Assembly (NCBI GenBank): GCA_039995105.1
Contig: CP146203.1
Span: 1-64,000, forward strand
Origin: Jonesiaceae bacterium BS-20
GTDB taxonomy: Bacteria > Actinomycetota > Actinomycetes > Actinomycetales > Cellulomonadaceae
Length of the DNA: 64,000 nt
Direction of reading: 5' to 3'
A program made the translations under genes and the position numbers. Of the stretch, positions 1-64,000 are shown one piece after another (position 1 is the stretch's first letter; every line of letters starts with the position of its first letter). The notes beneath the pieces were generated by a model, which saw nothing but the letters and a program-made list of their open reading frames with translations, had not been told where the DNA came from and searched no databases.

Positions 1-160
1 CTTCTTCAGACATTTTGGTTCTGATTCCCGCTGGTTTCCAATGTTTTGGTTTTGTTCAAAACACGGGGTTTGCAAGTTGGGATTGGTTCTGGTAAGTTTG
101 AGAGGTTGCCCCGGATGAGGTTCAAGCCGAGTTGGTTTGGGTTCTTGATGGTGTGTGGTT

Positions 161-187
161 GTTGTTTGATATCTCAATAGTGTGTTT
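161..187 (+). promoter_or_regulatory. rrn leader antitermination-like motif
   Basis: The stretch GTTTGATATCTCAATAGTG upstream of 16S resembles GTTTGAGAACTGGATAGTG in the 16S-23S spacer near 2203-2221. Motifs of this kind, boxA-like and repeated in leader and spacer, are usual in actinobacterial rrn operons, where they recruit the Nus antitermination complex. That the function applies here is inference. No other gene is visible in bases 1-379; I could not fix a promoter with certainty. Confidence 0.4.
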
Positions 188-379
188 GATTGTTTATGCC
201 AATGTTTTAATGTTTTTGGTAATGAATCAATAATTTCTGAAATTATGTCAGTTGTTGTTGTTTTTTGCCGGATTCAAATTTTAGGTTGTGGCGAGGCTGG
301 GTTTTCCCCTGGTAGTAGTTGTGACCGTGTTTAAGATTGCAATCAGTTGATCACTTGTGGTTGTTGGTTGTGTTTTTCT

Positions 380-5452
<5,073 letters not shown>

Positions 5453-5576
5453 ACCAAACACTGTTTGGTCACCAAAAAGCATTTGATTGCACGCGTCCAC
5501 TATCCGGTTCTAAAACCACGACCACCCCTGTTCAACCATTTGGTTGAACAGGCGGGGTTGGCATGGTTAACAAGAT
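5453..5576 (+). other. 23S-5S spacer with processing hairpins
   Basis: This short spacer holds the 3' arm of the 23S processing stem (5492-5509, complementary to 2210-2227). It also holds a perfect hairpin at 5527-5552 with arms CCTGTTCAACC and GGTTGAACAGG, probably a processing site just before 5S. No coding sequence is supported. Confidence 0.6.
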
Positions 5577-5695
5577 GTTACGGCTGTCATAGCGGTAAGG
5601 AAACGCCCGGTCCCATTTCGAACCCGGAAGCTAAGCTTACCTGCGCCGATGGTACTGCCCTGGGAACGGGGTGGGAGAGTAGGACGCAGCCGGAC
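5577..5695 (+). rRNA. rrf: 5S ribosomal RNA
   Basis: This 5S rRNA of about 119 nt has the conserved core CCCATTTCGAACCCGGAAGC and the closing helix between CGGCTG (5581-5586) and CAGCCG (5687-5692). It is the last gene of the rrn operon and is followed at once by a strong terminator. A second, orphan 5S copy lies on the other strand at 18401-18518 and is nearly identical in the core. Confidence 0.95.
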
Positions 5696-5709
5696 TACCA
5701 TTATACAGG

Positions 5710-5744
5710 AAGGCCCCCACACAATCGTGTGGGGGCCTTCTTGC
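5710..5744 (+). terminator. rrn operon terminator
   Basis: A perfect 13-bp stem with arms AAGGCCCCCACAC and GTGTGGGGGCCTT and a short loop is followed by CTTCTTGC-type pyrimidines. It sits 15 bases after 5S, where the rrn operon must end. Confidence 0.9.
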
Positions 5745-5767
5745 ATCCCCAAAACCAAACACCAGTG

Positions 5768-5838
5768 CACCGCAACACCCAGCACCGCAACACCCAGCAC
5801 CGCAACACCCAGCACCGCAACATCCAGCACCGCGACAC
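5768..5838. repeat. 15-bp tandem repeat after the rrn operon
   Basis: The unit CACCGCAACACCCAG is present in three exact copies, a fourth with one change and a degraded fifth. It lies between the rrn terminator and the next gene. There are no unique spacers, so it is not a CRISPR array. No function is evident; the open frames across it are low-complexity artefacts. Confidence 0.8.
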
Positions 5839-6019
5839 TACACAGTGTCCTTCTCGGACCCGGACCAACCCTGACACGGTCACCCACGGGGTCTCTACCA
5901 TACCCATAACAGTCAATCCCACCAACCTAGACCTGGCTGCATGGCCCTAGGAGGCTAGGCCTGCAGACCGCCACAGAGGTATAGGGTTGGTCAAGGCCTA
6001 CGGAACGAAGGATAAAAAA

Positions 6020-7072
6020 ATGAAACAGATCAGAGTTGCAGTTATTGGTTATGGTGTCGCTGGACAGATCTTCCACGCTCCTCTTATTGCTTCGAATGCT
6101 CAATATGAGCTAGCAATGATCGTTACGGGCAACGAGGACCGTGCCGCGGCAGCTCGAACGTGTTATCCCAACGCACAGGTTGTAGCTGAAACAGCAGCGG
6201 TGTTCGAGGAAGCCGCAGGGATCGACCTTGTAGTTATCGCATCTCCGCACCACACCCACGTGCCCTATGCAAAAATGGCGGTAGCTCGTGGCATGGACGT
6301 GGTCATTGACAAGCCCATCGCCCCGTCTTCTAAAGCAGCACGCGAACTGATGGCAGAAGCAACTGCTCTGGGCCGCATCGTTACAGTCTTCCAAAACCGA
6401 CGCTGGGACGGTGACTATCTCACCGTCAAAGATGTGGTCGATAGTGGTGTCTTAGGAGAGATCTTCCAGTTTGAATCTGCGTTTTCATGGCGTGAAGCAT
6501 TCACCGGAGCCGGATGGAAGGAAACTACCCCAGTAACTGAGGGCGGTGGTATTACCTACGATCTTGCTCCACACTTGATGGACCAAGCAATCGGGCTATT
6601 TGGTGCGATCACCGACTTGCACGGAGAGCTAGACTCTCGCAACACCAATGGTGTCAATGACGATGACTCTTTCATAACCATGCGCCATGAATCTGGTGTT
6701 CGTACTCGCTTATGGATGAGTAAGTGCCATGATCTGACTCGCCCCCGTTTCAGAGTAGTCGGTTCCCAAGGGATACTTGAATCGTATGGCTTGGACCCTC
6801 AGGAAGGTCAACTCGCTGCGGGGCAGTTGCCTGGTTTCCTTGGGTATGGGATTCATCCAGAGTTCTCCAACGTGGTTGTAGACGCGGGAGATAGAAGAGA
6901 GTCCCCCAAGTTAGCAGGGGAATATCAGACGTTCTACGCGGACCTAGCTCAATGCATCGCGGTACGTGGTGTTCCACCCGTTGCGGCTCAGGACGCCATT
7001 GCGGTGCTCGAACTCATCGAAAGAGTAACCCGAGACTTTGGTACTGATAGCGGCGCGCCAACGCCTGCATAA
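6020..7072 (+). CDS. Gfo/Idh/MocA family oxidoreductase
   Basis: A cytoplasmic NAD(P)-dependent dehydrogenase of the Gfo/Idh/MocA family (350 aa, normal length); members oxidise or reduce sugars, inositols and related polyols. The N-terminal Rossmann fold shows VIGYGVAGQIFHAPL close to the start. The family EKP motif appears as DKP at residues 97-99, a conservative change. The C-terminal half is the usual mixed alpha/beta substrate domain, with a GGGITYDLAPHLMDQ helix. I chose ATG 6020, with GAAGGA upstream, over an in-frame TTG at 5987 because the Rossmann strand starts directly after it. The gene stands alone, and its substrate cannot be read from sequence. Confidence 0.9.
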   Translation: MKQIRVAVIGYGVAGQIFHAPLIASNAQYELAMIVTGNEDRAAAARTCYPNAQVVAETAAVFEEAAGIDLVVIASPHHTHVPYAKMAVARGMDVVIDKPIAPSSKAARELMAEATALGRIVTVFQNRRWDGDYLTVKDVVDSGVLGEIFQFESAFSWREAFTGAGWKETTPVTEGGGITYDLAPHLMDQAIGLFGAITDLHGELDSRNTNGVNDDDSFITMRHESGVRTRLWMSKCHDLTRPRFRVVGSQGILESYGLDPQEGQLAAGQLPGFLGYGIHPEFSNVVVDAGDRRESPKLAGEYQTFYADLAQCIAVRGVPPVAAQDAIAVLELIERVTRDFGTDSGAPTPA

Positions 7073-7233
7073 CGAGGCTGTGCCCGGCTTCTAAGTGGGC
7101 GAATGCAAACTGCTGCGCCTAGTCTTGGCGATCGCCTGTGACATCGCCGGGTGGGCTCTTAACATGGTTTATTGCAGAGGATGAAGCGTCAGTCGCCAGG
7201 GAACAACCAAGTTGTGTTGGAACAGACGAAAAT

Positions 7234-7264
7234 GGGCAGGTTCAGCAAGATGCTGAACCTGCCC
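7234..7264 (-). terminator. terminator after symporter small subunit
   Basis: A perfect 14-bp inverted repeat (arms GGGCAGGTTCAGCA and TGCTGAACCTGCCC, 3-base loop) is followed on the minus strand by ATTTTC. It lies downstream of the minus-strand symporter unit and may also stop transcripts from the Gfo/Idh/MocA gene on the plus strand. Nothing else is supported in 7073-7314. Confidence 0.75.
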
Positions 7265-7314
7265 AAACTATTCGCGGCTGGCCGTCAAATCATGGGCTAG
7301 GAGTGGCGAACGTA

Positions 7315-7446
7315 CTAAACGAGTCGTTCCCCGCGACGGCGGGATTCCTTCCACTCGGCAAAAAATGCGCGCGTAATGTAGAACAGGGTGCCAGCCACAA
7401 TAGCCGGCCAGATCAGTACGTAAAGTACTAGGAAAAATACTGACAT
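7315..7446 (-). CDS. Symporter small subunit (43-aa membrane peptide)
   Basis: A 43-residue protein, MSVFFLVLYVLIWPAIVAG onward, has one hydrophobic segment of about 23 residues and a charged tail (EWKESRRRGERLV). It starts one base past the symporter stop codon, and its Shine-Dalgarno AGGAG lies inside the symporter's last codons, so translation is coupled. Very short single-span partners are known beside SSS- and NSS-type sodium symporters in actinobacteria (the MetS-like small subunits). By position and shape this is such a partner; the functional link is inferred. Confidence 0.75.
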   Translation of the reverse strand: MSVFFLVLYVLIWPAIVAGTLFYITRAFFAEWKESRRRGERLV

Positions 7447-7447
7447 A

Positions 7448-9151
7448 TCAAACTCCTGAGGGTGTTAATGGGCCGGCATTGGGGTCAAGATCTGTGTCGA
7501 GCTTAGCGTCGAGTGCACGGTCATCGAAGTTACCGGTGCGCTGCTTGATGAGTTCGAAATCAAAGGTTTCTTTGTTACGGAAAGACATGAGGTAGCACAG
7601 AACGGTGCTGACCGCGTAGGCGACTAGGGAACCGCTGAGAGTGGCGTAGTCGTGTAGGAATCCGATGGTGAATGGGGCAAGACCAAGCATGGATACCACC
7701 CCGATGATGAGGGCAGGGCGCAGGCCGAAAAACCCGAAAGCCATGAGGCCCAAGACAACACCAATCCCTATGGTGGACAGGACGTCAAAGAAGTAGCCGC
7801 TGAACCCGACCATGGAAATCCACTCAAAACGTACCGGGATGAATACGGCGAGGGCAACGAGAACGGATACGGTGAACGCACTGTTGGTGACTTTACCCCA
7901 GTAGAAACTGGCGATAACTGGGAACACTAGCGCTCCCCATAATGCTCCAACAAAGACCAACAGATCCAAGATGCTGAGGTGGCTGCCAGCAAAGAATAAA
8001 CCACCCGCTGTAGCAAGAATCATGGTGATGCGACCAATAAGCAGCATGGTCTTTGGATTTGCATTCTTCTTGCCAGCAATGTTCTGGCCATAAATATCAG
8101 TCATCGCGATGGAAGACAGCGCCGCAAGATCTGAATCGGCAGTCGACGCAAGCGCACCGATGATCATGATGAAGAACAGGCACAATAGAACCGGGCCCAG
8201 GTAGGTTGCGGCCATCTGTGGGATGATGTTGTTGATGTCGCCATCGAGCGGAGTGATGCCAAGGTAGAGAGCCATGACACCAAGCATGCCAACGCCAATG
8301 ATGGTAGCTCCGTAACCAATTGTCGCGGTAATGAACGTCTTCTTGATGAGGTCTTCCCGTACTGCAAAGAGACGTTGGGCGATAGTTTGGTTACCAATTG
8401 CGTAGGCCAGAACCGCTGCAATGTAAGGTGCGCCTTGCTTGAGGAACGCTTCCGAGGAGTAGAACGTCGATTGCTGCGCGGTCAAGTTACTAGCACCCTC
8501 GACAAACATCGATGGTCCGCCGGCCAAGAAAAACACGGACGGGATGATGATCACGACGGCGCCGAGCATCGCAACGACCTGGGCAAAGTCGGTCAATACC
8601 GATGCTCTAAACCCGGACCACAGCGTGTACAACAGAACCCCTGCTGCGATGACGAGGACCCCTTGGGAGAAGCTGAAGGGTGAAAGCAGTGAGATGAGTG
8701 CGCCACCTGCGATGAAGTTCGAGGTCAAGCTAATGAGGCTACCAAGTACGTTGGAACCGGTGAGCATGAGCTGGCTGGATCGACCGTGACGGGCATACAT
8801 AACCTCAGCAAGAGTGTGCGCGCGGGGTGCAACTTTGCGAATTCTACGGCCAAAGGGGTAGATGAACAGGATCATCAAAGCGCCCCATAGTCCGTAATGG
8901 ATAGGACCAGAAATGCCGTAGGTGTAACCGGAGGCTGCGGAGGCATACATGGATGCTGCCCAGATCCAGGTGGCAGTCATAGACGCGGCGGAAATACCAA
9001 ATCCAAGTTTGTTACCTGCGGTCATATAGCCGTCAGCATTCTCACGCTTACGGCTAATCGTTATCGACATGATGAGGGTTCCACCAAAGAACAGCAGGAG
9101 CAGTCCGATAGTGACAACCCCGCTGAGCTGGGTCAGTTCTATGCCAGGCAC
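7448..9151 (-). CDS. Sodium:solute symporter (SSS family)
   Basis: A multi-pass inner-membrane transporter of the sodium:solute symporter family (567 aa, about 13 hydrophobic segments). It shows family features such as a GYMTAG segment after the first helix, the helix pair around WIWAASMYASAASGYTYG, and ISLTSNFIAGGALI in the middle. The frame stays open upstream to 9310, but that part reads as non-protein-like. GTG 9151, preceded by GAAAGGA, puts the first helix at the proper distance from the N-terminus. The substrate is uncertain: relatives carry urea, acetate, proline or sugars. It forms one unit with the 43-aa peptide that follows. Confidence 0.85.
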   Translation of the reverse strand: MPGIELTQLSGVVTIGLLLLFFGGTLIMSITISRKRENADGYMTAGNKLGFGISAASMTATWIWAASMYASAASGYTYGISGPIHYGLWGALMILFIYPFGRRIRKVAPRAHTLAEVMYARHGRSSQLMLTGSNVLGSLISLTSNFIAGGALISLLSPFSFSQGVLVIAAGVLLYTLWSGFRASVLTDFAQVVAMLGAVVIIIPSVFFLAGGPSMFVEGASNLTAQQSTFYSSEAFLKQGAPYIAAVLAYAIGNQTIAQRLFAVREDLIKKTFITATIGYGATIIGVGMLGVMALYLGITPLDGDINNIIPQMAATYLGPVLLCLFFIMIIGALASTADSDLAALSSIAMTDIYGQNIAGKKNANPKTMLLIGRITMILATAGGLFFAGSHLSILDLLVFVGALWGALVFPVIASFYWGKVTNSAFTVSVLVALAVFIPVRFEWISMVGFSGYFFDVLSTIGIGVVLGLMAFGFFGLRPALIIGVVSMLGLAPFTIGFLHDYATLSGSLVAYAVSTVLCYLMSFRNKETFDFELIKQRTGNFDDRALDAKLDTDLDPNAGPLTPSGV

Positions 9152-9839
9152 GGGTAATACAGTCCTTTCACACCGGCACGTAGGACGCAACGCAGCACAC
9201 CACGCACCGGAAATGGTAAGGCTCCCGGCTAGCAAATGGACCGGTAAAATGATGCGGTCTACTCGGCGCTTAAACTCGACGCGGGTCGAGACGGTTTCTT
9301 GACTCAACAAAGGGAAAACTACTCGCCTTTGGGGAACCGTGCGCTATTTACGGGAGCAACAATGGCCTACAATAGCATGATTTCCATATTTTCCCGTAGC
9401 TTGGAAATGCGGAGGCAAAGAATGGGCAAAGTTGAGTTGCTTGAATGGTGCCTAGTGTGAAGAATCAAGGGTGACTGGAAACACGGCTCAGGGATGTCAA
9501 ATTGATGGCGCCAGAGTGCGATTTGTCCCTCTGGTGAGAAGTCTCGAATGAGTTCGCTTTGGATGTTTCCCGGAGATCTCGCTATTGGCCCATTCGGTGG
9601 TTTTGGGAAAAGCCGTGACCAGTGCCGATGTGCTGTGATCGCGGGCCCATGAAATTCGTCTTGAATGCGGGAGAACTGAGAGCCGCGAAAAATGAACGAA
9701 TTTGGCTATGTCAAGGATGAAATTGCAGTGCTAGGGTTAGAGCAATTTGGAGATCCGCGCATATTTACTTGGCAACATAGAGGTTCGCCCGTAAGTAGTC
9801 TTCAAACTAAGTCCACTTTTCTAACACAGGCGATGCCTA
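9152..9839. other. Intergenic region, no gene seen
   Basis: About 690 bases lie between the symporter start and the IS110 element. The part next to 9152 should hold the symporter promoter. Short open frames here have no recognisable protein character on either strand. I see no RNA gene, hairpin or repeat I can support. Confidence 0.5.
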
Positions 9840-9865
9840 TCTAGGGGGTGCCCCTATGTTGTTTG

Positions 9866-11062
9866 TCAAGCGGCTTGTGGGACTGGTTGGTCGTAGAGGC
9901 TGCCGTCTCGGAGCATTGCGAACAGGACGGTGAGGCGTCGGTGGGCGAGTGCGATGAGTGCTTGGTTGTGGCGTTTGCCTTGTTCTCGTTTGCGGTCAAA
10001 GTCAGCCCTGCTGGTGGGGTCTGAGCGTAAAGAAGCGAAAGCAGATAGAAATAGGGCCCGTTTGAGGCGTTTGTTGCCGGCATGGCTGACCCGTTCTGAG
10101 TGGATGGAGCTGCCTGATTGCCTCGTGGTGGGTGCCAGGCCTGCGTAGGAGGATAGGGCAGCAGCGCTGGTGAAGGTTTTCCCGGAGAGCTCGGCAAGGA
10201 TGACGGAAGCGGTCCTAATAGCGACTCCGGGCAGGGATGTTAGGACCGGATAAAGAGGGTGGTTGACCACGATCTCTTCGACCTTTTGGGCAACATCGCG
10301 GCGTTGCGCATGTAGTGCAATGAGTTGGTTGGCTAGGTGTGGGATCACTAATCCTGCGGCGTCGGTGCCGATGACCACCACAGTTTGTTGAGCGAGAGCC
10401 TCAAAGATTTCTTGGGCCCACCCGGTGTGCCGCCGGGCACCATATTTCTTGAGTTTCCCATCCACCCGGTTTAGTCCTGCCTTGCGTAACAGTGCTGGTG
10501 TAGGCCAGGTTGCTAGGACTTGGAGGATGGATTCATGGTCCAATCGTGGACCAAGTACTCGTTCTAAGGCTGGGTGGATCTGGGTGAATAGCCCATGAAT
10601 CCTGTTGGCGGTTTGCGTGATCTGCCGGGATAAATCAAGGTCAAACCCCGTCAGCATCCCCAACGTTGCCTCGTCTTCGTCGCTGACTTCCAGACCACGT
10701 AGGGTGTGGGGCAAGGTTCTGGCCGCATCGGCAATGATGAACGCGTCCTTCTCATCAGTCTTGGCATTACCCGGATGCATGTCAGCAATCCTACGCATGG
10801 TTAGCCCAGGTCAATAAGCAACTAAAATACCCATATTTTGGGCTACCGCAACAGCTAGTGCCCCGATGGTTGCTGGCTGATCCACAATCACCAACACCGT
10901 GCCACGGGTCTGTAAATCACGGTAAAGAGCCATGAGCTTGGGCTCGTCGTTGGGCAAGGTCTTGTTCCAAATACGTTTGCCTTCACGGGTCAAAGCACAC
11001 GCCCAGTGATTGGTCTTCCCGACGTCAAGGCCAAGAAAAATATCTACATCGTCGCTGATCAT
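9866..11062 (-). pseudogene. IS110 transposase with in-frame TGA
   Basis: The RuvC-like DEDD N-terminal domain (GLDVGKTNHW near residue 11, then VDQPATIGALA) ends at TGA 10811-10813. After that stop the same frame continues without any shift through PGLTMRRIADMHPG, TDEKDA and the Tnp20 C-terminal domain (TSLPGVAIRTASVI, SSYAGLAPTTRQSGSS). Read through, it is 398 codons, the normal IS110 length. A single base change in a leucine-type codon (relatives read AYLPGL) explains the stop. The DEDD acids and the serine region are otherwise intact. Readthrough or restart at ATG 10798 would give only the C-terminal part. I call it a recent nonsense pseudogene. Confidence 0.88.
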
Positions 11063-11300
11063 GATGGTCTTCTTTCACACAGAGTACTGGGTTATCTGTG
11101 TTGGCCAACCAACGGCAGCTAGTCTCACAACCACGTTACGACAGGCGTTAAAAGTACACGCCAAGCCCCTTATCAGCAATCACCGGCTACCAGACCGGTC
11201 TTGGTGGCAACACCCCCCGGATCATGAACTACGACAGGGGAAAGACACCATGCCAAGACCAGCTGGCCAACAAATCCAATCTCCTCCCGGAAAAAGGACC
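11063..11300 (-). ncRNA. Candidate IS110 bridge RNA region
   Basis: This non-coding segment lies between the transposase start and the element end. In IS110-group elements it encodes a structured bridge RNA that pairs with donor and target DNA. Here the place and size fit, and short inverted repeats are visible, for example ACCGG-CTACCAGA-CCGGT near 11180-11200. Loop-to-target complementarity was not established, so this is a positional inference. Confidence 0.35.
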
Positions 11301-11342
11301 TGTCAATAAAGTAACGTGGTGCCTCACGTATCTGGAGTACAA

Positions 11343-13292
11343 GTGAAACGAATCAATGCGCCGCAACGCGTAGTGGCCGGACTGTTGGCAGTCGGGGTGA
11401 TTGTTGCCTCTGGTGCAATTGCATTGCCGGCGGCAGCCACAGCGGAAATCGACGCTACTGAACAAGTAGTTGAGATTTCGCAAGACGATGCCGAAGCAGC
11501 GGCAACTCCGGTTGGAAATAATGCGGAGACCGGGGAACAAAGCAGTCCCGAAAAGACTGGTGGGAGCAAGAGCGAGCAGAAGCATGAATCGCTAGTTGCC
11601 CCACAACGCCTGATGATGAACGCCCCTGCACTAGCAAATGAGATTGGGGCTATCCAAGATCTGGCGATGTGTACTGCGAATTCGATCCCGCGGAACGATG
11701 ATGAATCAAGCCTCGCGGTGCCAATCGGCTTTCCGGTGAACTTCTTTGGGGAAACGCACTCCACCCTGTACGTCAATAACAACGGAAACGTTACTTTTAA
11801 CGGACCGGTCGAAGACTACACGCCGTTTGACCTTACCGGAGATACCGGTATCCCAATGATCGCACCGTTCTTTGCAGACATAGATACCCGTAACCAGGAC
11901 TCTAAGCAGGTTACTTATGGGACCGATGGTAAGACTTTTTGTGTGAACTGGGTCGACGTTGGGTTCTACCCAGCACGAGCGGATCTTAGGATCTCGGCTC
12001 AGTTACTCATTGCGGACCGCAGTGCGGAGACCGGCAACCCCAGCGACATCAGCATTACTTTCAACTATGGAGGGGTGCACTGGGAAACAGGTGATGCATC
12101 CTATGGTGAGAATGGACTTGGTGGAGACTCTGCAGCGGTTGGTTATACCGCTGGAACAGGGAGCCAAGGAACCTTTACCCAGTTTGCGGGATCTCTTGTT
12201 AACGGCGCGCTGCTTGATGGCGGAAGGAACTCGTTGTCCGCTGGCAGTCGTAACTCCGGTGTAGCTGGGCGTTACATCTTTACCTTCGGTGGACCTGAAA
12301 TTGTATTGGAAGGTTCCATTTCCGGAACGGTAACGGATGGTACGGGACCCGTTGCCGGGGTGGATGTTGAGATCTGTACGTTAGCCGATATCTGCACCGA
12401 GACATCGACCAATGTGCAGGATGTTTACTCCGTAGTGGGGCTGTCGGTCGGGGACTACACGGTAGCGATCTACCCCGCGGATGTCGTCGATTTGTGGCCA
12501 GCGGTAAAGCCTGCGGCGGTAACTTCAGGTACGGACACGGTGGTTGACTTTGTCCTTGCGCCAATCGAGTACTCGGACCTCACCATCAATGTGGTTGCGT
12601 TCGATGGCACACCGGTTGCGGAAGCTGAAGTCGAACTCTGTGTTGATGGGTACGACTGCATGACTGAACTGGTTGATGAGTTGGGAGTACTTGAACTTGA
12701 AGACGTCCCGGTTGCGGAAGCAACTGTGACTGCCACTCCTGTACCGGGAAGCAGACTACTGCCAAACTCGGTTGAGTTCGCGGTAAAGAATACGCCCACA
12801 ACCGTGACCGTTGTGCTGGATCCAACCATTGACCGTGCGGTTGAGGTCGAAGTTGTGGATCAAGACGGCAAGCCAATTTCCGGGGCACAGGTAACGATCG
12901 GGACCCTCGACGGAACCACGTTTGAGGCGCTTGAAGCAGGATCAGCTCTTCTAGATGCTGACTCAGCTAACCCGGCAAAGACTTCTGCTCAAGGTGTAGC
13001 GGGATGGGACGTTGCCGAGTGGGACTACCAAGTTAACGCCACCGCGAACAAATGCGAGGCAGCTTCTGCCACCACCGACGAGTTTGATGATGAGGGCGTC
13101 GCCCAGGTGCAAATTACGCTGAAGTGCGCGGACGATCTCGTAGTTGATGTGACCGATGGCAAGACCAAGCCGGTGACAGGAAACCTTGCCAAGACCGGTG
13201 CTGACTTAACCCTCTTGGGCGCGGGTATTGCCCTTCTTGGGGTCGGTGCCGTATTCACAGTTGCGCGAGCTCGCCAGAAGTCTCGTGCATGA
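11343..13292 (+). CDS. LAKTG-anchored nidogen-domain surface protein
   Basis: A secreted cell-wall protein of 649 aa. The signal peptide (KRINAPQRVVAGLLAVG, ending about ALPAAATA) is followed by an acidic low-complexity linker. A nidogen-like (NIDO) domain spans about residues 100-315 (APFFADIDTRN, TFCVNWVDVGFY, SAAVGYTAGTG). Three to four CnaB/carboxypeptidase-regulatory-like beta-sandwich repeats follow (GSISGTVTDGTGPVAGVDVE and relatives). The C-terminus has a sorting signal: NLAKTG, a hydrophobic span, then ARARQKSRA. LAXTG is the motif used by class E sortases of actinobacteria. GTG 11343 is chosen because of GGAG at 11334 and the signal peptide. The IS110 element ends just upstream. An adhesive role is likely; the ligand is unknown. 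Confidence 0.85.
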   Translation: MKRINAPQRVVAGLLAVGVIVASGAIALPAAATAEIDATEQVVEISQDDAEAAATPVGNNAETGEQSSPEKTGGSKSEQKHESLVAPQRLMMNAPALANEIGAIQDLAMCTANSIPRNDDESSLAVPIGFPVNFFGETHSTLYVNNNGNVTFNGPVEDYTPFDLTGDTGIPMIAPFFADIDTRNQDSKQVTYGTDGKTFCVNWVDVGFYPARADLRISAQLLIADRSAETGNPSDISITFNYGGVHWETGDASYGENGLGGDSAAVGYTAGTGSQGTFTQFAGSLVNGALLDGGRNSLSAGSRNSGVAGRYIFTFGGPEIVLEGSISGTVTDGTGPVAGVDVEICTLADICTETSTNVQDVYSVVGLSVGDYTVAIYPADVVDLWPAVKPAAVTSGTDTVVDFVLAPIEYSDLTINVVAFDGTPVAEAEVELCVDGYDCMTELVDELGVLELEDVPVAEATVTATPVPGSRLLPNSVEFAVKNTPTTVTVVLDPTIDRAVEVEVVDQDGKPISGAQVTIGTLDGTTFEALEAGSALLDADSANPAKTSAQGVAGWDVAEWDYQVNATANKCEAASATTDEFDDEGVAQVQITLKCADDLVVDVTDGKTKPVTGNLAKTGADLTLLGAGIALLGVGAVFTVARARQKSRA

Positions 13293-13352
13293 GCGGATGT
13301 GCAAGAGCCTAAGTAGCTGGGGCTAAGCCTCTGACTCTTATGGCGCCAAGAT

Positions 13353-13403
13353 AACGGGATCCTTATAGTCAACCTTTTGGTTGGGTGTAAGGATCCCGTT
13401 TTG
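13353..13403. terminator. Terminator between surface protein and GNAT gene
   Basis: A stem with arms AACGGGATCCTTA and TAAGGATCCCGTT encloses a smaller CAACC/GGTTG hairpin and is followed by TTTGTTTGG. It lies between the convergent surface-protein and GNAT genes and is symmetrical enough to work both ways. Confidence 0.85.
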
Positions 13404-13519
13404 TTTGGTCTTGAACGGTGTTTAGTCTTGAGTGGGTTCGGCCTTGAACGGGTTTAACTGCCGTTCTTGGGTGTTTGGGTCCGTTCAATGGGGCATTGAG
13501 GCCCAGATGAAAGAAGCTT

Positions 13520-14119
13520 TTACGCGGGCTGCCCGGGGGCTTGGAGCTGCAGCGGTAGCTCAAAGCAGCGGGACAAAGGGTCGTCTTGCCATTCGCCGTA
13601 GTTCTTGATTTGTACATAACCCAACAACGCATAGAGCGACATTGCCTCGGGCTGCTTGGTTCCGGTCTCTAAAATGAGCTGCAAATCTTCGAGTCCATTT
13701 TTGTGCGCGTGGGTATGGGCCTCTGCCGATACCTGCTCCATGAGGTGACGGGACAAGCCCAATCCCCGATAGTCCGGGTGCACAAAGACGCGTTTGACCT
13801 CGAGTACAGCACCAGAGAAATCTGGGTACTCGCCGGTTGCATCCATGAGTGCAACACACGCAATATCTATGTTGACGGACTGATTCACTAGGGAGATAAC
13901 CAGCTGTTTGTGCAACTTTTCCGGGTCGGGATCTTCACCAATGGAGTCGGTTTCATACCGCATGCATAACTCTTCAACCGCTAGTTTACGTAGTCTCGTT
14001 GGCCCGGGTTCGTCCCAGGCGGCCTCTCGGATGATGGCGCCTGGTAGCGACTCGGCTAAGGACTTTTTGTATGAAGAATTGGAAACCACTCGATCCACAA
14101 TACGTGGTAATTTCTCCAA
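13520..14119 (-). CDS. GNAT family N-acetyltransferase
   Basis: A protein of 199 aa with a GNAT acetyl-CoA-binding fold in its C-terminal two thirds. Motif A reads LEVKRVFVHPDYRGLGLSRH (pyrophosphate loop RGLGLS), followed by LILETGTKQPEAMSLYALLG, the typical motif B helix with a conserved Tyr near the end. The N-terminal third is not recognised. The acceptor is unknown and could be a small molecule or a protein N-terminus. The gene follows the NUDIX gene on the same strand with a gap of 32 bases, so they may be co-transcribed. Confidence 0.8.
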   Translation of the reverse strand: MEKLPRIVDRVVSNSSYKKSLAESLPGAIIREAAWDEPGPTRLRKLAVEELCMRYETDSIGEDPDPEKLHKQLVISLVNQSVNIDIACVALMDATGEYPDFSGAVLEVKRVFVHPDYRGLGLSRHLMEQVSAEAHTHAHKNGLEDLQLILETGTKQPEAMSLYALLGYVQIKNYGEWQDDPLSRCFELPLQLQAPGQPA

Positions 14120-14151
14120 GCCACAAACGCTTTCCTCACACGGGCAAGATG

Positions 14152-14934
14152 CTAGGAAGAAACGCTGTGTCGGAGCAAGGGTGGGTGAAGTACCGCGTCC
14201 GTGGGAGATACATCCCGTGCCAAACGGAAGAGTTCTGCCGGACGCCCGGGGCCAGGGCCTCCAAATTTCCCGGTGGATTCCAAGAAGCCAGGGGTTGTGC
14301 TGATCTTGCGGTGGAAATTTCGTGGGTCAATTGCGATCCCCCACACGGCTTCGTAGACCTGGCGGAGTTGGGTAATGGTGAATTCTTCGGGACAGAAGGT
14401 TGCCGCTAACGGAGAATATTCGAGCTTTGATCGAGCTCGCTCTACCGCATCGTGAAGAATTTCCATGTGGTCAAACGCAAGTTGTGGGAAATTTTCATCG
14501 AATGGCATCCACCTGGCGTCGGCAGCGTCGCCGCCCGCCTGTGGAATGCGGTCGGCAGGTGCCAGGAGCAAGAAGGCCACGCTTAAGACTGGGCCGCGAG
14601 GGTCCCTGTTCAAAGGGCCGTAGGTGCGCAACTGTTCCAGATGTCCGGGTGGAATGATGCCGGTTTCCTCGGCCAGCTCGCGTTGCGCTGCTTGTTCCAG
14701 GGACTCGTTGGGTAACACGAAGCCCCCGGGCAGCGCCGGCTGGCCAGCAAACGGGGTCAGGCCGCGCTCGACAATGAGAATATGCAGCAGGCCGTCGAGG
14801 ACCGTTAGGGCGCAGATATCAACCGTAACCGGAATTGGAATCGCGGTTGTTGGGATGGCCGGAGCCGCTTGAGGCTCAGTCGAGACTGGAAGTCTCGGCG
14901 GAACCGGAGGTGAAGGAACTGGCCGTGGCTGCAT
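14152..14934 (-). CDS. NUDIX protein with winged-helix domain, NrtR-like
   Basis: A 260-aa protein in two parts. The first is a NUDIX domain with an intact box G-x5-E-x7-RELAEETGI. The second is a C-terminal winged helix (FTITQLRQVYEAVWG, then DPRNFHRKISTTPGF). This is the architecture of NrtR, which represses NAD-metabolism genes and responds to ADP-ribose-type ligands; because the NUDIX box is complete it may also hydrolyse its ligand. I prefer ATG 14934 over ATG 14991, because the latter lies inside the palindrome at 14980-15004. The divergent SPFH and NAD-kinase-like genes are the expected targets; this regulation is inference. Confidence 0.8.
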   Translation of the reverse strand: MQPRPVPSPPVPPRLPVSTEPQAAPAIPTTAIPIPVTVDICALTVLDGLLHILIVERGLTPFAGQPALPGGFVLPNESLEQAAQRELAEETGIIPPGHLEQLRTYGPLNRDPRGPVLSVAFLLLAPADRIPQAGGDAADARWMPFDENFPQLAFDHMEILHDAVERARSKLEYSPLAATFCPEEFTITQLRQVYEAVWGIAIDPRNFHRKISTTPGFLESTGKFGGPGPGRPAELFRLARDVSPTDAVLHPPLLRHSVSS

Positions 14935-14979
14935 GGGTACACCATACCGTTTTTGGGGGTGGCGAATCCCGCAAAAATA

Positions 14980-15004
14980 CGTTATCGTCAATATGACGAT
15001 AACG
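14980..15004. promoter_or_regulatory. Perfect palindrome, probable NrtR-like operator
   Basis: Two 11-bp arms, CGTTATCGTCA and TGACGATAACG, match perfectly with a 3-base ATA spacer. The palindrome lies between the divergent starts of the NUDIX/winged-helix gene (14934) and the SPFH gene (15053), where an autoregulatory operator would sit. Assigning it to the NUDIX regulator is inference. Confidence 0.65.
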
Positions 15005-15052
15005 AGTGGTGCTTTCCCGCCAACCCAAGCCCGTGCAACAAGGAGTCAAACC

Positions 15053-16135
15053 ATGAGTGTTTTTAGATCCTTCCCATTCATCTCCCACTATCTCGGAGAT
15101 GCGCACACCCACGTTATCCACCTCAACAAGGGCGTCCGGGTGCACGAGGGTATTGGGCAATCATTTTGGTTCCGCCCCCAGACCTCAGTTCTGAGTGAGG
15201 TTCCCGCAACGGACCAGGAACAGCCCGCAGTTTTCCACGTGCACACTCGTGATCAGCAGGACATCATGGTCCAGGCCAACGTTACCTACCGGTTCGCTGA
15301 CCCGTTCCTGGCCTCGCAACACTTGAATTTTGGAGTCTTCCCACGGGCCAAGCAAAATGAAGCTGAGGCTAATGGGCGGGAGCGAGTAGCCCAGGTCATT
15401 GCGCTGTCCGTCCAATCGATCTCACTCAGTGTTATCGCAGGCCTCGACCTCAACCAAACCCTTGAGACCGGGGTGACGATGCTTCAAAACGCGCTGATGC
15501 AAGGGTTAGGTGCGGACTCCCGGTTGGCATCCAATGGAATCCAAATCCTTGGTGTCAGGGTGTTGTCGGTACGCCCGGAGTCGGACGTGGAAAAGGCTCT
15601 GCAAACCCCGGTGCGGGAACGTCTGCACACAGAAGCAGACAGGTCTACGTATGAGCGTCGCGCCCTCGCCGTTGAACGTGAACGGACCATCTCCGAGAAC
15701 GAACTGGCTTCCAAAATCGAACTGGCCAAGCGGCACGAGCTCCTCCTTGCGCAAGAGGGCGTAAACGCGCAGCGGAAAGCGAAAGAAGATGCGGCATCGG
15801 CATTGATCTCGGCGCAAAGCCGGGCAACCCGTGAAGAACTACGGGCCAAGTCCGAGAGCGAGCAAAAGACAATCTTGGCTCAGGCCGAGGCCGCCAGCAT
15901 CCGGGAAATCGGAGCGGCCAAAGCAAGCGAAACTGAGGCGCTCATGCAGGCCTATGCCCAAGTGGGCAAGGACGTCATTACGGCGCTTGCAATGCGAGAA
16001 GCCGCCAGCAACCTGCCTGCGGTAGGGAACCTGACAATCACCCCGGATGTCTTGACCGGGCTGTTGGGCAACCTGTTGGGAGGCAGCCCAACCGAAGGCG
16101 CGGGCACGGACAGCGCCGGTGGACGCAATGCGTAG
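15053..16135 (+). CDS. SPFH domain-containing protein
   Basis: A protein of 360 aa with an SPFH/prohibitin domain in about residues 20-200 (VHTRDQQDIMVQANVTYRF, then a conserved turn around ILGVRVLSVRPESDVEKAL). A long charged alpha-helical stretch follows (about residues 200-320, rich in E, A, R, K). The tail is Gly/Ser-rich (NLLGGSPTEGAGTDSAGG). SPFH proteins form large ring or cage oligomers, usually on membranes; no clear N-terminal membrane anchor is visible here. The start has AAGGAG at 15040. The end overlaps the NAD-kinase-like gene by 8 bases, so the two are translationally coupled, and both lie divergently from the NrtR-like regulator. Confidence 0.85.
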   Translation: MSVFRSFPFISHYLGDAHTHVIHLNKGVRVHEGIGQSFWFRPQTSVLSEVPATDQEQPAVFHVHTRDQQDIMVQANVTYRFADPFLASQHLNFGVFPRAKQNEAEANGRERVAQVIALSVQSISLSVIAGLDLNQTLETGVTMLQNALMQGLGADSRLASNGIQILGVRVLSVRPESDVEKALQTPVRERLHTEADRSTYERRALAVERERTISENELASKIELAKRHELLLAQEGVNAQRKAKEDAASALISAQSRATREELRAKSESEQKTILAQAEAASIREIGAAKASETEALMQAYAQVGKDVITALAMREAASNLPAVGNLTITPDVLTGLLGNLLGGSPTEGAGTDSAGGRNA

Positions 16136-17018
16136 ACGCGTTGTCATTGTGCACCGCCGTACCGAGTTGGAAGAGTTGCTTGGGCGGCACGGCACGCGTG
16201 GGCAAGCGGAGTTTTTTCTCAAGTCGCGTGGCCGCACGCTCGACCAGGTCCAGCACGGGCAAGACGCCCTCCAAGAGGCAGTTGCCGCCATTCGGTTGGC
16301 GGTGCCACAGGATTGGGTGACCGTGCTGGTTGAGCGCACCGATCTTGCACGGTTCCTGTTTGCGCCCGAGGACCTGGTGTTTGTGGTTGGGCAAGATGGG
16401 CTGGTGGCCAATACGGCAAAGTACGTCGATGCCCAGCCGGTAATTGGAGTTGACCCGGAAAAAGGGCAAAACCCCGGTGTGCTGGTGCGATTTTCCTACC
16501 AGCAAGCGGTCAAGATGATCGCAAAATTGGCACAGCAGCCTGACACGCTGCCCCAACTGCGGCAGTTGACCATGGTCGAGGGGCTTCTCGATGATGGCCA
16601 GCGCATTTGTGCGCTCAATGAGCTTTTTGTGGGGCACCAGTCCCACCAGTCGGCCCGTTACGTTGTGGATGTGGGCGGCAGGCAGGAACGGCAATCTTCA
16701 TCCGGGTTGCTTGTAGGAACCGGGACCGGGGCAACCGGGTGGCTGGCCTCCCTCTCCGCGGACCGCGGTGGCAGGAACCTGCCTACGCCGATCGATCCCG
16801 CGTTGGCATGGTTTGTCCGGGAAGCTTGGCCATCGCCCAACACTGGTGCGATGCTTACTGAAGGAATTGTTTCCGGGGAACAGACACTTGAAGTTCGGGT
16901 CGAATCGGATCAGCTCGTGATCTTTGGCGACGGCATTGAGCATGATCGGTTGCTCCTGGGGTGGGGCCAAACCTTGCGCATTCAGGTGGCGAAACGCAGC
17001 CTCAGTCTCGCAGTTTGA
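16128..17018 (+). CDS. NAD kinase-like (ATP-NAD/diacylglycerol kinase fold) protein
   Basis: A 296-aa protein of the NAD kinase/ATP-NAD-kinase-like superfamily. It shows a nucleotide-loop region DLVFVVGQDGLVANTAKY (family GGDGT appears as GQDG), VIGVDPEKGQNPGVL, NELFVGHQSHQSARY, and the glycine-rich GTGTGATGW of the central beta-sandwich part. The variant GQDG motif makes ordinary NAD kinase activity uncertain; it may be a paralogue with a related substrate. It starts at ATG 16128 inside the SPFH stop region. Control by the adjacent NrtR-like regulator would fit a role in NAD(P) metabolism. Confidence 0.75.
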   Translation: MRRRVVIVHRRTELEELLGRHGTRGQAEFFLKSRGRTLDQVQHGQDALQEAVAAIRLAVPQDWVTVLVERTDLARFLFAPEDLVFVVGQDGLVANTAKYVDAQPVIGVDPEKGQNPGVLVRFSYQQAVKMIAKLAQQPDTLPQLRQLTMVEGLLDDGQRICALNELFVGHQSHQSARYVVDVGGRQERQSSSGLLVGTGTGATGWLASLSADRGGRNLPTPIDPALAWFVREAWPSPNTGAMLTEGIVSGEQTLEVRVESDQLVIFGDGIEHDRLLLGWGQTLRIQVAKRSLSLAV

Positions 17019-17070
17019 ACCGTCGGATGCGTCCTTGGGACACACCCCGGGTCGACCAGCGGCGGTAACC

Positions 17071-17406
17071 CTAAAGTGCCCCGTTGAGTGCTCGTTCAAC
17101 TTGTGCAAGATCGCGAGCAAGCCGCAAATTGACCCGTGAGCCATCTGGGCTCAGGGGGCAGTCCTCACCGTGTAGCCGGCTGAGTGCCTCGGTGATGGCA
17201 TGGGCCGGCGGTAAACCCACAGCATTGACCACCCGCCACCAGGGGACACCGCCCCCAGCCAACTTGAGGACCGTTCCTACCTGACGCGGCCCGCCGCGCT
17301 CCAACGTCTGACCCACGATCGTGGCAATATCGCCATACGTCAGTACACGCCCGGGCGCGATCGACTCGACAGTGTCGAGCACCGCCTCCATGTATTCCTC
17401 ATCCAC
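17071..17406 (-). CDS. Alkyltransferase-like DNA repair protein (ATL)
   Basis: A 111-aa protein of the MGMT DNA-binding domain family, with the helix-turn-helix signature (GRVLTYGDIATIVGQ) and GTVLKLAG. Where true methyltransferases have the reactive Cys (PCHRV), this protein reads PWWRVV. ATL proteins bind O6-alkylguanine without repairing it directly and hand the lesion to nucleotide excision repair. The length fits ATLs, which lack the N-terminal MGMT domain. It is convergent with the NAD-kinase-like gene and divergent from the lipoprotein gene; the 17019-17070 gap holds nothing visible. Confidence 0.85.
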   Translation of the reverse strand: MDEEYMEAVLDTVESIAPGRVLTYGDIATIVGQTLERGGPRQVGTVLKLAGGGVPWWRVVNAVGLPPAHAITEALSRLHGEDCPLSPDGSRVNLRLARDLAQVERALNGAL

Positions 17407-17453
17407 CCTTGCATCCTAGTAGCCGCGCCGTGCCTCGCGGTTAGACTAAGCAA

Positions 17454-18230
17454 ATGCGAAGAATACTGGCCGGGCTCACGGCCGGGCTCCTGCTCACCGC
17501 TTGCAGCCAGACCGGGTACGCGCCCGCGGCACCCTCGAGCGTGCCCGAGCCGCTTGAAAGCGAGTTAGGCCGGGGCTGGGATGAGGAGCCTGAGCCACCC
17601 CCGATTGTTGGGCAAGAGTTGGTCAGTTCAGGCGAGCACGCTCAGCCCGATTCCAGCCTTGGGACCAAAGAGCTCCTCGATATCTTGCGCTTACCGGCAA
17701 CAGCGGCAGCCTCGAATAGTTCTTGTAAACCGCAAGATGTTGACGTAAGCGTGCAATATGCCGATGCCGCAACAGGTAGCAGATACGGCCTGCTTTGGGT
17801 GCAAAATACGTCGGATAGGGACTGCACGGTCCAGGGGTATCCGGGGTTTGGGGCGCGTGGAGCATGGGGATCCAAGTTTCTATTCATAGCTGAGCAACTG
17901 GATGCAATCACCTACGAAGACCCGGCCGCCGAACAGGTTGCGGTGCCCCTTGCTCCCGGCCAGTTTGCAACCGCAAACATGACTTGGACGGGGGAGTTGG
18001 CGGGTGCATATTCCGAGCCAATCTCGCTGTTTGTGGTGCAACTTGCTAGCAACCAAGCACCTATTGGAATCCCGGTAATCCAGGATTTTGTTGGTGACGG
18101 TAGCCAGCCGCAAATAAACTCCGCTTTGGATATTGGGATGCTCAGCACGGTCCGCGTGGGGCCACTGCAATCATCTGAGTCTGTGCCGAGCTGGATGACG
18201 GGGTACTCGGAAGATCCCGGTTTGGGGTAA
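17454..18230 (+). CDS. DUF4232 lipoprotein
   Basis: A 258-aa predicted lipoprotein. Its short N-terminal helix ends in the lipobox LLTAC (Cys 17), and a Pro/Glu-rich linker follows. The C-terminal domain of about 150 aa has DUF4232 character (NTSDRDCTVQGYPGF, later VPLAPGQFATANMTW), found in actinobacterial surface lipoproteins of unknown role. The two Cys flanking the first beta strands (SCKPQD and DCTVQG) probably form a disulfide. No operon partner is obvious; the gene is monocistronic between the divergent ATL gene and the orphan 5S. Confidence 0.8.
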   Translation: MRRILAGLTAGLLLTACSQTGYAPAAPSSVPEPLESELGRGWDEEPEPPPIVGQELVSSGEHAQPDSSLGTKELLDILRLPATAAASNSSCKPQDVDVSVQYADAATGSRYGLLWVQNTSDRDCTVQGYPGFGARGAWGSKFLFIAEQLDAITYEDPAAEQVAVPLAPGQFATANMTWTGELAGAYSEPISLFVVQLASNQAPIGIPVIQDFVGDGSQPQINSALDIGMLSTVRVGPLQSSESVPSWMTGYSEDPGLG

Positions 18231-18351
18231 ACACTGGTTTAGGCCGAACCACGGTGGGAGGTAGCCGAACCTCGGTGCGAGGTAGCCGGAGGCGGTGTGC
18301 GGGCTTGGGCTAGCGGGGGTTAGGGGTTAGCGGCCTCAACCTTGGAAAAAC

Positions 18352-18391
18352 AAAAGGCTCACACGGATTTTCATCAACGTGCGAGCCTTTT
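18352..18391 (-). terminator. Terminator after orphan 5S
   Basis: The 14-bp stem AAAAGGCTCACACG / CGTGCGAGCCTTTT (one G-U type mismatch) ends in a T-run on either strand. It lies 9 bases beyond the 3' end of the minus-strand 5S gene. The preceding 18231-18351 stretch has only short degenerate repeats of GAGGTAGCCG. Confidence 0.85.
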
Positions 18392-18400
18392 ATAAGTTTA

Positions 18401-18518
18401 GTGCGGCTGCGTCCTACTCTCCCACCCCGTTCCCAAGGCAGTACCATCGGCGCAGGCGAGCTTAGCTTCCGGGTTCGGAATGGGACCGGGCGTTTCCTCG
18501 CCGCTATGACAGCCGCAA
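18401..18518 (-). rRNA. rrf: Orphan 5S ribosomal RNA
   Basis: A complete 5S gene on the minus strand, with the CCCATTCCGAACCCGGAAGC core and the closing helix between TGCGGCTG and CAGCCGCA. It is nearly identical to the operon copy at 5577-5695 apart from a handful of changes. No 16S or 23S sequence lies upstream (higher coordinates) on its strand. It has its own terminator, so it may be a functional single-gene unit; the promoter would lie in 18519-18600. Confidence 0.93.
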
Positions 18519-18655
18519 GTACTATTAAACACGGATTAGGGGCCGCACGCAAACCGGTCTGCAAAAAAGCACGTCTCAAAAGCGCTGAGTCGAGGTCAAA
18601 CTCCTGAAGAACTATTGAAATTGCTTGGTTTCTCTAAGATTTGGGGGCCGCAAGC

Positions 18656-18724
18656 ATGAGTTCGCTCACCTACAGAAAAAATACTGGGTCTGAGCCGCCA
18701 GACCTTGTAGCCTTGAAGATATGA
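18656..18724 (+). CDS. Possible 22-aa leader peptide of the ABC-F gene
   Basis: This short frame (MSSLTYRKNTGSEPP...LKI) starts 109 bases upstream of the ABC-F coding sequence, with GGGGG about 10 bases before its ATG. It covers a small hairpin with arms GGTCTG and CAGACC at 18687-18704. Antibiotic-resistance ABC-F genes are often controlled by ribosome stalling on such leader peptides. Whether this one is translated is unknown. The rest of 18519-18832 shows no other gene. Confidence 0.3.
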   Translation: MSSLTYRKNTGSEPPDLVALKI

Positions 18725-18832
18725 AGTGATGATCTGTGGTCCGCCCGCGCCCCGCAACTATTGTTGTGGAAACTCTGCGCTTGGTTGAGGGGCCGTCTTG
18801 TCCATTTCTCAAATCAGATGAAGAGGTCATCC

Positions 18833-20587
18833 ATGGCTTATCCAGATTCAGACGCGCCGTTGCGCGCATACGACGTTGAGCACTATTACGGCGATCACCG
18901 GGTCTTTACCGGGATCAGCCTCGAAGTTGAAGCGGGGCAACGGCTAGGGCTCATCGGTGAAAACGGCTCAGGCAAGACCACCTTGCTGCGCCTGCTCGCC
19001 GGTGATCTCGAAATCGATGGCGGCAGGATCTTCCGCCCGGCTGATTCTCAGCTCTTGCGCCAAGAGATCGATACAGACCACGGCCTGACGGTTCAGGCGA
19101 TCATTGACCAGGCACTCGAGGGTGCTCGTCGTCTAGAAGAAGAACTCACCATTGCAGGTGAAGGCTTGGACCTCGACCCCACGCTCGAGGGGGAAGCGCT
19201 TGAGGAAGCTGCTCAAGTGGCTCAAGAGCGGTTCGATGCCGCACTCAAAGCTGCGGAAATTGGTGACGTTTGGAATGCATCGGTACGCGTAGAGCAGACA
19301 CTGCATGGATTGGGTCTTTCCGGTATTGAACGCGAGCGAAGCCTACGGGAGATCTCCGGCGGACAACTTGGGCGGCTGGCACTTGCGGCCCTGTTGATCC
19401 AGCGCCCAACCGCAATGTTCATGGACGAGCCCACCAACCACCTGGATGACTCCGCAATGGAGTACCTGCAGTCCACGCTGCAGCAGTTCCCGGGTGTTGT
19501 TGTTTTTGCCAGCCACGATCGCGTCTTCCTAGACCAGGTTGCCACGAGCATTTATGACCTTGATCCTTTTGCTACTCCCGCGCTCAAGGTCAATGTGCAG
19601 CAGCGCAAGCGGGTGGAGATCGATGTTGAATCTGATCCTCGCCTGTACCGCGGAGGTTACTCCGCCTACCGAGTGCAGAAGCGCCGGGAACGTCGCGCCT
19701 GGAAGGCCCAGTATGAGGCCGAGCAGGCTGAGATTGCATGGCTGCAGGACGACGGCGATGAGAAGGCTCGCGCGGTTTCGCACAATGCTGCCATTAAAGA
19801 CAACGACAAGATGCAGCACAACTACAAGGGCGGACGGGTCGATGCCTCTATTGCGAGCCAGGTCCGCTCGGTTGAACGTCGCTTGCAGGTTCTAGAGCGC
19901 GATCAAATCATCAAGCCGCCAGCAATCTTGACGTTGGATGGCTCTGTGCTCAATACCTCTGCTGCCGCGCTCGAGTCGGTTGAAGCCGAGCGTAACCCGG
20001 ACGGCAGCCCGCTACCGGTAATTACGGTCGATAACGCGGCATACGAGGGACGAGTCGGCGCCACTTCGCTTGAAGTCTTCCCCGGCACCAAGCTCCTGCT
20101 GACGGGGGCTAACGGCAGTGGAAAATCCACGCTGTTGATGATGATGTCCGGGAACTTGAAACCGACATCGGGAACCGTGGTGCACCGCCGCAAACTGTCG
20201 ATCGCTTTGCTGGAACAAGAAATTGGGCTAGCGCAGGACGAGCGCACACCGCATGAGATCTATAGTCTGGTCACGGAAAACTTGGTCAAGCCGCCTTCCC
20301 TTGCGGACCTTGGCTTGATCCTGCCGCAGGACTTCCATAAGCCCATGAAGTTCCTGTCAACGGGCCAGCGCCGCCGCATGATTTTGGCGGTCCTTATTGC
20401 GCGCACGCCGGATGTGCTGCTGCTTGATGAGCCCACCAACCACCTGTCCCTGACACTGGTTGAGGAACTCACCGATGCAATCGGGTCAACCAAAACCACC
20501 GTAGTTGTGGCCAGCCACGACCGCTGGTTGCGCAGCACCTGGCCGCGTAAGTCCCGCAAGTTGCACCTCAAGGGAACACGCAACTGA
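18833..20587 (+). CDS. ABC-F family ATPase (ribosome-associated)
   Basis: A soluble protein of 584 aa with two ABC cassettes and no membrane segments, the ABC-F layout. Cassette 1 has Walker A GENGSGKTT, signature SGGQLGRLALAAL and Walker B AMFMDEPTNHLDD. Cassette 2 has GANGSGKST, signature STGQRRRMILAVL and LLLDEPTNH. A charged helical linker (about residues 265-370) joins them. ABC-F proteins bind the ribosomal E-site, either in translation quality control or to displace antibiotics; the exact subgroup is not clear. ATG 18833 follows GAGG. The second switch histidine is present (ASHDRWLR), and the tail after it is short. Confidence 0.88.
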   Translation: MAYPDSDAPLRAYDVEHYYGDHRVFTGISLEVEAGQRLGLIGENGSGKTTLLRLLAGDLEIDGGRIFRPADSQLLRQEIDTDHGLTVQAIIDQALEGARRLEEELTIAGEGLDLDPTLEGEALEEAAQVAQERFDAALKAAEIGDVWNASVRVEQTLHGLGLSGIERERSLREISGGQLGRLALAALLIQRPTAMFMDEPTNHLDDSAMEYLQSTLQQFPGVVVFASHDRVFLDQVATSIYDLDPFATPALKVNVQQRKRVEIDVESDPRLYRGGYSAYRVQKRRERRAWKAQYEAEQAEIAWLQDDGDEKARAVSHNAAIKDNDKMQHNYKGGRVDASIASQVRSVERRLQVLERDQIIKPPAILTLDGSVLNTSAAALESVEAERNPDGSPLPVITVDNAAYEGRVGATSLEVFPGTKLLLTGANGSGKSTLLMMMSGNLKPTSGTVVHRRKLSIALLEQEIGLAQDERTPHEIYSLVTENLVKPPSLADLGLILPQDFHKPMKFLSTGQRRRMILAVLIARTPDVLLLDEPTNHLSLTLVEELTDAIGSTKTTVVVASHDRWLRSTWPRKSRKLHLKGTRN

Positions 20588-20647
20588 CCGTACGTCTAAC
20601 AATCGCGTCCACGGCGGCCCCTGCCGCTTGAGGCCACCGCGTAAATT

Positions 20648-20682
20648 CGAGCCTGGGTACAAAATACTTGTACCCAGGCTCG
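20648..20682. terminator. Bidirectional terminator, ABC-F / ROK
   Basis: A perfect stem of 14 bp (arms CGAGCCTGGGTACA and TGTACCCAGGCTCG) with a 7-base loop lies between the convergent ABC-F and ROK genes. The trailing T-tract is weak on both sides. Confidence 0.75.
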
Positions 20683-20714
20683 TATTCTTGGCAGGTGTTG
20701 GGGACGGGACGCGG

Positions 20715-22055
20715 TTAGACCCTGCCCAGAATTGTATTGTGGACGGCAACCACGGCCGCCCCTTGCGCCCACAAGGCTAGGTCCGGTGCCTGGAAGAAAA
20801 GCTGTGGGTCTTGGGTACGTTTGTCACGGTGATCATGGAGCCCGCTGAGCAGGGCAGAGCGGGCCACGTTGGCTAACTCGCAGGCCTCACCGCCAAGCAC
20901 GATTTTTGGCACCAATGTCAGGTTGCTAATCGCTGCCAGTGCTGTCCCCAAGGCGTACCCGGAGGCGTCGGTCAATAGCTGGGCGGTGGGATCGCCTGCG
21001 GTGGCCAACCCCAAGAGCTGCTGAAAGGTGACGGTGCGACCAAAAGCGAGGGTGGCGCGTTGCTCGAGCCCACGCAGGGTCAGCATCGCAGTTGCGCAAC
21101 CGATGTGACCACAGGTGGTCAACAGCGGCCACGGGGCAAGGTGAGAGTCGGTGCCAGTTGGGAGGTCCACGCTTCCGGACCCTCCGCACGCCGCGATGAG
21201 CTCATTGGCGTAGGAAAATAGTTTTGTTGACATCAATGGGAAGTGCGACAGCAGGGAATACCCGGCCTCGGGGCTCCCGACGGCGTGGCCGTGGGTCACC
21301 AGCCCGTAACCAATCCCGGCGCCCATAGTGAACAGGGCAAACGAGTCCGTGTCTGCTCCCTGGCCAAACCAGTGGGTGAACTCGGTCTGGGCAACAATGT
21401 CATTTTCTACCACGCAGGGGATTCCCGTGGCATCCTCAACAAGGCTGGCTAGAGGGACCTGATCCCAGCCCAGGTGATCGGCGTGCGTCACCGTGCGATA
21501 GTTGCTGACGTGGCCGCCAAGCGAGATTCCTATTGCGGCAACCCGTGAGTCTGCGGGGGCCACATCGCTGAGCGCGCCGGCAATCTGCGTAATCGCGGCA
21601 AGGGCAGCCTGAGGTGATTGGTCGGCTAACGGAAGGTCGAGCTGGTGCTCGAGTGAGGCATCGGCCAAGGTGAGCGCACCGTATGCGTGTGTCTGGGTGA
21701 GCTTTATGCCGATAAAACGGTAGGCGCGGTGATTGAACGCAAGCGGAACGCTGGGCCGGCCCAGTCCGGGGGCAGAGTCTTGCAAGGGCTGCTCAATGAT
21801 GATCCCCGCGGCGATGAGTGGCTTGGACAGCCTAGTGAGGCTTCCGGCCGACAGGTCCAGCCGGGTAGCCAGGTCGCCCCGGCTGTGCGGGCCGCCCAAC
21901 AGCAGGGCCTTAACGATCGCACGGCTGTGCCCGGCCAGCTCCGTTTGCGCGACGGTTTGCGCCGCGTCTGTTGGGGGCTCCTGGCTTGGTGGAATCGTTG
22001 GGCCCGCGGAATCTGGCTGGTGCGTAGAAACCGGTAACGCCATTGGACTGGTCAT
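20715..22055 (-). CDS. ROK family transcriptional repressor
   Basis: A 446-aa regulator. An N-terminal winged helix (about residues 40-105, GDLATRLDLSAGSLTRLSKP) is fused to a ROK sugar-kinase-like domain. The ROK zinc motif is reduced to TTCGHIGCATA, and the phosphate loop region reads FTMGAGIGYGLV. ROK repressors bind a sugar or sugar phosphate and release their operator. It is divergent from galT-galK, so galactose or a derivative is the likely inducer. The N-terminal 35 residues are Pro/Thr-rich and probably disordered; a later in-frame start is possible. Confidence 0.85.
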   Translation of the reverse strand: MTSPMALPVSTHQPDSAGPTIPPSQEPPTDAAQTVAQTELAGHSRAIVKALLLGGPHSRGDLATRLDLSAGSLTRLSKPLIAAGIIIEQPLQDSAPGLGRPSVPLAFNHRAYRFIGIKLTQTHAYGALTLADASLEHQLDLPLADQSPQAALAAITQIAGALSDVAPADSRVAAIGISLGGHVSNYRTVTHADHLGWDQVPLASLVEDATGIPCVVENDIVAQTEFTHWFGQGADTDSFALFTMGAGIGYGLVTHGHAVGSPEAGYSLLSHFPLMSTKLFSYANELIAACGGSGSVDLPTGTDSHLAPWPLLTTCGHIGCATAMLTLRGLEQRATLAFGRTVTFQQLLGLATAGDPTAQLLTDASGYALGTALAAISNLTLVPKIVLGGEACELANVARSALLSGLHDHRDKRTQDPQLFFQAPDLALWAQGAAVVAVHNTILGRV

Positions 22056-22133
22056 AATGCTCTCAAGTTTATTCCAGAGTTGAAAAAATTACCCGATGCC
22101 TGACTTGGTTTTGCGAGTTTCTCTTGCGTTACC

Positions 22134-22162
22134 TTGACAATACATTAATTTCAGCATAAAAA
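22134..22162 (+). promoter_or_regulatory. Promoter of galT-galK
   Basis: TTGACA at 22134-22139 and TAAAAA at 22157-22162 are separated by 17 bases, a good sigma-70-type pair about 110 bases upstream of the galT start. The adjacent AT-rich block should also serve the divergent ROK gene. No clear operator was found. Confidence 0.55.
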
Positions 22163-22271
22163 TAAGTAACTACGATGATGTGATGGTGCGGGTGCTAAAC
22201 GCCGGTGCCACATGAACGCCTCAGGTCTCGCGCTGCTGCACAGGCCAAGGTCCAAATAATCAGGATGGCAA

Positions 22272-23483
22272 ATGAGTTCACAACAGCCCACCCCCTCCTA
22301 CCAAGGAGTGCGCCGCACGCACACAACACTTGCTGACGGCCGGGACTTCTTCTACTTCGATGATTCCGCCGAGTACGTCAGCGGTGAAAAGACCCGTCGT
22401 CTCGATGACCCGCGACCGTTGGCGGACCGGTATGCACCGGTAGTCGATGAAAACGGTGTGGAGCACCCGATCACCGGGCCCACCATGCGCTTTGATCTGC
22501 TGTCGGGGGAGTGGATTCCTCACGCCGCGCACCGGATGAACCGCACCTTCTTGCCGCCCGCTGACGCCAACCCGTTGGCTCCGGCCAAGCCGGGGGCCGC
22601 GTACAGCGACGGGGAAATTCCGGCGGAGGACTATGACGTAGTGGTCTTTGAAAACCGGTTCTCCTCGCTCATGCGGGTGCCGGGTGTAGTCGATGAGATG
22701 ACCGCCTTTGAAGGGGAAGATCTTTGGAAGATCCGCCCGGCCGCTGGCCGTTGCGAGGTCATCTGCTTCTCCCCGGAGTCAGACAAATCCTTGGCTCAGG
22801 TCTCCCCGCAGCGCATGCGAACCATCATCGAGGCTTGGGCCGACCGCACCGCAGAACTTGCCAAACTGGACGGTATTGAGCAGGTATTCTGCTTCGAAAA
22901 CCGCGGCCATGAAATTGGTGTGACCCTAGCGCACCCGCACGGCCAGATCTACGCCTACCCATATGTCACCCCGCGGACCGAGCAGATGCTGGGGCAGGCT
23001 CGCAAGCATCGTGAAGCTACCGGGCGTAACCTGCTCAAGGACATTCTTGAAGCCGAGCTCAAGTCCGGCCGCCGGGTCATCCTGGAGACCGAGCACTGGG
23101 TGGCGTATGTGCCAATGGCCGCGCGCTGGCCGATCGAGATCCACCTGGCACCGCGCCGTGACGTGGCCGACCTGCCGGAACTCAATGACGCCGAACGTGC
23201 TGAGCTGGCAACGGTGTACCTTGAAATCTTGGGCCGCATGGACCGGTTCTTCCCGGCCAAGGAAGGTGGCACCCCAACCCAGGCGCCGTACATTGCCGCC
23301 TGGCACCAAGCCCCGGTTAACGAAGGCCGCGAGGACCTACGTTTGCACCTGCAGATCTTCTCCATTCTGCGGGCCCCAAACAAGTTGAAGTACCTAGCCG
23401 GATCAGAGTCGGGCATGGGCGCCTGGATCTCTGACACCACCCCAGAAAAAATCGCAGACCGACTGAACGAGGTAGCATCATGA
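22272..23483 (+). CDS. galT: Galactose-1-phosphate uridylyltransferase
   Basis: GalT of the Leloir pathway, 403 aa. It exchanges UDP between UDP-glucose and galactose-1-phosphate through a uridylyl-histidine intermediate. The active-site HPH triad is at residues 221-223 (GVTLAHPHGQIYAYPY), preceded by the family signature FENRGHEIG. The C-terminal half contains the second HIT-like domain (EIHLAPRR, HLQIFSILRAPNKLKY). The length is slightly above the usual 350-380 aa because of an N-terminal extension. The stop overlaps the galK start (ATGA), so the two genes form a coupled operon facing away from the ROK repressor. Confidence 0.95.
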   Translation: MSSQQPTPSYQGVRRTHTTLADGRDFFYFDDSAEYVSGEKTRRLDDPRPLADRYAPVVDENGVEHPITGPTMRFDLLSGEWIPHAAHRMNRTFLPPADANPLAPAKPGAAYSDGEIPAEDYDVVVFENRFSSLMRVPGVVDEMTAFEGEDLWKIRPAAGRCEVICFSPESDKSLAQVSPQRMRTIIEAWADRTAELAKLDGIEQVFCFENRGHEIGVTLAHPHGQIYAYPYVTPRTEQMLGQARKHREATGRNLLKDILEAELKSGRRVILETEHWVAYVPMAARWPIEIHLAPRRDVADLPELNDAERAELATVYLEILGRMDRFFPAKEGGTPTQAPYIAAWHQAPVNEGREDLRLHLQIFSILRAPNKLKYLAGSESGMGAWISDTTPEKIADRLNEVAS

Positions 23484-24733
23484 CCGCAGCAGCCCCGATT
23501 GAATGGATCGAACCCTGGACAATTGACCAGGGCAATGAGAGGGCGACGGCGCTGTTCACGCAGCGTTTTGCCCAAGAACCGGCCGGTGTATGGTCGGCGC
23601 CGGGACGGGCCAATCTGATTGGTGAGCACACCGACTACAACGGCGGGCTGGTGTTCCCGTTTGCGTTGCTGCACCGCACGTATGTTGCCCTGACCAAGCG
23701 CGATGACGGCGTGATCCGGATTATCTCTGCCCAGGAGGAGAAGCCGTGGCAGGGTCGGCTAGATGATATTGCTCCGGGCAGTGTGCAGGGCTGGCCCGCA
23801 TATGTTGCGGGGGTCGCTTGGGCGCTCAAGGAGGCCGGCTACGCGGTAGGCGGGTTCGACGCTGCCGTGACTTCCTGTGTTCCTTACGGTGCCGGGTTGT
23901 CATCCTCGGCTGCCCTTGAGGCATCGGTTGCGGTTGCCCTTGACGCGACCTTTGATTTGGGTCTTGCAGGCACTGCCGATGCCCCAAATGATCAGGGCCG
24001 TAAGGTTCTGGTTGCGGCGTGCATTCGTGCCGAAAACGAGATTGCCGGCGCGAACACCGGGGGGATGGACCAGTCCGCCGCACTGCGTGCGCGCGAGGAT
24101 CACCTGCTCCTGCTCGACTGCCTGGATCAAAGCGTGCGGCACGTGCCGTTCGACCTATCCAGTGCTGGTCTGGGCCTGCTCATCATTGACACCCGTGCAC
24201 CGCACCAGCTGGTGGATGGTCAGTACGGTGCCCGCCGGGCCACCTGTGAGGCCGCCGCGCGTGCCCTAGGGGTTCAGACCCTGCGGGAGGTTGCTGAGAG
24301 CGATGAATCGGTGGAGTCCGTGTTTGCGCGCCTGGCCGTTCCGGGAGCGCTTGTGGCAAGCGAAGATGTTGAGGTTGCTCAACGCCGCGTGCGCCACGTA
24401 CTCGGGGATATTGCCCGGGTGCACCAGGTGGACGAGCTTCTGGCAACGGGGCAGACCGCTGCCGTGGGTCCCATCTTGACCGAGGCACACGTGTCTTTGC
24501 GGGACGACTACGAGGTTTCCTGCCCCGAGCTGGACGTTGCCGTTGATGCGGCAAACGCTGCCGGTGCACTTGGCGGCCGCATGGTCGGTGGCGGGTTTGG
24601 TGGCTCGGCCATCGCTCTGGTTAAACTCGATGAGGCCGGGGCAATTGCCAAGGCCGTTGCCGTGGCCTTTGGCGACCACGGCTATACCGCACCCGGGTTC
24701 ATGATTGCGGCCGCAGGAGCGCCCGCTTTCTAA
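23480..24733 (+). CDS. galK: Galactokinase
   Basis: A GHMP-family galactokinase of 417 aa that phosphorylates galactose at C1. It shows the galactokinase signature GRANLIGEHTDYNGG near residue 38, the GHMP ATP-binding loop PYGAGLSSSAALE near residue 137, and motif 3 GGRMVGGGFGGSAIAL near the C-terminus. The start overlaps the galT stop by four bases (ATGA). The next gene, a permease, starts 156 bases downstream behind its own inverted repeat and may be separately controlled. Confidence 0.95.
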   Translation: MTAAAPIEWIEPWTIDQGNERATALFTQRFAQEPAGVWSAPGRANLIGEHTDYNGGLVFPFALLHRTYVALTKRDDGVIRIISAQEEKPWQGRLDDIAPGSVQGWPAYVAGVAWALKEAGYAVGGFDAAVTSCVPYGAGLSSSAALEASVAVALDATFDLGLAGTADAPNDQGRKVLVAACIRAENEIAGANTGGMDQSAALRAREDHLLLLDCLDQSVRHVPFDLSSAGLGLLIIDTRAPHQLVDGQYGARRATCEAAARALGVQTLREVAESDESVESVFARLAVPGALVASEDVEVAQRRVRHVLGDIARVHQVDELLATGQTAAVGPILTEAHVSLRDDYEVSCPELDVAVDAANAAGALGGRMVGGGFGGSAIALVKLDEAGAIAKAVAVAFGDHGYTAPGFMIAAAGAPAF

Positions 24734-24756
24734 AGCGCTGGAAGTAAAAATCTAGA

Positions 24757-24775
24757 TTCCACATTGTGTGTGGAA
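24757..24775. promoter_or_regulatory. Inverted repeat upstream of permease gene
   Basis: The perfect arms TTCCACA and TGTGGAA flank a 5-base centre. A second TTCCACA half-site lies at 24869-24875, next to the ribosome-binding site of the permease gene. The layout suggests a repressor or catabolite-control operator for the permease; the protein that binds is not identified. Confidence 0.45.
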
Positions 24776-24889
24776 ATGAGACAGAACGTCGCAAAATTCA
24801 ATGATGGTTATGCTGTGAAATCGTAACCGCAGGTGGAACGATCCACTTGGATAACTGGCGACGCGCATTTCCACACACAAAGGACACCC

Positions 24890-26512
24890 ATGAGTTCACC
24901 AACCGTTTCCACCGCAGCAAAGAGACTGGCACTTCTTGCCTCGAGTGGTGGAAATCTACATAGCCAAGGTGGCAGCGATCCACGAAAACTGGTGGCGGAC
25001 ATTGCCAAGCAGATTCAAGCTGCGGGCTTTGAACTCGGGGCAGTCCAGTACGTCAATGCATCCAGTTCCTTTGATACAGCAGCGCAGATTACGCAGGCTG
25101 AGCTTTGGACGCTCAACGCTGACGGGCAGCTCGAAGTTACCGCGACGGGGAGCCTAGAGGAAGTCAACGAGCAAGCCCGCCTGCAAGATGCCACCCTCGC
25201 GGCCGCAATTGCGGACGGTCAGTTCGATGGTCTCATCCTCATGAGCGCCGACCCTAATGGGGTCAACGCACAGGCTGTCGATGCCGCAGTTGCGTTAGGC
25301 CTACCGGCCTCAGGAACCGGTGGCAGCTCGATTGCAGACGCACAGAAACGTGGGCTCAACCTCGTTGCCGTCTCCGGAACTACGGGGACTACCTCGGGCA
25401 CGCGTGCCGTGTCATATGTTGCCGGGCTCGCGCGGCACTGGAAGGTCAAGTACCGGCCGGCCTTAGGGGCCGTAGCTCCCAATGGCGGCTCAGCCGATCA
25501 ACTAGCTGGGGCGAGCGATAACCTCTGGCGACGGATCTCCATCCGCGGCATCATGCTGGGATCACTGCCCGCGTTCATTGCGCTCGCACTGATTCTTGCG
25601 CTCAGTAAAGTCCCATTCCTGAGCAGCCTAAGCCCCGTGTTCGACCTCTTGATTGCCGGTCTCCCGGTCGTGGTCGCTGCCATTGCGGCCCGCAAGATCT
25701 CCGGACTTGATGAAGTCGGCCTGACCGCAGGTGTGATCGCTGGTGTGCTGTCAGTCAACGGCGGTGTGCTCGGCGGGCTGGCGGGAGGAATCGTTGCGGG
25801 TATCTTGAGTTCCTACCTGATTGGCTGGACCCTAAAAAACCGCTTCCCGGTCACGACCGCCAACATTGTCACCGGTGCAATCGCCGGTTTGCTTGCCGGT
25901 TTGCTCGTCTTCTTTGTGCTGGCCCCAATCACAACGGAGATTGCCGAGGGACTCAAGGTAGGCATCGAATGGGCCTTGGAATTTAACCCAATCCTGGCCG
26001 GAGCTCTTGCGGGACTGATCATGTGGCCAGCCATCATTGGCGGGGTGTACCACGCAGCGATCCTGCCGCTTGTGCTCTTGGAAATGTCGGAGAAGGGCCA
26101 CTCGTTCTTCGGGGCGGTTGACATGGTTTCCCTGGTCATGGTGGCCTTTGGAATCACCATGGCAAACGTGGTACGCCCGCGCACCTCTGGTGAACGTGCA
26201 CTCGCGGGATCCGGCGCGGCCGTGAACTTCTTCTTTGGCACGTTTGTTGAGGCCGCATACCCGTTCATGTTTGGGGACAAGCGGGTGTTTGGTGTGGCCA
26301 TTGGAGCTGCAACCATCGGTGGCGCCGTCGCCGGAGCGTTTAAGGTGGAGGCTACCGCCTACCTGCCGGCGTTCGTGGCTCCCACCGTCTCAAACAGCCC
26401 GCTGGGACTGATCTTCGCCATGCTGGTTTCTGCTGGAACCGCATTTGTGGGGACCTACTTGATTAACCTGGCTGTCACTCGCAGCAGTGCGGGCAAGGCC
26501 GTAATTTCCTAA
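24890..26512 (+). CDS. EIIC-like permease with soluble N-terminal domain
   Basis: A 540-aa protein in two parts. Residues 1 to about 220 are soluble, with a repeated alpha/beta look (DGLILMSADPNG, GLPASGTGGSS, VAVSGTTGTTSGTRAVSYV) that I do not recognise. Residues about 225-535 hold roughly nine to ten hydrophobic segments and resemble sugar-PTS EIIC permeases (GIMLGSLPAFIALAL, MWPAIIGGVYHAAILPL, FVEAAYPFMFGDKRV). No EIIA or EIIB domain with a phosphorylatable His or Cys is evident, so it may work as a permease rather than a full PTS. ATG 24890 has AAAGGA. Position after galTK suggests galactose or a galactoside as substrate. Fold assignment is moderate. Confidence 0.6.
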   Translation: MSSPTVSTAAKRLALLASSGGNLHSQGGSDPRKLVADIAKQIQAAGFELGAVQYVNASSSFDTAAQITQAELWTLNADGQLEVTATGSLEEVNEQARLQDATLAAAIADGQFDGLILMSADPNGVNAQAVDAAVALGLPASGTGGSSIADAQKRGLNLVAVSGTTGTTSGTRAVSYVAGLARHWKVKYRPALGAVAPNGGSADQLAGASDNLWRRISIRGIMLGSLPAFIALALILALSKVPFLSSLSPVFDLLIAGLPVVVAAIAARKISGLDEVGLTAGVIAGVLSVNGGVLGGLAGGIVAGILSSYLIGWTLKNRFPVTTANIVTGAIAGLLAGLLVFFVLAPITTEIAEGLKVGIEWALEFNPILAGALAGLIMWPAIIGGVYHAAILPLVLLEMSEKGHSFFGAVDMVSLVMVAFGITMANVVRPRTSGERALAGSGAAVNFFFGTFVEAAYPFMFGDKRVFGVAIGAATIGGAVAGAFKVEATAYLPAFVAPTVSNSPLGLIFAMLVSAGTAFVGTYLINLAVTRSSAGKAVIS

Positions 26513-26561
26513 GGCTGCGGCGCCATGAGCCTGTACGGATGGGCGAATGAGTAAAAACGTT

Positions 26562-26600
26562 GAGGGGGCCCGTGCTGCAAATGAGCACGGGCCCTCTTTT
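26562..26600 (+). terminator. Terminator of the gal region
   Basis: The strong GC stem GAGGGGGCCCGTGCT / AGCACGGGCCCTC with a 7-base loop and TTTT tail lies 50 bases after the permease stop. Confidence 0.9.
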
Positions 26601-27180
26601 CGGACGCAGGATACCTAGGATCTGAAACCCAACTCGATTTCTTTTCCTGCGTGTCCCGGCACCTAACAAGATTGACATCCTTCCCCCGCCAAGGTGGATG
26701 CCTACGGTTCCGAGACGAGAGCTCTCACTATGAATGGCGGATACCGTTTTGCCGTTGTGCGGCAGCAAGGCGACTGAGATAGCAAAAGAGATGCCGTATA
26801 TTCGCAAATGAACTGCCGTAAATTCGTCTGCGAGGAAGCGACGGGCAACGGGCATGGTGGCTCGGTGCGGGTCCTCACAACGCCAGAATATTTCCCTTAC
26901 CTTTGACGGTACGAACCCCACGGCCAGTTCGCAAGTGCTATGGGAAATTTTCTTTTATTACTTCACGCGGTCACCAAGGTTTGCACACGCAACCCGGGTT
27001 CCGGCGCATGGTTATCTCGGCGTAGGCGGTGCCTCCGCCAGCACCATGACCAACCGTGAGGGCTTTGGTCCCAAGCATGTTCCGGCCACGCAGCGAATAA
27101 TGGAACATCTAGAGTAAACAACCTTGCCACTGTGGGACATCGCCTCTAGAGAACCGCCAAGAGAGTCCAGGTAGATTCGA
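26601..27180. other. Intergenic region with possible IS200/IS605-like end
   Basis: No convincing gene is present. Bases 26669-26730 (GATTGACATCCTTCCCCCGC, then TGCCTACGGTTCCGAGACG) resemble the right-end sequences of IS200/IS605-type elements, so this could be a scar; there is no TnpA or TnpB here. An 87-codon plus-strand frame at 26854-27117 has no recognisable domain and no good ribosome-binding site. The region just before 27181 should contain the promoter of the radical-SAM gene. Confidence 0.35.
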
Positions 27181-27882
27181 GTGCGAGAACTGACTAGGTC
27201 TGCTGAACGGCTCGAGGTCGCTGGATTTGAGCCGTATTCGACACGTGATTGGCCCGGCAAACTTGCCGCCATCTTGTTACTACAGGGCTGCCCGTGGAAG
27301 TGCGGGTACTGCCACAACGCTGACATTATTGATCCGCGGACACCCGGAGTGGTGGCCTGGGCAGACGTTGTCGCGCACTTGAAAAAGCACGCTAACCTAC
27401 TCGACGGCGTCATCTTCTCTGGTGGTGAGCCTACGCGCCAGCATGCCCTAGTGGATGCCATGGCCCGGGTGAAAGAAATGGGCTTCGCAATTGGCCTGCA
27501 CACGAGCGGTGCATACCCCACTCGTTTGGAACCGCTCTTGCCCATAGTGGACTGGGTTGGCTTGGACATCAAGGCAACTGCGGCCAAGTACCAGGCGGTC
27601 ACGGGAGTGGCTAGGGATGACAACGGACCAATGCGCAGCTTACGGATGCTTCTTGGCGCCGGTGTTTCCGTCCAGGTGCGCACTACCCTCGACCCGTTGG
27701 TTCTGAACGAAGACGACGTACTTGAGATCAATGAGCGAGTCACCAGCCTTGGGGTGACCGATTTTGTCGTCCAACGAGTGCGCGCACAGGGGACAACCCC
27801 GCAATATACCCAGGCGCTCGCAGCATACAGGGCGGCAGCGGTGGCGCCGGATGAGGCACAAGTTATTCAGTCGCAGTGCTAG
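27181..27882 (+). CDS. nrdG: Anaerobic RNR activating protein (radical SAM)
   Basis: A 233-aa radical-SAM enzyme with the cluster motif CPWKCGYC (Cx3Cx2C) near residue 38, followed by SGGEPTRQ, the SAM-binding GGE motif. The sequence FEPYSTRDWPGKLAAILLLQ is typical of the NrdG-like activases that place the glycyl radical on anaerobic class III ribonucleotide reductase. Usually nrdD lies just upstream; here no nrdD is found in the preceding 600 bases or downstream. It may therefore act on an NrdD encoded elsewhere. The start is GTG 27181; a later start is unlikely because the conserved region begins within 15 residues. Confidence 0.82.
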   Translation: MRELTRSAERLEVAGFEPYSTRDWPGKLAAILLLQGCPWKCGYCHNADIIDPRTPGVVAWADVVAHLKKHANLLDGVIFSGGEPTRQHALVDAMARVKEMGFAIGLHTSGAYPTRLEPLLPIVDWVGLDIKATAAKYQAVTGVARDDNGPMRSLRMLLGAGVSVQVRTTLDPLVLNEDDVLEINERVTSLGVTDFVVQRVRAQGTTPQYTQALAAYRAAAVAPDEAQVIQSQC

Positions 27883-27975
27883 TCCTGCGCGGCAGAGCCC
27901 AACTTTCCAGAAGATCGGCCCAATTAACCCCCTGATTTGTGGGCCAAACTACTGGAGAGTTGCGCCGGCGCCATG

Positions 27976-28374
27976 CTACCGGGGGCGGGTCCACCAGAAC
28001 TCGAGCTGAGTGTTATCCGGATCCCGAAAGACCATGGCGGCGCCGTTTGGGGTGTCAGCCACCGGGCTATGGACCACGTTTAGCTCTGCAAGGTGGCGTT
28101 GCCAGGCATCGAGACCCTCCCGTTTTTCCACGGCAAACCCAATATGGTCTAACCCCACGTTGCGGTCATCAAAGACGGGGACCGGGATGGTGCTGTGCTG
28201 GTTGAGACCAAAGATCAGGCCGGTCCCCGGGTGGATCAGCATGATCACCGTCCGGTTATCAAGATCCACACGTTTGAGCCGGCGGAGTTTGAAAACGGTG
28301 GCGTACCAGGCGGCGCTGGCTTCCACATCGGTCACTGAAAAATCTAGGTGTGACGGCATTCCAAATGTAAGCAT
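27976..28374 (-). CDS. VOC family (glyoxalase/bleomycin-resistance fold) protein
   Basis: A 132-aa protein of the vicinal oxygen chelate superfamily. It has two beta-alpha-beta-beta-beta modules: HLDFSVTDVEASAAWY, which carries the first metal His, and LDHIGFAVEKREGLDAW followed by AAMVFRDPDNTQLEFWW, which carries the second His and the terminal Glu. The start ATG 28374 is fixed by GGAGG immediately upstream; the longer frame to 28461 overlaps the neighbouring gene. Likely a metal-dependent lyase, isomerase or dioxygenase, or a drug-binding protein; the substrate is unknown. It is divergent from the truncated EEP gene. Confidence 0.85.
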   Translation of the reverse strand: MLTFGMPSHLDFSVTDVEASAAWYATVFKLRRLKRVDLDNRTVIMLIHPGTGLIFGLNQHSTIPVPVFDDRNVGLDHIGFAVEKREGLDAWQRHLAELNVVHSPVADTPNGAAMVFRDPDNTQLEFWWTRPR

Positions 28375-28467
28375 CGTTACCTCCGGTCGTTCTTTCGAGC
28401 ATAACCCCGCAAGCGGGATTGGTAACGGGGGTGACACCAAACCAGGGCGTTCGCCCGGCAAACGGGG

Positions 28468-29031
28468 ATGGTCTGCGTTGCCACGGGCGGTTGGCCGGGC
28501 AACAGTGGCAGCACCGCGTTGTTTGTGCGCCCTGAGCTCGCACCGCGAGTCAAAGAGGTGATTAAGCGGGGACTGCCATGGCGGCTGACCTGGCTGCTAC
28601 CAAAGTTCCCTTCCCGGCGTGGAATCTGCGCCGTCGATCTTGGCGACCTAGTGGTGTTTAGCATGCACCTGAGTTTGAACGAGCGCGAACGCCGCGAGCA
28701 CCGCAACATAATCATGCACGCCGCCCAAAAGTTAGGACCTGAGCGCTGCATCATTGCGGGAGATCTTAATAAGAGCCCCGGCGGCCCCACGTGGTTAGCT
28801 TTGGGCCAAAAGCTTCACGATGCCGCACTAACGTCCCAGCAAGATGGGCGGGAGCGCGGTACTTTTCCGGCCCGCAAACCCAAACGCCGCATCGATGCGA
28901 TCTTTGTGGGGGCCCACTTTTCTATGCAGAACTACCGGGTTTGGTCTACTCCACTGACCGCACGCGCTAGCGATCATTTACCCGTCACAGTCGAGGTTGG
29001 CACACACGAGCCCAAAGATGCGCCAAAATAG
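28468..29031 (+). CDS. EEP family hydrolase, N-terminally truncated
   Basis: A 187-aa frame matching only the C-terminal two thirds of endonuclease/exonuclease/phosphatase proteins. It contains MHLSLNERERREH, the catalytic IIAGDLNKSPGG block, RIDAIFVG and the terminal SDHLPVTVEV with the catalytic Asp-His pair. The N-terminal strands with the metal-binding Asn and Glu are absent, and the frame is closed upstream by TGA 28432 and TAA 28423. Protein-like sequence continues back a little (TRAFARQTG). It is probably a remnant or a partly deleted gene next to the VOC gene. A shifted start in a non-canonical short EEP protein is a weaker alternative. Confidence 0.65.
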   Translation: MVCVATGGWPGNSGSTALFVRPELAPRVKEVIKRGLPWRLTWLLPKFPSRRGICAVDLGDLVVFSMHLSLNERERREHRNIIMHAAQKLGPERCIIAGDLNKSPGGPTWLALGQKLHDAALTSQQDGRERGTFPARKPKRRIDAIFVGAHFSMQNYRVWSTPLTARASDHLPVTVEVGTHEPKDAPK

Positions 29032-29036
29032 GGGGC

Positions 29037-30779
29037 ATGACAACGCACCCGGTTCCCACAATCACCAAAGACCTTGACCTACTCCGCGCGGACCTCATGT
29101 CCGCGAATTTTACGGTTGATGGGGTGGGCGAGGTTCTGGGAGGCCTAGCAAACGAGGCCCTGCACCGAGAACAAACCCTTCCGGCCCTGCGGGCGCTCGC
29201 TGGCAATGAAGAGCCCACGGCCACGTTGATCAAGTTGTTTGTCCTGGGCCAACCGGTCACTTACTCGGCGGCCGCCGCGGCGTTTGGGAAGCTTACGGTT
29301 ACAGGAGCGCAGGCCATGAACCTCGTTGCCGAGGTCTCGAGGGCAGAAACGTCCCCTGAGATTGCGTCTACGCTCGAGGCTGCGCCCACCAATGAGACAG
29401 CACGCACCCAAGAGAATGTGCGCTCTGTCGAGGATGAGCTGGGGACCGAGTCACGTGTGAGCGAGCCTTCGTCTTCCCAACCGGCGTCATCCCAGCTGCA
29501 AGACCCCAGAGAACCCATGCTGAAGGCTCTGATCGAGATCCACCCGCATGGCTCAACCGATTCTCAGGGCTCGGTTGATTGGTGGTTGGCCTCCGATCTC
29601 AGCGAGTTGGCAACGGGAGGCGCACTCCAATCGGACCACGTGCTGGGAGCCGGTGGGGCATCATTAACTCTTGCTCAGGTCACGGCGCGTACCCCGGTTT
29701 CACGGGTGCTCGACCTTGGCACGGGCAGCGGGATCCAGGCCCTGTATGCGGCCCGGCATGCCCAAGAAATTGTGGCGACCGACCTGTCAGCACGGGCTCT
29801 TGAGTTTGCGCGGTTTAACGCTGCCCTCAACGAGATCACCCTAGACCTGCGGGAAGGCTCCATGCTCGAGCCCGTTGCGGGCGAGCGCTTTGACCTCGTA
29901 GTTTCTAACCCTCCGTTTGTCATCACTCCGCGCACCGAGGAGGGTGACGTGCTGCCGCAGTACGAGTACCGCGATGGTGGTGCGGCGGGAGACGATATTG
30001 TCCACAACCTGATTGTTGACTTGGGCGGCGTGCTGAATCCGGGTGGTAGCGCTTACCTGCTGGGCAACTGGGAGATTCAGCACGGTCAGCAGTGGCACAC
30101 CCGGATCAGCCAGTGGCTGGATGAGGCGGAGGCGGCACACGGACCTCTCGATGCCTGGGTGATTCAGCGCGAACTGTTAGACCCAGCGCGGTACGCAGAG
30201 ACCTGGATTCGTGACGGCGGAACCACCGAGGACAGAGACCCACAAGGGTATGCGGCCACGTACTCGGCCTGGCTCGATGACTTTGCGTCCCGCTCGGTTG
30301 AGGCCATCGGCTTTGGGATTGTGGTGCTGCGTAAGCCTGCCGTTTCCAAGACCGAAGCGGCCAACCACCCACAGCCTATGCGTCGCCTCGAGGAAGCTAC
30401 CGGAACCGTAGCGCAACCGCTGGGACCGGTAATCGCCGCGAGCATTGCGGCACACGATTGGGTGAGTGCCTTGACCGATCAAGAACTGGCCCAGCAGCGC
30501 CTCGTGGTGGCATCGGACGTCACCGAGGAACGGTTCTACACTCCCGGCGCCCAGGACCCGAACATTATTATCATTCGCCAGGGCCATGGGTTTGGCCGAG
30601 CGATTCAAGCGGGTACCACTTTGGCCGGATTGGTTGGGGCCTGCGATGGAGAACTGACGGTGGGGCAGATTCTTGGTGCGATTACGATGCTGTTTGAAGT
30701 GGACCTGACTGAACTTGCAACGGAACTGTTCCCGGACATCCGTGGTCTAGTCACCGATGGCTTGCTCGTCGGACAGTAA
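29037..30779 (+). CDS. DUF7059-type class I methyltransferase
   Basis: A 580-aa protein. An N-terminal domain of about 100 aa (LLRADLMSANFTVDGVGEVL) is followed by a low-complexity linker and then a class I SAM methyltransferase domain. That domain shows motif I VLDLGTGSGIQALYAA, motif II ATDLSARALEFARFNA and the catalytic LVVSNPPFVIT. NPPF marks enzymes that methylate an amide or exocyclic amine, such as RsmC, HemK or N6-adenine enzymes. The C-terminal part has an extra beta-rich domain. This domain order is common in actinobacteria; rRNA is a likely substrate, but this is inference. It begins 5 bases after the EEP remnant's stop. Confidence 0.82.
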   Translation: MTTHPVPTITKDLDLLRADLMSANFTVDGVGEVLGGLANEALHREQTLPALRALAGNEEPTATLIKLFVLGQPVTYSAAAAAFGKLTVTGAQAMNLVAEVSRAETSPEIASTLEAAPTNETARTQENVRSVEDELGTESRVSEPSSSQPASSQLQDPREPMLKALIEIHPHGSTDSQGSVDWWLASDLSELATGGALQSDHVLGAGGASLTLAQVTARTPVSRVLDLGTGSGIQALYAARHAQEIVATDLSARALEFARFNAALNEITLDLREGSMLEPVAGERFDLVVSNPPFVITPRTEEGDVLPQYEYRDGGAAGDDIVHNLIVDLGGVLNPGGSAYLLGNWEIQHGQQWHTRISQWLDEAEAAHGPLDAWVIQRELLDPARYAETWIRDGGTTEDRDPQGYAATYSAWLDDFASRSVEAIGFGIVVLRKPAVSKTEAANHPQPMRRLEEATGTVAQPLGPVIAASIAAHDWVSALTDQELAQQRLVVASDVTEERFYTPGAQDPNIIIIRQGHGFGRAIQAGTTLAGLVGACDGELTVGQILGAITMLFEVDLTELATELFPDIRGLVTDGLLVGQ

Positions 30780-30829
30780 TGTCCTGTATAACTAGGCAAG
30801 AACTAATCTCTCACTAACTCGGAGCCAGC

Positions 30830-32134
30830 ATGAGCCCTCGATCTGAAGACAGTACCGAACCGGCCGTCCCCGCCAGGGACGGTGCGGTAGTAGAAGTATC
30901 TCCGGATGGGGAAGCAGGAAATCTTACCGGCGACGCTGCAAACGTTTCTGGTGCCGCAGATTCTGCGGCTGTAGGTGTGGCAGCGGATGCTTCTGCACTG
31001 GGTGCGGCTGAGCGAGCCGACCAGGCACACCTGTCTGCGCATAAAAAGTCGTCGCCGTGGCGCGACGGTATGGGGATGCTGGCCACCCGTAGTATGCAGA
31101 CGTTGGCTATTTTGGCGATCATTGTGTTGCTGGTGCTGCTAGGCCGTAGTTTGTCGCTCGTAGTCATTCCCATCATGATCGCGCTGATCCTTGCCGCTGC
31201 GCTGTCGCCGGTCATCCGGGTCCTTCGTGGTTGGAAGTTCCCGCCGGCACTGGCAGCAGTGACCGCTTTACTGAGTGCTGGGATAGTAATTGGTGGTGTA
31301 CTGACGCTGATTGTTAACGCGGTCCGTAACCAATGGTCGGAATTGGCAGACTCCGCAATTGAGGGATTCCACGAGCTACAGGATCTATTTGAGGGTATGC
31401 CAATCGAGGTCACCCCCGAACAGCTGGAGAGTTTTAAACAAACCGTTATCAAGTTCCTCACCTCCAGTAGCTTTGGAAGTTCCGCGGTAGCCGGGATTTC
31501 AGCCACGGGAACTTTTTTGACCGGTATGGTCTTGATGTTTGTGGTGCTGTTTTTCTTCCTCAAGGACGGCCGCCAGATCTGGGAATTCCTGTTGCGTCCG
31601 TTCCACGGTGCCGCCTATGAGCGTGGCGTTCGGGTGGGTGACAAGGCGGTATCCGTGCTTGGTCATTACATTCGTGGAACGGCCACCGTCGCGGCGGTCG
31701 ATGCGCTCGGTATCTACATCGGTCTGATACTCATTGGAGTTCCGCTGGCGCTACCGCTCGCGTTCTTGGTCTTCTTGCTGTCGTTTATTCCACTGGTTGG
31801 AGCGACAGTTGCCGGCACCTTGGCGGCACTCGTAGCCTTGGTATCTAATGGTCCGTTAGAGGCGCTTTTTGTTATTGGTGTCGTGGTTTTGGTGAACCAA
31901 CTTGAGGGCAACTTCCTGCAACCCGTTGTCATGGGGCGTTCTTTGAGTTTGCACCCACTGGTCATCTTGCTGGCCTTGACCGCAGGAACGATCACGGCTG
32001 GCATTCTTGGGGCGGTTCTTTCCGTACCACTTGCGGCTCTGGTGTGGGGCATCATGCTCGTGTGGGATGGTCCAAACTTGCCAGCCAAGTTTATTCGTCA
32101 GAAGTCCGGTGCGAAGGCTGTCGCAGCGAATTAG
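30830..32134 (+). CDS. AI-2E family permease
   Basis: A 434-aa membrane protein of the AI-2E (PerM/YdbO) family. A hydrophilic N-terminal region of about 75 aa, rich in Ala, Asp and Glu, precedes eight or so hydrophobic segments (TLAILAIIVLLVLLGRSLSL and others). The characteristic C-terminal part reads LVNQLEGNFLQPVVMGRSLS, then HPLVILLALTAG. The start ATG has GGAG 8 bases upstream. Members export small solutes or antiport Na+ for H+; E. coli TqsA affects AI-2 levels. The transported compound here is unknown. Confidence 0.88.
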   Translation: MSPRSEDSTEPAVPARDGAVVEVSPDGEAGNLTGDAANVSGAADSAAVGVAADASALGAAERADQAHLSAHKKSSPWRDGMGMLATRSMQTLAILAIIVLLVLLGRSLSLVVIPIMIALILAAALSPVIRVLRGWKFPPALAAVTALLSAGIVIGGVLTLIVNAVRNQWSELADSAIEGFHELQDLFEGMPIEVTPEQLESFKQTVIKFLTSSSFGSSAVAGISATGTFLTGMVLMFVVLFFFLKDGRQIWEFLLRPFHGAAYERGVRVGDKAVSVLGHYIRGTATVAAVDALGIYIGLILIGVPLALPLAFLVFLLSFIPLVGATVAGTLAALVALVSNGPLEALFVIGVVVLVNQLEGNFLQPVVMGRSLSLHPLVILLALTAGTITAGILGAVLSVPLAALVWGIMLVWDGPNLPAKFIRQKSGAKAVAAN

Positions 32135-32275
32135 CGCAAGCAACAGGTAATCTTCCTGGCACCCGGTACCCCACCATGGGTTGCCGGGTGTTCAGTTCCG
32201 TACCAAAGCAGTTGAGAAAAACCAGACGATGTTTGCGTAATTTGCACATCGGTGTTCTACCGTAGGGCTGTGTTA

Positions 32276-33169
32276 ATGAACCAATTCGATCCCAATGTCA
32301 GCGCCCACAACAACAAGTGGGCAGAGGTGGCGCGCGTGTTTGCGCAGGCCACGGTGGTGGGGAGCGCAGCGCTCGTAGTGCTTATCTGGTTTTACTTTGT
32401 AAACACCGTCGACGGCCAAAAACTCGATAACGCAGCCTTTCAAGGGGCCGTGTACGGCAAGCAGCACCTTTGGGGCATTGCTAGCTCAATCTTAAATACC
32501 GTTTCCATCACCTACATTGTGCTTTCCATTTTGGTAATTGGTGCAATTGCGTTGATCCAGAAACGCTGGGTGCTAGCCGCCCAAGTGGTTGCGGTTGTAG
32601 CCGGCGCAAATATTACGACTCAGGTGGTCAAGGCGACGCTGGGCCGCCCTGATTTTGATGTGACGTGGGGGCCAGCCAATACCTTGCCATCGGGACACAC
32701 CACGGTTGCGGCGGCAACGGGCGTTGCACTCTTGCTCGCGGCGCCACGGGCCTGGCGTCCGTTTGCAGCGATCGTAGGGTCGGGGTTCACCGCTGCCATG
32801 GGAGTTTCCACTCTGGTAGGTCAATGGCACCGAATGAGCGATGTGCTTGCTGCGATTTTGGTCACCTGCGCGTGGGGTGCGTTAGTGTGTGTATTTGCTA
32901 CGCGTAGGGGTGCTGACCCCGTAGAACAGCGCAGTGGTAGTTGGTTACCAGCCGCGGCAGGTGCCTTAGGTATAGTCGCTATTGCTGCCGGTGGGCTTGC
33001 AATCTGGCAGTTCCAAGGGGCCCACAAAGCCATTCAGCTAGACCAAGTAATTACATATGACCAGCAGGTTGACGCCTACCTTGGAAGCGTCAGTGCGACG
33101 GTAGCTCTCAGTGCGTTGGTGTTCACAGTTTTGCTCCTTTTGCGTCAGGCCACTACGCGGATACGCTAA
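32276..33169 (+). CDS. PAP2 superfamily phosphatase
   Basis: A 297-aa integral membrane phosphatase with the three-part PAP2 motif: KATLGRPDFD, then PSGHT, then GQWHRMSDVL with the catalytic His and Asp (family SRxxxxxHxxxD appears as GQWHRMSD). Six transmembrane helices are expected. Likely substrates are lipid phosphates such as phosphatidate or undecaprenyl pyrophosphate. I chose ATG 32276; a GTG at 32252 is possible but lacks better context. An imperfect hairpin at 32158-32190 (CACCCGG / CCGGGTG) may end the AI-2E transcript. Confidence 0.88.
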   Translation: MNQFDPNVSAHNNKWAEVARVFAQATVVGSAALVVLIWFYFVNTVDGQKLDNAAFQGAVYGKQHLWGIASSILNTVSITYIVLSILVIGAIALIQKRWVLAAQVVAVVAGANITTQVVKATLGRPDFDVTWGPANTLPSGHTTVAAATGVALLLAAPRAWRPFAAIVGSGFTAAMGVSTLVGQWHRMSDVLAAILVTCAWGALVCVFATRRGADPVEQRSGSWLPAAAGALGIVAIAAGGLAIWQFQGAHKAIQLDQVITYDQQVDAYLGSVSATVALSALVFTVLLLLRQATTRIR

Positions 33170-33294
33170 GGTCACTTGTGGCTGGGGTATATATTGGCCA
33201 ATACGTGCGGGTTAGGGACCAGATACTCTAACCATGAGGTTGCATACCTTAAGGTTGCACAGATCGATACTCGTTAGTGGAAGCAGGATCCTTC

Positions 33295-36264
33295 ATGTCC
33301 GTTGGGCGCAAACTCGTCATTGTGGAGTCGCCAGCTAAGGCGCGCACCATCGCTAACTTTCTGGGCGATGACTACGAGGTTGAAGCGAGCGTTGGGCACA
33401 TCCGTGACCTGCCGCAGCCCTCTGAGTTGCCCACTGATATGAAGAAGGGCCCTTACGGGCGCTTCGCGGTCGACGTTGAAAACGGGTTCACCCCCTACTA
33501 CGAGGTCTACGCGGATAAGAAGAAAAAGGTCACCGAGCTGAAGCGTCTGCTCAAGGATGCAGACGAACTTTACTTGGCAACTGATGAGGACCGCGAGGGT
33601 GAAGCCATCGCGTGGCACTTGCTTGAGGCGCTCAAGCCGAAGGTGCCGGTCAAGCGCATGGTGTTCCACGAGATCACCAAGGAAGCCATTGAACGCGCCT
33701 TGGAGAACACGCGCGACCTCGATGAGCGCCTCGTGGATGCCCAAGAGACCCGTCGTATTTTGGACCGCCTGTACGGTTATGAAGTTTCTCCGGTTCTGTG
33801 GCGTAAGGTCCGCCAGGGCCTTTCCGCGGGACGCGTTCAGTCGGTTGCCACTCGCCTCGTTGTTGAGCGCGAGCGCGAGCGCATGGCGTTTGTGCCGGCA
33901 AACTACTGGGATATCTCGGGAGAATTTACGGCAACTACGGGGGCCGATACCGGAACCGCGTTTACGGCAAAGCTCACGCAGGTAGATGGCGAGCGGGTGG
34001 CCACCGGTCGTGACTTCAATGATTTGGGTCAGCTCAAGACTAAGGGCGTGACGCACCTCGATGAGGCGCAGGCACGCAGCCTGGTAGCTGCACTGACGGA
34101 CCAGCCAGCCGAGGTGCTGAGCCTGGAAACGAAGCCGTATACGCGTCGCCCAGCGGCACCGTTCACCACCTCGACGCTCCAGCAGGAGGCATCGAGAAAG
34201 CTCCGTATGTCCTCAAAGCAGACCATGCGCACCGCGCAGGGCCTGTATGAGAACGGTTTTATTACCTATATGCGTACGGACTCTCCGGTCCTGTCCACGC
34301 AGGCTATTTCTGCGGCCCGTAGTCAGGCCGCAGAATTGTACGGGGCAGAATTTGTGCCGGCTAAGCCGCGTCTGTACGCGTCCAAGGCTAAGGGCGCTCA
34401 GGAAGCACACGAGGCGATCCGCCCAGCGGGAGATTCGTTCCGTACCCCGGCCCAGGTGGCCGGTGTGCTGTCCGGTGACCAGTTCAAGCTGTATGAACTT
34501 ATTTGGAAGCGCACCGTTGCTTCCCAGATGGCTGATGCCCGCGGATCAACCGCGTCCGTACGTATTGGTGTAAACGGAACCGACGCGTCCGGCGCCAAGC
34601 GTGAGGCAGTGTTTGGGGCATCGGGAACTGTTATTACCTTCCGCGGATTCCTTGCCGCCTATGAAGAAGGCCGGGACATCGAGCGTTACGCTGATGACGC
34701 GGCAAAGAAGAATGACGATGCCCGCCTGCCGCAGATGGAGCAGGGCGACCCACTGGCAACCGCGGAGCTCGCAGCCGATGGCCACACCACGGCCGCGCCG
34801 CCCCGGTACACCGAGGCGTCCCTTGTGCGGGCACTCGAAGAACGCGGCATTGGCCGTCCGTCCACGTACGCATCGACAATTTCGACCATTCAGGACCGCG
34901 GTTATGTGTTGAGCCGCGGCCAAGCGCTCGTGCCTTCCTGGGTGGCCTTTGCCGTTATTCGCTTGCTCGAGGACCACTTTGGGCAACTCATTGACTATGA
35001 CTTCACCGCCGCAATGGAAAGCGACCTGGACGAGATTGCGTCCGGGGAAACCGATCGCACCGGTTGGCTCAACGAGTTCTACTTTGGTGCCCACTCGGAG
35101 ACCAAGGACCGTGTTGGCCTGCGCGAACTGGTTGATAACTTGGGTGAGATTGACGCTCGGGATATCAACTCGGTCCCAATTGGTGAGGGGCTGACCCTGC
35201 GGGTGGGCCGTTACGGTCCATACGTTGAGGACACCTCAGTTGAGGTTGCCGAGGGTGAGAATCCGCCACGGGCATCGGTTCCTGAGGAAGTGGCCCCGGA
35301 CGAGTTGACCGTGGCCAAGGCCAGGGAACTGCTTGAAACCCAGGGCGCAGAAGACAACGAACTGGGCGTAGACCCGGTTTCAGGGAACCCGATTGTGGCC
35401 AAGACCGGTCGCTTTGGTCCGTATGTAACCGAGGTCCTACCGGAGCCGGAGTTTGAGGAGGGGCTGTCTGCGGCCGCGCTGAAGCGTGCCAAGGCTGCTC
35501 TGCCAAAGCCGCGCACGGCATCACTGTTTAAGTCGCACTCGCTCAACACCATGACTCTTGAGACGGCGCTTGAACTGCTTTCGTTGCCGCGCGTCGTTGG
35601 AGTAGACCCAGAAACCGAAGTTGAGATCACAGCCCAAAATGGCCGCTACGGACCATACCTGAAAAAGGGCACGGACTCGCGTACGATCACGTCTGAAGAG
35701 CAGTTGCTGACCATCACGCTTGAAGAGGCGCTGGAAATTTATGCGCAGCCTAAGCGAGGCCGTGGGGCAACCGCGGCGGCGCCGCTCAAGGAGCTGGGCA
35801 TTGACCCAACCTCGGAGAAGCCAATTGTGGTCAAGGACGGTCGCTTTGGGCCGTACGTGACCGATGGCAAGACCAACCGGACCTTGCCAAAGGATGCCTC
35901 GGTTGAGTCGATTACCTTTGATCAGGCGGTAGAGCTCCTAGCGGAGAAGCGGGCCAAGGGACCGGTTAAGCGGACCACCAAGGCCGCCGCAGCCAAGAAG
36001 ACCCCGGCTAAGAAGGCTCCGGCCAAAAAGGCGACGACGACCAAGGCTGCTGCCACTAAGACTGCTGCCACTAAGACAGCGACAGCTAAGGCAACGGCCA
36101 CGAAGACTGCTACCAAAACTGCTGCTACCAAAACTACGGCGGCCAAGACTACCGCCGCGAAGAAGACAGCCACTACGACAGCTGCTGCCAAGAAGACAGC
36201 GGCCAAGAAGTCTGCGGCATCGGAAGCTGCCGCATCTGAAGCGAAGACACCGGCGACCGAGTAG
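33295..36264 (+). CDS. topA: DNA topoisomerase I (type IA)
   Basis: TopA (989 aa) relaxes negatively supercoiled DNA. The Toprim domain starts at once (LVIVESPAKARTIANFLG, with DEDREGEAIAWHL near residue 100). The catalytic Tyr is Tyr325 in FITYMRTDSP, and the domain II-IV signatures are intact (RPSTYASTISTIQ). Instead of zinc fingers there are repeated actinobacterial C-terminal modules (GRYGPYVED, GRFGPYVTE, GRYGPYLKK, GRFGPYVTD). A tail of about 90 residues made of Lys/Ala/Thr repeats binds DNA without sequence specificity. Start ATG 33295 follows AGGA; the region 33170-33294 should hold its promoter. Confidence 0.97.
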   Translation: MSVGRKLVIVESPAKARTIANFLGDDYEVEASVGHIRDLPQPSELPTDMKKGPYGRFAVDVENGFTPYYEVYADKKKKVTELKRLLKDADELYLATDEDREGEAIAWHLLEALKPKVPVKRMVFHEITKEAIERALENTRDLDERLVDAQETRRILDRLYGYEVSPVLWRKVRQGLSAGRVQSVATRLVVERERERMAFVPANYWDISGEFTATTGADTGTAFTAKLTQVDGERVATGRDFNDLGQLKTKGVTHLDEAQARSLVAALTDQPAEVLSLETKPYTRRPAAPFTTSTLQQEASRKLRMSSKQTMRTAQGLYENGFITYMRTDSPVLSTQAISAARSQAAELYGAEFVPAKPRLYASKAKGAQEAHEAIRPAGDSFRTPAQVAGVLSGDQFKLYELIWKRTVASQMADARGSTASVRIGVNGTDASGAKREAVFGASGTVITFRGFLAAYEEGRDIERYADDAAKKNDDARLPQMEQGDPLATAELAADGHTTAAPPRYTEASLVRALEERGIGRPSTYASTISTIQDRGYVLSRGQALVPSWVAFAVIRLLEDHFGQLIDYDFTAAMESDLDEIASGETDRTGWLNEFYFGAHSETKDRVGLRELVDNLGEIDARDINSVPIGEGLTLRVGRYGPYVEDTSVEVAEGENPPRASVPEEVAPDELTVAKARELLETQGAEDNELGVDPVSGNPIVAKTGRFGPYVTEVLPEPEFEEGLSAAALKRAKAALPKPRTASLFKSHSLNTMTLETALELLSLPRVVGVDPETEVEITAQNGRYGPYLKKGTDSRTITSEEQLLTITLEEALEIYAQPKRGRGATAAAPLKELGIDPTSEKPIVVKDGRFGPYVTDGKTNRTLPKDASVESITFDQAVELLAEKRAKGPVKRTTKAAAAKKTPAKKAPAKKATTTKAAATKTAATKTATAKATATKTATKTAATKTTAAKTTAAKKTATTTAAAKKTAAKKSAASEAAASEAKTPATE

Positions 36265-36486
36265 CAGGTAGCTGGCTCAGCCAAGGTAACTTGGGGCTGT
36301 GCCGGAACATTTCTTACCCTGCCGGTAGGCGATCCAGCCCTGCCGTGAGGCAAGAGGTGGACCGCTGCCAGGTCTCTAACTAAACGGTGGGTTTGCTGGA
36401 AATATTTGGCAGGACAGTAGTGCAACAAAGCCGCATACTGGAAGGACCGGGGATGATCCCGGGGTCTTTCTGGGAGCGGCTTTGTC

Positions 36487-39400
36487 ATGACACATACGAG
36501 TGGTTGGGAAGCGCAGGTTGGAGAGCTGGAGGCTCTCGCAACGAGAGCGGTCGACCTTGCCCATCGTTGGGCGCACAGGTCTACTCGTTACGCGCTCAGC
36601 CCTGCCGCAAAGCGTCTTGAAACGTTACTCCGAGTGCCGGGCGGGTTGGCATTTGCCGTTGACTTTGTGGACCGAGTGGTGCGCCCCCAAGATGATCGGA
36701 TCGCGGCGCAAAACCTCAAAGTTCTGGCAAACAATATCCCGGAGCTTCTACCGAGTTCCCTAAAGATTCCCCTCAAGGGCGCGCTCGAATTAGGTGGTCT
36801 AGCGGGTCACATGGCACCTGGCCTAGTTGTGGGTAGTGCGCGCAAGACGCTGCGAGCCCTCGTTAGTCACCTCATTGTGGACTCATCACCGCAGGCCTTG
36901 GGCAAGGCTCTAGAAAGACTCCAACAAGATGGCAACGCGCTCAACATCAATCTTTTGGGTGAGGCCGTCTTGGGGGAGCGAGAGGCTAACCGCAGGCTTA
37001 CCGGGATCCGTACGCTCCTGGCCAGAGTGGATGTTGCATATGTTTCCGTCAAGATCTCGGCAATCGTAGCTCCGCATAATAGGTGGGCAAGCAGGCAGGT
37101 GACCGATGAAATCTGCGCACGGATGCGGCCGCTCTTGCGGGAAGTTAACGGTGGCAAGTTCATCAACTTTGACATGGAGGAATTCAAGGACCTGCATTTG
37201 ACGCTCGAGGTGTTCACCCGGCTCATGGATGACCCTGAATTCAGCAACGTGCACGCGGGAATAGTGCTTCAGGCTTACCTACCGGATGCTTTTGGGGTCA
37301 TGGAGCTTTTGCAGGCTTGGGCTCGGGACAGGGTTACGCGCGGAGGGGCGCCAATCAAAGTGCGTTTGGTTAAGGGGGCCAATCTGCCTATGGAGTTAGT
37401 GGATGCTGAGTTACACGGTTGGGAATCGCCGGTATGGCCCAACAAACAAGCAACGGACTCCGCGTACAAAGCCCTGATGGAATACGCCCTGCGGCCCGAG
37501 AATATAGCTAACGTGCACGTGGGGATTGCAGGACACAACATCTTTGATACTGCCTTGGCCCATCTCTTGGCTCAGCAGCGTGGGGTAGCGGCGCACGTTG
37601 AATTTGAGATGCTCCACGGAATGGCAACGCCCCTAGCCAAAGCGATCAGTCAAGATGCTGGCAGACTCCGGCTCTACGTGCCCGTAGTAGACCCGGTCGA
37701 GTTCGATGCCGCTCTGTCATACCTGGTACGTCGCCTTGAAGAAGGGGCCAGCCCCGAAAACTTTATGTCTTCCGTTTGGGATTTGGCTCACCGCCCCGAC
37801 CTATTCGACCGGGAAGAGCGTCGCTTTAGACAGTCCATGCGCGGCGTACGGTCCATTACGCAAACGCAAACTTTTCGCGCGCAGGACCGTGAGGGGGGCC
37901 AAACTGAGTTAACAAGTTCCGGGGACTTTCCACCGGACACTACGCATAGTGGGCAGGGAGCATTGGGCCCTACTGGCGGTGCGTTTCTAACTGATGCTGA
38001 GTCCGTCATGGTCCCCGTGTCTCCCACTGGCGCCTTGCCACCCTCGGAAACTCGGTCATCTGCGGACTTGCTGTCCGCTGCTGGCACACTCGATGCGGCT
38101 GGAATCAGCTGGGGCATCGAGAAGCCCTTCACCAACTGCGCCGATACCGAGCCCGACCTTCCCGCCAATCAGGCGTGGGCGGACCGCATCTACCGGGCCA
38201 TTCCGGCAAGCCACGCGGGGGCCGATGTAGTTGAGGCAAATACGATTACCGACCAAACCAAGCTTGAAACTGTCGTGACGCAGGCCCAGCTAGCCGGGCC
38301 AAAATGGTGGGCGCTGGGCAGTGCTAGCCGAGCGCAAATACTGGAACGTGTTGCCACGATGCTCGATCAGCGCCGGGCGTTGCTGCTTGAGGTCATGGCC
38401 AGCGAATGCGGCAAGACCCTTAACCAGGGTGACCCTGAGGTGAGCGAGGCGGTCGACTTTGCTGGGTATTACGCGGGGCTGGGGCAAGAACTGGACCGGG
38501 TCGAGGGTGCAGAGTTTGTGCCGCACAGGGTGACGGTCGTGGCGCCACCATGGAATTTTCCCATCTCGATTGCCGCAGGTTCCGTTGTGGGAGCACTTGC
38601 GGCGGGGTCAGCGGTGATTCTCAAACCGGCGGGGCAAGCGAAACGGTGCGGGGCGGTTCTGGCGCAGGTTTTGTGGGATGCGGGAGTGCCACGCGAGGTA
38701 GTTCAACTGGTTATTGTGGATGAGCGAGACCTGGGATCGTATCTGGTGGGCCACCGGGCAGTTGATCAGATCTTGCTGACGGGTGGTTACGAAACGGCCG
38801 GACTGTTCCGAAAGTTGAACCCTCGGGCCGAGCTACACGCGGAGACCAGCGGCAAGAACACCATGATTGTCACGCCGCACGCGGACTTTGATCTTGCTGC
38901 CCAAGATGTGGCGCTATCTGCTTTTGGCCACGCGGGGCAAAAATGCTCGGCTGCGTCGCTGCTGATCTTGGTGGGTAGCGCGGGGGAGTCCGTGCGGTTT
39001 AGGAACCAACTTCTCGATGCCGTAGCGTCATTTCCCGTGGGGCCACCAAGTAATCCACGGTCCATAGTTGGGCCGCTTATTGCGGCTCCCGAGGGCAAAC
39101 TTGCCCGTGCATTGGGTCTTCTGCCAACTAATTCAGTGGGAGCCGAATCTTCAATGCAAGGTGTACCGGTGCGAGCAGCAACGGCCGATGCCGCAGGTGA
39201 CCAAGCCGATGTTCCTGGCGACCAAACCGAAGCTATTGGAATCCATACCGAGGCTCATGGAACTGATGCCGCTGCTCCCGGGGAACATGGCAACATCCAT
39301 AACCACCAGACGGAAGTTCTTGGACAACAGTTAGAACGCTGGGATCCAAGAGGACACGCGGAGCGCTGGGTGCTGCGACCTCGGCGGATTACTACGTTTA

Positions 39401-40620
39401 CGGGTGTAAACCTGTGGTCGCCGGGCATCAAAGTTGGGGTGGCACCCGGAACGGAATTTCACCAAACAGAGGTATTTGGTCCGGTTTTAGGCATCATGCA
39501 GGCAGAGACTCTTGATCAGGCAATTGAGTGGGCAAATGGCACACCATACGGGCTGACCGCGGGCCTGCATACGCTGGATCTCGATGAGATGGATCACTGG
39601 CTTACAAGAATCGAGGCGGGAAACCTTTACATCAATCGAACCATAACCGGAGCAATTGTGCGGCGGCAACCATTTGGTGGCTGGAAACGATCGGCCGTTG
39701 GTGCAGGGTTCAAGGCGGGCGGACCAAATTATTTGATTGGGTTAGGCACTTGGCGAGATTCGCACCCTGATTCGTGGAACACGGAGACTCCGCGGCAAAT
39801 CGTGCCCCTTGCAGTCGATGAGTTGGATCCAAAGGTGCAAGGTCTTTTCGCGGTAGCTAGGTGCATATTTGAACATGACCTGATGAACTGGCTGGGGACA
39901 GCACTGCTCAGCGATGTTGAAGCGTGGCGCCAAGAATTTGGGCGAACACGGGACGTATCAGGTCTGCGATCCCAAGCAAACGTGCTGCGTTACCTGCCGG
40001 TACCCGTATCTATCTGTGTTGCTGGCCGGGAGAGCCAATTGGCGGACGAACATTGGTGTGCGCTGGCCCAAGTGCAACTGATTCGTGAGGTTGCTGCAGG
40101 GGTGTTGGCGGGTGGACGGTTAGAGGTGCACGGCCCGAGTGAGGTCGTCACACAGCAACTCGTTGAGGCCTTAACCAGCCTGGATATTGGGGTTGTTCTC
40201 AATACGCCCACCGGTGATTCCGAGGCCGGTGGGTGGAAATTGCCAGCGGTTGACCGGGCCCGGCTCATTTGGCCGGGTAGCCAGCTGCTAGGTGCCACGA
40301 CTGCTAACGCCACGACTGTTGGTGCCACGACTGCTAATGCCACGACTGCTAATGCCACGACTGCTAATGCCACGACAGTTGGTGCCGTAGCCACAGCATC
40401 GCACGGGTCAATGACCGCCGTGCAACCGCAGGAAGGCAGAATTCTTCGCGAGGAACTAGCTGCAACTGCCGGCGTAGAAACAACGGTTTTTCACGGTGAT
40501 GTGTTGGTGTCGGGAAGAGTCACCGGGCTGACATACCTTCGGGAGCAGGCAATATCAGTGACTGCGCACCGGTACGGGACCCTGGTCGCGGTGCCAAAAG
40601 TGCTGACAACAAATCCATAA
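36487..40620 (+). CDS. putA: Bifunctional proline/P5C dehydrogenase, enlarged
   Basis: A 1377-aa PutA. Residues about 90-440 are the FAD-dependent proline dehydrogenase barrel (LVKGANLPMELVDAELHG, GIAGHNIFDTALAHLL). Residues about 580-1090 are the NAD-dependent P5C dehydrogenase, with Glu786 in AETSGKN and catalytic Cys820 in GQKCSAAS. A C-terminal domain follows. Together they oxidise proline to glutamate. The protein is longer than usual for this arrangement. Low-complexity blocks lie between the two enzymes (about 460-550), inside the second (about 885-955, GDQADVPGDQTEAIGIHTEA) and near the end (TTANATTANATT). The preceding 36265-36486 has one imperfect hairpin at 36448-36469 that may end topA. 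Confidence 0.93.
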   Translation: MTHTSGWEAQVGELEALATRAVDLAHRWAHRSTRYALSPAAKRLETLLRVPGGLAFAVDFVDRVVRPQDDRIAAQNLKVLANNIPELLPSSLKIPLKGALELGGLAGHMAPGLVVGSARKTLRALVSHLIVDSSPQALGKALERLQQDGNALNINLLGEAVLGEREANRRLTGIRTLLARVDVAYVSVKISAIVAPHNRWASRQVTDEICARMRPLLREVNGGKFINFDMEEFKDLHLTLEVFTRLMDDPEFSNVHAGIVLQAYLPDAFGVMELLQAWARDRVTRGGAPIKVRLVKGANLPMELVDAELHGWESPVWPNKQATDSAYKALMEYALRPENIANVHVGIAGHNIFDTALAHLLAQQRGVAAHVEFEMLHGMATPLAKAISQDAGRLRLYVPVVDPVEFDAALSYLVRRLEEGASPENFMSSVWDLAHRPDLFDREERRFRQSMRGVRSITQTQTFRAQDREGGQTELTSSGDFPPDTTHSGQGALGPTGGAFLTDAESVMVPVSPTGALPPSETRSSADLLSAAGTLDAAGISWGIEKPFTNCADTEPDLPANQAWADRIYRAIPASHAGADVVEANTITDQTKLETVVTQAQLAGPKWWALGSASRAQILERVATMLDQRRALLLEVMASECGKTLNQGDPEVSEAVDFAGYYAGLGQELDRVEGAEFVPHRVTVVAPPWNFPISIAAGSVVGALAAGSAVILKPAGQAKRCGAVLAQVLWDAGVPREVVQLVIVDERDLGSYLVGHRAVDQILLTGGYETAGLFRKLNPRAELHAETSGKNTMIVTPHADFDLAAQDVALSAFGHAGQKCSAASLLILVGSAGESVRFRNQLLDAVASFPVGPPSNPRSIVGPLIAAPEGKLARALGLLPTNSVGAESSMQGVPVRAATADAAGDQADVPGDQTEAIGIHTEAHGTDAAAPGEHGNIHNHQTEVLGQQLERWDPRGHAERWVLRPRRITTFTGVNLWSPGIKVGVAPGTEFHQTEVFGPVLGIMQAETLDQAIEWANGTPYGLTAGLHTLDLDEMDHWLTRIEAGNLYINRTITGAIVRRQPFGGWKRSAVGAGFKAGGPNYLIGLGTWRDSHPDSWNTETPRQIVPLAVDELDPKVQGLFAVARCIFEHDLMNWLGTALLSDVEAWRQEFGRTRDVSGLRSQANVLRYLPVPVSICVAGRESQLADEHWCALAQVQLIREVAAGVLAGGRLEVHGPSEVVTQQLVEALTSLDIGVVLNTPTGDSEAGGWKLPAVDRARLIWPGSQLLGATTANATTVGATTANATTANATTANATTVGAVATASHGSMTAVQPQEGRILREELAATAGVETTVFHGDVLVSGRVTGLTYLREQAISVTAHRYGTLVAVPKVLTTNP
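40293..40387 (+). repeat. 15-bp tandem repeat inside putA
   Basis: About six copies of GCCACGACTGCTAAT, some with GTTGGT in place of the last bases. In frame they encode the Ala-Thr-Thr-Ala-Asn blocks near the PutA C-terminus. The unit is a multiple of three, so copy-number change would not break the frame. Confidence 0.85.
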
Positions 40621-41075
40621 TAATTCAAGGATTACCGATGCTGCGAGGCCCGGCAGGTTAATCTAAGTAACAGGTCTGGGTGCAGGCCGGTTTACCCCCT
40701 GCACTCAGGCTGTTTACTGACGATCCGGGTACGCTGCTGTTAAACCTCACGATTGCAGGTGTCACATATACCTCGTAATTTCAGGTGTCAGCACTCGGCT
40801 TGCCCGCTATTATTGCTTGGCTCGTCAGTCTTGGCCCTCCGTTGCTGGGTAAAGGTCAGTTGAGCAGGACTCATGGTTTTGGGCCAACAGTCAGTTCAGC
40901 ATGGCCTCATGGCACAACCCAGTGCTCGTGCGCGGCATCCGCGTGCCTTATGTGGCCACTCCAGCCCGGCTCAGGTGAGCAAGATTACGCCCAACCCTCC
41001 TAGCAAAGAGCCCCCGCCCCGGGATACCTTAAATGGGGTAGTTGAAGATTAAAGTATTCGCTTTGGCGGAGTTAG
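40621..41075. other. Intergenic region after putA, no gene seen
   Basis: The region holds an imperfect GC hairpin around 40676-40707 (GTGCAGG / CCTGCAC), which may end putA. It also holds a short direct repeat CAGGTGTCA near 40757 and 40782. No coding frame here looks like a protein. The last 40 bases should hold the nitroreductase promoter. Confidence 0.5.
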
Positions 41076-41699
41076 GTGGGCATTTCCTTGAGTGCGGTTG
41101 CAGAACTGGAAACGACGGTTGGACAAGAAGCGGTGGACCTGTTGTTCCTGCGGGCACACACCGCCCACGCGTTTACGGACCAAGAGATCACTGACCGGGA
41201 GCTTGAAACCGTCTACGACCTCATGAAGATGGCGCCAACCGCAATGAACAGCCAGCCACTGCGTATTACTTGGGTTCGCTCACAGGAGGCGCGGGAAAAG
41301 CTGGTTGCGGGCATGAACGACGGTAACAAGGCCAAAACTTTGGCGGCCCCCATCTCTGCGATCCTTAGCGTAGACAAAAACTGGCACCGTCACATTGGCC
41401 TGACCGCACCTCATGCAATTGAGCAACAGCCGTTCTTTGAATCAAATACCCAGGTCCGTGAGGGTATGGCTCAAAAGAGCGCCTGGATTCAAGTGGGCTA
41501 CTTCATTTTGGCGGCCCGCGCGGTGGGGCTGGATGCTGGCCCAATGACCGGCTTTACTGCTGAAGCAATTGACCAAACTTTCCATGCAACCAGTGGGCAC
41601 CGGGCGCTCGCCGTTGTAAACCTAGGTCATGCTAGTGAAGAGGGTGTGCGGCCACGTGCTGGGCGCCTCGAATACTCGGAAGCAACAACAACGATTTAA
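41076..41699 (+). CDS. Nitroreductase family protein, RutE/HadB-like
   Basis: A 207-aa FMN-dependent nitroreductase. Its sequence pattern matches the malonic-semialdehyde-reductase subgroup (RutE type): FLRAHTAHAFTDQEITD at the N-terminus, MKMAPTAMNSQPLRITWV (FMN-binding), and AARAVGLDAGPMTGF, followed by a C-terminal VNLGHAS. These enzymes reduce nitro groups, quinones or malonic semialdehyde with NAD(P)H. No other rut genes are nearby, so pyrimidine breakdown is not supported by context. The start is GTG 41076 with GGAG upstream; a TTG 12 bases later is possible. Confidence 0.85.
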   Translation: MGISLSAVAELETTVGQEAVDLLFLRAHTAHAFTDQEITDRELETVYDLMKMAPTAMNSQPLRITWVRSQEAREKLVAGMNDGNKAKTLAAPISAILSVDKNWHRHIGLTAPHAIEQQPFFESNTQVREGMAQKSAWIQVGYFILAARAVGLDAGPMTGFTAEAIDQTFHATSGHRALAVVNLGHASEEGVRPRAGRLEYSEATTTI

Positions 41700-41835
41700 G
41701 GGTTCGCGGAATTGGGGCTACTCCGGACGCTAAATGACAGTGCGGAGTAGGCCCAATCCGTAGGTAGCATCTTCCATGTCAAGAAGCGGTCCGTTTTACA
41801 GGACCAAAGTATGAAATGTGCGCTAAATTAGGCGC

Positions 41836-42894
41836 ATGTCGACACTACCTTCAGTTCTACCTTCAGCTCTGACTACCGGCCTGACCCCGGATCCCAAGCA
41901 GGCGCCCGCTATTCGCTGGGGCATCTTGGGGGCCGGTGGCATTGCCTCCGCATTTGCCACTGCAGTGACACAGCGGACCAACTCAACCATCGCCGCTGTT
42001 GGCTCACGTGACGCTGCCCGAGCGCAGGAATTTGCCGCTAAAAACCTTGGTGATCGGGCATCGGAAGCTGCGATCTATGGTTCTTATGAGGACCTCGTTG
42101 CAGATGCCAGCATCGATGCAATCTACGTGGCCACACCCCACTCCCACCACCGTGAACACGCATTGTTGGCCATCAACGCAGGTAAGCACGTGCTGGTCGA
42201 GAAAGCGTTCACGCGCAATTTTGGTGAAGCGCAGGATATTCTCGATGCCGCAAAGGCCCGTGGCGTTTTTGTCATGGAAGCCATGTGGACCAGGTTCTTG
42301 CCGCACATTGCAGCCGTGCATGACCTGATCAACCGGGGCGAGATCGGAGAAATTCTGACGCTTACGGCAGATCACGGGCAATACTTCGCTTACGACCGTG
42401 AGTTCCGGCTCTACAACCCAGAGTTAGCGGGTGGGGCAATGCTAGACCTTGGCGTGTACCCCGTGTCGTTTGCCCATGACTTCCTAGGCGTCCCGCAATC
42501 AATTACCTCCCGTAGTGAACTGACTCAGGACGTGGTTGACGGCCAAGTTGCCATGATCTTTGAATATGCTGGGAAAGCTCAAGCGCTGCTACACACCACC
42601 TTGTGGTCACGCACGCCAACGACGGCGTCAATCATGGGGACCAAGGGGCGGATTGATATCGCTGGGAACTTCTATTCCCCCACCAGCTTCGAAGTCATCA
42701 TGTACACGGGTGAAGTTAGCCGTTATGAACGCGATGACATCCTTGGGCTTGAGTTTGAAGCGGCCGAGTTGGCACGTTGTGTTGCTGCCGGGCTGACCGA
42801 GAGCCCATTGATGACCTGGCAAAATACGCTCGATGTCATGGCGACGATGGATCAGGTCCGTCAACAAGCCGCAGTGGTGTACCCGGGAGAGTAA
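41836..42894 (+). CDS. Gfo/Idh/MocA family oxidoreductase
   Basis: A 352-aa NAD(P)-dependent dehydrogenase. Its Rossmann glycine loop is WGILGAGGIASAFA near residue 30, and YVATPHSHHREHALLA and the EKAF version of the family EKP motif follow. The latter, with AMWTRFLPHIAA, is typical of the dihydrodiol/1,5-anhydrofructose-type branch. The substrate domain contains GGAMLDLGVYPVSFAHDFLG. It is not closely similar to the other family member at 6020-7072. The first 20 residues are Ser/Thr/Pro-rich, so a later start is possible. A long hairpin terminator follows. Confidence 0.9.
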   Translation: MSTLPSVLPSALTTGLTPDPKQAPAIRWGILGAGGIASAFATAVTQRTNSTIAAVGSRDAARAQEFAAKNLGDRASEAAIYGSYEDLVADASIDAIYVATPHSHHREHALLAINAGKHVLVEKAFTRNFGEAQDILDAAKARGVFVMEAMWTRFLPHIAAVHDLINRGEIGEILTLTADHGQYFAYDREFRLYNPELAGGAMLDLGVYPVSFAHDFLGVPQSITSRSELTQDVVDGQVAMIFEYAGKAQALLHTTLWSRTPTTASIMGTKGRIDIAGNFYSPTSFEVIMYTGEVSRYERDDILGLEFEAAELARCVAAGLTESPLMTWQNTLDVMATMDQVRQQAAVVYPGE

Positions 42895-43063
42895 GGCTTG
42901 CGCTAAATCCCGCGAAGTCCTATCAGGTCCCGCGGGCATTGTTGAACTGGGGATGAGTTACGCATCGTCTTGCGTACTGAACCCTGACTAGTGCAAGGCC
43001 CCGGGACCAATGCAAAACGGCCCGTGCGCAATGCAAACAGTCTTAGACGCTCAGAAAACAAGG

Positions 43064-43122
43064 AAGTCTTGCTGGTTGACCTAAATGCCGACGTGGCGTT
43101 TGGTCATCCAGCAAGACTTTTT
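43064..43122 (+). terminator. Terminator after Gfo/Idh/MocA gene
   Basis: Outer arms AAGTCTTGCTGG and CCAGCAAGACTT enclose a further imperfect stem (TGACC...GGTCA) and are followed by TTTTT. It lies between convergent genes; the 3' flank of the minus-strand gene begins at 43154. Confidence 0.85.
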
Positions 43123-43153
43123 GCACTGGAAACTTAGTTTGCAAAAACGCGGT

Positions 43154-43393
43154 TTAGGTGTCGCGTGCACTGACTAGATAAGTCGTGCCGTCAGCCCCAA
43201 CTTTGCGCACGAGTTCGAGTTCAAGTGCTTCCTCGCGGGCGTCTTCATCCCCGGTGGTGGGGCGAATCGGAGTGGTTGAATCTCCTACCTGGGCTGGGCC
43301 AAATACGGGTAGCAGCCTCTCGGAGAAACGTAATCCTTTGCTCTTGGCGCCCGGAGTTGCGGATTCCTTCTGCTTCCTACGAAAAACAGACAT
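43154..43393 (-). CDS. Small conserved-looking hypothetical protein (79 aa)
   Basis: A 79-aa soluble protein, basic at the N-terminus (MSVFRRKQKES) and acidic at its C-terminal half (GDEDAREEALELELVRKV). It has no membrane segment, Cys pair or known motif. A good GGAGCG Shine-Dalgarno sits 8 bases before the ATG, and composition looks like a real gene. Function is unknown. Confidence 0.6.
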   Translation of the reverse strand: MSVFRRKQKESATPGAKSKGLRFSERLLPVFGPAQVGDSTTPIRPTTGDEDAREEALELELVRKVGADGTTYLVSARDT

Positions 43394-43764
43394 GATCGCT
43401 CCTTACCGTCCATGAGCATTATTAATGGGGCGGCCGTAGCGTTCCCAGACAAATTCCATAGTTGCGAGGTGCAACCATGGAACCCATTCTATCCCAGTTT
43501 TCGGTGCTTGAGCCTGCTCTTGCCGGGCTGTGAGACGCGAAAATAGGTCATAACTGATCACCCCCGGCTCGTGCCCTGGGCACTTACGACGGGGCAGTCA
43601 ATGCGCGCACATTGACTGTAAGCATCCGCCATAAAAGTGAGCAGCCAACGTCGGTGTTCTAAGTGGCTATTCTCTGCAAACAAGTGAATTGCAGGATTGA
43701 TAGCCTTCTTCCGCGGGACACAAACGCTGGGAGCGGCACGGGCCGAGAATGGCCAGGCTTTGGG
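43394..43764. other. Intergenic region, nothing recognised
   Basis: This 371-base stretch lies between two minus-strand genes. It should carry the promoter of the 79-aa gene near its left end and the transcript end of the heme-protein gene at its right end. I see no strong hairpin, repeat or coding frame. Confidence 0.45.
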
Positions 43765-43992
43765 TTAACGCCAGTAGTTGTTGGCAGCTGACACGGTCTG
43801 GAAGTTGATGGCGATAACCTGGGACGCGGCGGTGAGGCTGTCCGCGTTTTCGGCATACTCTGCGCGTAAACGATCTCGCACTTCGGCTGAGGGTTGGGTA
43901 ACCTTAACGCCAATTCGTGACATCTTTACCGCGAGGTTGAAGCCTTCCTCCGGGGTCGTGGTGATCAGAGTGGGTAGCCATGAATCTGACAT
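43765..43992 (-). CDS. Hexameric tyrosine-coordinated heme protein (HTHP)
   Basis: A 75-aa protein that follows the HTHP family over its whole length (SWLPTLITTTPEEGFNLAV, VTQPSAEVRDRLRAEYAE, the ending SAANNYWR). HTHP forms a hexamer with one heme per subunit held by a tyrosine, most likely the Tyr in RAEYAENAD; it shows weak peroxidase and catalase activity. Start ATG 43992 has AAGGAG at the right distance. It is divergent from the OhrR-type regulator gene, with an OhrR-like palindrome in between. This supports peroxide-induced expression and a role in peroxide defence; regulation is inferred. Confidence 0.87.
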   Translation of the reverse strand: MSDSWLPTLITTTPEEGFNLAVKMSRIGVKVTQPSAEVRDRLRAEYAENADSLTAASQVIAINFQTVSAANNYWR

Positions 43993-44029
43993 GATTTTCT
44001 CCTTCATCCGCAGCGCCCAAATTGGGCCG

Positions 44030-44048
44030 TGTACAATTAGATTGTACA
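44030..44048. promoter_or_regulatory. OhrR-like operator
   Basis: TGTACAAT and ATTGTACA are perfect 8-bp arms around TAG. The core TACAATT-n-ATTGTA resembles the AT-rich operators bound by OhrR-type MarR regulators. It lies 38 bases before the HTHP start and 91 bases before the regulator start, in the shared promoter region. Confidence 0.7.
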
Positions 44049-44138
44049 CAACTTAAAGTGATGGTGGTCAAACTTGTAGGATTGATGACCGGAGAGATGA
44101 CCGGTGGGGACAAGTCAAACGGTGGGGGGACGTAAAAC

Positions 44139-44864
44139 ATGTACAGAAGCGATACCAAGCCTGAAGACGCTGGTACTCAGGGCGCAACACCAGGTGCTGA
44201 GTCTGCGGGATCTGCGCTAGTAACCCACGATGCCGAAACGCAGCGGCAAACGAGATCTGGTGCGGCATCGGGAAACTTGGCGTCAGAAGATATGGGATCG
44301 TTGAATGTGGCATCGTTAGGCGAGGCACCGTCAAGTGCGACTTCTCTTAGCGAAGCTTCGTTAGATGCGTCATCAGGAGATGCGGCTTCGGTAGCAAAGA
44401 GAGAAGCGAAAACCGATCCCCACGATCTCGCACACGCGCGGCTGAGTGATCAGCTTTGCTTCACCCTGTATACCGCGTCCAAGGCAGTGACCGGAGCATA
44501 CCGCCCGTTGCTGGCAAATCTTGGCCTCACGTACCCCCAGTACCTGGCCATGTTGAGTCTTTGGGAGCGGGACTTACAAACGGTCGCGGCACTTGGCGCA
44601 AAGATGGGCCTTGACTCGGGTACGCTTTCGCCGCTGCTGAAACGCCTCGAAGGCGCTGGGTTTATTCGAAGGCAACGGAGCGCCCATGATGAGCGTTCAG
44701 TTGTGGTTGGATTGACGCCCCAGGGACTGGCATTGAAGCAGGCAGCGGCGCTCGTCCGGGCTGAAGTTGAAGCTGACACCCAGCTCAGCACGGCAGAATT
44801 TATCCAGCTAAGACAGCAACTAAAGCAACTGACCGAAAATATTGCGGGTACAAGCAGTCAGTAA
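44139..44864 (+). CDS. OhrR-type MarR family regulator with long N-terminus
   Basis: A 241-aa protein whose C-terminal ~145 residues are an OhrR-like MarR domain: DQLCFTLYTASKAVT, with the peroxide-sensing Cys at residue 107, then YRPLLANLGLTYPQYLAML and winged-helix segment SGTLSPLLKRLEGAGFI. OhrR represses until its Cys is oxidised by organic hydroperoxide. The first 95 residues are Ala/Ser/Glu-rich and probably disordered, unlike normal OhrR proteins of about 145 aa. A later start (such as ATG 44292) would shorten but not remove this. The neighbour is HTHP rather than the usual ohr gene. Confidence 0.85.
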   Translation: MYRSDTKPEDAGTQGATPGAESAGSALVTHDAETQRQTRSGAASGNLASEDMGSLNVASLGEAPSSATSLSEASLDASSGDAASVAKREAKTDPHDLAHARLSDQLCFTLYTASKAVTGAYRPLLANLGLTYPQYLAMLSLWERDLQTVAALGAKMGLDSGTLSPLLKRLEGAGFIRRQRSAHDERSVVVGLTPQGLALKQAAALVRAEVEADTQLSTAEFIQLRQQLKQLTENIAGTSSQ

Positions 44865-45051
44865 CGCCTAGTTCCTAGGGTGGGGAACGGTCAGTTTGAA
44901 TGGGCGCGCAGATGGACCTTTAGACTGTGCGGAAAGAAGTTTTCCAAGCATCTTGGTCTGCGCTACCTTAGCCTTGCAGGGGCGGACCTCAGCCGGTGAC
45001 CGCAGCCTCCGGAGGTTTTTGGACTTGTTAACGATAATGATTTGAGGATGC

Positions 45052-45693
45052 ATGACCGACAAAGTGACCGTTGATATTTGGTCTGATATTGCTTGCCCGT
45101 TTTGCTATATCGGCAAGAAGAAGTTCGAAGCAGCCGTGGCACAATCAGGTATTCCTGTGACAGTTACGTACCGGTCATTTGAGCTTGGGCCCAATACGCC
45201 GGAGGACGTTGCCGAGTCGCACGCATACCTGCTGGCACTCAAGATGGGAGTCAGCCCGGATGAGGCGAAGGCAATGGAACACCAGATTACCCAGGCAGCT
45301 GAGGCAAGCGGCTTGGAGTTTCGGTACGACCAGCTCAAGCCTGCGAACACCCGCAAAGCCCACCAGTTGCTTCACTTCGCTAAGGCGGCGGATAAACAGG
45401 TGGAGATGGCCGAGCGGCTCTTGGCAGCCCACTTTACTGAGGGGCGCCACGTTGGTCAGATTGCGGAGTTGGTATCCCTTGGGGCTGAGGTCGGATTAGA
45501 CCCGGACGAGGTCACGCGTGTGCTCGAGTCCGGTGAGTTTCTTTCCGAGGTCGATGCCGACATCGCCCAGGCGGCGTCCCTTGGGATCCGTGGGGTGCCA
45601 TTTTTTGTCCTCAACGGCAAGTATGGCGTAAACGGCGCGCAGGAGCCCGAGCAGTTTGTGGCAGCGCTTCAGCAGGCGCAGCAAGACCAGTAG
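45052..45693 (+). CDS. DsbA family oxidoreductase, FrnE-like
   Basis: A 213-aa cytoplasmic thioredoxin-fold protein of the DsbA/FrnE group. It opens with VDIWSDIACPFCYIGKKKFE, where CPFC (Cys15 and Cys18) is the redox site. An all-helical insert follows, then the cis-Pro loop IRGVPFFVLNGKYGVNGAQ. There is no signal peptide. FrnE proteins act as disulfide isomerases or in oxidative-stress tolerance. Co-location with HTHP and the OhrR-type regulator fits a stress cluster, but there is no shared operon. A short palindrome CCTCCGGAGG followed by TTTTT at 45007-45020 may end the regulator transcript. Confidence 0.88.
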   Translation: MTDKVTVDIWSDIACPFCYIGKKKFEAAVAQSGIPVTVTYRSFELGPNTPEDVAESHAYLLALKMGVSPDEAKAMEHQITQAAEASGLEFRYDQLKPANTRKAHQLLHFAKAADKQVEMAERLLAAHFTEGRHVGQIAELVSLGAEVGLDPDEVTRVLESGEFLSEVDADIAQAASLGIRGVPFFVLNGKYGVNGAQEPEQFVAALQQAQQDQ

Positions 45694-46029
45694 TGAGGGT
45701 TAGGCCGATCATGGGTATCAGCCGCCAGGGGGTCCAGTAGCCAGCGTGGATGCGGAACTCGGTTCGTCCTAGAGCCGTTAGGTAGCCTAAACGAGCAAGC
45801 CTGTTCCCTGAGGCGAATTTCTATCCAGATCGCCGTAGACCCGGCACGATTGTGAATGAGTCGAACCGATCCGGTAGGGATTGCCCTGTCTGGTGGAAGT
45901 ATGGCGCCCGGTAGTAGATCATCGGGTAGTGGCAATCTGGAAGAAACCAGTGCGCAGCATCATTTTTATTTCAATCGGCTCTGCCCAACCCGGCAGAAGT
46001 AGCTATCCAAACAGGAGAAACCGGCAGAA
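45694..46029. other. Intergenic region, no gene seen
   Basis: This 336-base stretch lies between the FrnE-like and DedA genes. Short frames on the minus strand are Pro/Arg-rich shadows with no protein character. I see no hairpin strong enough to call, and no RNA gene. The right end should hold the DedA promoter. Confidence 0.45.
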
Positions 46030-46704
46030 ATGTTTCAAACCATTCTTGGAGTAACAAGAACTCAGGTGAACCCTGCCGAGGGGTATGACGGTTTTATCGG
46101 TTGGGTCTTAGGCCTGATTGAAAGCCTTGGCGAGACCGGCGTTGGACTTGCGGTGTTGATTGAGACCTTCATTCCGCCGATTCCCTCGGAAGCGGTCTTA
46201 CCCACGGCGGGGTTCTTGGCCTATGAAGGCCGGATGAGCGCTTGGTTAGCGTGGGCGGCAGCAACGTTGGGTGCGCTCATCGGCGCTTGGGCTTGGTACG
46301 CAATTGGTGCGGCACTCGGCAGGGAGAGGACCCGCAAACTGGTAGGCAAAGTTCCTCTCATGGAATTTGAGGACTTTGACCGGGCGGAAAAATTCTTTGC
46401 CCGGTGGGGTGTAACGGCCGTTCTCTTGGGGCGTTGTGTTCCACTAGTGCGTTCGTTTATTTCTATTCCCGCAGGTATTGAGCGGATGCCTCTGGGCAAG
46501 TTTACGTTTTACACCGCGCTTGGATCTGGCGTGTGGAACGGGATTTGGGTTGGTTTGGGCTTTGCCTTTGGGCCTGCGATCAAGCCAATTTTGGAACAGT
46601 GGAGCGGAGTGCTGTCCAACATCGTTGTCGTTGTCATTTTGGTATTGGTGCTGTGGTTTGTTATCGCCCGGTTGGCTCGCAAATTTAGGGCGAAGAACGC
46701 CTAA
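46030..46704 (+). CDS. DedA family membrane protein
   Basis: A 224-aa integral membrane protein of the DedA/SNARE-associated superfamily. It shows the early acidic segment ETFIPPIPSEAVLP, the characteristic GALIGAWAWYAIGAALGR, and FFARWGVTAVLLGRCVPLVRSFIS, which carries the conserved Arg residues. Four to five transmembrane spans are expected. Bacterial DedA proteins support membrane homeostasis and proton-coupled recycling of undecaprenyl phosphate or other lipids. An AGGAG lies 12 bases upstream of the ATG, a rather long spacing. Confidence 0.9.
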   Translation: MFQTILGVTRTQVNPAEGYDGFIGWVLGLIESLGETGVGLAVLIETFIPPIPSEAVLPTAGFLAYEGRMSAWLAWAAATLGALIGAWAWYAIGAALGRERTRKLVGKVPLMEFEDFDRAEKFFARWGVTAVLLGRCVPLVRSFISIPAGIERMPLGKFTFYTALGSGVWNGIWVGLGFAFGPAIKPILEQWSGVLSNIVVVVILVLVLWFVIARLARKFRAKNA

Positions 46705-46834
46705 GCTTCCTCTTAGAATCAGCACGCACGATTCAGCTTCCCAAACGTGGAGATTAATGTGGGAAGTTGCGGAGCATCCACAGACCACATGGTTGAACCA
46801 ACCTACTGGGCCTGCGAACCGATAGTGTTGTTCC

Positions 46835-47557
46835 GTGACTACTTCAGTGCAAAGCCAAACTGGGCTATTTATTTCCTTTGAGGGCGGCGACGGTTGCGGA
46901 AAAACTACGCAGGCCCGTCTCCTTGGTACTTGGTTGGCGGAGCACCTTGGGGTGGAACTGTGCCTCACCCGTGAGCCCGGCGGAACGACTATGGGCCAGC
47001 AGGTGCGTAATTTGGTGCTGCACGGCGAGGACATGGGTGCGCACGCAGAGGCGCTGCTTTACGCGGCGGACCGCGCCCACCACGTTGACACGCTCGTGCG
47101 GCCGGCCCTAGAGCGCGGTGCGCTCGTGGTCACCGACCGCTATATTGACTCGTCCGTTGCGTACCAGGGAACAGGGCGAGAGCTGACGGCTAAGTCCATC
47201 CGCGATCTTTCGATGTGGGCTACGCAAGGACTCGTGCCACACCTGACGGTGCTTTTGGATATTGACCCAGCGGTGGGCGCTTCGCGGTTTACCGATGCCC
47301 CAGACCGGTTGGAACGGGCAGGCGACGAGTTTCATTTGCGTACGCGGCAGGCATACCTAGATATGGCGGCCCAAGAGCCGCACCGTTGGGTCACCGTGGA
47401 CGGCAACGGCACGATTGAGGACATTGCCGCTCTGGTGCGACAAGCCGTAGTCGAGGCCCTGGTTGCGACATTGAGTAAGTCAAATTTGCGGCTCAAACTT
47501 GATGCGGCACAGCTAAAGGCAGACGATGCTGCTAGCACCGGGCCAGTAACGTCATGA
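46835..47557 (+). CDS. tmk: Thymidylate kinase
   Basis: dTMP kinase (240 aa), which makes dTDP for DNA synthesis. It shows P-loop FEGGDGCGKTTQARLLG near residue 14, LTREPGGTTMGQQVR and the DRYIDSSVAYQG block with catalytic Arg. The lid region follows the second half. The C-terminus is about 20 residues longer than average. The start GTG 46835 is supported by the P-loop distance. Its last four bases overlap the holB start (ATGA), a tmk-holB coupling common in bacteria. Confidence 0.95.
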   Translation: MTTSVQSQTGLFISFEGGDGCGKTTQARLLGTWLAEHLGVELCLTREPGGTTMGQQVRNLVLHGEDMGAHAEALLYAADRAHHVDTLVRPALERGALVVTDRYIDSSVAYQGTGRELTAKSIRDLSMWATQGLVPHLTVLLDIDPAVGASRFTDAPDRLERAGDEFHLRTRQAYLDMAAQEPHRWVTVDGNGTIEDIAALVRQAVVEALVATLSKSNLRLKLDAAQLKADDAASTGPVTS

Positions 47558-48699
47558 GCGTCTGGGACGAGCTAGTTGGCCAAGATTCCGTGGTCCAAAC
47601 TCTCAAAGATGCGGTTGCAGTCCCGGGAGCGATGACACACTCTTGGTTGCTCACGGGACCGCCGGGGTCCGGGCGGTCGAATGCCGCCCGCGCATTTGCG
47701 GCCGCGCTGCAATGCGAGCAAGGCGGCTGCGGCTCGTGTGAATCTTGCCAAAACGTTAGCCGCGGTACCCACCCTGACGTCACGGTAGTGGCGACTGAAA
47801 AGGTGACCATAGCGATCGATGAAGTACGCGGATTAATTAGTCAGGCATCGAGAACTCCATCTGGAGGCCGCTGGCGCGTCATCATTATTGAAGACGCGGA
47901 CCGCATGGCCGAGCGCACCACAAACGTTCTGCTCAAGGCAATTGAAGAGCCACCACCACGCACCGTGTGGCTGCTGTGCGCGCCTAGTCCCCAGGACGTC
48001 ATGGTCACGATCCGCTCGCGTTGCCGTCAGGTGAGCCTGCGAATCCCGCCGGTTGAGGCTGTGGCCCAACTGTTGGTGGACCGTGACGGGGCTGATCCGC
48101 AGGTGGCGTTGGTTGCCGCGCGGGCCGCACAGTCGCACGTGGGCTTGGCCCGCAGGCTTGCGCATGACCCGCAGGCGCGGTCACGGCGCAATGCGGTGCT
48201 GAACTTGGTAACCAAAATTAGAGGCGTTGCCGATGCCGTTATCTACGCGGGTGAACTCGTTGCGGTTTCCCAAGATGAGGCAAAGTCCGCAACCGAAGAG
48301 CGCGACGCCGAGGAAAAGGCAGAGCTGTTGCGAATGCTGGGGGCTGAGCTGGGCAAGAAGCTCGCGCCGGCGCTGCGGTCTCAGCTCAAGCAGTTAGAAG
48401 ACGAGCAAAAGAGACGGGCGACCAGGCACCAGCGCGACGTCCTAGACCGCGCGATGATTGACTTGTTGTCGCTGTATCGAGATATCTTGACCATGCAGTT
48501 ACACACGGGGAGCGATCTGATCAACTTGGAGCAAGAAGATTTTATTTTGCGAGTCGCTGAAACTTCTACAGCGGTCCAGACGTTAGACAAGATGGATGCG
48601 ATAGCGACTGCCCGGACCCGCTTAGCCGGAAACGTTGCTGCGCTACTTGCCGTTGAAGCGATGATGGTTGCATTGCGGCCACCTGCGCGGCAGAGCTAA
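47554..48699 (+). CDS. holB: DNA polymerase III delta' subunit
   Basis: A 381-aa clamp-loader subunit, AAA+ family. It shows Walker A GPPGSGRSNAARAF (the Lys is replaced by Arg, as expected for the non-hydrolysing delta' subunit) and a zinc module CEQGGCGSCESCQNVSRGTH. IEDADRMAERTTNVLLKAIEEPP corresponds to Walker B/sensor I. The C-terminal collar domain is helical. It works with gamma/tau and delta to load the beta clamp. Overlap with tmk is four bases. Confidence 0.93.
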   Translation: MSVWDELVGQDSVVQTLKDAVAVPGAMTHSWLLTGPPGSGRSNAARAFAAALQCEQGGCGSCESCQNVSRGTHPDVTVVATEKVTIAIDEVRGLISQASRTPSGGRWRVIIIEDADRMAERTTNVLLKAIEEPPPRTVWLLCAPSPQDVMVTIRSRCRQVSLRIPPVEAVAQLLVDRDGADPQVALVAARAAQSHVGLARRLAHDPQARSRRNAVLNLVTKIRGVADAVIYAGELVAVSQDEAKSATEERDAEEKAELLRMLGAELGKKLAPALRSQLKQLEDEQKRRATRHQRDVLDRAMIDLLSLYRDILTMQLHTGSDLINLEQEDFILRVAETSTAVQTLDKMDAIATARTRLAGNVAALLAVEAMMVALRPPARQS

Positions 48700-48842
48700 T
48701 TCCCGCAAGGTGACCCAGAACTAACCCCAGCAAGATCATGTAGGTGTAATAACACCGAACCTAGCAAGACCATATAGAAGAAATGTCAGGGCGCGATACC
48801 ATCGGGTTCCGCGTCCACCCCGCCAAGTTGGAGAACTTACGC

Positions 48843-50423
48843 ATGAAAATTCAGCACCGTTTGCGTGCCGCTGTTGCTGCAGTTGCCGTTGGGGCCGTTG
48901 TGGTTCTCTCCGGATGTTCAAGCTGGATCCCAGACCAGGATCCAAACCAGAATCCTGCCAACTCTTCGAGCTCTTCCGTGCCAGATCCTGCGCCGGTGAC
49001 GGGGCCAGCAGGCGTGGTACCTGCAAGTTTTGAGGAAATCTACAACCAGGATGTGGAGTGGACCAAGTGTGGTGGCGGGGCATTCCAATGTGCTGACATT
49101 CAGGTACCACTGGATTGGGACAATCCGGATTCTGAGAGCATCACCATTGCGGCTCAGCGGTACAACGCTCGGGAGAAAGCCATGGGAACGATCTTGGTTA
49201 ACCCGGGTGGACCGGGTGGATCAGGGATCGACCTAGTCAGTTATGCTCCCGCTGTTTTTGGTAGGGAACTGCTCAAGAACTACAATATCTTGGGGTTTGA
49301 TCCACGTGGAGTGGGGCAGTCCGAGCCGATTACTTGCCTAGAACCGGCCGAGATGGACAGGTTCTTGGCTACCTCTTATGGTGAGTTGACCGAGGATCTA
49401 TTAGTTAAAGCCACCGAAGAACAGAAAAAATTTGGTCAGGCCTGCGCCAAGAATTCCGGTGCGATTCTGGGTGAAGTAGATACACAAAGCGCTGCTAAGG
49501 ACATGGACCTCATGCGGGCCGTGGTGGGCGATGAGAAACTCAACTACCTGGGCTTCTCATATGGCACGCAACTGGGAGCCACCTACGCTGGAATCTACCC
49601 GGAAAATGTGGGAAAGATGGTGCTCGATGGCGCCATTGACCTGCGGTTGACCTCCCATGCGCAGAGCTTGCAGCAGGCGGTTGGGTTTGAAAACGCTCTG
49701 CGTGCGTTTGTGACTGATTGCCAGACCCGGTCCGATTGCGTCTTGCAAGGATCCGTTGATGATGGCATGAAGCAAATTGACCAGCTTCTATCCGGATTGC
49801 TGGCCAACCCTATGCCTACGGATCATGAGGGCCGGGTGCTAACTCAAAATCTAGGATTCTACGGCATGGCCCAGCCCCTGTATGCGGAGCCATTGTGGGC
49901 GATGCTGCGGGCGGCACTCACCGAGGCGATCATGGCAAATGATGGCTCGAGTTTGCTGGAACTCTCTGACATGTACTTTGGCCGTGAAGATGATGGCACC
50001 TATGCGGATAACTCGTTTGAGGCGTTCACCGCAATTAATTGCCTAGATAGCCGCGAAGACGCTGATTTTGCGACCATGCAGGCGGAGAACGCCGAGATTA
50101 TCAAGGCCGCACCGGTTATGGGCAAGTTCTTTGGGTTTGGAGCTGCAGGATGTGCGGACTGGCCGTACCCTGAAGCACCTCAGGACTTTGACCTCTCGGC
50201 GAAGGGTGCTGCACCGATCATGGTCATTGGAACTACCAATGATCCTGCAACTCCGTATATTTGGGCGGAAGGGCTATCTGAGCAGCTTGAGTCCGGGTTC
50301 TTGGTAACCCATGTTGGTGAGGGACACACAGCTTACGGCCAGGGTAGTGCCTGCATCGTTGAAGTGGTTGATGACTACTTTGTGAATGGAACAATCCCAG
50401 CCAAGGATCCAGAATGTAAGTGA
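48843..50423 (+). CDS. Secreted TAP-like alpha/beta hydrolase lipoprotein
   Basis: A 526-aa lipoprotein: signal peptide MKIQHRLRAAVAAVAVG and lipobox VLSGC, then a Ser/Pro/Asn-rich linker. The alpha/beta-hydrolase core has the oxyanion region VNPGGPGGSGI, nucleophile elbow GFSYGTQLG (Ser239), and a C-terminal TAP-like domain with Asp (GTTNDPATP) and His (GEGHTAYGQG). This is the layout of actinobacterial tripeptidyl aminopeptidases and SlpD/SlpE-like proteases. ATG 48843 is chosen over 48783 because it makes a proper signal peptide. The stop TGA falls exactly in the first unit of the 7-bp satellite that follows. Confidence 0.9.
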   Translation: MKIQHRLRAAVAAVAVGAVVVLSGCSSWIPDQDPNQNPANSSSSSVPDPAPVTGPAGVVPASFEEIYNQDVEWTKCGGGAFQCADIQVPLDWDNPDSESITIAAQRYNAREKAMGTILVNPGGPGGSGIDLVSYAPAVFGRELLKNYNILGFDPRGVGQSEPITCLEPAEMDRFLATSYGELTEDLLVKATEEQKKFGQACAKNSGAILGEVDTQSAAKDMDLMRAVVGDEKLNYLGFSYGTQLGATYAGIYPENVGKMVLDGAIDLRLTSHAQSLQQAVGFENALRAFVTDCQTRSDCVLQGSVDDGMKQIDQLLSGLLANPMPTDHEGRVLTQNLGFYGMAQPLYAEPLWAMLRAALTEAIMANDGSSLLELSDMYFGREDDGTYADNSFEAFTAINCLDSREDADFATMQAENAEIIKAAPVMGKFFGFGAAGCADWPYPEAPQDFDLSAKGAAPIMVIGTTNDPATPYIWAEGLSEQLESGFLVTHVGEGHTAYGQGSACIVEVVDDYFVNGTIPAKDPECK

Positions 50424-50620
50424 GCGGTGAGCGGTGAGCGGTGAGCGGTGAGCGGTGAGCGGTGAGCGGTGAGCGGTGAGCGGTGAGCGGTGAGCGGTGA
50501 GCGGTGAGCGGTGAGCGGTGAGCGGTGAGCGGTGAGCGGTGAGCGGTGAGCGGTGAGCGGTGAGCGGTGAGCGGTGAGCGGTGAGCGGTGAGCGGTGAGC
50601 GGTGAGCGGTGAGCGGTGAG
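50420..50620. repeat. 7-bp satellite, about 28 copies
   Basis: GAGCGGT is repeated about 28 times without visible variation, beginning in the last codons of the TAP-like hydrolase gene. The stop codon is the first TGA of the array. With a 7-base unit, all three frames are read in turn; the minus-strand frame (His-Arg-Ser-Pro-Leu-Thr-Ala repeats) is an artefact. Perfect homogeneity suggests recent expansion. Nothing is coded in 50621-50809. Confidence 0.95.
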
Positions 50621-50809
50621 TCCTGTAACCATACCGAGTCTGGACCGGTACCAAAATAGCGCACCATATTGAATTCCAAGGCAAGCGAGAGAGTGACGAC
50701 TGTAACGTATCCCACCGTGGGTCGTTTTGCAGAAAGCATGGTTGGGTCGGTAGAGTTATCGAGGTTCTTCACTCACATCAATGACACGCTCTGGGTGTGG
50801 GAGAAGCCG

Positions 50810-50882
50810 GCCGCCTTAGCTCAGTCGGCAGAGCGTTTCACTCGTAATGAAAAGGTCGCGAGTTCGATTCTCGCAGGCGGCT
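50810..50882 (+). tRNA. tRNA-Thr (CGT anticodon)
   Basis: A 73-nt cloverleaf: acceptor GCCGCCT pairing with AGGCGGC, D-arm around AGCTCAGTCGGCAGAGC, anticodon loop CTCGTAA with CGT at 50843-50845, and T-arm TCGCGAGTTCGATTCTCGC. CCA is not encoded. Mobile-element genes begin just downstream, so its 3' half is a likely attachment site. Confidence 0.95.
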
Positions 50883-51194
50883 CAATCCTGGCACGTAAGG
50901 TGCTGGAACCCAGCCCTCGAATCCGTTTTCGGATTCGGGGGCTTTTTCATGCCATGTTGGCATTAGGTCGTTGACTGTCAAGCCTAGAAAATTGGCAACT
51001 AGCAGCAACTCTGTGGCTGACCACCCCGTCCCCCCTTTTAGTTTTCTACTAACTGAAGCGCTAGTGACGCCAAGCAGGGTAACCAGAACCCGTTGCTCCA
51101 AATCGTGAGCAAACAAATATTGGCGCACGGTCATACCAATCGCCTGGTCGGCGCTCATTTTCTTAGCCGCTGGTGCTTCAACTGTCATTGCCAT
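50838..51194 (-). CDS. XRE-like helix-turn-helix protein running into the tRNA
   Basis: A 118-aa frame. Residues about 30-80 form a Cro/C1-type helix-turn-helix (QRVLVTLLGVTSASVSRKLK, then GWSATELLLVANFLGLTV). The last 35 residues read through the tRNA-Thr terminator and into the tRNA itself in antisense, ending RESNSRPFHYE. The globular part probably ends near residue 80. It may regulate excision or transfer genes. The Shine-Dalgarno is weak, and ATG 51188 (MTVEAPA) is an equal start. The overlap suggests that integration placed the tRNA end behind this gene. Confidence 0.6.
   Translation of the reverse strand: MAMTVEAPAAKKMSADQAIGMTVRQYLFAHDLEQRVLVTLLGVTSASVSRKLKGGTGWSATELLLVANFLGLTVNDLMPTWHEKAPESENGFEGWVPAPYVPGLSRLRESNSRPFHYE
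50912..50947 (+). terminator. tRNA-Thr terminator
   Basis: The stem GCCCTCGAATCCG / CGGATTCGGGGGC with a TTTT loop is followed by TTTTTC. It lies 30 bases after the tRNA. Confidence 0.9.
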
Positions 51195-51312
51195 GAATTA
51201 ACTATCTCAAGGATTTGCGTTAAATGCAATCAGTCAATTGAAACGCACTTGATTGTGTGCCACACTCAATGCATCTAGTTGCGTTTTTCTCAACCAAGAG
51301 AGGTGTGTGAAA

Positions 51313-51522
51313 GTGACTGCAAGTGTTGAGTCTTTGATCGAGTTGCAGGAAGCCGCAAAGTTGTTGCCTGGTACAACGCCCGGAACTCTGCGGCGTTGGG
51401 CAGATGCTGGGATAGTTGCGCATGTGCGCTTGCCTGGAGGGCGTCTCTGGTTTGATCCCGAGGATGTCAAGGCTTTGATGATTGTTGTGGAGCCATCAGG
51501 TGGCGGCAGTGGTGTCGGCTGA
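51313..51522 (+). CDS. Excisionase-like HTH protein (MerR/HTH_17 type)
   Basis: A 69-aa protein with one winged-helix of the excisionase/HTH_17 kind. ELQEAAKLLPGTTPGTLRRW is the helix-turn-helix and VRLPGGRLWFDPEDVKALM is the wing, which is usual for proteins reading a single half-site. GTG 51313 is at good distance from AGAGAGG at 51297; GTG 51307 is possible. In integrated elements such proteins bend DNA at att sites or control the integrase. The integrase gene itself is not in view. Confidence 0.7.
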   Translation: MTASVESLIELQEAAKLLPGTTPGTLRRWADAGIVAHVRLPGGRLWFDPEDVKALMIVVEPSGGGSGVG

Positions 51523-51532
51523 CGTGGCGTTT

Positions 51533-51682
51533 TCAGTGTTTGTACCAGATCCCATTGATGTCGATGAACGTGATCACGCTGATCTTCCCTTGCTCGCGCA
51601 GGTGGAATTGATCGCTAATCCGTTTGAGCTCTTCCATGGTGACCGTGACTTCTTCGCCATTTTTAGCGGTGAACGTGAACAT
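51533..51682 (-). CDS. Small hypothetical protein (49 aa)
   Basis: A short protein MFTFTAKNGEEVTVTMEELK and onward, predicted as a beta-hairpin followed by a helix and two strands, ending in INGIWYKH. The pattern (NGEEVTVTMEEL) looks like a real small domain, but I do not recognise a family. A longer frame begins at 51787. It is on the strand opposite to its neighbours. The surrounding 51683-51887 shows no other gene. Confidence 0.4.
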   Translation of the reverse strand: MFTFTAKNGEEVTVTMEELKRISDQFHLREQGKISVITFIDINGIWYKH

Positions 51683-51887
51683 GAAAGTTTCCCATCTGTG
51701 TACCCGCATGGCGTTTCCGTGCTGGGTATACGGGAGCCGAATAGTCTCTCTGTTCTGGCTCCTGCGCGCCGGTTGATATCGGATCAATCGCCGCGTCGGT
51801 GGCGGGATGCTTGCAGGCGTCCCGCCACTACCTCTTACGTACCGTTGTGCACGCCCGTGACGGCGCTAAAGGCCAGGTGGTGCACCA

Positions 51888-52154
51888 ATGAATGATCGTT
51901 TGATGGAGCTCGCGTGGCAGGCTCGTTGCCCCTCTATGGGCGAGAAATTAGTCCTGCTGGCATGTGCTTATCACGCCACGAATGGCTCCCAGGTGCGCAT
52001 AGACCCACAAGTTTGGGCTGGGCGCTTGGGTATGTCTATTGGTCGCGTTGAAGCGGCTATTTCAGCGTTACATCGTGCCGGGCTGGTTGATGCTCGGCGT
52101 TGGGAAGATTCCGGCTGCTGGTCAGCTCGCGTGCTACTTGGAGGCAAAAAATGA
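51888..52154 (+). CDS. Small winged-helix protein 1 of the array (88 aa)
   Basis: An 88-aa protein with the replication-initiator-type winged helix: ELAWQARCPSMGEKLVLLAC, then VRIDPQVWAGRLGMSIGRV, then ALHRAGLVDARRW. It is the first of a run of related small proteins. Its stop overlaps the next start (ATGA), so the run is read by coupled translation. Function is unknown; DNA binding is likely from the fold. Confidence 0.7.
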   Translation: MNDRLMELAWQARCPSMGEKLVLLACAYHATNGSQVRIDPQVWAGRLGMSIGRVEAAISALHRAGLVDARRWEDSGCWSARVLLGGKK

Positions 52155-52432
52155 GTAAGAAAGCGACCACTTGGGCTTGGGAACAAGACGTTTGTACGGA
52201 GCAGTCAATTATTTTGTTAGCACTCGCTCACTTCCTGGACGAAGGACGCATTGTGGCACGTATGCCGATGGCAGAGCTTGTGCGTAAGTCGAGGCAGACG
52301 CAAGCAGAAGTGCTTGTGAGGTTACAAGAACTCAAGCCACAAGGGCTGATTAGTTACGACCTAAACCTTATCCCGGACACGTTGGTCTACTCGTTGCCGG
52401 TTGAACTCGATGAGGTGGACACGGATGAGTAG
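52151..52432 (+). CDS. Small winged-helix protein 2 of the array (93 aa)
   Basis: A 93-aa protein starting MSKKATTWAWEQDVCTEQ. WAW, an aliphatic helix LLALAHF and a recognition segment LVRKSRQTQAEVLVRLQELK form the same winged helix as the following larger protein. It starts at ATG 52151 inside the stop of protein 1 and overlaps protein 3 by 8 bases. The acidic C-terminus (VELDEVDTDE) is not part of the helix-turn-helix. Confidence 0.7.
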   Translation: MSKKATTWAWEQDVCTEQSIILLALAHFLDEGRIVARMPMAELVRKSRQTQAEVLVRLQELKPQGLISYDLNLIPDTLVYSLPVELDEVDTDE

Positions 52433-52790
52433 CGATTACGTAGTTATTCGTTCGGGCGCTAGCGTGCTTCGAGATGACGTAGTGAACTCGCAGTTATCTA
52501 TTGCTGCTATCGGCTTACTCACGTTGGCACTGACGCAACCAGGTGGTGTTGACCTAGGGGCAGAAACGTTTGTCGGACGCGGGTTTGATGAAGAAACTAT
52601 CGGCGCTTCGATGCAGGAACTAACTGATGCAGGGCATCGTCACGTGTTCACACTAACCTCAGCGACTGGTGCTACGGACCAGATCACCATCTTCTCGGAT
52701 GAATCCATCGGGTCTGACGTGGCTCTAGAAAGATTCCTTCAAAATCGTATTGGCCCCATGGCTGATGAGGCTAAGGAGATCTTGAAATGA
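52425..52790 (+). CDS. Small winged-helix-like protein 3 of the array (121 aa)
   Basis: A 121-aa protein. The strand-helix pattern VIRSGASVLRDDVVNSQLSI, then AAIGLLTLAL and EETIGASMQELTDAGHRHVF resembles the N-terminal domain of plasmid and phage replication initiators of the DnaD or RepA type. It overlaps its neighbours by 8 and 4 bases. The usual second-helix basic residues are few, so DNA binding is less certain than in the other members. Confidence 0.6.
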   Translation: MSSDYVVIRSGASVLRDDVVNSQLSIAAIGLLTLALTQPGGVDLGAETFVGRGFDEETIGASMQELTDAGHRHVFTLTSATGATDQITIFSDESIGSDVALERFLQNRIGPMADEAKEILK

Positions 52791-53791
52791 GCGTTAAGGC
52801 TTCGTCGTGGGCTTGGTCATTAAAATCGGTCAGTGGCCACGAATTGTTGGTACTGCTGGCGCTGGCTGATGCCGCAAATGATGATGGCTACTGCTGGCCA
52901 TCCCAAGCAGAGATTGCTTGTAAAGCCCGGCAGGTTGATCGCACAGTGCGCCGCCATCTGACTTCACTTACACAAAAGGGCCTAATCCAGGTGGAGACTC
53001 GGATGCGTCGCGGTTGGGGCAATGGCCGTTCTTCGAATGGATACTACCTAAATTTGGGAATGACTGACGCAGACGTTGTTGCAGGTCAGACACAACCGGA
53101 CAATCTGTCCGCATGTGAAGTGGAACCAGAAACACCTCCTGTGGATAACTTACATAACCGCAGGTCAGACACAACCGGACAATCTGTCCTGTTGTCACCA
53201 CAACAGGACACAGGTGTCCGGTCACAACAGGACACAGGTGACCGGTTGTATCCTTATGGGTCTTTTAACCATCATGATGAACCACCAAACCAAACCATGG
53301 TCCCAGCGCAACCTTCGGATGCTGCTGGTGCTCTGGGTGTGGTTCGGTCTGGTTTGGTTGGAACTTCGAATCTCAAAGACGCCATGCTGCTGGTCCGTAA
53401 GTGCTTGCCAGATCCGATGCACATCATTGACGCGCAGCTAGCGCCGAGCGTTGGCCAGATGCTGCAAGAACGTTTGGATGCTGGCTGGTCTCCTGCACAG
53501 ATCCGGGCGGCTATGGATCAACCATTGCCTGCCCAGGTCAGCCGTTTAGGGTCGCTTGTCGCAAAGCGATTGGCGACCAACGTGCTTCCCGAGTTGGCAC
53601 CGGAAGCGCTTCGTAAGGAGGCATTGGGCCGGGTTGCAACTATCCAACCGGTGGATGACGAACCCCTCGTAGATCCGCGTTTTAATGCGGTTTGTGAGCG
53701 AATTCGACATGAAAATCCTGAGTTCTCGCAACGTAAAGTCGCTGAACTCGCCTATGCGCAGATCCAACAAAGTTCCGGTGCATTGCCATGA
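52787..53791 (+). CDS. Replication-initiator-like winged-helix protein
   Basis: A 334-aa protein. Residues 1-95 are a winged helix of the phage O/plasmid RepA kind (ASSWAWSLKSVSGHELLVLL, CWPSQAEIACKARQ, LTSLTQKGLIQVETRMRRGW). Residues about 98-170 are a polar disordered linker (GQTQPDNLS, SPQQDTGVRSQQDTGDR). The C-terminal part is helical (PAQIRAAMDQPLPAQ) and may bind a partner helicase or DnaA. The linker DNA carries a dense repeat array and a DnaA box (53081-53246), just as phage lambda gene O carries the origin. It starts in the stop of protein 3. Replication of the element is the likely role; this is inference. Confidence 0.7.
   Translation: MSVKASSWAWSLKSVSGHELLVLLALADAANDDGYCWPSQAEIACKARQVDRTVRRHLTSLTQKGLIQVETRMRRGWGNGRSSNGYYLNLGMTDADVVAGQTQPDNLSACEVEPETPPVDNLHNRRSDTTGQSVLLSPQQDTGVRSQQDTGDRLYPYGSFNHHDEPPNQTMVPAQPSDAAGALGVVRSGLVGTSNLKDAMLLVRKCLPDPMHIIDAQLAPSVGQMLQERLDAGWSPAQIRAAMDQPLPAQVSRLGSLVAKRLATNVLPELAPEALRKEALGRVATIQPVDDEPLVDPRFNAVCERIRHENPEFSQRKVAELAYAQIQQSSGALP
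53081..53110. repeat. 30-bp repeat copy A1 (candidate iteron)
   Basis: First of two identical 30-bp copies (second at 53160-53189). The copy ends with the palindrome GGACAATCTGTCC. The two copies lie 79 bases apart start to start, so they are read in different codon phases of the same gene. Confidence 0.85.
53140..53148 (-). promoter_or_regulatory. Consensus DnaA box
   Basis: TGTGGATAA on the plus strand is TTATCCACA on the minus, an exact match to the bacterial DnaA box. It lies between the two 30-bp repeat copies inside the initiator-like gene. Confidence 0.6.
53160..53189. repeat. 30-bp repeat copy A2 (candidate iteron)
   Basis: Second exact copy of the 30-bp unit. It is directly followed by the inverted repeat TCCTGTTGT / ACAACAGGA at 53187-53208, which links it to the B repeats. 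Confidence 0.85.
53199..53246. repeat. 24-bp direct repeat pair B1/B2
   Basis: Two adjacent copies of a 24-bp unit (53199-53222 and 53223-53246) differ at one base. Each contains GGACACAGGTG(T/A)CC, a near-perfect palindrome of the same GGAC-n-GTCC type as in the A copies. Confidence 0.85.
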
Positions 53792-54714
53792 GTGCATCCT
53801 GGGAACTTTGGACCAGGTCGTTGCGCGGTTTGACGCCTTCAGAGATGGTTTGTGTTCGTGAGATTGCCCAGCTCGCAGATCTACGTGGCGTTGCCATCGT
53901 GCCTGCGGATTATCTTGCAGAAGCTACGGGGCTTCACCGGGTCACCGTGGTACGTAACCTAACAAATCTAGAGACCAAGGGGCACTTGGTGCGGGAACGT
54001 CGCCGCAGCGGCAGGCGTCAGGCACCTTCGCGTTTGCAGTTGCTAAGGAAACCCATAACACGTCATGAAACCACTAGATTGCCTGACAGAAGGCCTGAGA
54101 ATGTATGGGCGGGGGCAGCTGAGGCTTTGGCTGGCGTTGAGCCGGTTGAGACGAATGAGGGGCTACGTGCGGCCCTAATTGGTGCTCGTGACCATGGTTG
54201 GGGTTCGGAGTATGGCCGTATTGTCATTGCATCGTTGCTGCATATGGCGCCGCGTCAATTCTCTGCAATTCATAAGCGCCGTATTGCTATTGAAGACTTT
54301 GAAGAACGTAAACTCGATACGCTTTCGGTGGCCTGGGAGGTGGTTAATGCACAGGCAGATACCCTGATCGAGGCCACAAAGCCGTGGGCGATGCTCACCA
54401 CGATTGTTGCCAGGCATACTGCCCAGACTGATGAAGAAAACTCGTTCGAATCCGATAGTACCGATCCTCATATGTTCCCAGAAGAGGGTACTCGACCTGG
54501 TGAAGGTGTGGATGAAGAAATCTCCATCGGGATCGATGACTTTGACAAGAATCTGTCGCGGCTGGTGGAAGCCCTGATTGCTGCTGGTATGTGTGAAACA
54601 CTTGCCTGGGCGGGAACGGGCAGGATTGCTAGCCTAGCTGTGGTAGAGAAGTCTCGTCGCCAAACTGTTGCTGCCAGGGATTACAAACTTGAGGCTCTGG
54701 GGGGTGACTCCTGA
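53788..54714 (+). CDS. Winged-helix protein 5 of the array (308 aa)
   Basis: A 308-aa protein. The N-terminal winged helix (MSASWELWTRSLRGLTPSEM, PADYLAEATGLHRVTVVRNL, RERRRSGRRQ) is related to the preceding proteins. The C-terminal 200 residues are mostly helical, with an acidic segment (GVDEEISIGIDDFDKN). No catalytic motif is visible. It starts at ATG 53788 in the stop of the initiator-like gene and overlaps the 47-aa gene that follows. Possibly a replication or partition partner. Confidence 0.65.
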   Translation: MSASWELWTRSLRGLTPSEMVCVREIAQLADLRGVAIVPADYLAEATGLHRVTVVRNLTNLETKGHLVRERRRSGRRQAPSRLQLLRKPITRHETTRLPDRRPENVWAGAAEALAGVEPVETNEGLRAALIGARDHGWGSEYGRIVIASLLHMAPRQFSAIHKRRIAIEDFEERKLDTLSVAWEVVNAQADTLIEATKPWAMLTTIVARHTAQTDEENSFESDSTDPHMFPEEGTRPGEGVDEEISIGIDDFDKNLSRLVEALIAAGMCETLAWAGTGRIASLAVVEKSRRQTVAARDYKLEALGGDS

Positions 54715-54847
54715 GGCGGCGCGTATGTGGATGAATATCCTTGCAGGTTCCCGTCGAGGTGCACAAACCGGTATTATCTCCACATCGGACGATGAACTTG
54801 CTCAGATCGCCCAAGAAATAGTTTCTAAGTTGTCCCAAGCTGCCTAG
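54704..54847 (+). CDS. 47-aa coupled small protein
   Basis: A short frame, MTPEAARMWMNILAGSRRGA and onward, ends with a helix DDELAQIAQEIVSKLSQ. It starts at GTG 54704, 11 bases before the end of the previous gene, so it would be translated by coupling. Composition is protein-like and fully helical. No family is recognised. Confidence 0.5.
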   Translation: MTPEAARMWMNILAGSRRGAQTGIISTSDDELAQIAQEIVSKLSQAA

Positions 54848-54909
54848 TGACCATGACGCGCATCATGTCCGAATCCAAGAATGTGAGTTGGGTCCGTCGC
54901 CGGGTGAAA

Positions 54910-54944
54910 AGTGCTGTAGGGCATCGTCAGGTGCCCTACAGTAC
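54910..54944 (+). terminator. Long hairpin after the winged-helix operon
   Basis: A 14-bp stem (arms AGTGCTGTAGGGCA and TGCCCTACAGTACT, one G-U) with an 8-base loop is preceded by GGGTGAAA, the same octamer as in the two modules downstream. There is no T-run, so it may end the operon with help or act as a protein site. Confidence 0.5.
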
Positions 54945-55004
54945 TGAATACTGAGCCATAGAAGTGCACTGGTTGAGCTAGTGATGAAAGAAATAGAATT
55001 GACC

Positions 55005-55065
55005 GGGTGAAATATTTGTCAGGGTAGCAATCTGCTACTCTGACTTATTTGGTTGCGGGTGAAAT
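55005..55065. repeat. 61-bp hairpin module, copy 1
   Basis: GGGTGAAAT at both ends encloses a hairpin with arms GTCAGGGTAGCA and TGCTACTCTGAC (12 bp, one G-U) and the tail TTATTTGGTTGC. The second copy is at 55166-55226 with 5 differences. Confidence 0.85.
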
Positions 55066-55165
55066 AGGTTCGGAAGAGCCAAGAACAGATCTTGACCACC
55101 CAAGGAGTACTGCAACCCAAATCTGATGGTTTATTGGATCGGGGTGGAAACGCTTTTGTTTGAGT

Positions 55166-55226
55166 GGGTGAAATATTTGTCAGGGTAGTAATCCGCTACC
55201 CTGACGTTTTTGGTTGCGGGTGAAAT
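55166..55226. repeat. 61-bp hairpin module, copy 2
   Basis: Same design as copy 1. The hairpin is GTCAGGGTAG / CTACCCTGAC; one change turns a G-U pair into G-C, and the tail is GTTTTTGG. It ends 5 bases before the stop of the minus-strand 86-aa gene, so it could terminate that transcript. The 100 bases between the copies hold no gene. Confidence 0.85.
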
Positions 55227-55230
55227 TGAT

Positions 55231-55491
55231 TTAAATGCCCATGATTTTGTTGATGGTTTCCCGGTAGTCCGTGTCTTGGCCAACGATGGCCCAGTCTGAG
55301 TGGGCTATGGCTTGGATGCGGTAGAAGATTTGGAACCGTTCGATGGGGATCTCATTTATCTTGGCAAACCGAGCTGCCTCAAATTCGGCTTCTTCATAGC
55401 TACTCGCCCATAGCGGGGTTCGTGTCGGGTTGTCTGGGTCGTGACCATCCCAGGTGATGCAGTATTGGTGGTCGATGTAGGGGCCTTTCAT
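55231..55491 (-). CDS. Hypothetical protein (86 aa)
   Basis: An 86-aa soluble protein with aromatic residues and alternating strands and helices (MKGPYIDHQYCITWDGHDPD, then SSYEEAEFEAARFAKINEIP, then RIQAIAHSDWAIVGQDTDY). It begins 11 bases after the stop of the long Glu-Pro-repeat gene on the same strand, with AAGG upstream. It is probably co-transcribed with that gene. No family is recognised. Confidence 0.6.
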   Translation of the reverse strand: MKGPYIDHQYCITWDGHDPDNPTRTPLWASSYEEAEFEAARFAKINEIPIERFQIFYRIQAIAHSDWAIVGQDTDYRETINKIMGI

Positions 55492-55502
55492 TGCTAGGCC
55501 TT

Positions 55503-57608
<2,106 letters not shown>

Positions 57609-57625
57609 TCTAATGTTGTTTTCTT

Positions 57626-58483
57626 TTAAGCTGCCTTGATCTGGCGGTGGTTTTGGTAGTTCTGTAACGCTGTTTCTGGTGGTATCCCATTGTTGCGGGC
57701 GTGAGGCCGTTTACGGTTGTACCAAACTTCGATATATTCCATCACCGCGGTGCGAGCTGCGAGGTGATTGGGGAACGACCGTTGATGATACATTTCAGTC
57801 TTAAAATGCGAAAAGAATGATTCAGCCACAGCATTGTCCCAAGCCACCCCCGTCTCTCCCATGGACTGAGTGACCTTGTTGTTTTTGCACCATTTCTGAA
57901 ATTCGCTCGAAGTGTATTGTGAGCCACGATCTGAGTGAAATATGGCTCCATTGGGATCCAACTGTCCGTGATCTCTGGCCATCGCTAGGGCTTGAATAAC
58001 AAGATCTCGTCGCATATGGCTGTCCATTGACCAACCAATTACCTTGCCGTTTGCTAGGTCAATAACGGTGGCCAAATACAACCACCCTGACCCAGTGCGA
58101 AGATAGGTTATATCGCCACAAAGCCTTGTCCCGGGCACCGTTGAAGAGAAGTCGCGATTGCCATCGGCGTCAAGCATATGGTTCTTAATATGCTCGGTTC
58201 GGGCATCAGGATCAGGGGCCGTGGTCTTCTTCCAAGCCCGCTTCCGCACTGCTTCAAGCTTGTGATCAGCCATAATTGAACCGACTGTGCCGGCACTGAT
58301 CTTGACCCCTTTATTGCCTAATATCAACGTGAGTTGATCGCGGCCCGCCATACCCTTGGCATCATGGAACTCCGTAGTCACAAGGGTCTCTAACTCTTCA
58401 TGACGAACCTGGGTTGCAGTCTTTGGCTTCGGGTGAAGCCGCCGATAATATGAGGCCCGAGAGATACCAAGTTTGCGACACAT
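57626..58483 (-). CDS. IS3 transposase OrfB (DDE integrase)
   Basis: A 285-aa DDE transposase. N-terminal HTH_21 region ([15 protein letters not shown]) precedes the rve integrase core: first Asp in [12 protein letters not shown], second in [11 protein letters not shown], Glu in [14 protein letters not shown]. It ends with the usual [17 protein letters not shown]. The frame is open upstream to about 58543 ([17 protein letters not shown]), in the -1 phase to orfA, as in IS3 elements that make an OrfAB fusion by programmed frameshift. All catalytic acids are present, so the copy may be active. Confidence 0.9.
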
Positions 58484-58536
58484 CCAGGCAACCGGGAAAT
58501 AAGCCTTCTGAGCAGCGACGAAATCGAAGTAATCTT

Positions 58537-58827
58537 TTACTGTTGCTTCGCGGCAAAGAAGGCGCTGACTTTTCCCAAAAATGCGATCTCCCTCTTCAGT
58601 TCCGCATTCTCAGCTTCTAAGGCCTTGTACTGAGCCCACTCAACCGGCCCACGGTCATCACCACCAGCGTCAGGATGCTCTTTTTTCCAAGCCCTGACCC
58701 AATTCCCCAACGAACCATCACTAACACCAATTTCCTCAGCAACCTGAACAATTGGTCGGCCAGAAGAAATCACCAACTCAACCGCATCTGCCTTAAACTC
58801 CGCACTAAACTTACGACGACTGGACAT
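58537..58827 (-). CDS. IS3 transposase OrfA (HTH protein)
   Basis: A 96-aa protein with a helix-turn-helix (KADAVELVISSGRPIVQVAE, then GVSDGSLGNWVRAWK) and a leucine-zipper-like C-terminus (ALEAENAELKREIAFLGKV). It binds the element ends and dimerises. It starts at ATG 58827 (MSSRRKFS). Its stop is TAA within GCAACAGTAAAAG, where the OrfB frame begins in the -1 phase. Confidence 0.9.
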   Translation of the reverse strand: MSSRRKFSAEFKADAVELVISSGRPIVQVAEEIGVSDGSLGNWVRAWKKEHPDAGGDDRGPVEWAQYKALEAENAELKREIAFLGKVSAFFAAKQQ

Positions 58828-58855
58828 AAACCCGATTCTCCTAAGCACTGTCTCA

Positions 58856-59456
58856 AATCATTGTACGAGCGCACAAGGTCGGTTGGTGCAGTTGTTGCAA
58901 AGTGTTCATTTGCTTGAGATTCTGCGGTTTCTGTGCTGGTGGGTTTGCTCGCATCTTGTTCTGCTTCGCTACCGCCAGCCTTTACAGCGTTGATGGTGTT
59001 GGCGGGAATCGTTGGGGGTAGTGGTTGGCTGTCGAGGTCTAGTGGTGCAACTGTTTGGTCCAGTGAGGCAAAGTTGTTTGGATAGAAGTCGGGCACTTGG
59101 ACCAGGGGGATGTCTTCTTCGAGGGCAGGGGGATCTGCCGCTAGGATCTCTGGTTCTTGGTCGGGTGCTTCGATAACTGGTTCTTGGTTTTTGGGTTGTT
59201 GTTTCTTTCTGACTTTTGGGTCGGTCAGGTCGGTAATGGTGCCGTCAGGAGCGACGGAAAGTTCAAACGTTGCCCCAGGCTCAACACACGTCACCGGGAT
59301 AGTGCGTTTGTAGTTAGCGGCGACTGCTTGGGCTTCTTGGATTGCTAGTGCTCTGACGTTGGCACCTGGCGGGATCTTCTTATGGTCGAGTCCTGCAAGT
59401 AGTAGTTCTGCGCCTTGTTCTGGGTCCAAATTGATGGTTAATGGTGGCCAACTCAT
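58856..59456 (-). CDS. IS3-interrupted gene, N-terminal fragment
   Basis: About 200 codons upstream of the IS. An N-terminal globular domain of about 90 residues (MSWPPLTINLDPEQGAELLL, then VTCVEPGATFELSVAPDG) is followed by an acidic Pro-rich linker that includes one ANTINAVKAG block, like the AVNAG blocks in the fragment beyond the IS. The start has AGGAG at the right spacing. The frame continues into the IS (NDLRQCLG...). Together with 55503-57600 it would be a protein of about 900 aa. The N-terminal domain is not recognised. It is divergent from the secretion operon, with only 57 bases between. Confidence 0.6.
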
Positions 59457-59513
59457 GGCTTCTCCTTGGTGTGCGTGCACGGTCGTACGTATTACGTAGG
59501 AGGTGCAACGCAC

Positions 59514-60098
59514 ATGACTGAAACCAATCCATGGCTTGCCGCTATACAAACGGATGAGCCGCAACCAGTAGTTGACGAGGTGCCTGATCAGCAGGTTGTT
59601 TCGTGGCAACCAGGCCAGGTGGCAGCGCCAAGTGTGCCTGGTGGGTTGCGTACTGCGCCGTGCCAGGGTGATGGCCGTTTATGGGTTGTGGCCGCACACG
59701 GGGGAGCTGGTGCTACCACGGTTGCCCGGTTGCTTGATGCTGGTGATGCGGGGCAGGTTTGGCCTGCCCCAAGGTCGGGTTCCGTATCAGCGGTGGTAGT
59801 GGCTCGGCATCATTTGTCTGGTTTACGTGCAGCTCAAGCTGCGGCGATCCAATGGGCGTCCGGGGTCATTCCTGGTGTGCATCTGGTGGGTTTGATCCTG
59901 GTCGCTGACTCTCCTGTGAAGCAACCCAAAGAGCTTGCTGAGTTTCAGCGGCTGGTGATGGGGGCTTTTCCTGCCGTGTGGCACGCAGAATACGTGCCTG
60001 CTTGGCGGGTCCAAGATCCGTGGGAATCCAATGTCCCTCGGTCATATAAGAAAGTGCTGTCCCAGGTTGGGGCGGCGTTTGAAAGGAAAACACCATGA
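59514..60098 (+). CDS. ParA/MinD-like protein with altered P-loop (DUF6668-like)
   Basis: A 194-aa protein. After a polar N-terminal region of about 50 residues comes LWVVAAHGGAGATTVARLLD, which resembles the deviant Walker A of ParA/MinD proteins but lacks the Lys (GGAGATT). VVVARHHLSGLRAAQAAA and VHLVGLILVADSP fit the later strands. It resembles the DUF6668-type proteins that sit at the head of actinobacterial conjugation operons. Without the Lys, ATP hydrolysis is doubtful. ATG 59514 has AGGAGG. Stop overlaps the next start (ATGA). Confidence 0.65.
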   Translation: MTETNPWLAAIQTDEPQPVVDEVPDQQVVSWQPGQVAAPSVPGGLRTAPCQGDGRLWVVAAHGGAGATTVARLLDAGDAGQVWPAPRSGSVSAVVVARHHLSGLRAAQAAAIQWASGVIPGVHLVGLILVADSPVKQPKELAEFQRLVMGAFPAVWHAEYVPAWRVQDPWESNVPRSYKKVLSQVGAAFERKTP

Positions 60099-60352
60099 TG
60101 AAGAAATTGATGCTGATTAACCCAACCCCTACGGCACCTCCTGGGGTTTCGGACATGGTTGAAAAAGTTATTGGTTGGCTTATGTGGGCTGGGTGGGCTG
60201 CGGTAATTGTTGGGTTCATTGTTGCTGGGATCATGCTGGTGATTGCTAATGACCGTGGCATGGGCAATGAAAACGTGAAAAAGGTTGGCTTGGTCATTAT
60301 GGGCGCCATCATTATTGCCTCGGCGCTCACGCTTGCGAACGCGCTGCTGTGA
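60095..60352 (+). CDS. VirB2/TrbC-like small membrane protein
   Basis: An 85-aa protein with two hydrophobic helices (VIGWLMWAGWAAVIVGFIVA and VGLVIMGAIIIASALTLANA) separated by a short polar loop (NDRGMGNENVKK). This is the size and layout of VirB2/TrbC-type pilin-like subunits. It is the second gene of the secretion operon, with overlaps on both sides. A pilin role is inference, since in gram-positive systems such proteins may form part of the channel. Confidence 0.6.
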   Translation: MMKKLMLINPTPTAPPGVSDMVEKVIGWLMWAGWAAVIVGFIVAGIMLVIANDRGMGNENVKKVGLVIMGAIIIASALTLANALL

Positions 60353-61149
60353 TGACCGAAGAAAGCAATACAGAAACACGGGAATCGCCTCTCCAATCGC
60401 CCTTGTTCATCATCGGGGCAATCTTTGCTGTGATCATTCTTGGCTTGGGGATCTGGCTTGGGGTAGCTGCACCAGGTAAGCAGCCGTCAGAACCTGCTCC
60501 ATCTTCGACAGTAACTGAACCTGTAGATGGTGAGGTTCTTGGTGATCCTGAACAGGAAATCCCAGAGCATTCCTCTGAGGTAAATGGCGAGGTGGACGCA
60601 CCTAGTGGGACGGCGTCGGTATGTGGGCTTGCCCCCGGTAACCAAGACGTGCCGTTTGATGGGTTTGATACTGTGCCTGTTCCCGTTGGTCAGCGGATGA
60701 CTGTTCCAGGAGTAGATGGGATCGGTCCAGGTATTACTGATGGTATCTCTCGGTGCTTTGCCCATTCACCAACTGGGGCGATCCTTGCAGCTGCAAACTT
60801 TATTTCCTGGACGTCTTCCCAGCAACAGTTACCGACCATGTTGGAAACACTGATCTTGCAGGATTCACGTAGTGACTTCATGTTGCGCCAGGCGCGTGAT
60901 GAATGGGATGGGTCCAGCGGGACACCGTTCTCGATCCATGGATATTCCTATGACTACCAGGGCGAAAATGATGCATTGGTGGTGCTGGCAGTATCCATGT
61001 TTGATCACCCTGGTCAGTACATTGGGTTCCCTGTCCCGTTGACGTGGGCTGATGGTGACTGGAAAGTGGTGGTCCCAGCGACCTATGCCTGGGGCGAATA
61101 CCCGATCACCAGTATGGAGCATGAGGGCTACGTCAGGTGGGGTGAATAG
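60352..61149 (+). CDS. Single-span conjugation protein, VirB8-like by layout
   Basis: A 265-aa protein with an N-terminal transmembrane helix (FIIGAIFAVIILGLGIWLGV), a Pro/Glu linker, and a C-terminal domain of about 170 aa (GAILAAANFISWTSSQQQLP, WADGDWKVVVPAT). The WxxxDWKV strand and helical start are like the NTF2-type fold of VirB8/TcpC, which lies outside the membrane and braces the secretion channel. The starting ATG shares a base with the previous stop (TGATG). Sequence-level recognition is weak; the call rests on layout and position. Confidence 0.55.
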   Translation: MTEESNTETRESPLQSPLFIIGAIFAVIILGLGIWLGVAAPGKQPSEPAPSSTVTEPVDGEVLGDPEQEIPEHSSEVNGEVDAPSGTASVCGLAPGNQDVPFDGFDTVPVPVGQRMTVPGVDGIGPGITDGISRCFAHSPTGAILAAANFISWTSSQQQLPTMLETLILQDSRSDFMLRQARDEWDGSSGTPFSIHGYSYDYQGENDALVVLAVSMFDHPGQYIGFPVPLTWADGDWKVVVPATYAWGEYPITSMEHEGYVRWGE

Positions 61150-61152
61150 GCC

Positions 61153-62571
61153 ATGGCGGATTGCAGCTGGTTTGACATTATTTGCAAAGGCAAAGAAGGC
61201 GTTACTGAGATGGCAGGCAATGCCGTTGCACAGTTCGCTGAACAAGTCATGGTTGGTGTCAGTAATGTTCTTGTCTCGTTAGGCACAGCGTGGATTCATA
61301 CCCCCAGTATCAATCTGGAAAGTAATGCGGCCCGGAAATTTATTACCGAACATGTGCAATTTCTCGTGCTAGCGCTGCTGGCCGGGGCCATCATCATGGT
61401 CGGCATACGGATTGTCTGGACCCGCAGGTTAGAACCTTTGCAAGACATCATGGCAGGGGTTTTCCAGTTCCTAGTGGTCTCCCTTGGTGGGATCAAAATC
61501 ATGTCGATGTTGATTGACGCTTCGGATGAGTTTTCGGCTTGGATCATTGACCAATCTGTTGGTAGCGGTGAATTTGCGGCCTCACTGATGGGAGTGCTCA
61601 CCGTGGGGAACGCTGTAGCTCCTGGTGTGGGGTCCATGGTGATGATTATTGGCGGGATTATTGCGTTGATTGCCAACTTGATCCAGGTGGGTTTGCTCTT
61701 TGTACGCAACGCATTGCTGATCTTGCTCGCGGCAGTCATGGTGTTACCGGCAGCGATGCCTGGTTCGAATATGGGTAAGGAATGGTTCAAAAAACTTGGT
61801 GGCTGGTTCTTAGCTTTTGTGTTGTTCAAACCAGCTGCATCCATCATTTATGCAACAGGCATCACCCTGGTTGGTAGTGGTGGCATTGGTGGCATTGGTG
61901 GCATTGGTGGCGGTGATGCGCTGGTCGCATTTGCCATGGGCATGTTGTTCCTTGTGCTGGCCCCAATTGCGTTACCAGCATTAATGGCGTTTATTGTTCC
62001 CTCTGTATCTGCGCTATCTGCCGGTGGCGGCGGTGGTGCTGCTGGTCTGGCTATGGCGGCAGGATCAGCTGCAACCGGTGCGGCCAAGGTTGCTTCTGGT
62101 TCGGGTGGTGCAAGCGGCTCTGAAAGTTCCTCACATAGCAACTCATCGGAGTCCTCGTCAACGCAGTCAACTAGTAGTGCTACAGGCGCTTCTGACACGG
62201 CAAGCTCCGGTGGCGGTAGTGGAGGGAATCAAGGGACCGGCTCATCTGGTGGATCTGCTGGGTCTTCTGCTGCACCAGACAGCGCGGCCTCAATTTGGGC
62301 ACCTAGTGCGGGGGCAGCAAGTGATGCTGGTGGTGCTGCGGCCTCGGGTGCTGGTACGGCCAGTGCTGGTAGTGGAGCGGCAGCTTCGGGCGCAGGTGCG
62401 GCAAGCGCTGGTGGTGCGGCAGCGTCTGGTGCAGCTGCGGCTGGTTCCGGTGGGGCTTCCTTAGCGGTCCAAGGTGTGGCCGAGGGTGCTCAAGGTGTGA
62501 CTGGTGCGGTCCAGAGCACAGTGGACTCAGAAACTGGCGGAGCTACAGGATCGGGGCAAACCGATGAGTGA
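61153..62571 (+). CDS. TrbL/VirB6-like type IV secretion membrane protein
   Basis: A 472-aa protein. Residues about 60-300 have six to eight transmembrane helices (FLVLALLAGAIIMVGIRIVW, LLFVRNALLILLAAVMVLP, MGMLFLVLAPIALPALMAFI) with the usual TrbL pattern, including a Trp-rich amphipathic segment EWFKKLGGWFLAF. The C-terminal 170 residues are Gly/Ala/Ser low complexity. TrbL/VirB6 forms the inner-membrane channel. It is the fourth gene of the operon and overlaps the next start by 8 bases. Confidence 0.8.
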   Translation: MADCSWFDIICKGKEGVTEMAGNAVAQFAEQVMVGVSNVLVSLGTAWIHTPSINLESNAARKFITEHVQFLVLALLAGAIIMVGIRIVWTRRLEPLQDIMAGVFQFLVVSLGGIKIMSMLIDASDEFSAWIIDQSVGSGEFAASLMGVLTVGNAVAPGVGSMVMIIGGIIALIANLIQVGLLFVRNALLILLAAVMVLPAAMPGSNMGKEWFKKLGGWFLAFVLFKPAASIIYATGITLVGSGGIGGIGGIGGGDALVAFAMGMLFLVLAPIALPALMAFIVPSVSALSAGGGGGAAGLAMAAGSAATGAAKVASGSGGASGSESSSHSNSSESSSTQSTSSATGASDTASSGGGSGGNQGTGSSGGSAGSSAAPDSAASIWAPSAGAASDAGGAAASGAGTASAGSGAAASGAGAASAGGAAASGAAAAGSGGASLAVQGVAEGAQGVTGAVQSTVDSETGGATGSGQTDE

Positions 62572-64000
62572 TGAACAAATTATTAGGACATATGGCAACT
62601 GGCTCGCACCGGTACGTGCCGGTTTCGGAAAGTTGTCGTTTGGTGCCTCGATGGGCCTTGTTGCTGGTTTGGTCATGACGGTATTTATCAATGCCACAGC
62701 CGGTCTGATGCCAGCACTGGGGTTCTTGGGGCTGGTCGGTACTGGGGTGGCTGCGGTAACCGTCAAGGATGGCCACGGGGTTTCTGTGGTCAATCGAATG
62801 GGAGAGGTCATGCGGTTTTGGAGAGCGAAAACACAAGGAAAGAACCTGTATCGCAGCGGGGTTACGGCACCGCGCAGGGGTGACGGTGCAGTGCGCCTGC
62901 CAGGGATTCTTTCCAAGGTCAGTGTCACTGAGCACCGTGATGCGTATCAGCGGCCTTTTGCGTTGCTCCAACATCCATCAGGCACGGTTGCAGTAGTGAT
63001 TGCTTCCTACCCTGAGGGCGACTCATTGGTGGACCGGGAAACGTTAGATCAGCAGGTAGCTCGGTGGGGCCTTTGGCTCACGCAGCTGTCCCAGGAAATG
63101 GGGATTGTTGCAGCGTCAGTGACGATTGAATCGGTGCCTGATAGTGGTACTCGGTTGCGCCGTGAGGTGGAGCAGCGTATTGATCCGGCAGCGCCACAGC
63201 TTGCCCAGTTGGTGTTGGAAGATGTGATTGATTCCTATAAGGAAGGTGCCGCCCAGGTCCGGGCGTGGATTACGATCACCTTTGATCCAGGCAAGATGGG
63301 CGTCAAGCGCCGTGACGGCGATCAGGTGGCTCGTGATATTGGTTCGCGTCTTCCAGGGCTGACCCAAGGACTCGGCGCTACTGGTGGCGGCGCACTACAT
63401 TTAGTGGCTGTGAATGAGCTGTGCCGGATTGCTCGGGTTGCATATGACCCAGCTTCTGAGGCGTTGTTTGACCAGGCGGCTGCTGAAAACACGGTAGTTG
63501 ATATTGATTTTTCCCAGGTTGGCCCAACTGGGGCGGTAGCGGGTTGGGATACGTACCGCCATGACTCGGGGCTTTCTCGTACGTGGGTGATGACTGCACC
63601 GCCTCGTGGCGCTGTCCAGTCCAGTGTGTTGTCGCGTTTGATTGCACCCTCGCGGGATGTTGACCGTAAACGGGTGACGCTGTTGTATCAACCTATTTCT
63701 GCAGGGCGCGCACCGGATCTAGTAGAAAAAGATGTCAACCAGGCACTTGCTGGTGTGGCATCGAGTAATCGGCCCACCCAGCGTAAACAGGCTGAGCTGC
63801 GGAGTGCCCAACAGGTTGCACGCGAAGAGGCCGATGGGGCATCGCTGGTGGACTTTGGCATCGTCATCACGGCTACGACCCAAGACGGCGAGATTGAAGA
63901 TGTAGCAGCGGCAATTAACGCGCTGGCTTCCTCAGCTAGGTTGCAGGTCCGTCCTGCGTATGGTGCCCAAGATACAGCCTTTGCAATGGGATTGCCGTTT
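62564..64000 (+). CDS. SCO6880-type PrgI-domain protein (5' part)
   Basis: 479 codons open to the window edge. Two transmembrane helices at residues about 25-75 (FGASMGLVAGLVMTVFIN, LGFLGLVGTGVAAVTV) are of PrgI type. A large soluble part follows (LLQHPSGTVAVVIASYPEGD, WGLWLTQLSQEMGIVAASVT, GGALHLVAVNELCRIARVAY). This is the layout of SCO6880-family proteins that accompany TrbL and the VirB4-type ATPase in actinobacterial conjugative elements. The ATG overlaps the TrbL stop. The 3' end and the expected ATPase gene lie outside the window. Confidence 0.8.
   Translation, partial: MSDEQIIRTYGNWLAPVRAGFGKLSFGASMGLVAGLVMTVFINATAGLMPALGFLGLVGTGVAAVTVKDGHGVSVVNRMGEVMRFWRAKTQGKNLYRSGVTAPRRGDGAVRLPGILSKVSVTEHRDAYQRPFALLQHPSGTVAVVIASYPEGDSLVDRETLDQQVARWGLWLTQLSQEMGIVAASVTIESVPDSGTRLRREVEQRIDPAAPQLAQLVLEDVIDSYKEGAAQVRAWITITFDPGKMGVKRRDGDQVARDIGSRLPGLTQGLGATGGGALHLVAVNELCRIARVAYDPASEALFDQAAAENTVVDIDFSQVGPTGAVAGWDTYRHDSGLSRTWVMTAPPRGAVQSSVLSRLIAPSRDVDRKRVTLLYQPISAGRAPDLVEKDVNQALAGVASSNRPTQRKQAELRSAQQVAREEADGASLVDFGIVITATTQDGEIEDVAAAINALASSARLQVRPAYGAQDTAFAMGLPF

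Follow-up and report, generated by a model that had tools for sequence, protein, structure and literature searches.

The gene at the centre of this locus, at 52787-53791 on the forward strand of the 64-kb stretch of DNA analysed here (the window), encodes a putative replication initiator of 334 aa. In the protein, a winged helix at aa 1-90 and a helical C-terminal part are joined by a linker (aa 98-192) for which disorder is predicted. The winged helix, which had been proposed from the sequence alone, is confirmed by a match to Pfam HTH_36 (8.7e-11) and is confident in an AlphaFold2 model, built from an eight-sequence alignment (pTM 0.32, mean pLDDT 68.3), in which the linker has no structure (pLDDT near 33). 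Up to an E value of 0.1 the only Pfam matches are HTH_36, LexA_DNA_bind and DnaD_N, and the C-terminal part has none. The best PHROG match is phrog_1032 (replication initiation, 5.5e-22 over aa 1-141), and phrog_391 (replication initiation O-like, 4.6e-20 over aa 1-117) matches the N-terminal part only. Structure comparison found a common winged helix of many kinds and no specific relative: 4pt7 ('Structure of initiator') and 4pql, both of which we take to be RepA_N proteins, reached Z scores of 8.3 and 8.4 (Foldseek E 0.04 and 0.19), with many unrelated winged helices scoring equal or higher. Because so many kinds of winged helices match, the fold alone is of little diagnostic value.

The DNA that encodes the linker contains a DnaA box and repeats on both strands and in different codon phases. 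Two 30-bp copies on the forward strand (53081-53110, containing CAACCGGACA-ATC-TGTCC, and 53160-53189) are identical, and since they are spaced 79 nt apart they are read in different phases. Two 24-bp copies, also on the forward strand (53199-53222, containing CAACAGGACACAGGTGTCC, and 53223-53246), are 96% alike. An 11-nt inverted repeat pairs 53185-53195 with 53200-53210 at 100%, and an alternative pairing has 15-nt arms, 53185-53199 and 53220-53234, that are 93% complementary. Palindromes of the form GGACA-n-TGTCC start at 53098, 53177 and 53206, with a single extra one elsewhere in the window, at 30771. The smallest consistent repeat unit, as recognised by eye, is CAAC(A/C)GGACA, often with TGTCC 3-4 bases later; it has four direct copies (53093, 53172, 53201 and 53225) and one inverted copy (53185-53195, reverse strand, TGTCCTGTTGT on the forward strand), and no further exact copy was found outside the array in the window. 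Between the 30-bp copies, at 53140-53148 on the reverse strand, lies the sole exact DnaA box of the TTATCCACA type within the 64 kb (TGTGGATAA on the forward strand), where the codons CCT GTG GAT AAC are translated as PVDN. The 7-kb host dnaA region contains TTGTCCACA, and TTATCCACA is absent from it. A BLAST search of the whole 3.53-Mb genome (E 0.001) with the 170-base array segment returned the segment itself and its own inverted repeat, and no second copy.

Immediately after the repeats comes a candidate unwinding region, the AT-richest 45 nt of the gene (53243-53287, 62% AT, with a start accurate to about 2 nt), followed by an inverted repeat in which a C-rich arm, ACCAAACCAAACC (53284-53296), pairs with a G-rich arm, GGTCTGGTTTGGT (53346-53358). 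The sequence-only reading had listed the 30-bp and 24-bp pairs, several palindromes, the 11-nt inverted repeat and the DnaA box as a candidate origin, and all of these are present where it placed them. Its right limit, drawn at the end of the 24-bp pair, was too short, as the AT-rich segment and the C-rich/G-rich inverted repeat reach about 53358.

Relatives of the initiator were sought at several levels. A family-level search with the full protein matched 9 of 221 genomes, all except the genome of origin through the DNA-binding part alone, and eight such genes were left out of the count. At the order level 6 of 396 genomes were matched; one of these matches (L042) reads as an unrelated protein and was discarded. 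A scan of genome contigs gave five loci with winged-helix similarity only. The set compared below comprises 29 genes: the window gene, a sister gene in the same genome, and 27 of the 31 matches from one related family, perhaps Actinomycetaceae, in which 28 of 213 genomes were matched. In phage and plasmid collections the window protein had no match, nor did the product of the neighbouring partner gene among plasmids. From the related set, L055 as query retrieved 17 plasmid records, among them pCmus45274 with 77% of the query covered, L050 retrieved at least 27 plasmid and at least 73 phage records, and L061 retrieved none from those collections. Among the matches listed for L055 and L050, none covers 80% of the query and nearly all, with pCmus45274 as the exception, are confined to the DNA-binding part.

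Repetition was measured as the number of direct and inverted 9-mer pairs lying no more than 300 bases apart, with synonymous-codon shuffles, in which the protein is unchanged, as the reference. In the window gene 38 pairs are direct and 12 inverted, whereas 200 shuffles gave 5.2 pairs on average and 18 at most. Repeat counts exceed all 200 shuffles in 27 of the 29 genes, and the repeat mass is centred in the linker (median aa 135-225 in the family genes), while none of 24 control ORFs from the same loci, each longer than about 180 aa, exceeded all of 100 shuffles. Together with the phase shift of the 30-bp copies, these counts uphold the earlier suggestion that selection acts on the DNA rather than on the protein, and we regard this selection, the anatomy of the array and its conserved layout as established. 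Relatives lacking the repeats, which the sequence-only reading had named as evidence against an origin, are represented weakly, by the two genes below that mark, L041 (10 of 200 shuffles) and L068 (61 of 200).

The position of the repeats is kept in most relatives, a comparison that had been suggested along with the candidate origin: the arrays lie in the same linker. In 27 of the 29 genes, 45 nt that rank among the top 2% of the gene in AT content start near the last repeat (from 3 codons before to 27 codons after it), whereas 61 rounds of random placement gave 7.0 such genes on average and 13 at most; several of the 27 have an equal or near-equal AT stretch elsewhere in the gene as well. Exact DnaA boxes are present in 10 of the 29 genes, as compared with 0.77 on average and 4 at most after shuffling; none occurs in 60,730 nt of flanking sequence or in the other 19 genes, the sister included. 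The box is in one reading frame in nine of the ten genes: the exact codons of the window gene are found in seven box genes, L050 has the same codons and L051 has its box in the same frame. L065 has two boxes on the other strand. Most family genes also have a C-rich and then a G-rich tract downstream, whose complementarity is higher within genes (mean 9.17) than between genes (7.74; 0 of 5000 permutations), although this hairpin is only a lead because relatedness and base composition are confounding and the composition rule used for picking tracts missed some.

By eye, the DNA-binding domains fall into five groups: A, window-like (8 genes), B (5), C (8), D, sister-like (6), and E (2). Arrays of group A are mostly CAAC-GG-nCA palindromes, with ACA in the window, TCG in L045 and CCA in L049, L050, L051 and L058, and with L040 and L068 as deviants. 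No repeated 9-mer is common to the window and any class A relative, so the kinship of the window array to this group rests on the by-eye consensus. Group B arrays contain TACCGGTCA or GTGAGCCCCAT, group C arrays CACACATGCAAC and others, and group D arrays palindromes of the sister type, from which L043 and L060 differ.

The sister initiator (369 aa, L021 8959-10068, at 338.96-340.07 kb of the same genome) provides the strongest case for a coupling between array and DNA-binding domain. Its C-terminal part is 84% identical to that of the window protein (core score 0.99), whereas its DNA-binding domain scores only 0.04, as for an unrelated domain, and its linker contains different palindromes, ACCGTGCGGC and GCCGCACGGT, in an array at L021 9326-9512. 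The window and sister arrays have 0.19 of their repeated 9-mers in common, derived from the 11-mer GCAGGTCAGAC. With L057, L059 and L061, which come from other genera, the sister array has repeated 9-mers in common at 0.62-0.69; these proteins have the same domain type as the sister (DNA-binding scores 0.46-0.52), and their C-terminal scores against it are only 0.38-0.40. Over 406 pairs, array similarity is correlated with that of the DNA-binding domain (Mantel 0.338) and that of the C-terminal part (0.292), each matched by 0 of 1000 permutations; the two protein similarities are themselves correlated at 0.358, and the partial Mantel values are 0.261 and 0.195, respectively. Since the sister array matches genes with the same domain and distant C-terminal parts, the array mainly tracks the DNA-binding domain, and the coupling is real, if not exclusive. 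As separate observations, the 11-mer GCAGGTCAGAC (at 53081 and 53160 in the window array) has 15 copies in the genome (G000:C1) and its reversed pattern has 0, an abundance for which the genomic contexts of the copies, as printed, give no explanation. Three class D initiators that were scanned (L021 8959-10068, L043 and L061) have no Pfam match above the curated cut-off, so family annotation would miss them.

Upstream of the initiator lie several small genes on the forward strand, whose occurrence elsewhere was surveyed with tblastn in the 20-kb surroundings of 14 of the 27 relatives, some of these loci ending ahead of the conjugation block. The first, 51253-51522, encodes a small MerR/HTH_17-like protein (Pfam HTH_17 and MerR each 1.1e-4, under the curated cut-off) matched in all 14 loci, not always near the initiator. 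It is followed by three stand-alone winged-helix ORFs, compared with two at the sister. The ORF at 51888-52154 is 96% identical in the sister element and is matched in 4 of the 14 loci; that at 52151-52432 is 80% identical in the sister element, matches phrog_6643 (replication initiation, 1.3e-5, query 52100-52432) and has no match in the 14 loci. The third, 52425-52790, directly precedes the initiator and is a stand-alone DNA-binding domain of the class D initiator type, 50% identical to the domain of the sister initiator. At least one small winged-helix ORF is found upstream in 9 of the 27 other loci, each with about 1 kb or less of upstream sequence. The class D domain among the three at the window fits an exchange of domain and array in which the old domain was left behind, with the direction of the exchange being presumed. 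Origin specificity may be a movable cassette, in which the DNA-binding domain and its in-gene array are exchanged as a unit before a conserved C-terminal part and the upstream winged-helix genes are left-overs or spares; we put this forward as a tentative proposal, one we would not yet favour. Two further features lie on this side of the element. A repressor-like protein (50838-51194, reverse strand, Pfam BetR 1.1e-4), whose frame enters the tRNA-Thr gene, has a counterpart beside the sister element, and a run of short tandem repeats with the translation (LTAHRSP)n (50233-50772) is found just ahead of tRNA-Thr, between a hydrolase gene and the element. An Rfam scan of 50500-56000 at gathering thresholds found nothing but this tRNA.

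Downstream, the initiator is followed by a partner gene (53788-54714, forward strand), which encodes a winged-helix protein, possibly a helicase loader, and is matched in 10 of the 14 loci (alignment A3). Its frame is broken near the end, and the conserved end resumes in another frame; the sister's copy (L021 10065-11126) has an in-frame stop near its start. The conjugation block starts with a DUF6668 protein (59466-60098, forward strand, Pfam 8e-14, 9 of 14 loci) and includes a probable membrane protein (61153-62571, forward strand, 10 of 14 loci), with VirB4 and VirD4 genes beyond the window at 64.1-67.2 kb. The VirD4 protein (L018 15474-17192) matches T4SS-DNA_transf and TraG-D_C above the Pfam cut-off, and the matches of L018 14104-15486 are of VirB4 type, all below curated cut-offs. 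VirB4 and VirD4 are each matched in 9 of the 14 loci, and both ATPases together in 8. DUF6668, VirB4 and VirD4 are also matched on a circular plasmid of Corynebacterium mustelae, pCmus45274, whose initiator relative has repeats in excess of 200 shuffles; the window partner protein has no match there, and since the plasmid carries a gene annotated RepA as well, it does not amount to proof of the origin. No relaxase or integrase was found among the scanned proteins of the window's element, and no end repeat of tRNA-Thr longer than 14 nt in 50-110 kb. Because the scanned parts gave no ends, integrase or relaxase and the partner gene is broken, the window copy of the element may be decaying. Other genes of the region include one for a 701-aa protein with a long Glu-Pro repeat (55503-57608, reverse strand), with a C-terminal stretch that is also present in the sister element and at 2 of the 14 loci, and two IS21-like gene pairs after the conjugation genes (L019 970-5627), named from their sequences and not from a profile.

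We consider it very probable, on these sequence comparisons, that about 53081-53358 is a theta-type replication origin inside its own initiator gene, in a family of conjugative elements with type IV secretion. Most relatives bear out the main predictions that an in-gene origin, as first suggested for this locus, makes at the sequence level; these fall short in the two of 29 genes not above their shuffles and in the DnaA box, which is confined to about a third. At such an origin the N-terminal winged helix would bind the CAAC(A/C)GGACA-n-TGTCC repeats and host DnaA the box between the 30-bp copies, upon which the AT-rich stretch right after the last repeat would open. Recruitment of the replication machinery, possibly by helicase loading, would fall to the C-terminal part, maybe together with the partner protein. 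The array would belong to the replication module of the conjugative element. An origin can be tolerated inside the gene because the encoded linker has no fixed structure. On this reading the window copy of the origin may still be functional.

It is improbable that the array is instead an operator, bound by the winged-helix protein purely for transcriptional control of its own operon. The N-terminal domain does resemble many regulators, and the element has several small winged-helix genes, but the array lies mid-gene, downstream of the start, the window has no other exact copy of the unit, and a consensus scan of 50700-55500 found no promoter-like site; moreover, an operator needs neither an AT-rich stretch in fixed order nor a DnaA box. 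Alternatively, the array could serve the conjugative element as its origin of transfer or for recombination, since it heads the conjugation gene block and has inverted repeats fit for a relaxase or recombinase. This we hold to be very unlikely, since arrays differ among elements with similar VirB4 and VirD4, largely tracking the domain in the same gene, and the PHROG matches are to replication initiation. Finally, although the linker is predicted to be disordered and such stretches drift and expand, the repeats are almost certainly not a by-product of it without DNA function, as copies read in different phases and from either strand yield unrelated peptides, and synonymous shuffling abolishes the repeats in 27 of 29 genes; on these grounds a protein-level cause was rejected.

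Replication from an origin within the initiator gene is best known from phage lambda, with which the sequence-only reading had compared this locus. Pfam contains a family for the phage replication O protein, and this family is absent from the matches of the window initiator up to E 0.1. The analogy stands for the way of working, with iteron-like repeats in the initiator gene and a match of the N-terminal part to PHROG O-like families, but not for family membership by Pfam. In lambda O the C-terminal part binds the helicase loader P, and the partner gene next to the window initiator may encode a counterpart of that loader. The origin of lambda, ori-lambda, has four iterons with inner symmetry and an AT-rich region within the initiator gene (PMC6022878), and P22 and L gene 18 each have a different repeat set within the coding region (PMC8022706). 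In contrast to lambda, the window array has a DnaA box among its repeats, the C-terminal part is without a Pfam match, the element is in no phage as far as seen, and type IV secretion genes follow.

The closest way of working appears, by analogy, to be that of pSK41 Rep, in which the origin, with its four Rep boxes, encodes the central linker between an N-terminal DNA-binding domain and a separate C-terminal domain (PMC5703833); the window protein likewise has three parts, with candidate origin boxes in the linker DNA. A chimeric initiator gene has been reported for pPR9 (PMC5703833). However, RepA_N (PF06970) has no match up to E 0.1 in the window protein and none in six other family initiators scanned, and the present family, from an actinobacterium and its relatives, differs in that the DNA-binding domain and array change between sisters while the C-terminal part is kept. 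In repABC replicons oriV also lies within the initiator gene, mid-repC, where an AT-rich stretch matters (PMC3155836), but repC of p42d is described as without iterons and without DnaA boxes, both of which (as repeats and box) the window gene has. The RP-C domain has no match in the window protein and one under the curated cut-off in L039 (0.013). Integrated actinobacterial conjugative elements of the pSAM2, pMEA300 and SLP1 kinds have a replication function of their own (PMC3218068). They are described as replicating through RepSA, RepAM or Prim-Pol and as having a single FtsK-like protein; when the survey of these elements was extended to 15 further Rep families, it gained one additional element (PMC3218068). 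The window element differs from these in its O-like winged-helix initiator, in which RepSA, RepAM and Prim-Pol have no Pfam match, and in its VirB4/VirD4 genes. No paper on this initiator family was noticed among titles and the beginnings of abstracts, which does not prove that there is none.

The principle of an in-gene origin is already known; what is new is this family, a domain and origin that seem to be swapped together, and the stand-alone binding domains upstream. In-gene origins have been known for single phages and plasmid families, and here 29 cases can be compared, in which one C-terminal part is combined with four or more DNA-binding domain types (distinguished by eye) and the arrays mostly match the type. 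Repeats that are destroyed by synonymous shuffling suggest a route to finding in-gene origins from sequence alone. If the cassette exchange is true, it would be the means by which the two sisters in one genome became mutually compatible. With 29 cases and varied domains, a code that pairs winged helices with DNA sites, and with it the incompatibility of actinobacterial conjugative elements, becomes testable by domain swaps.
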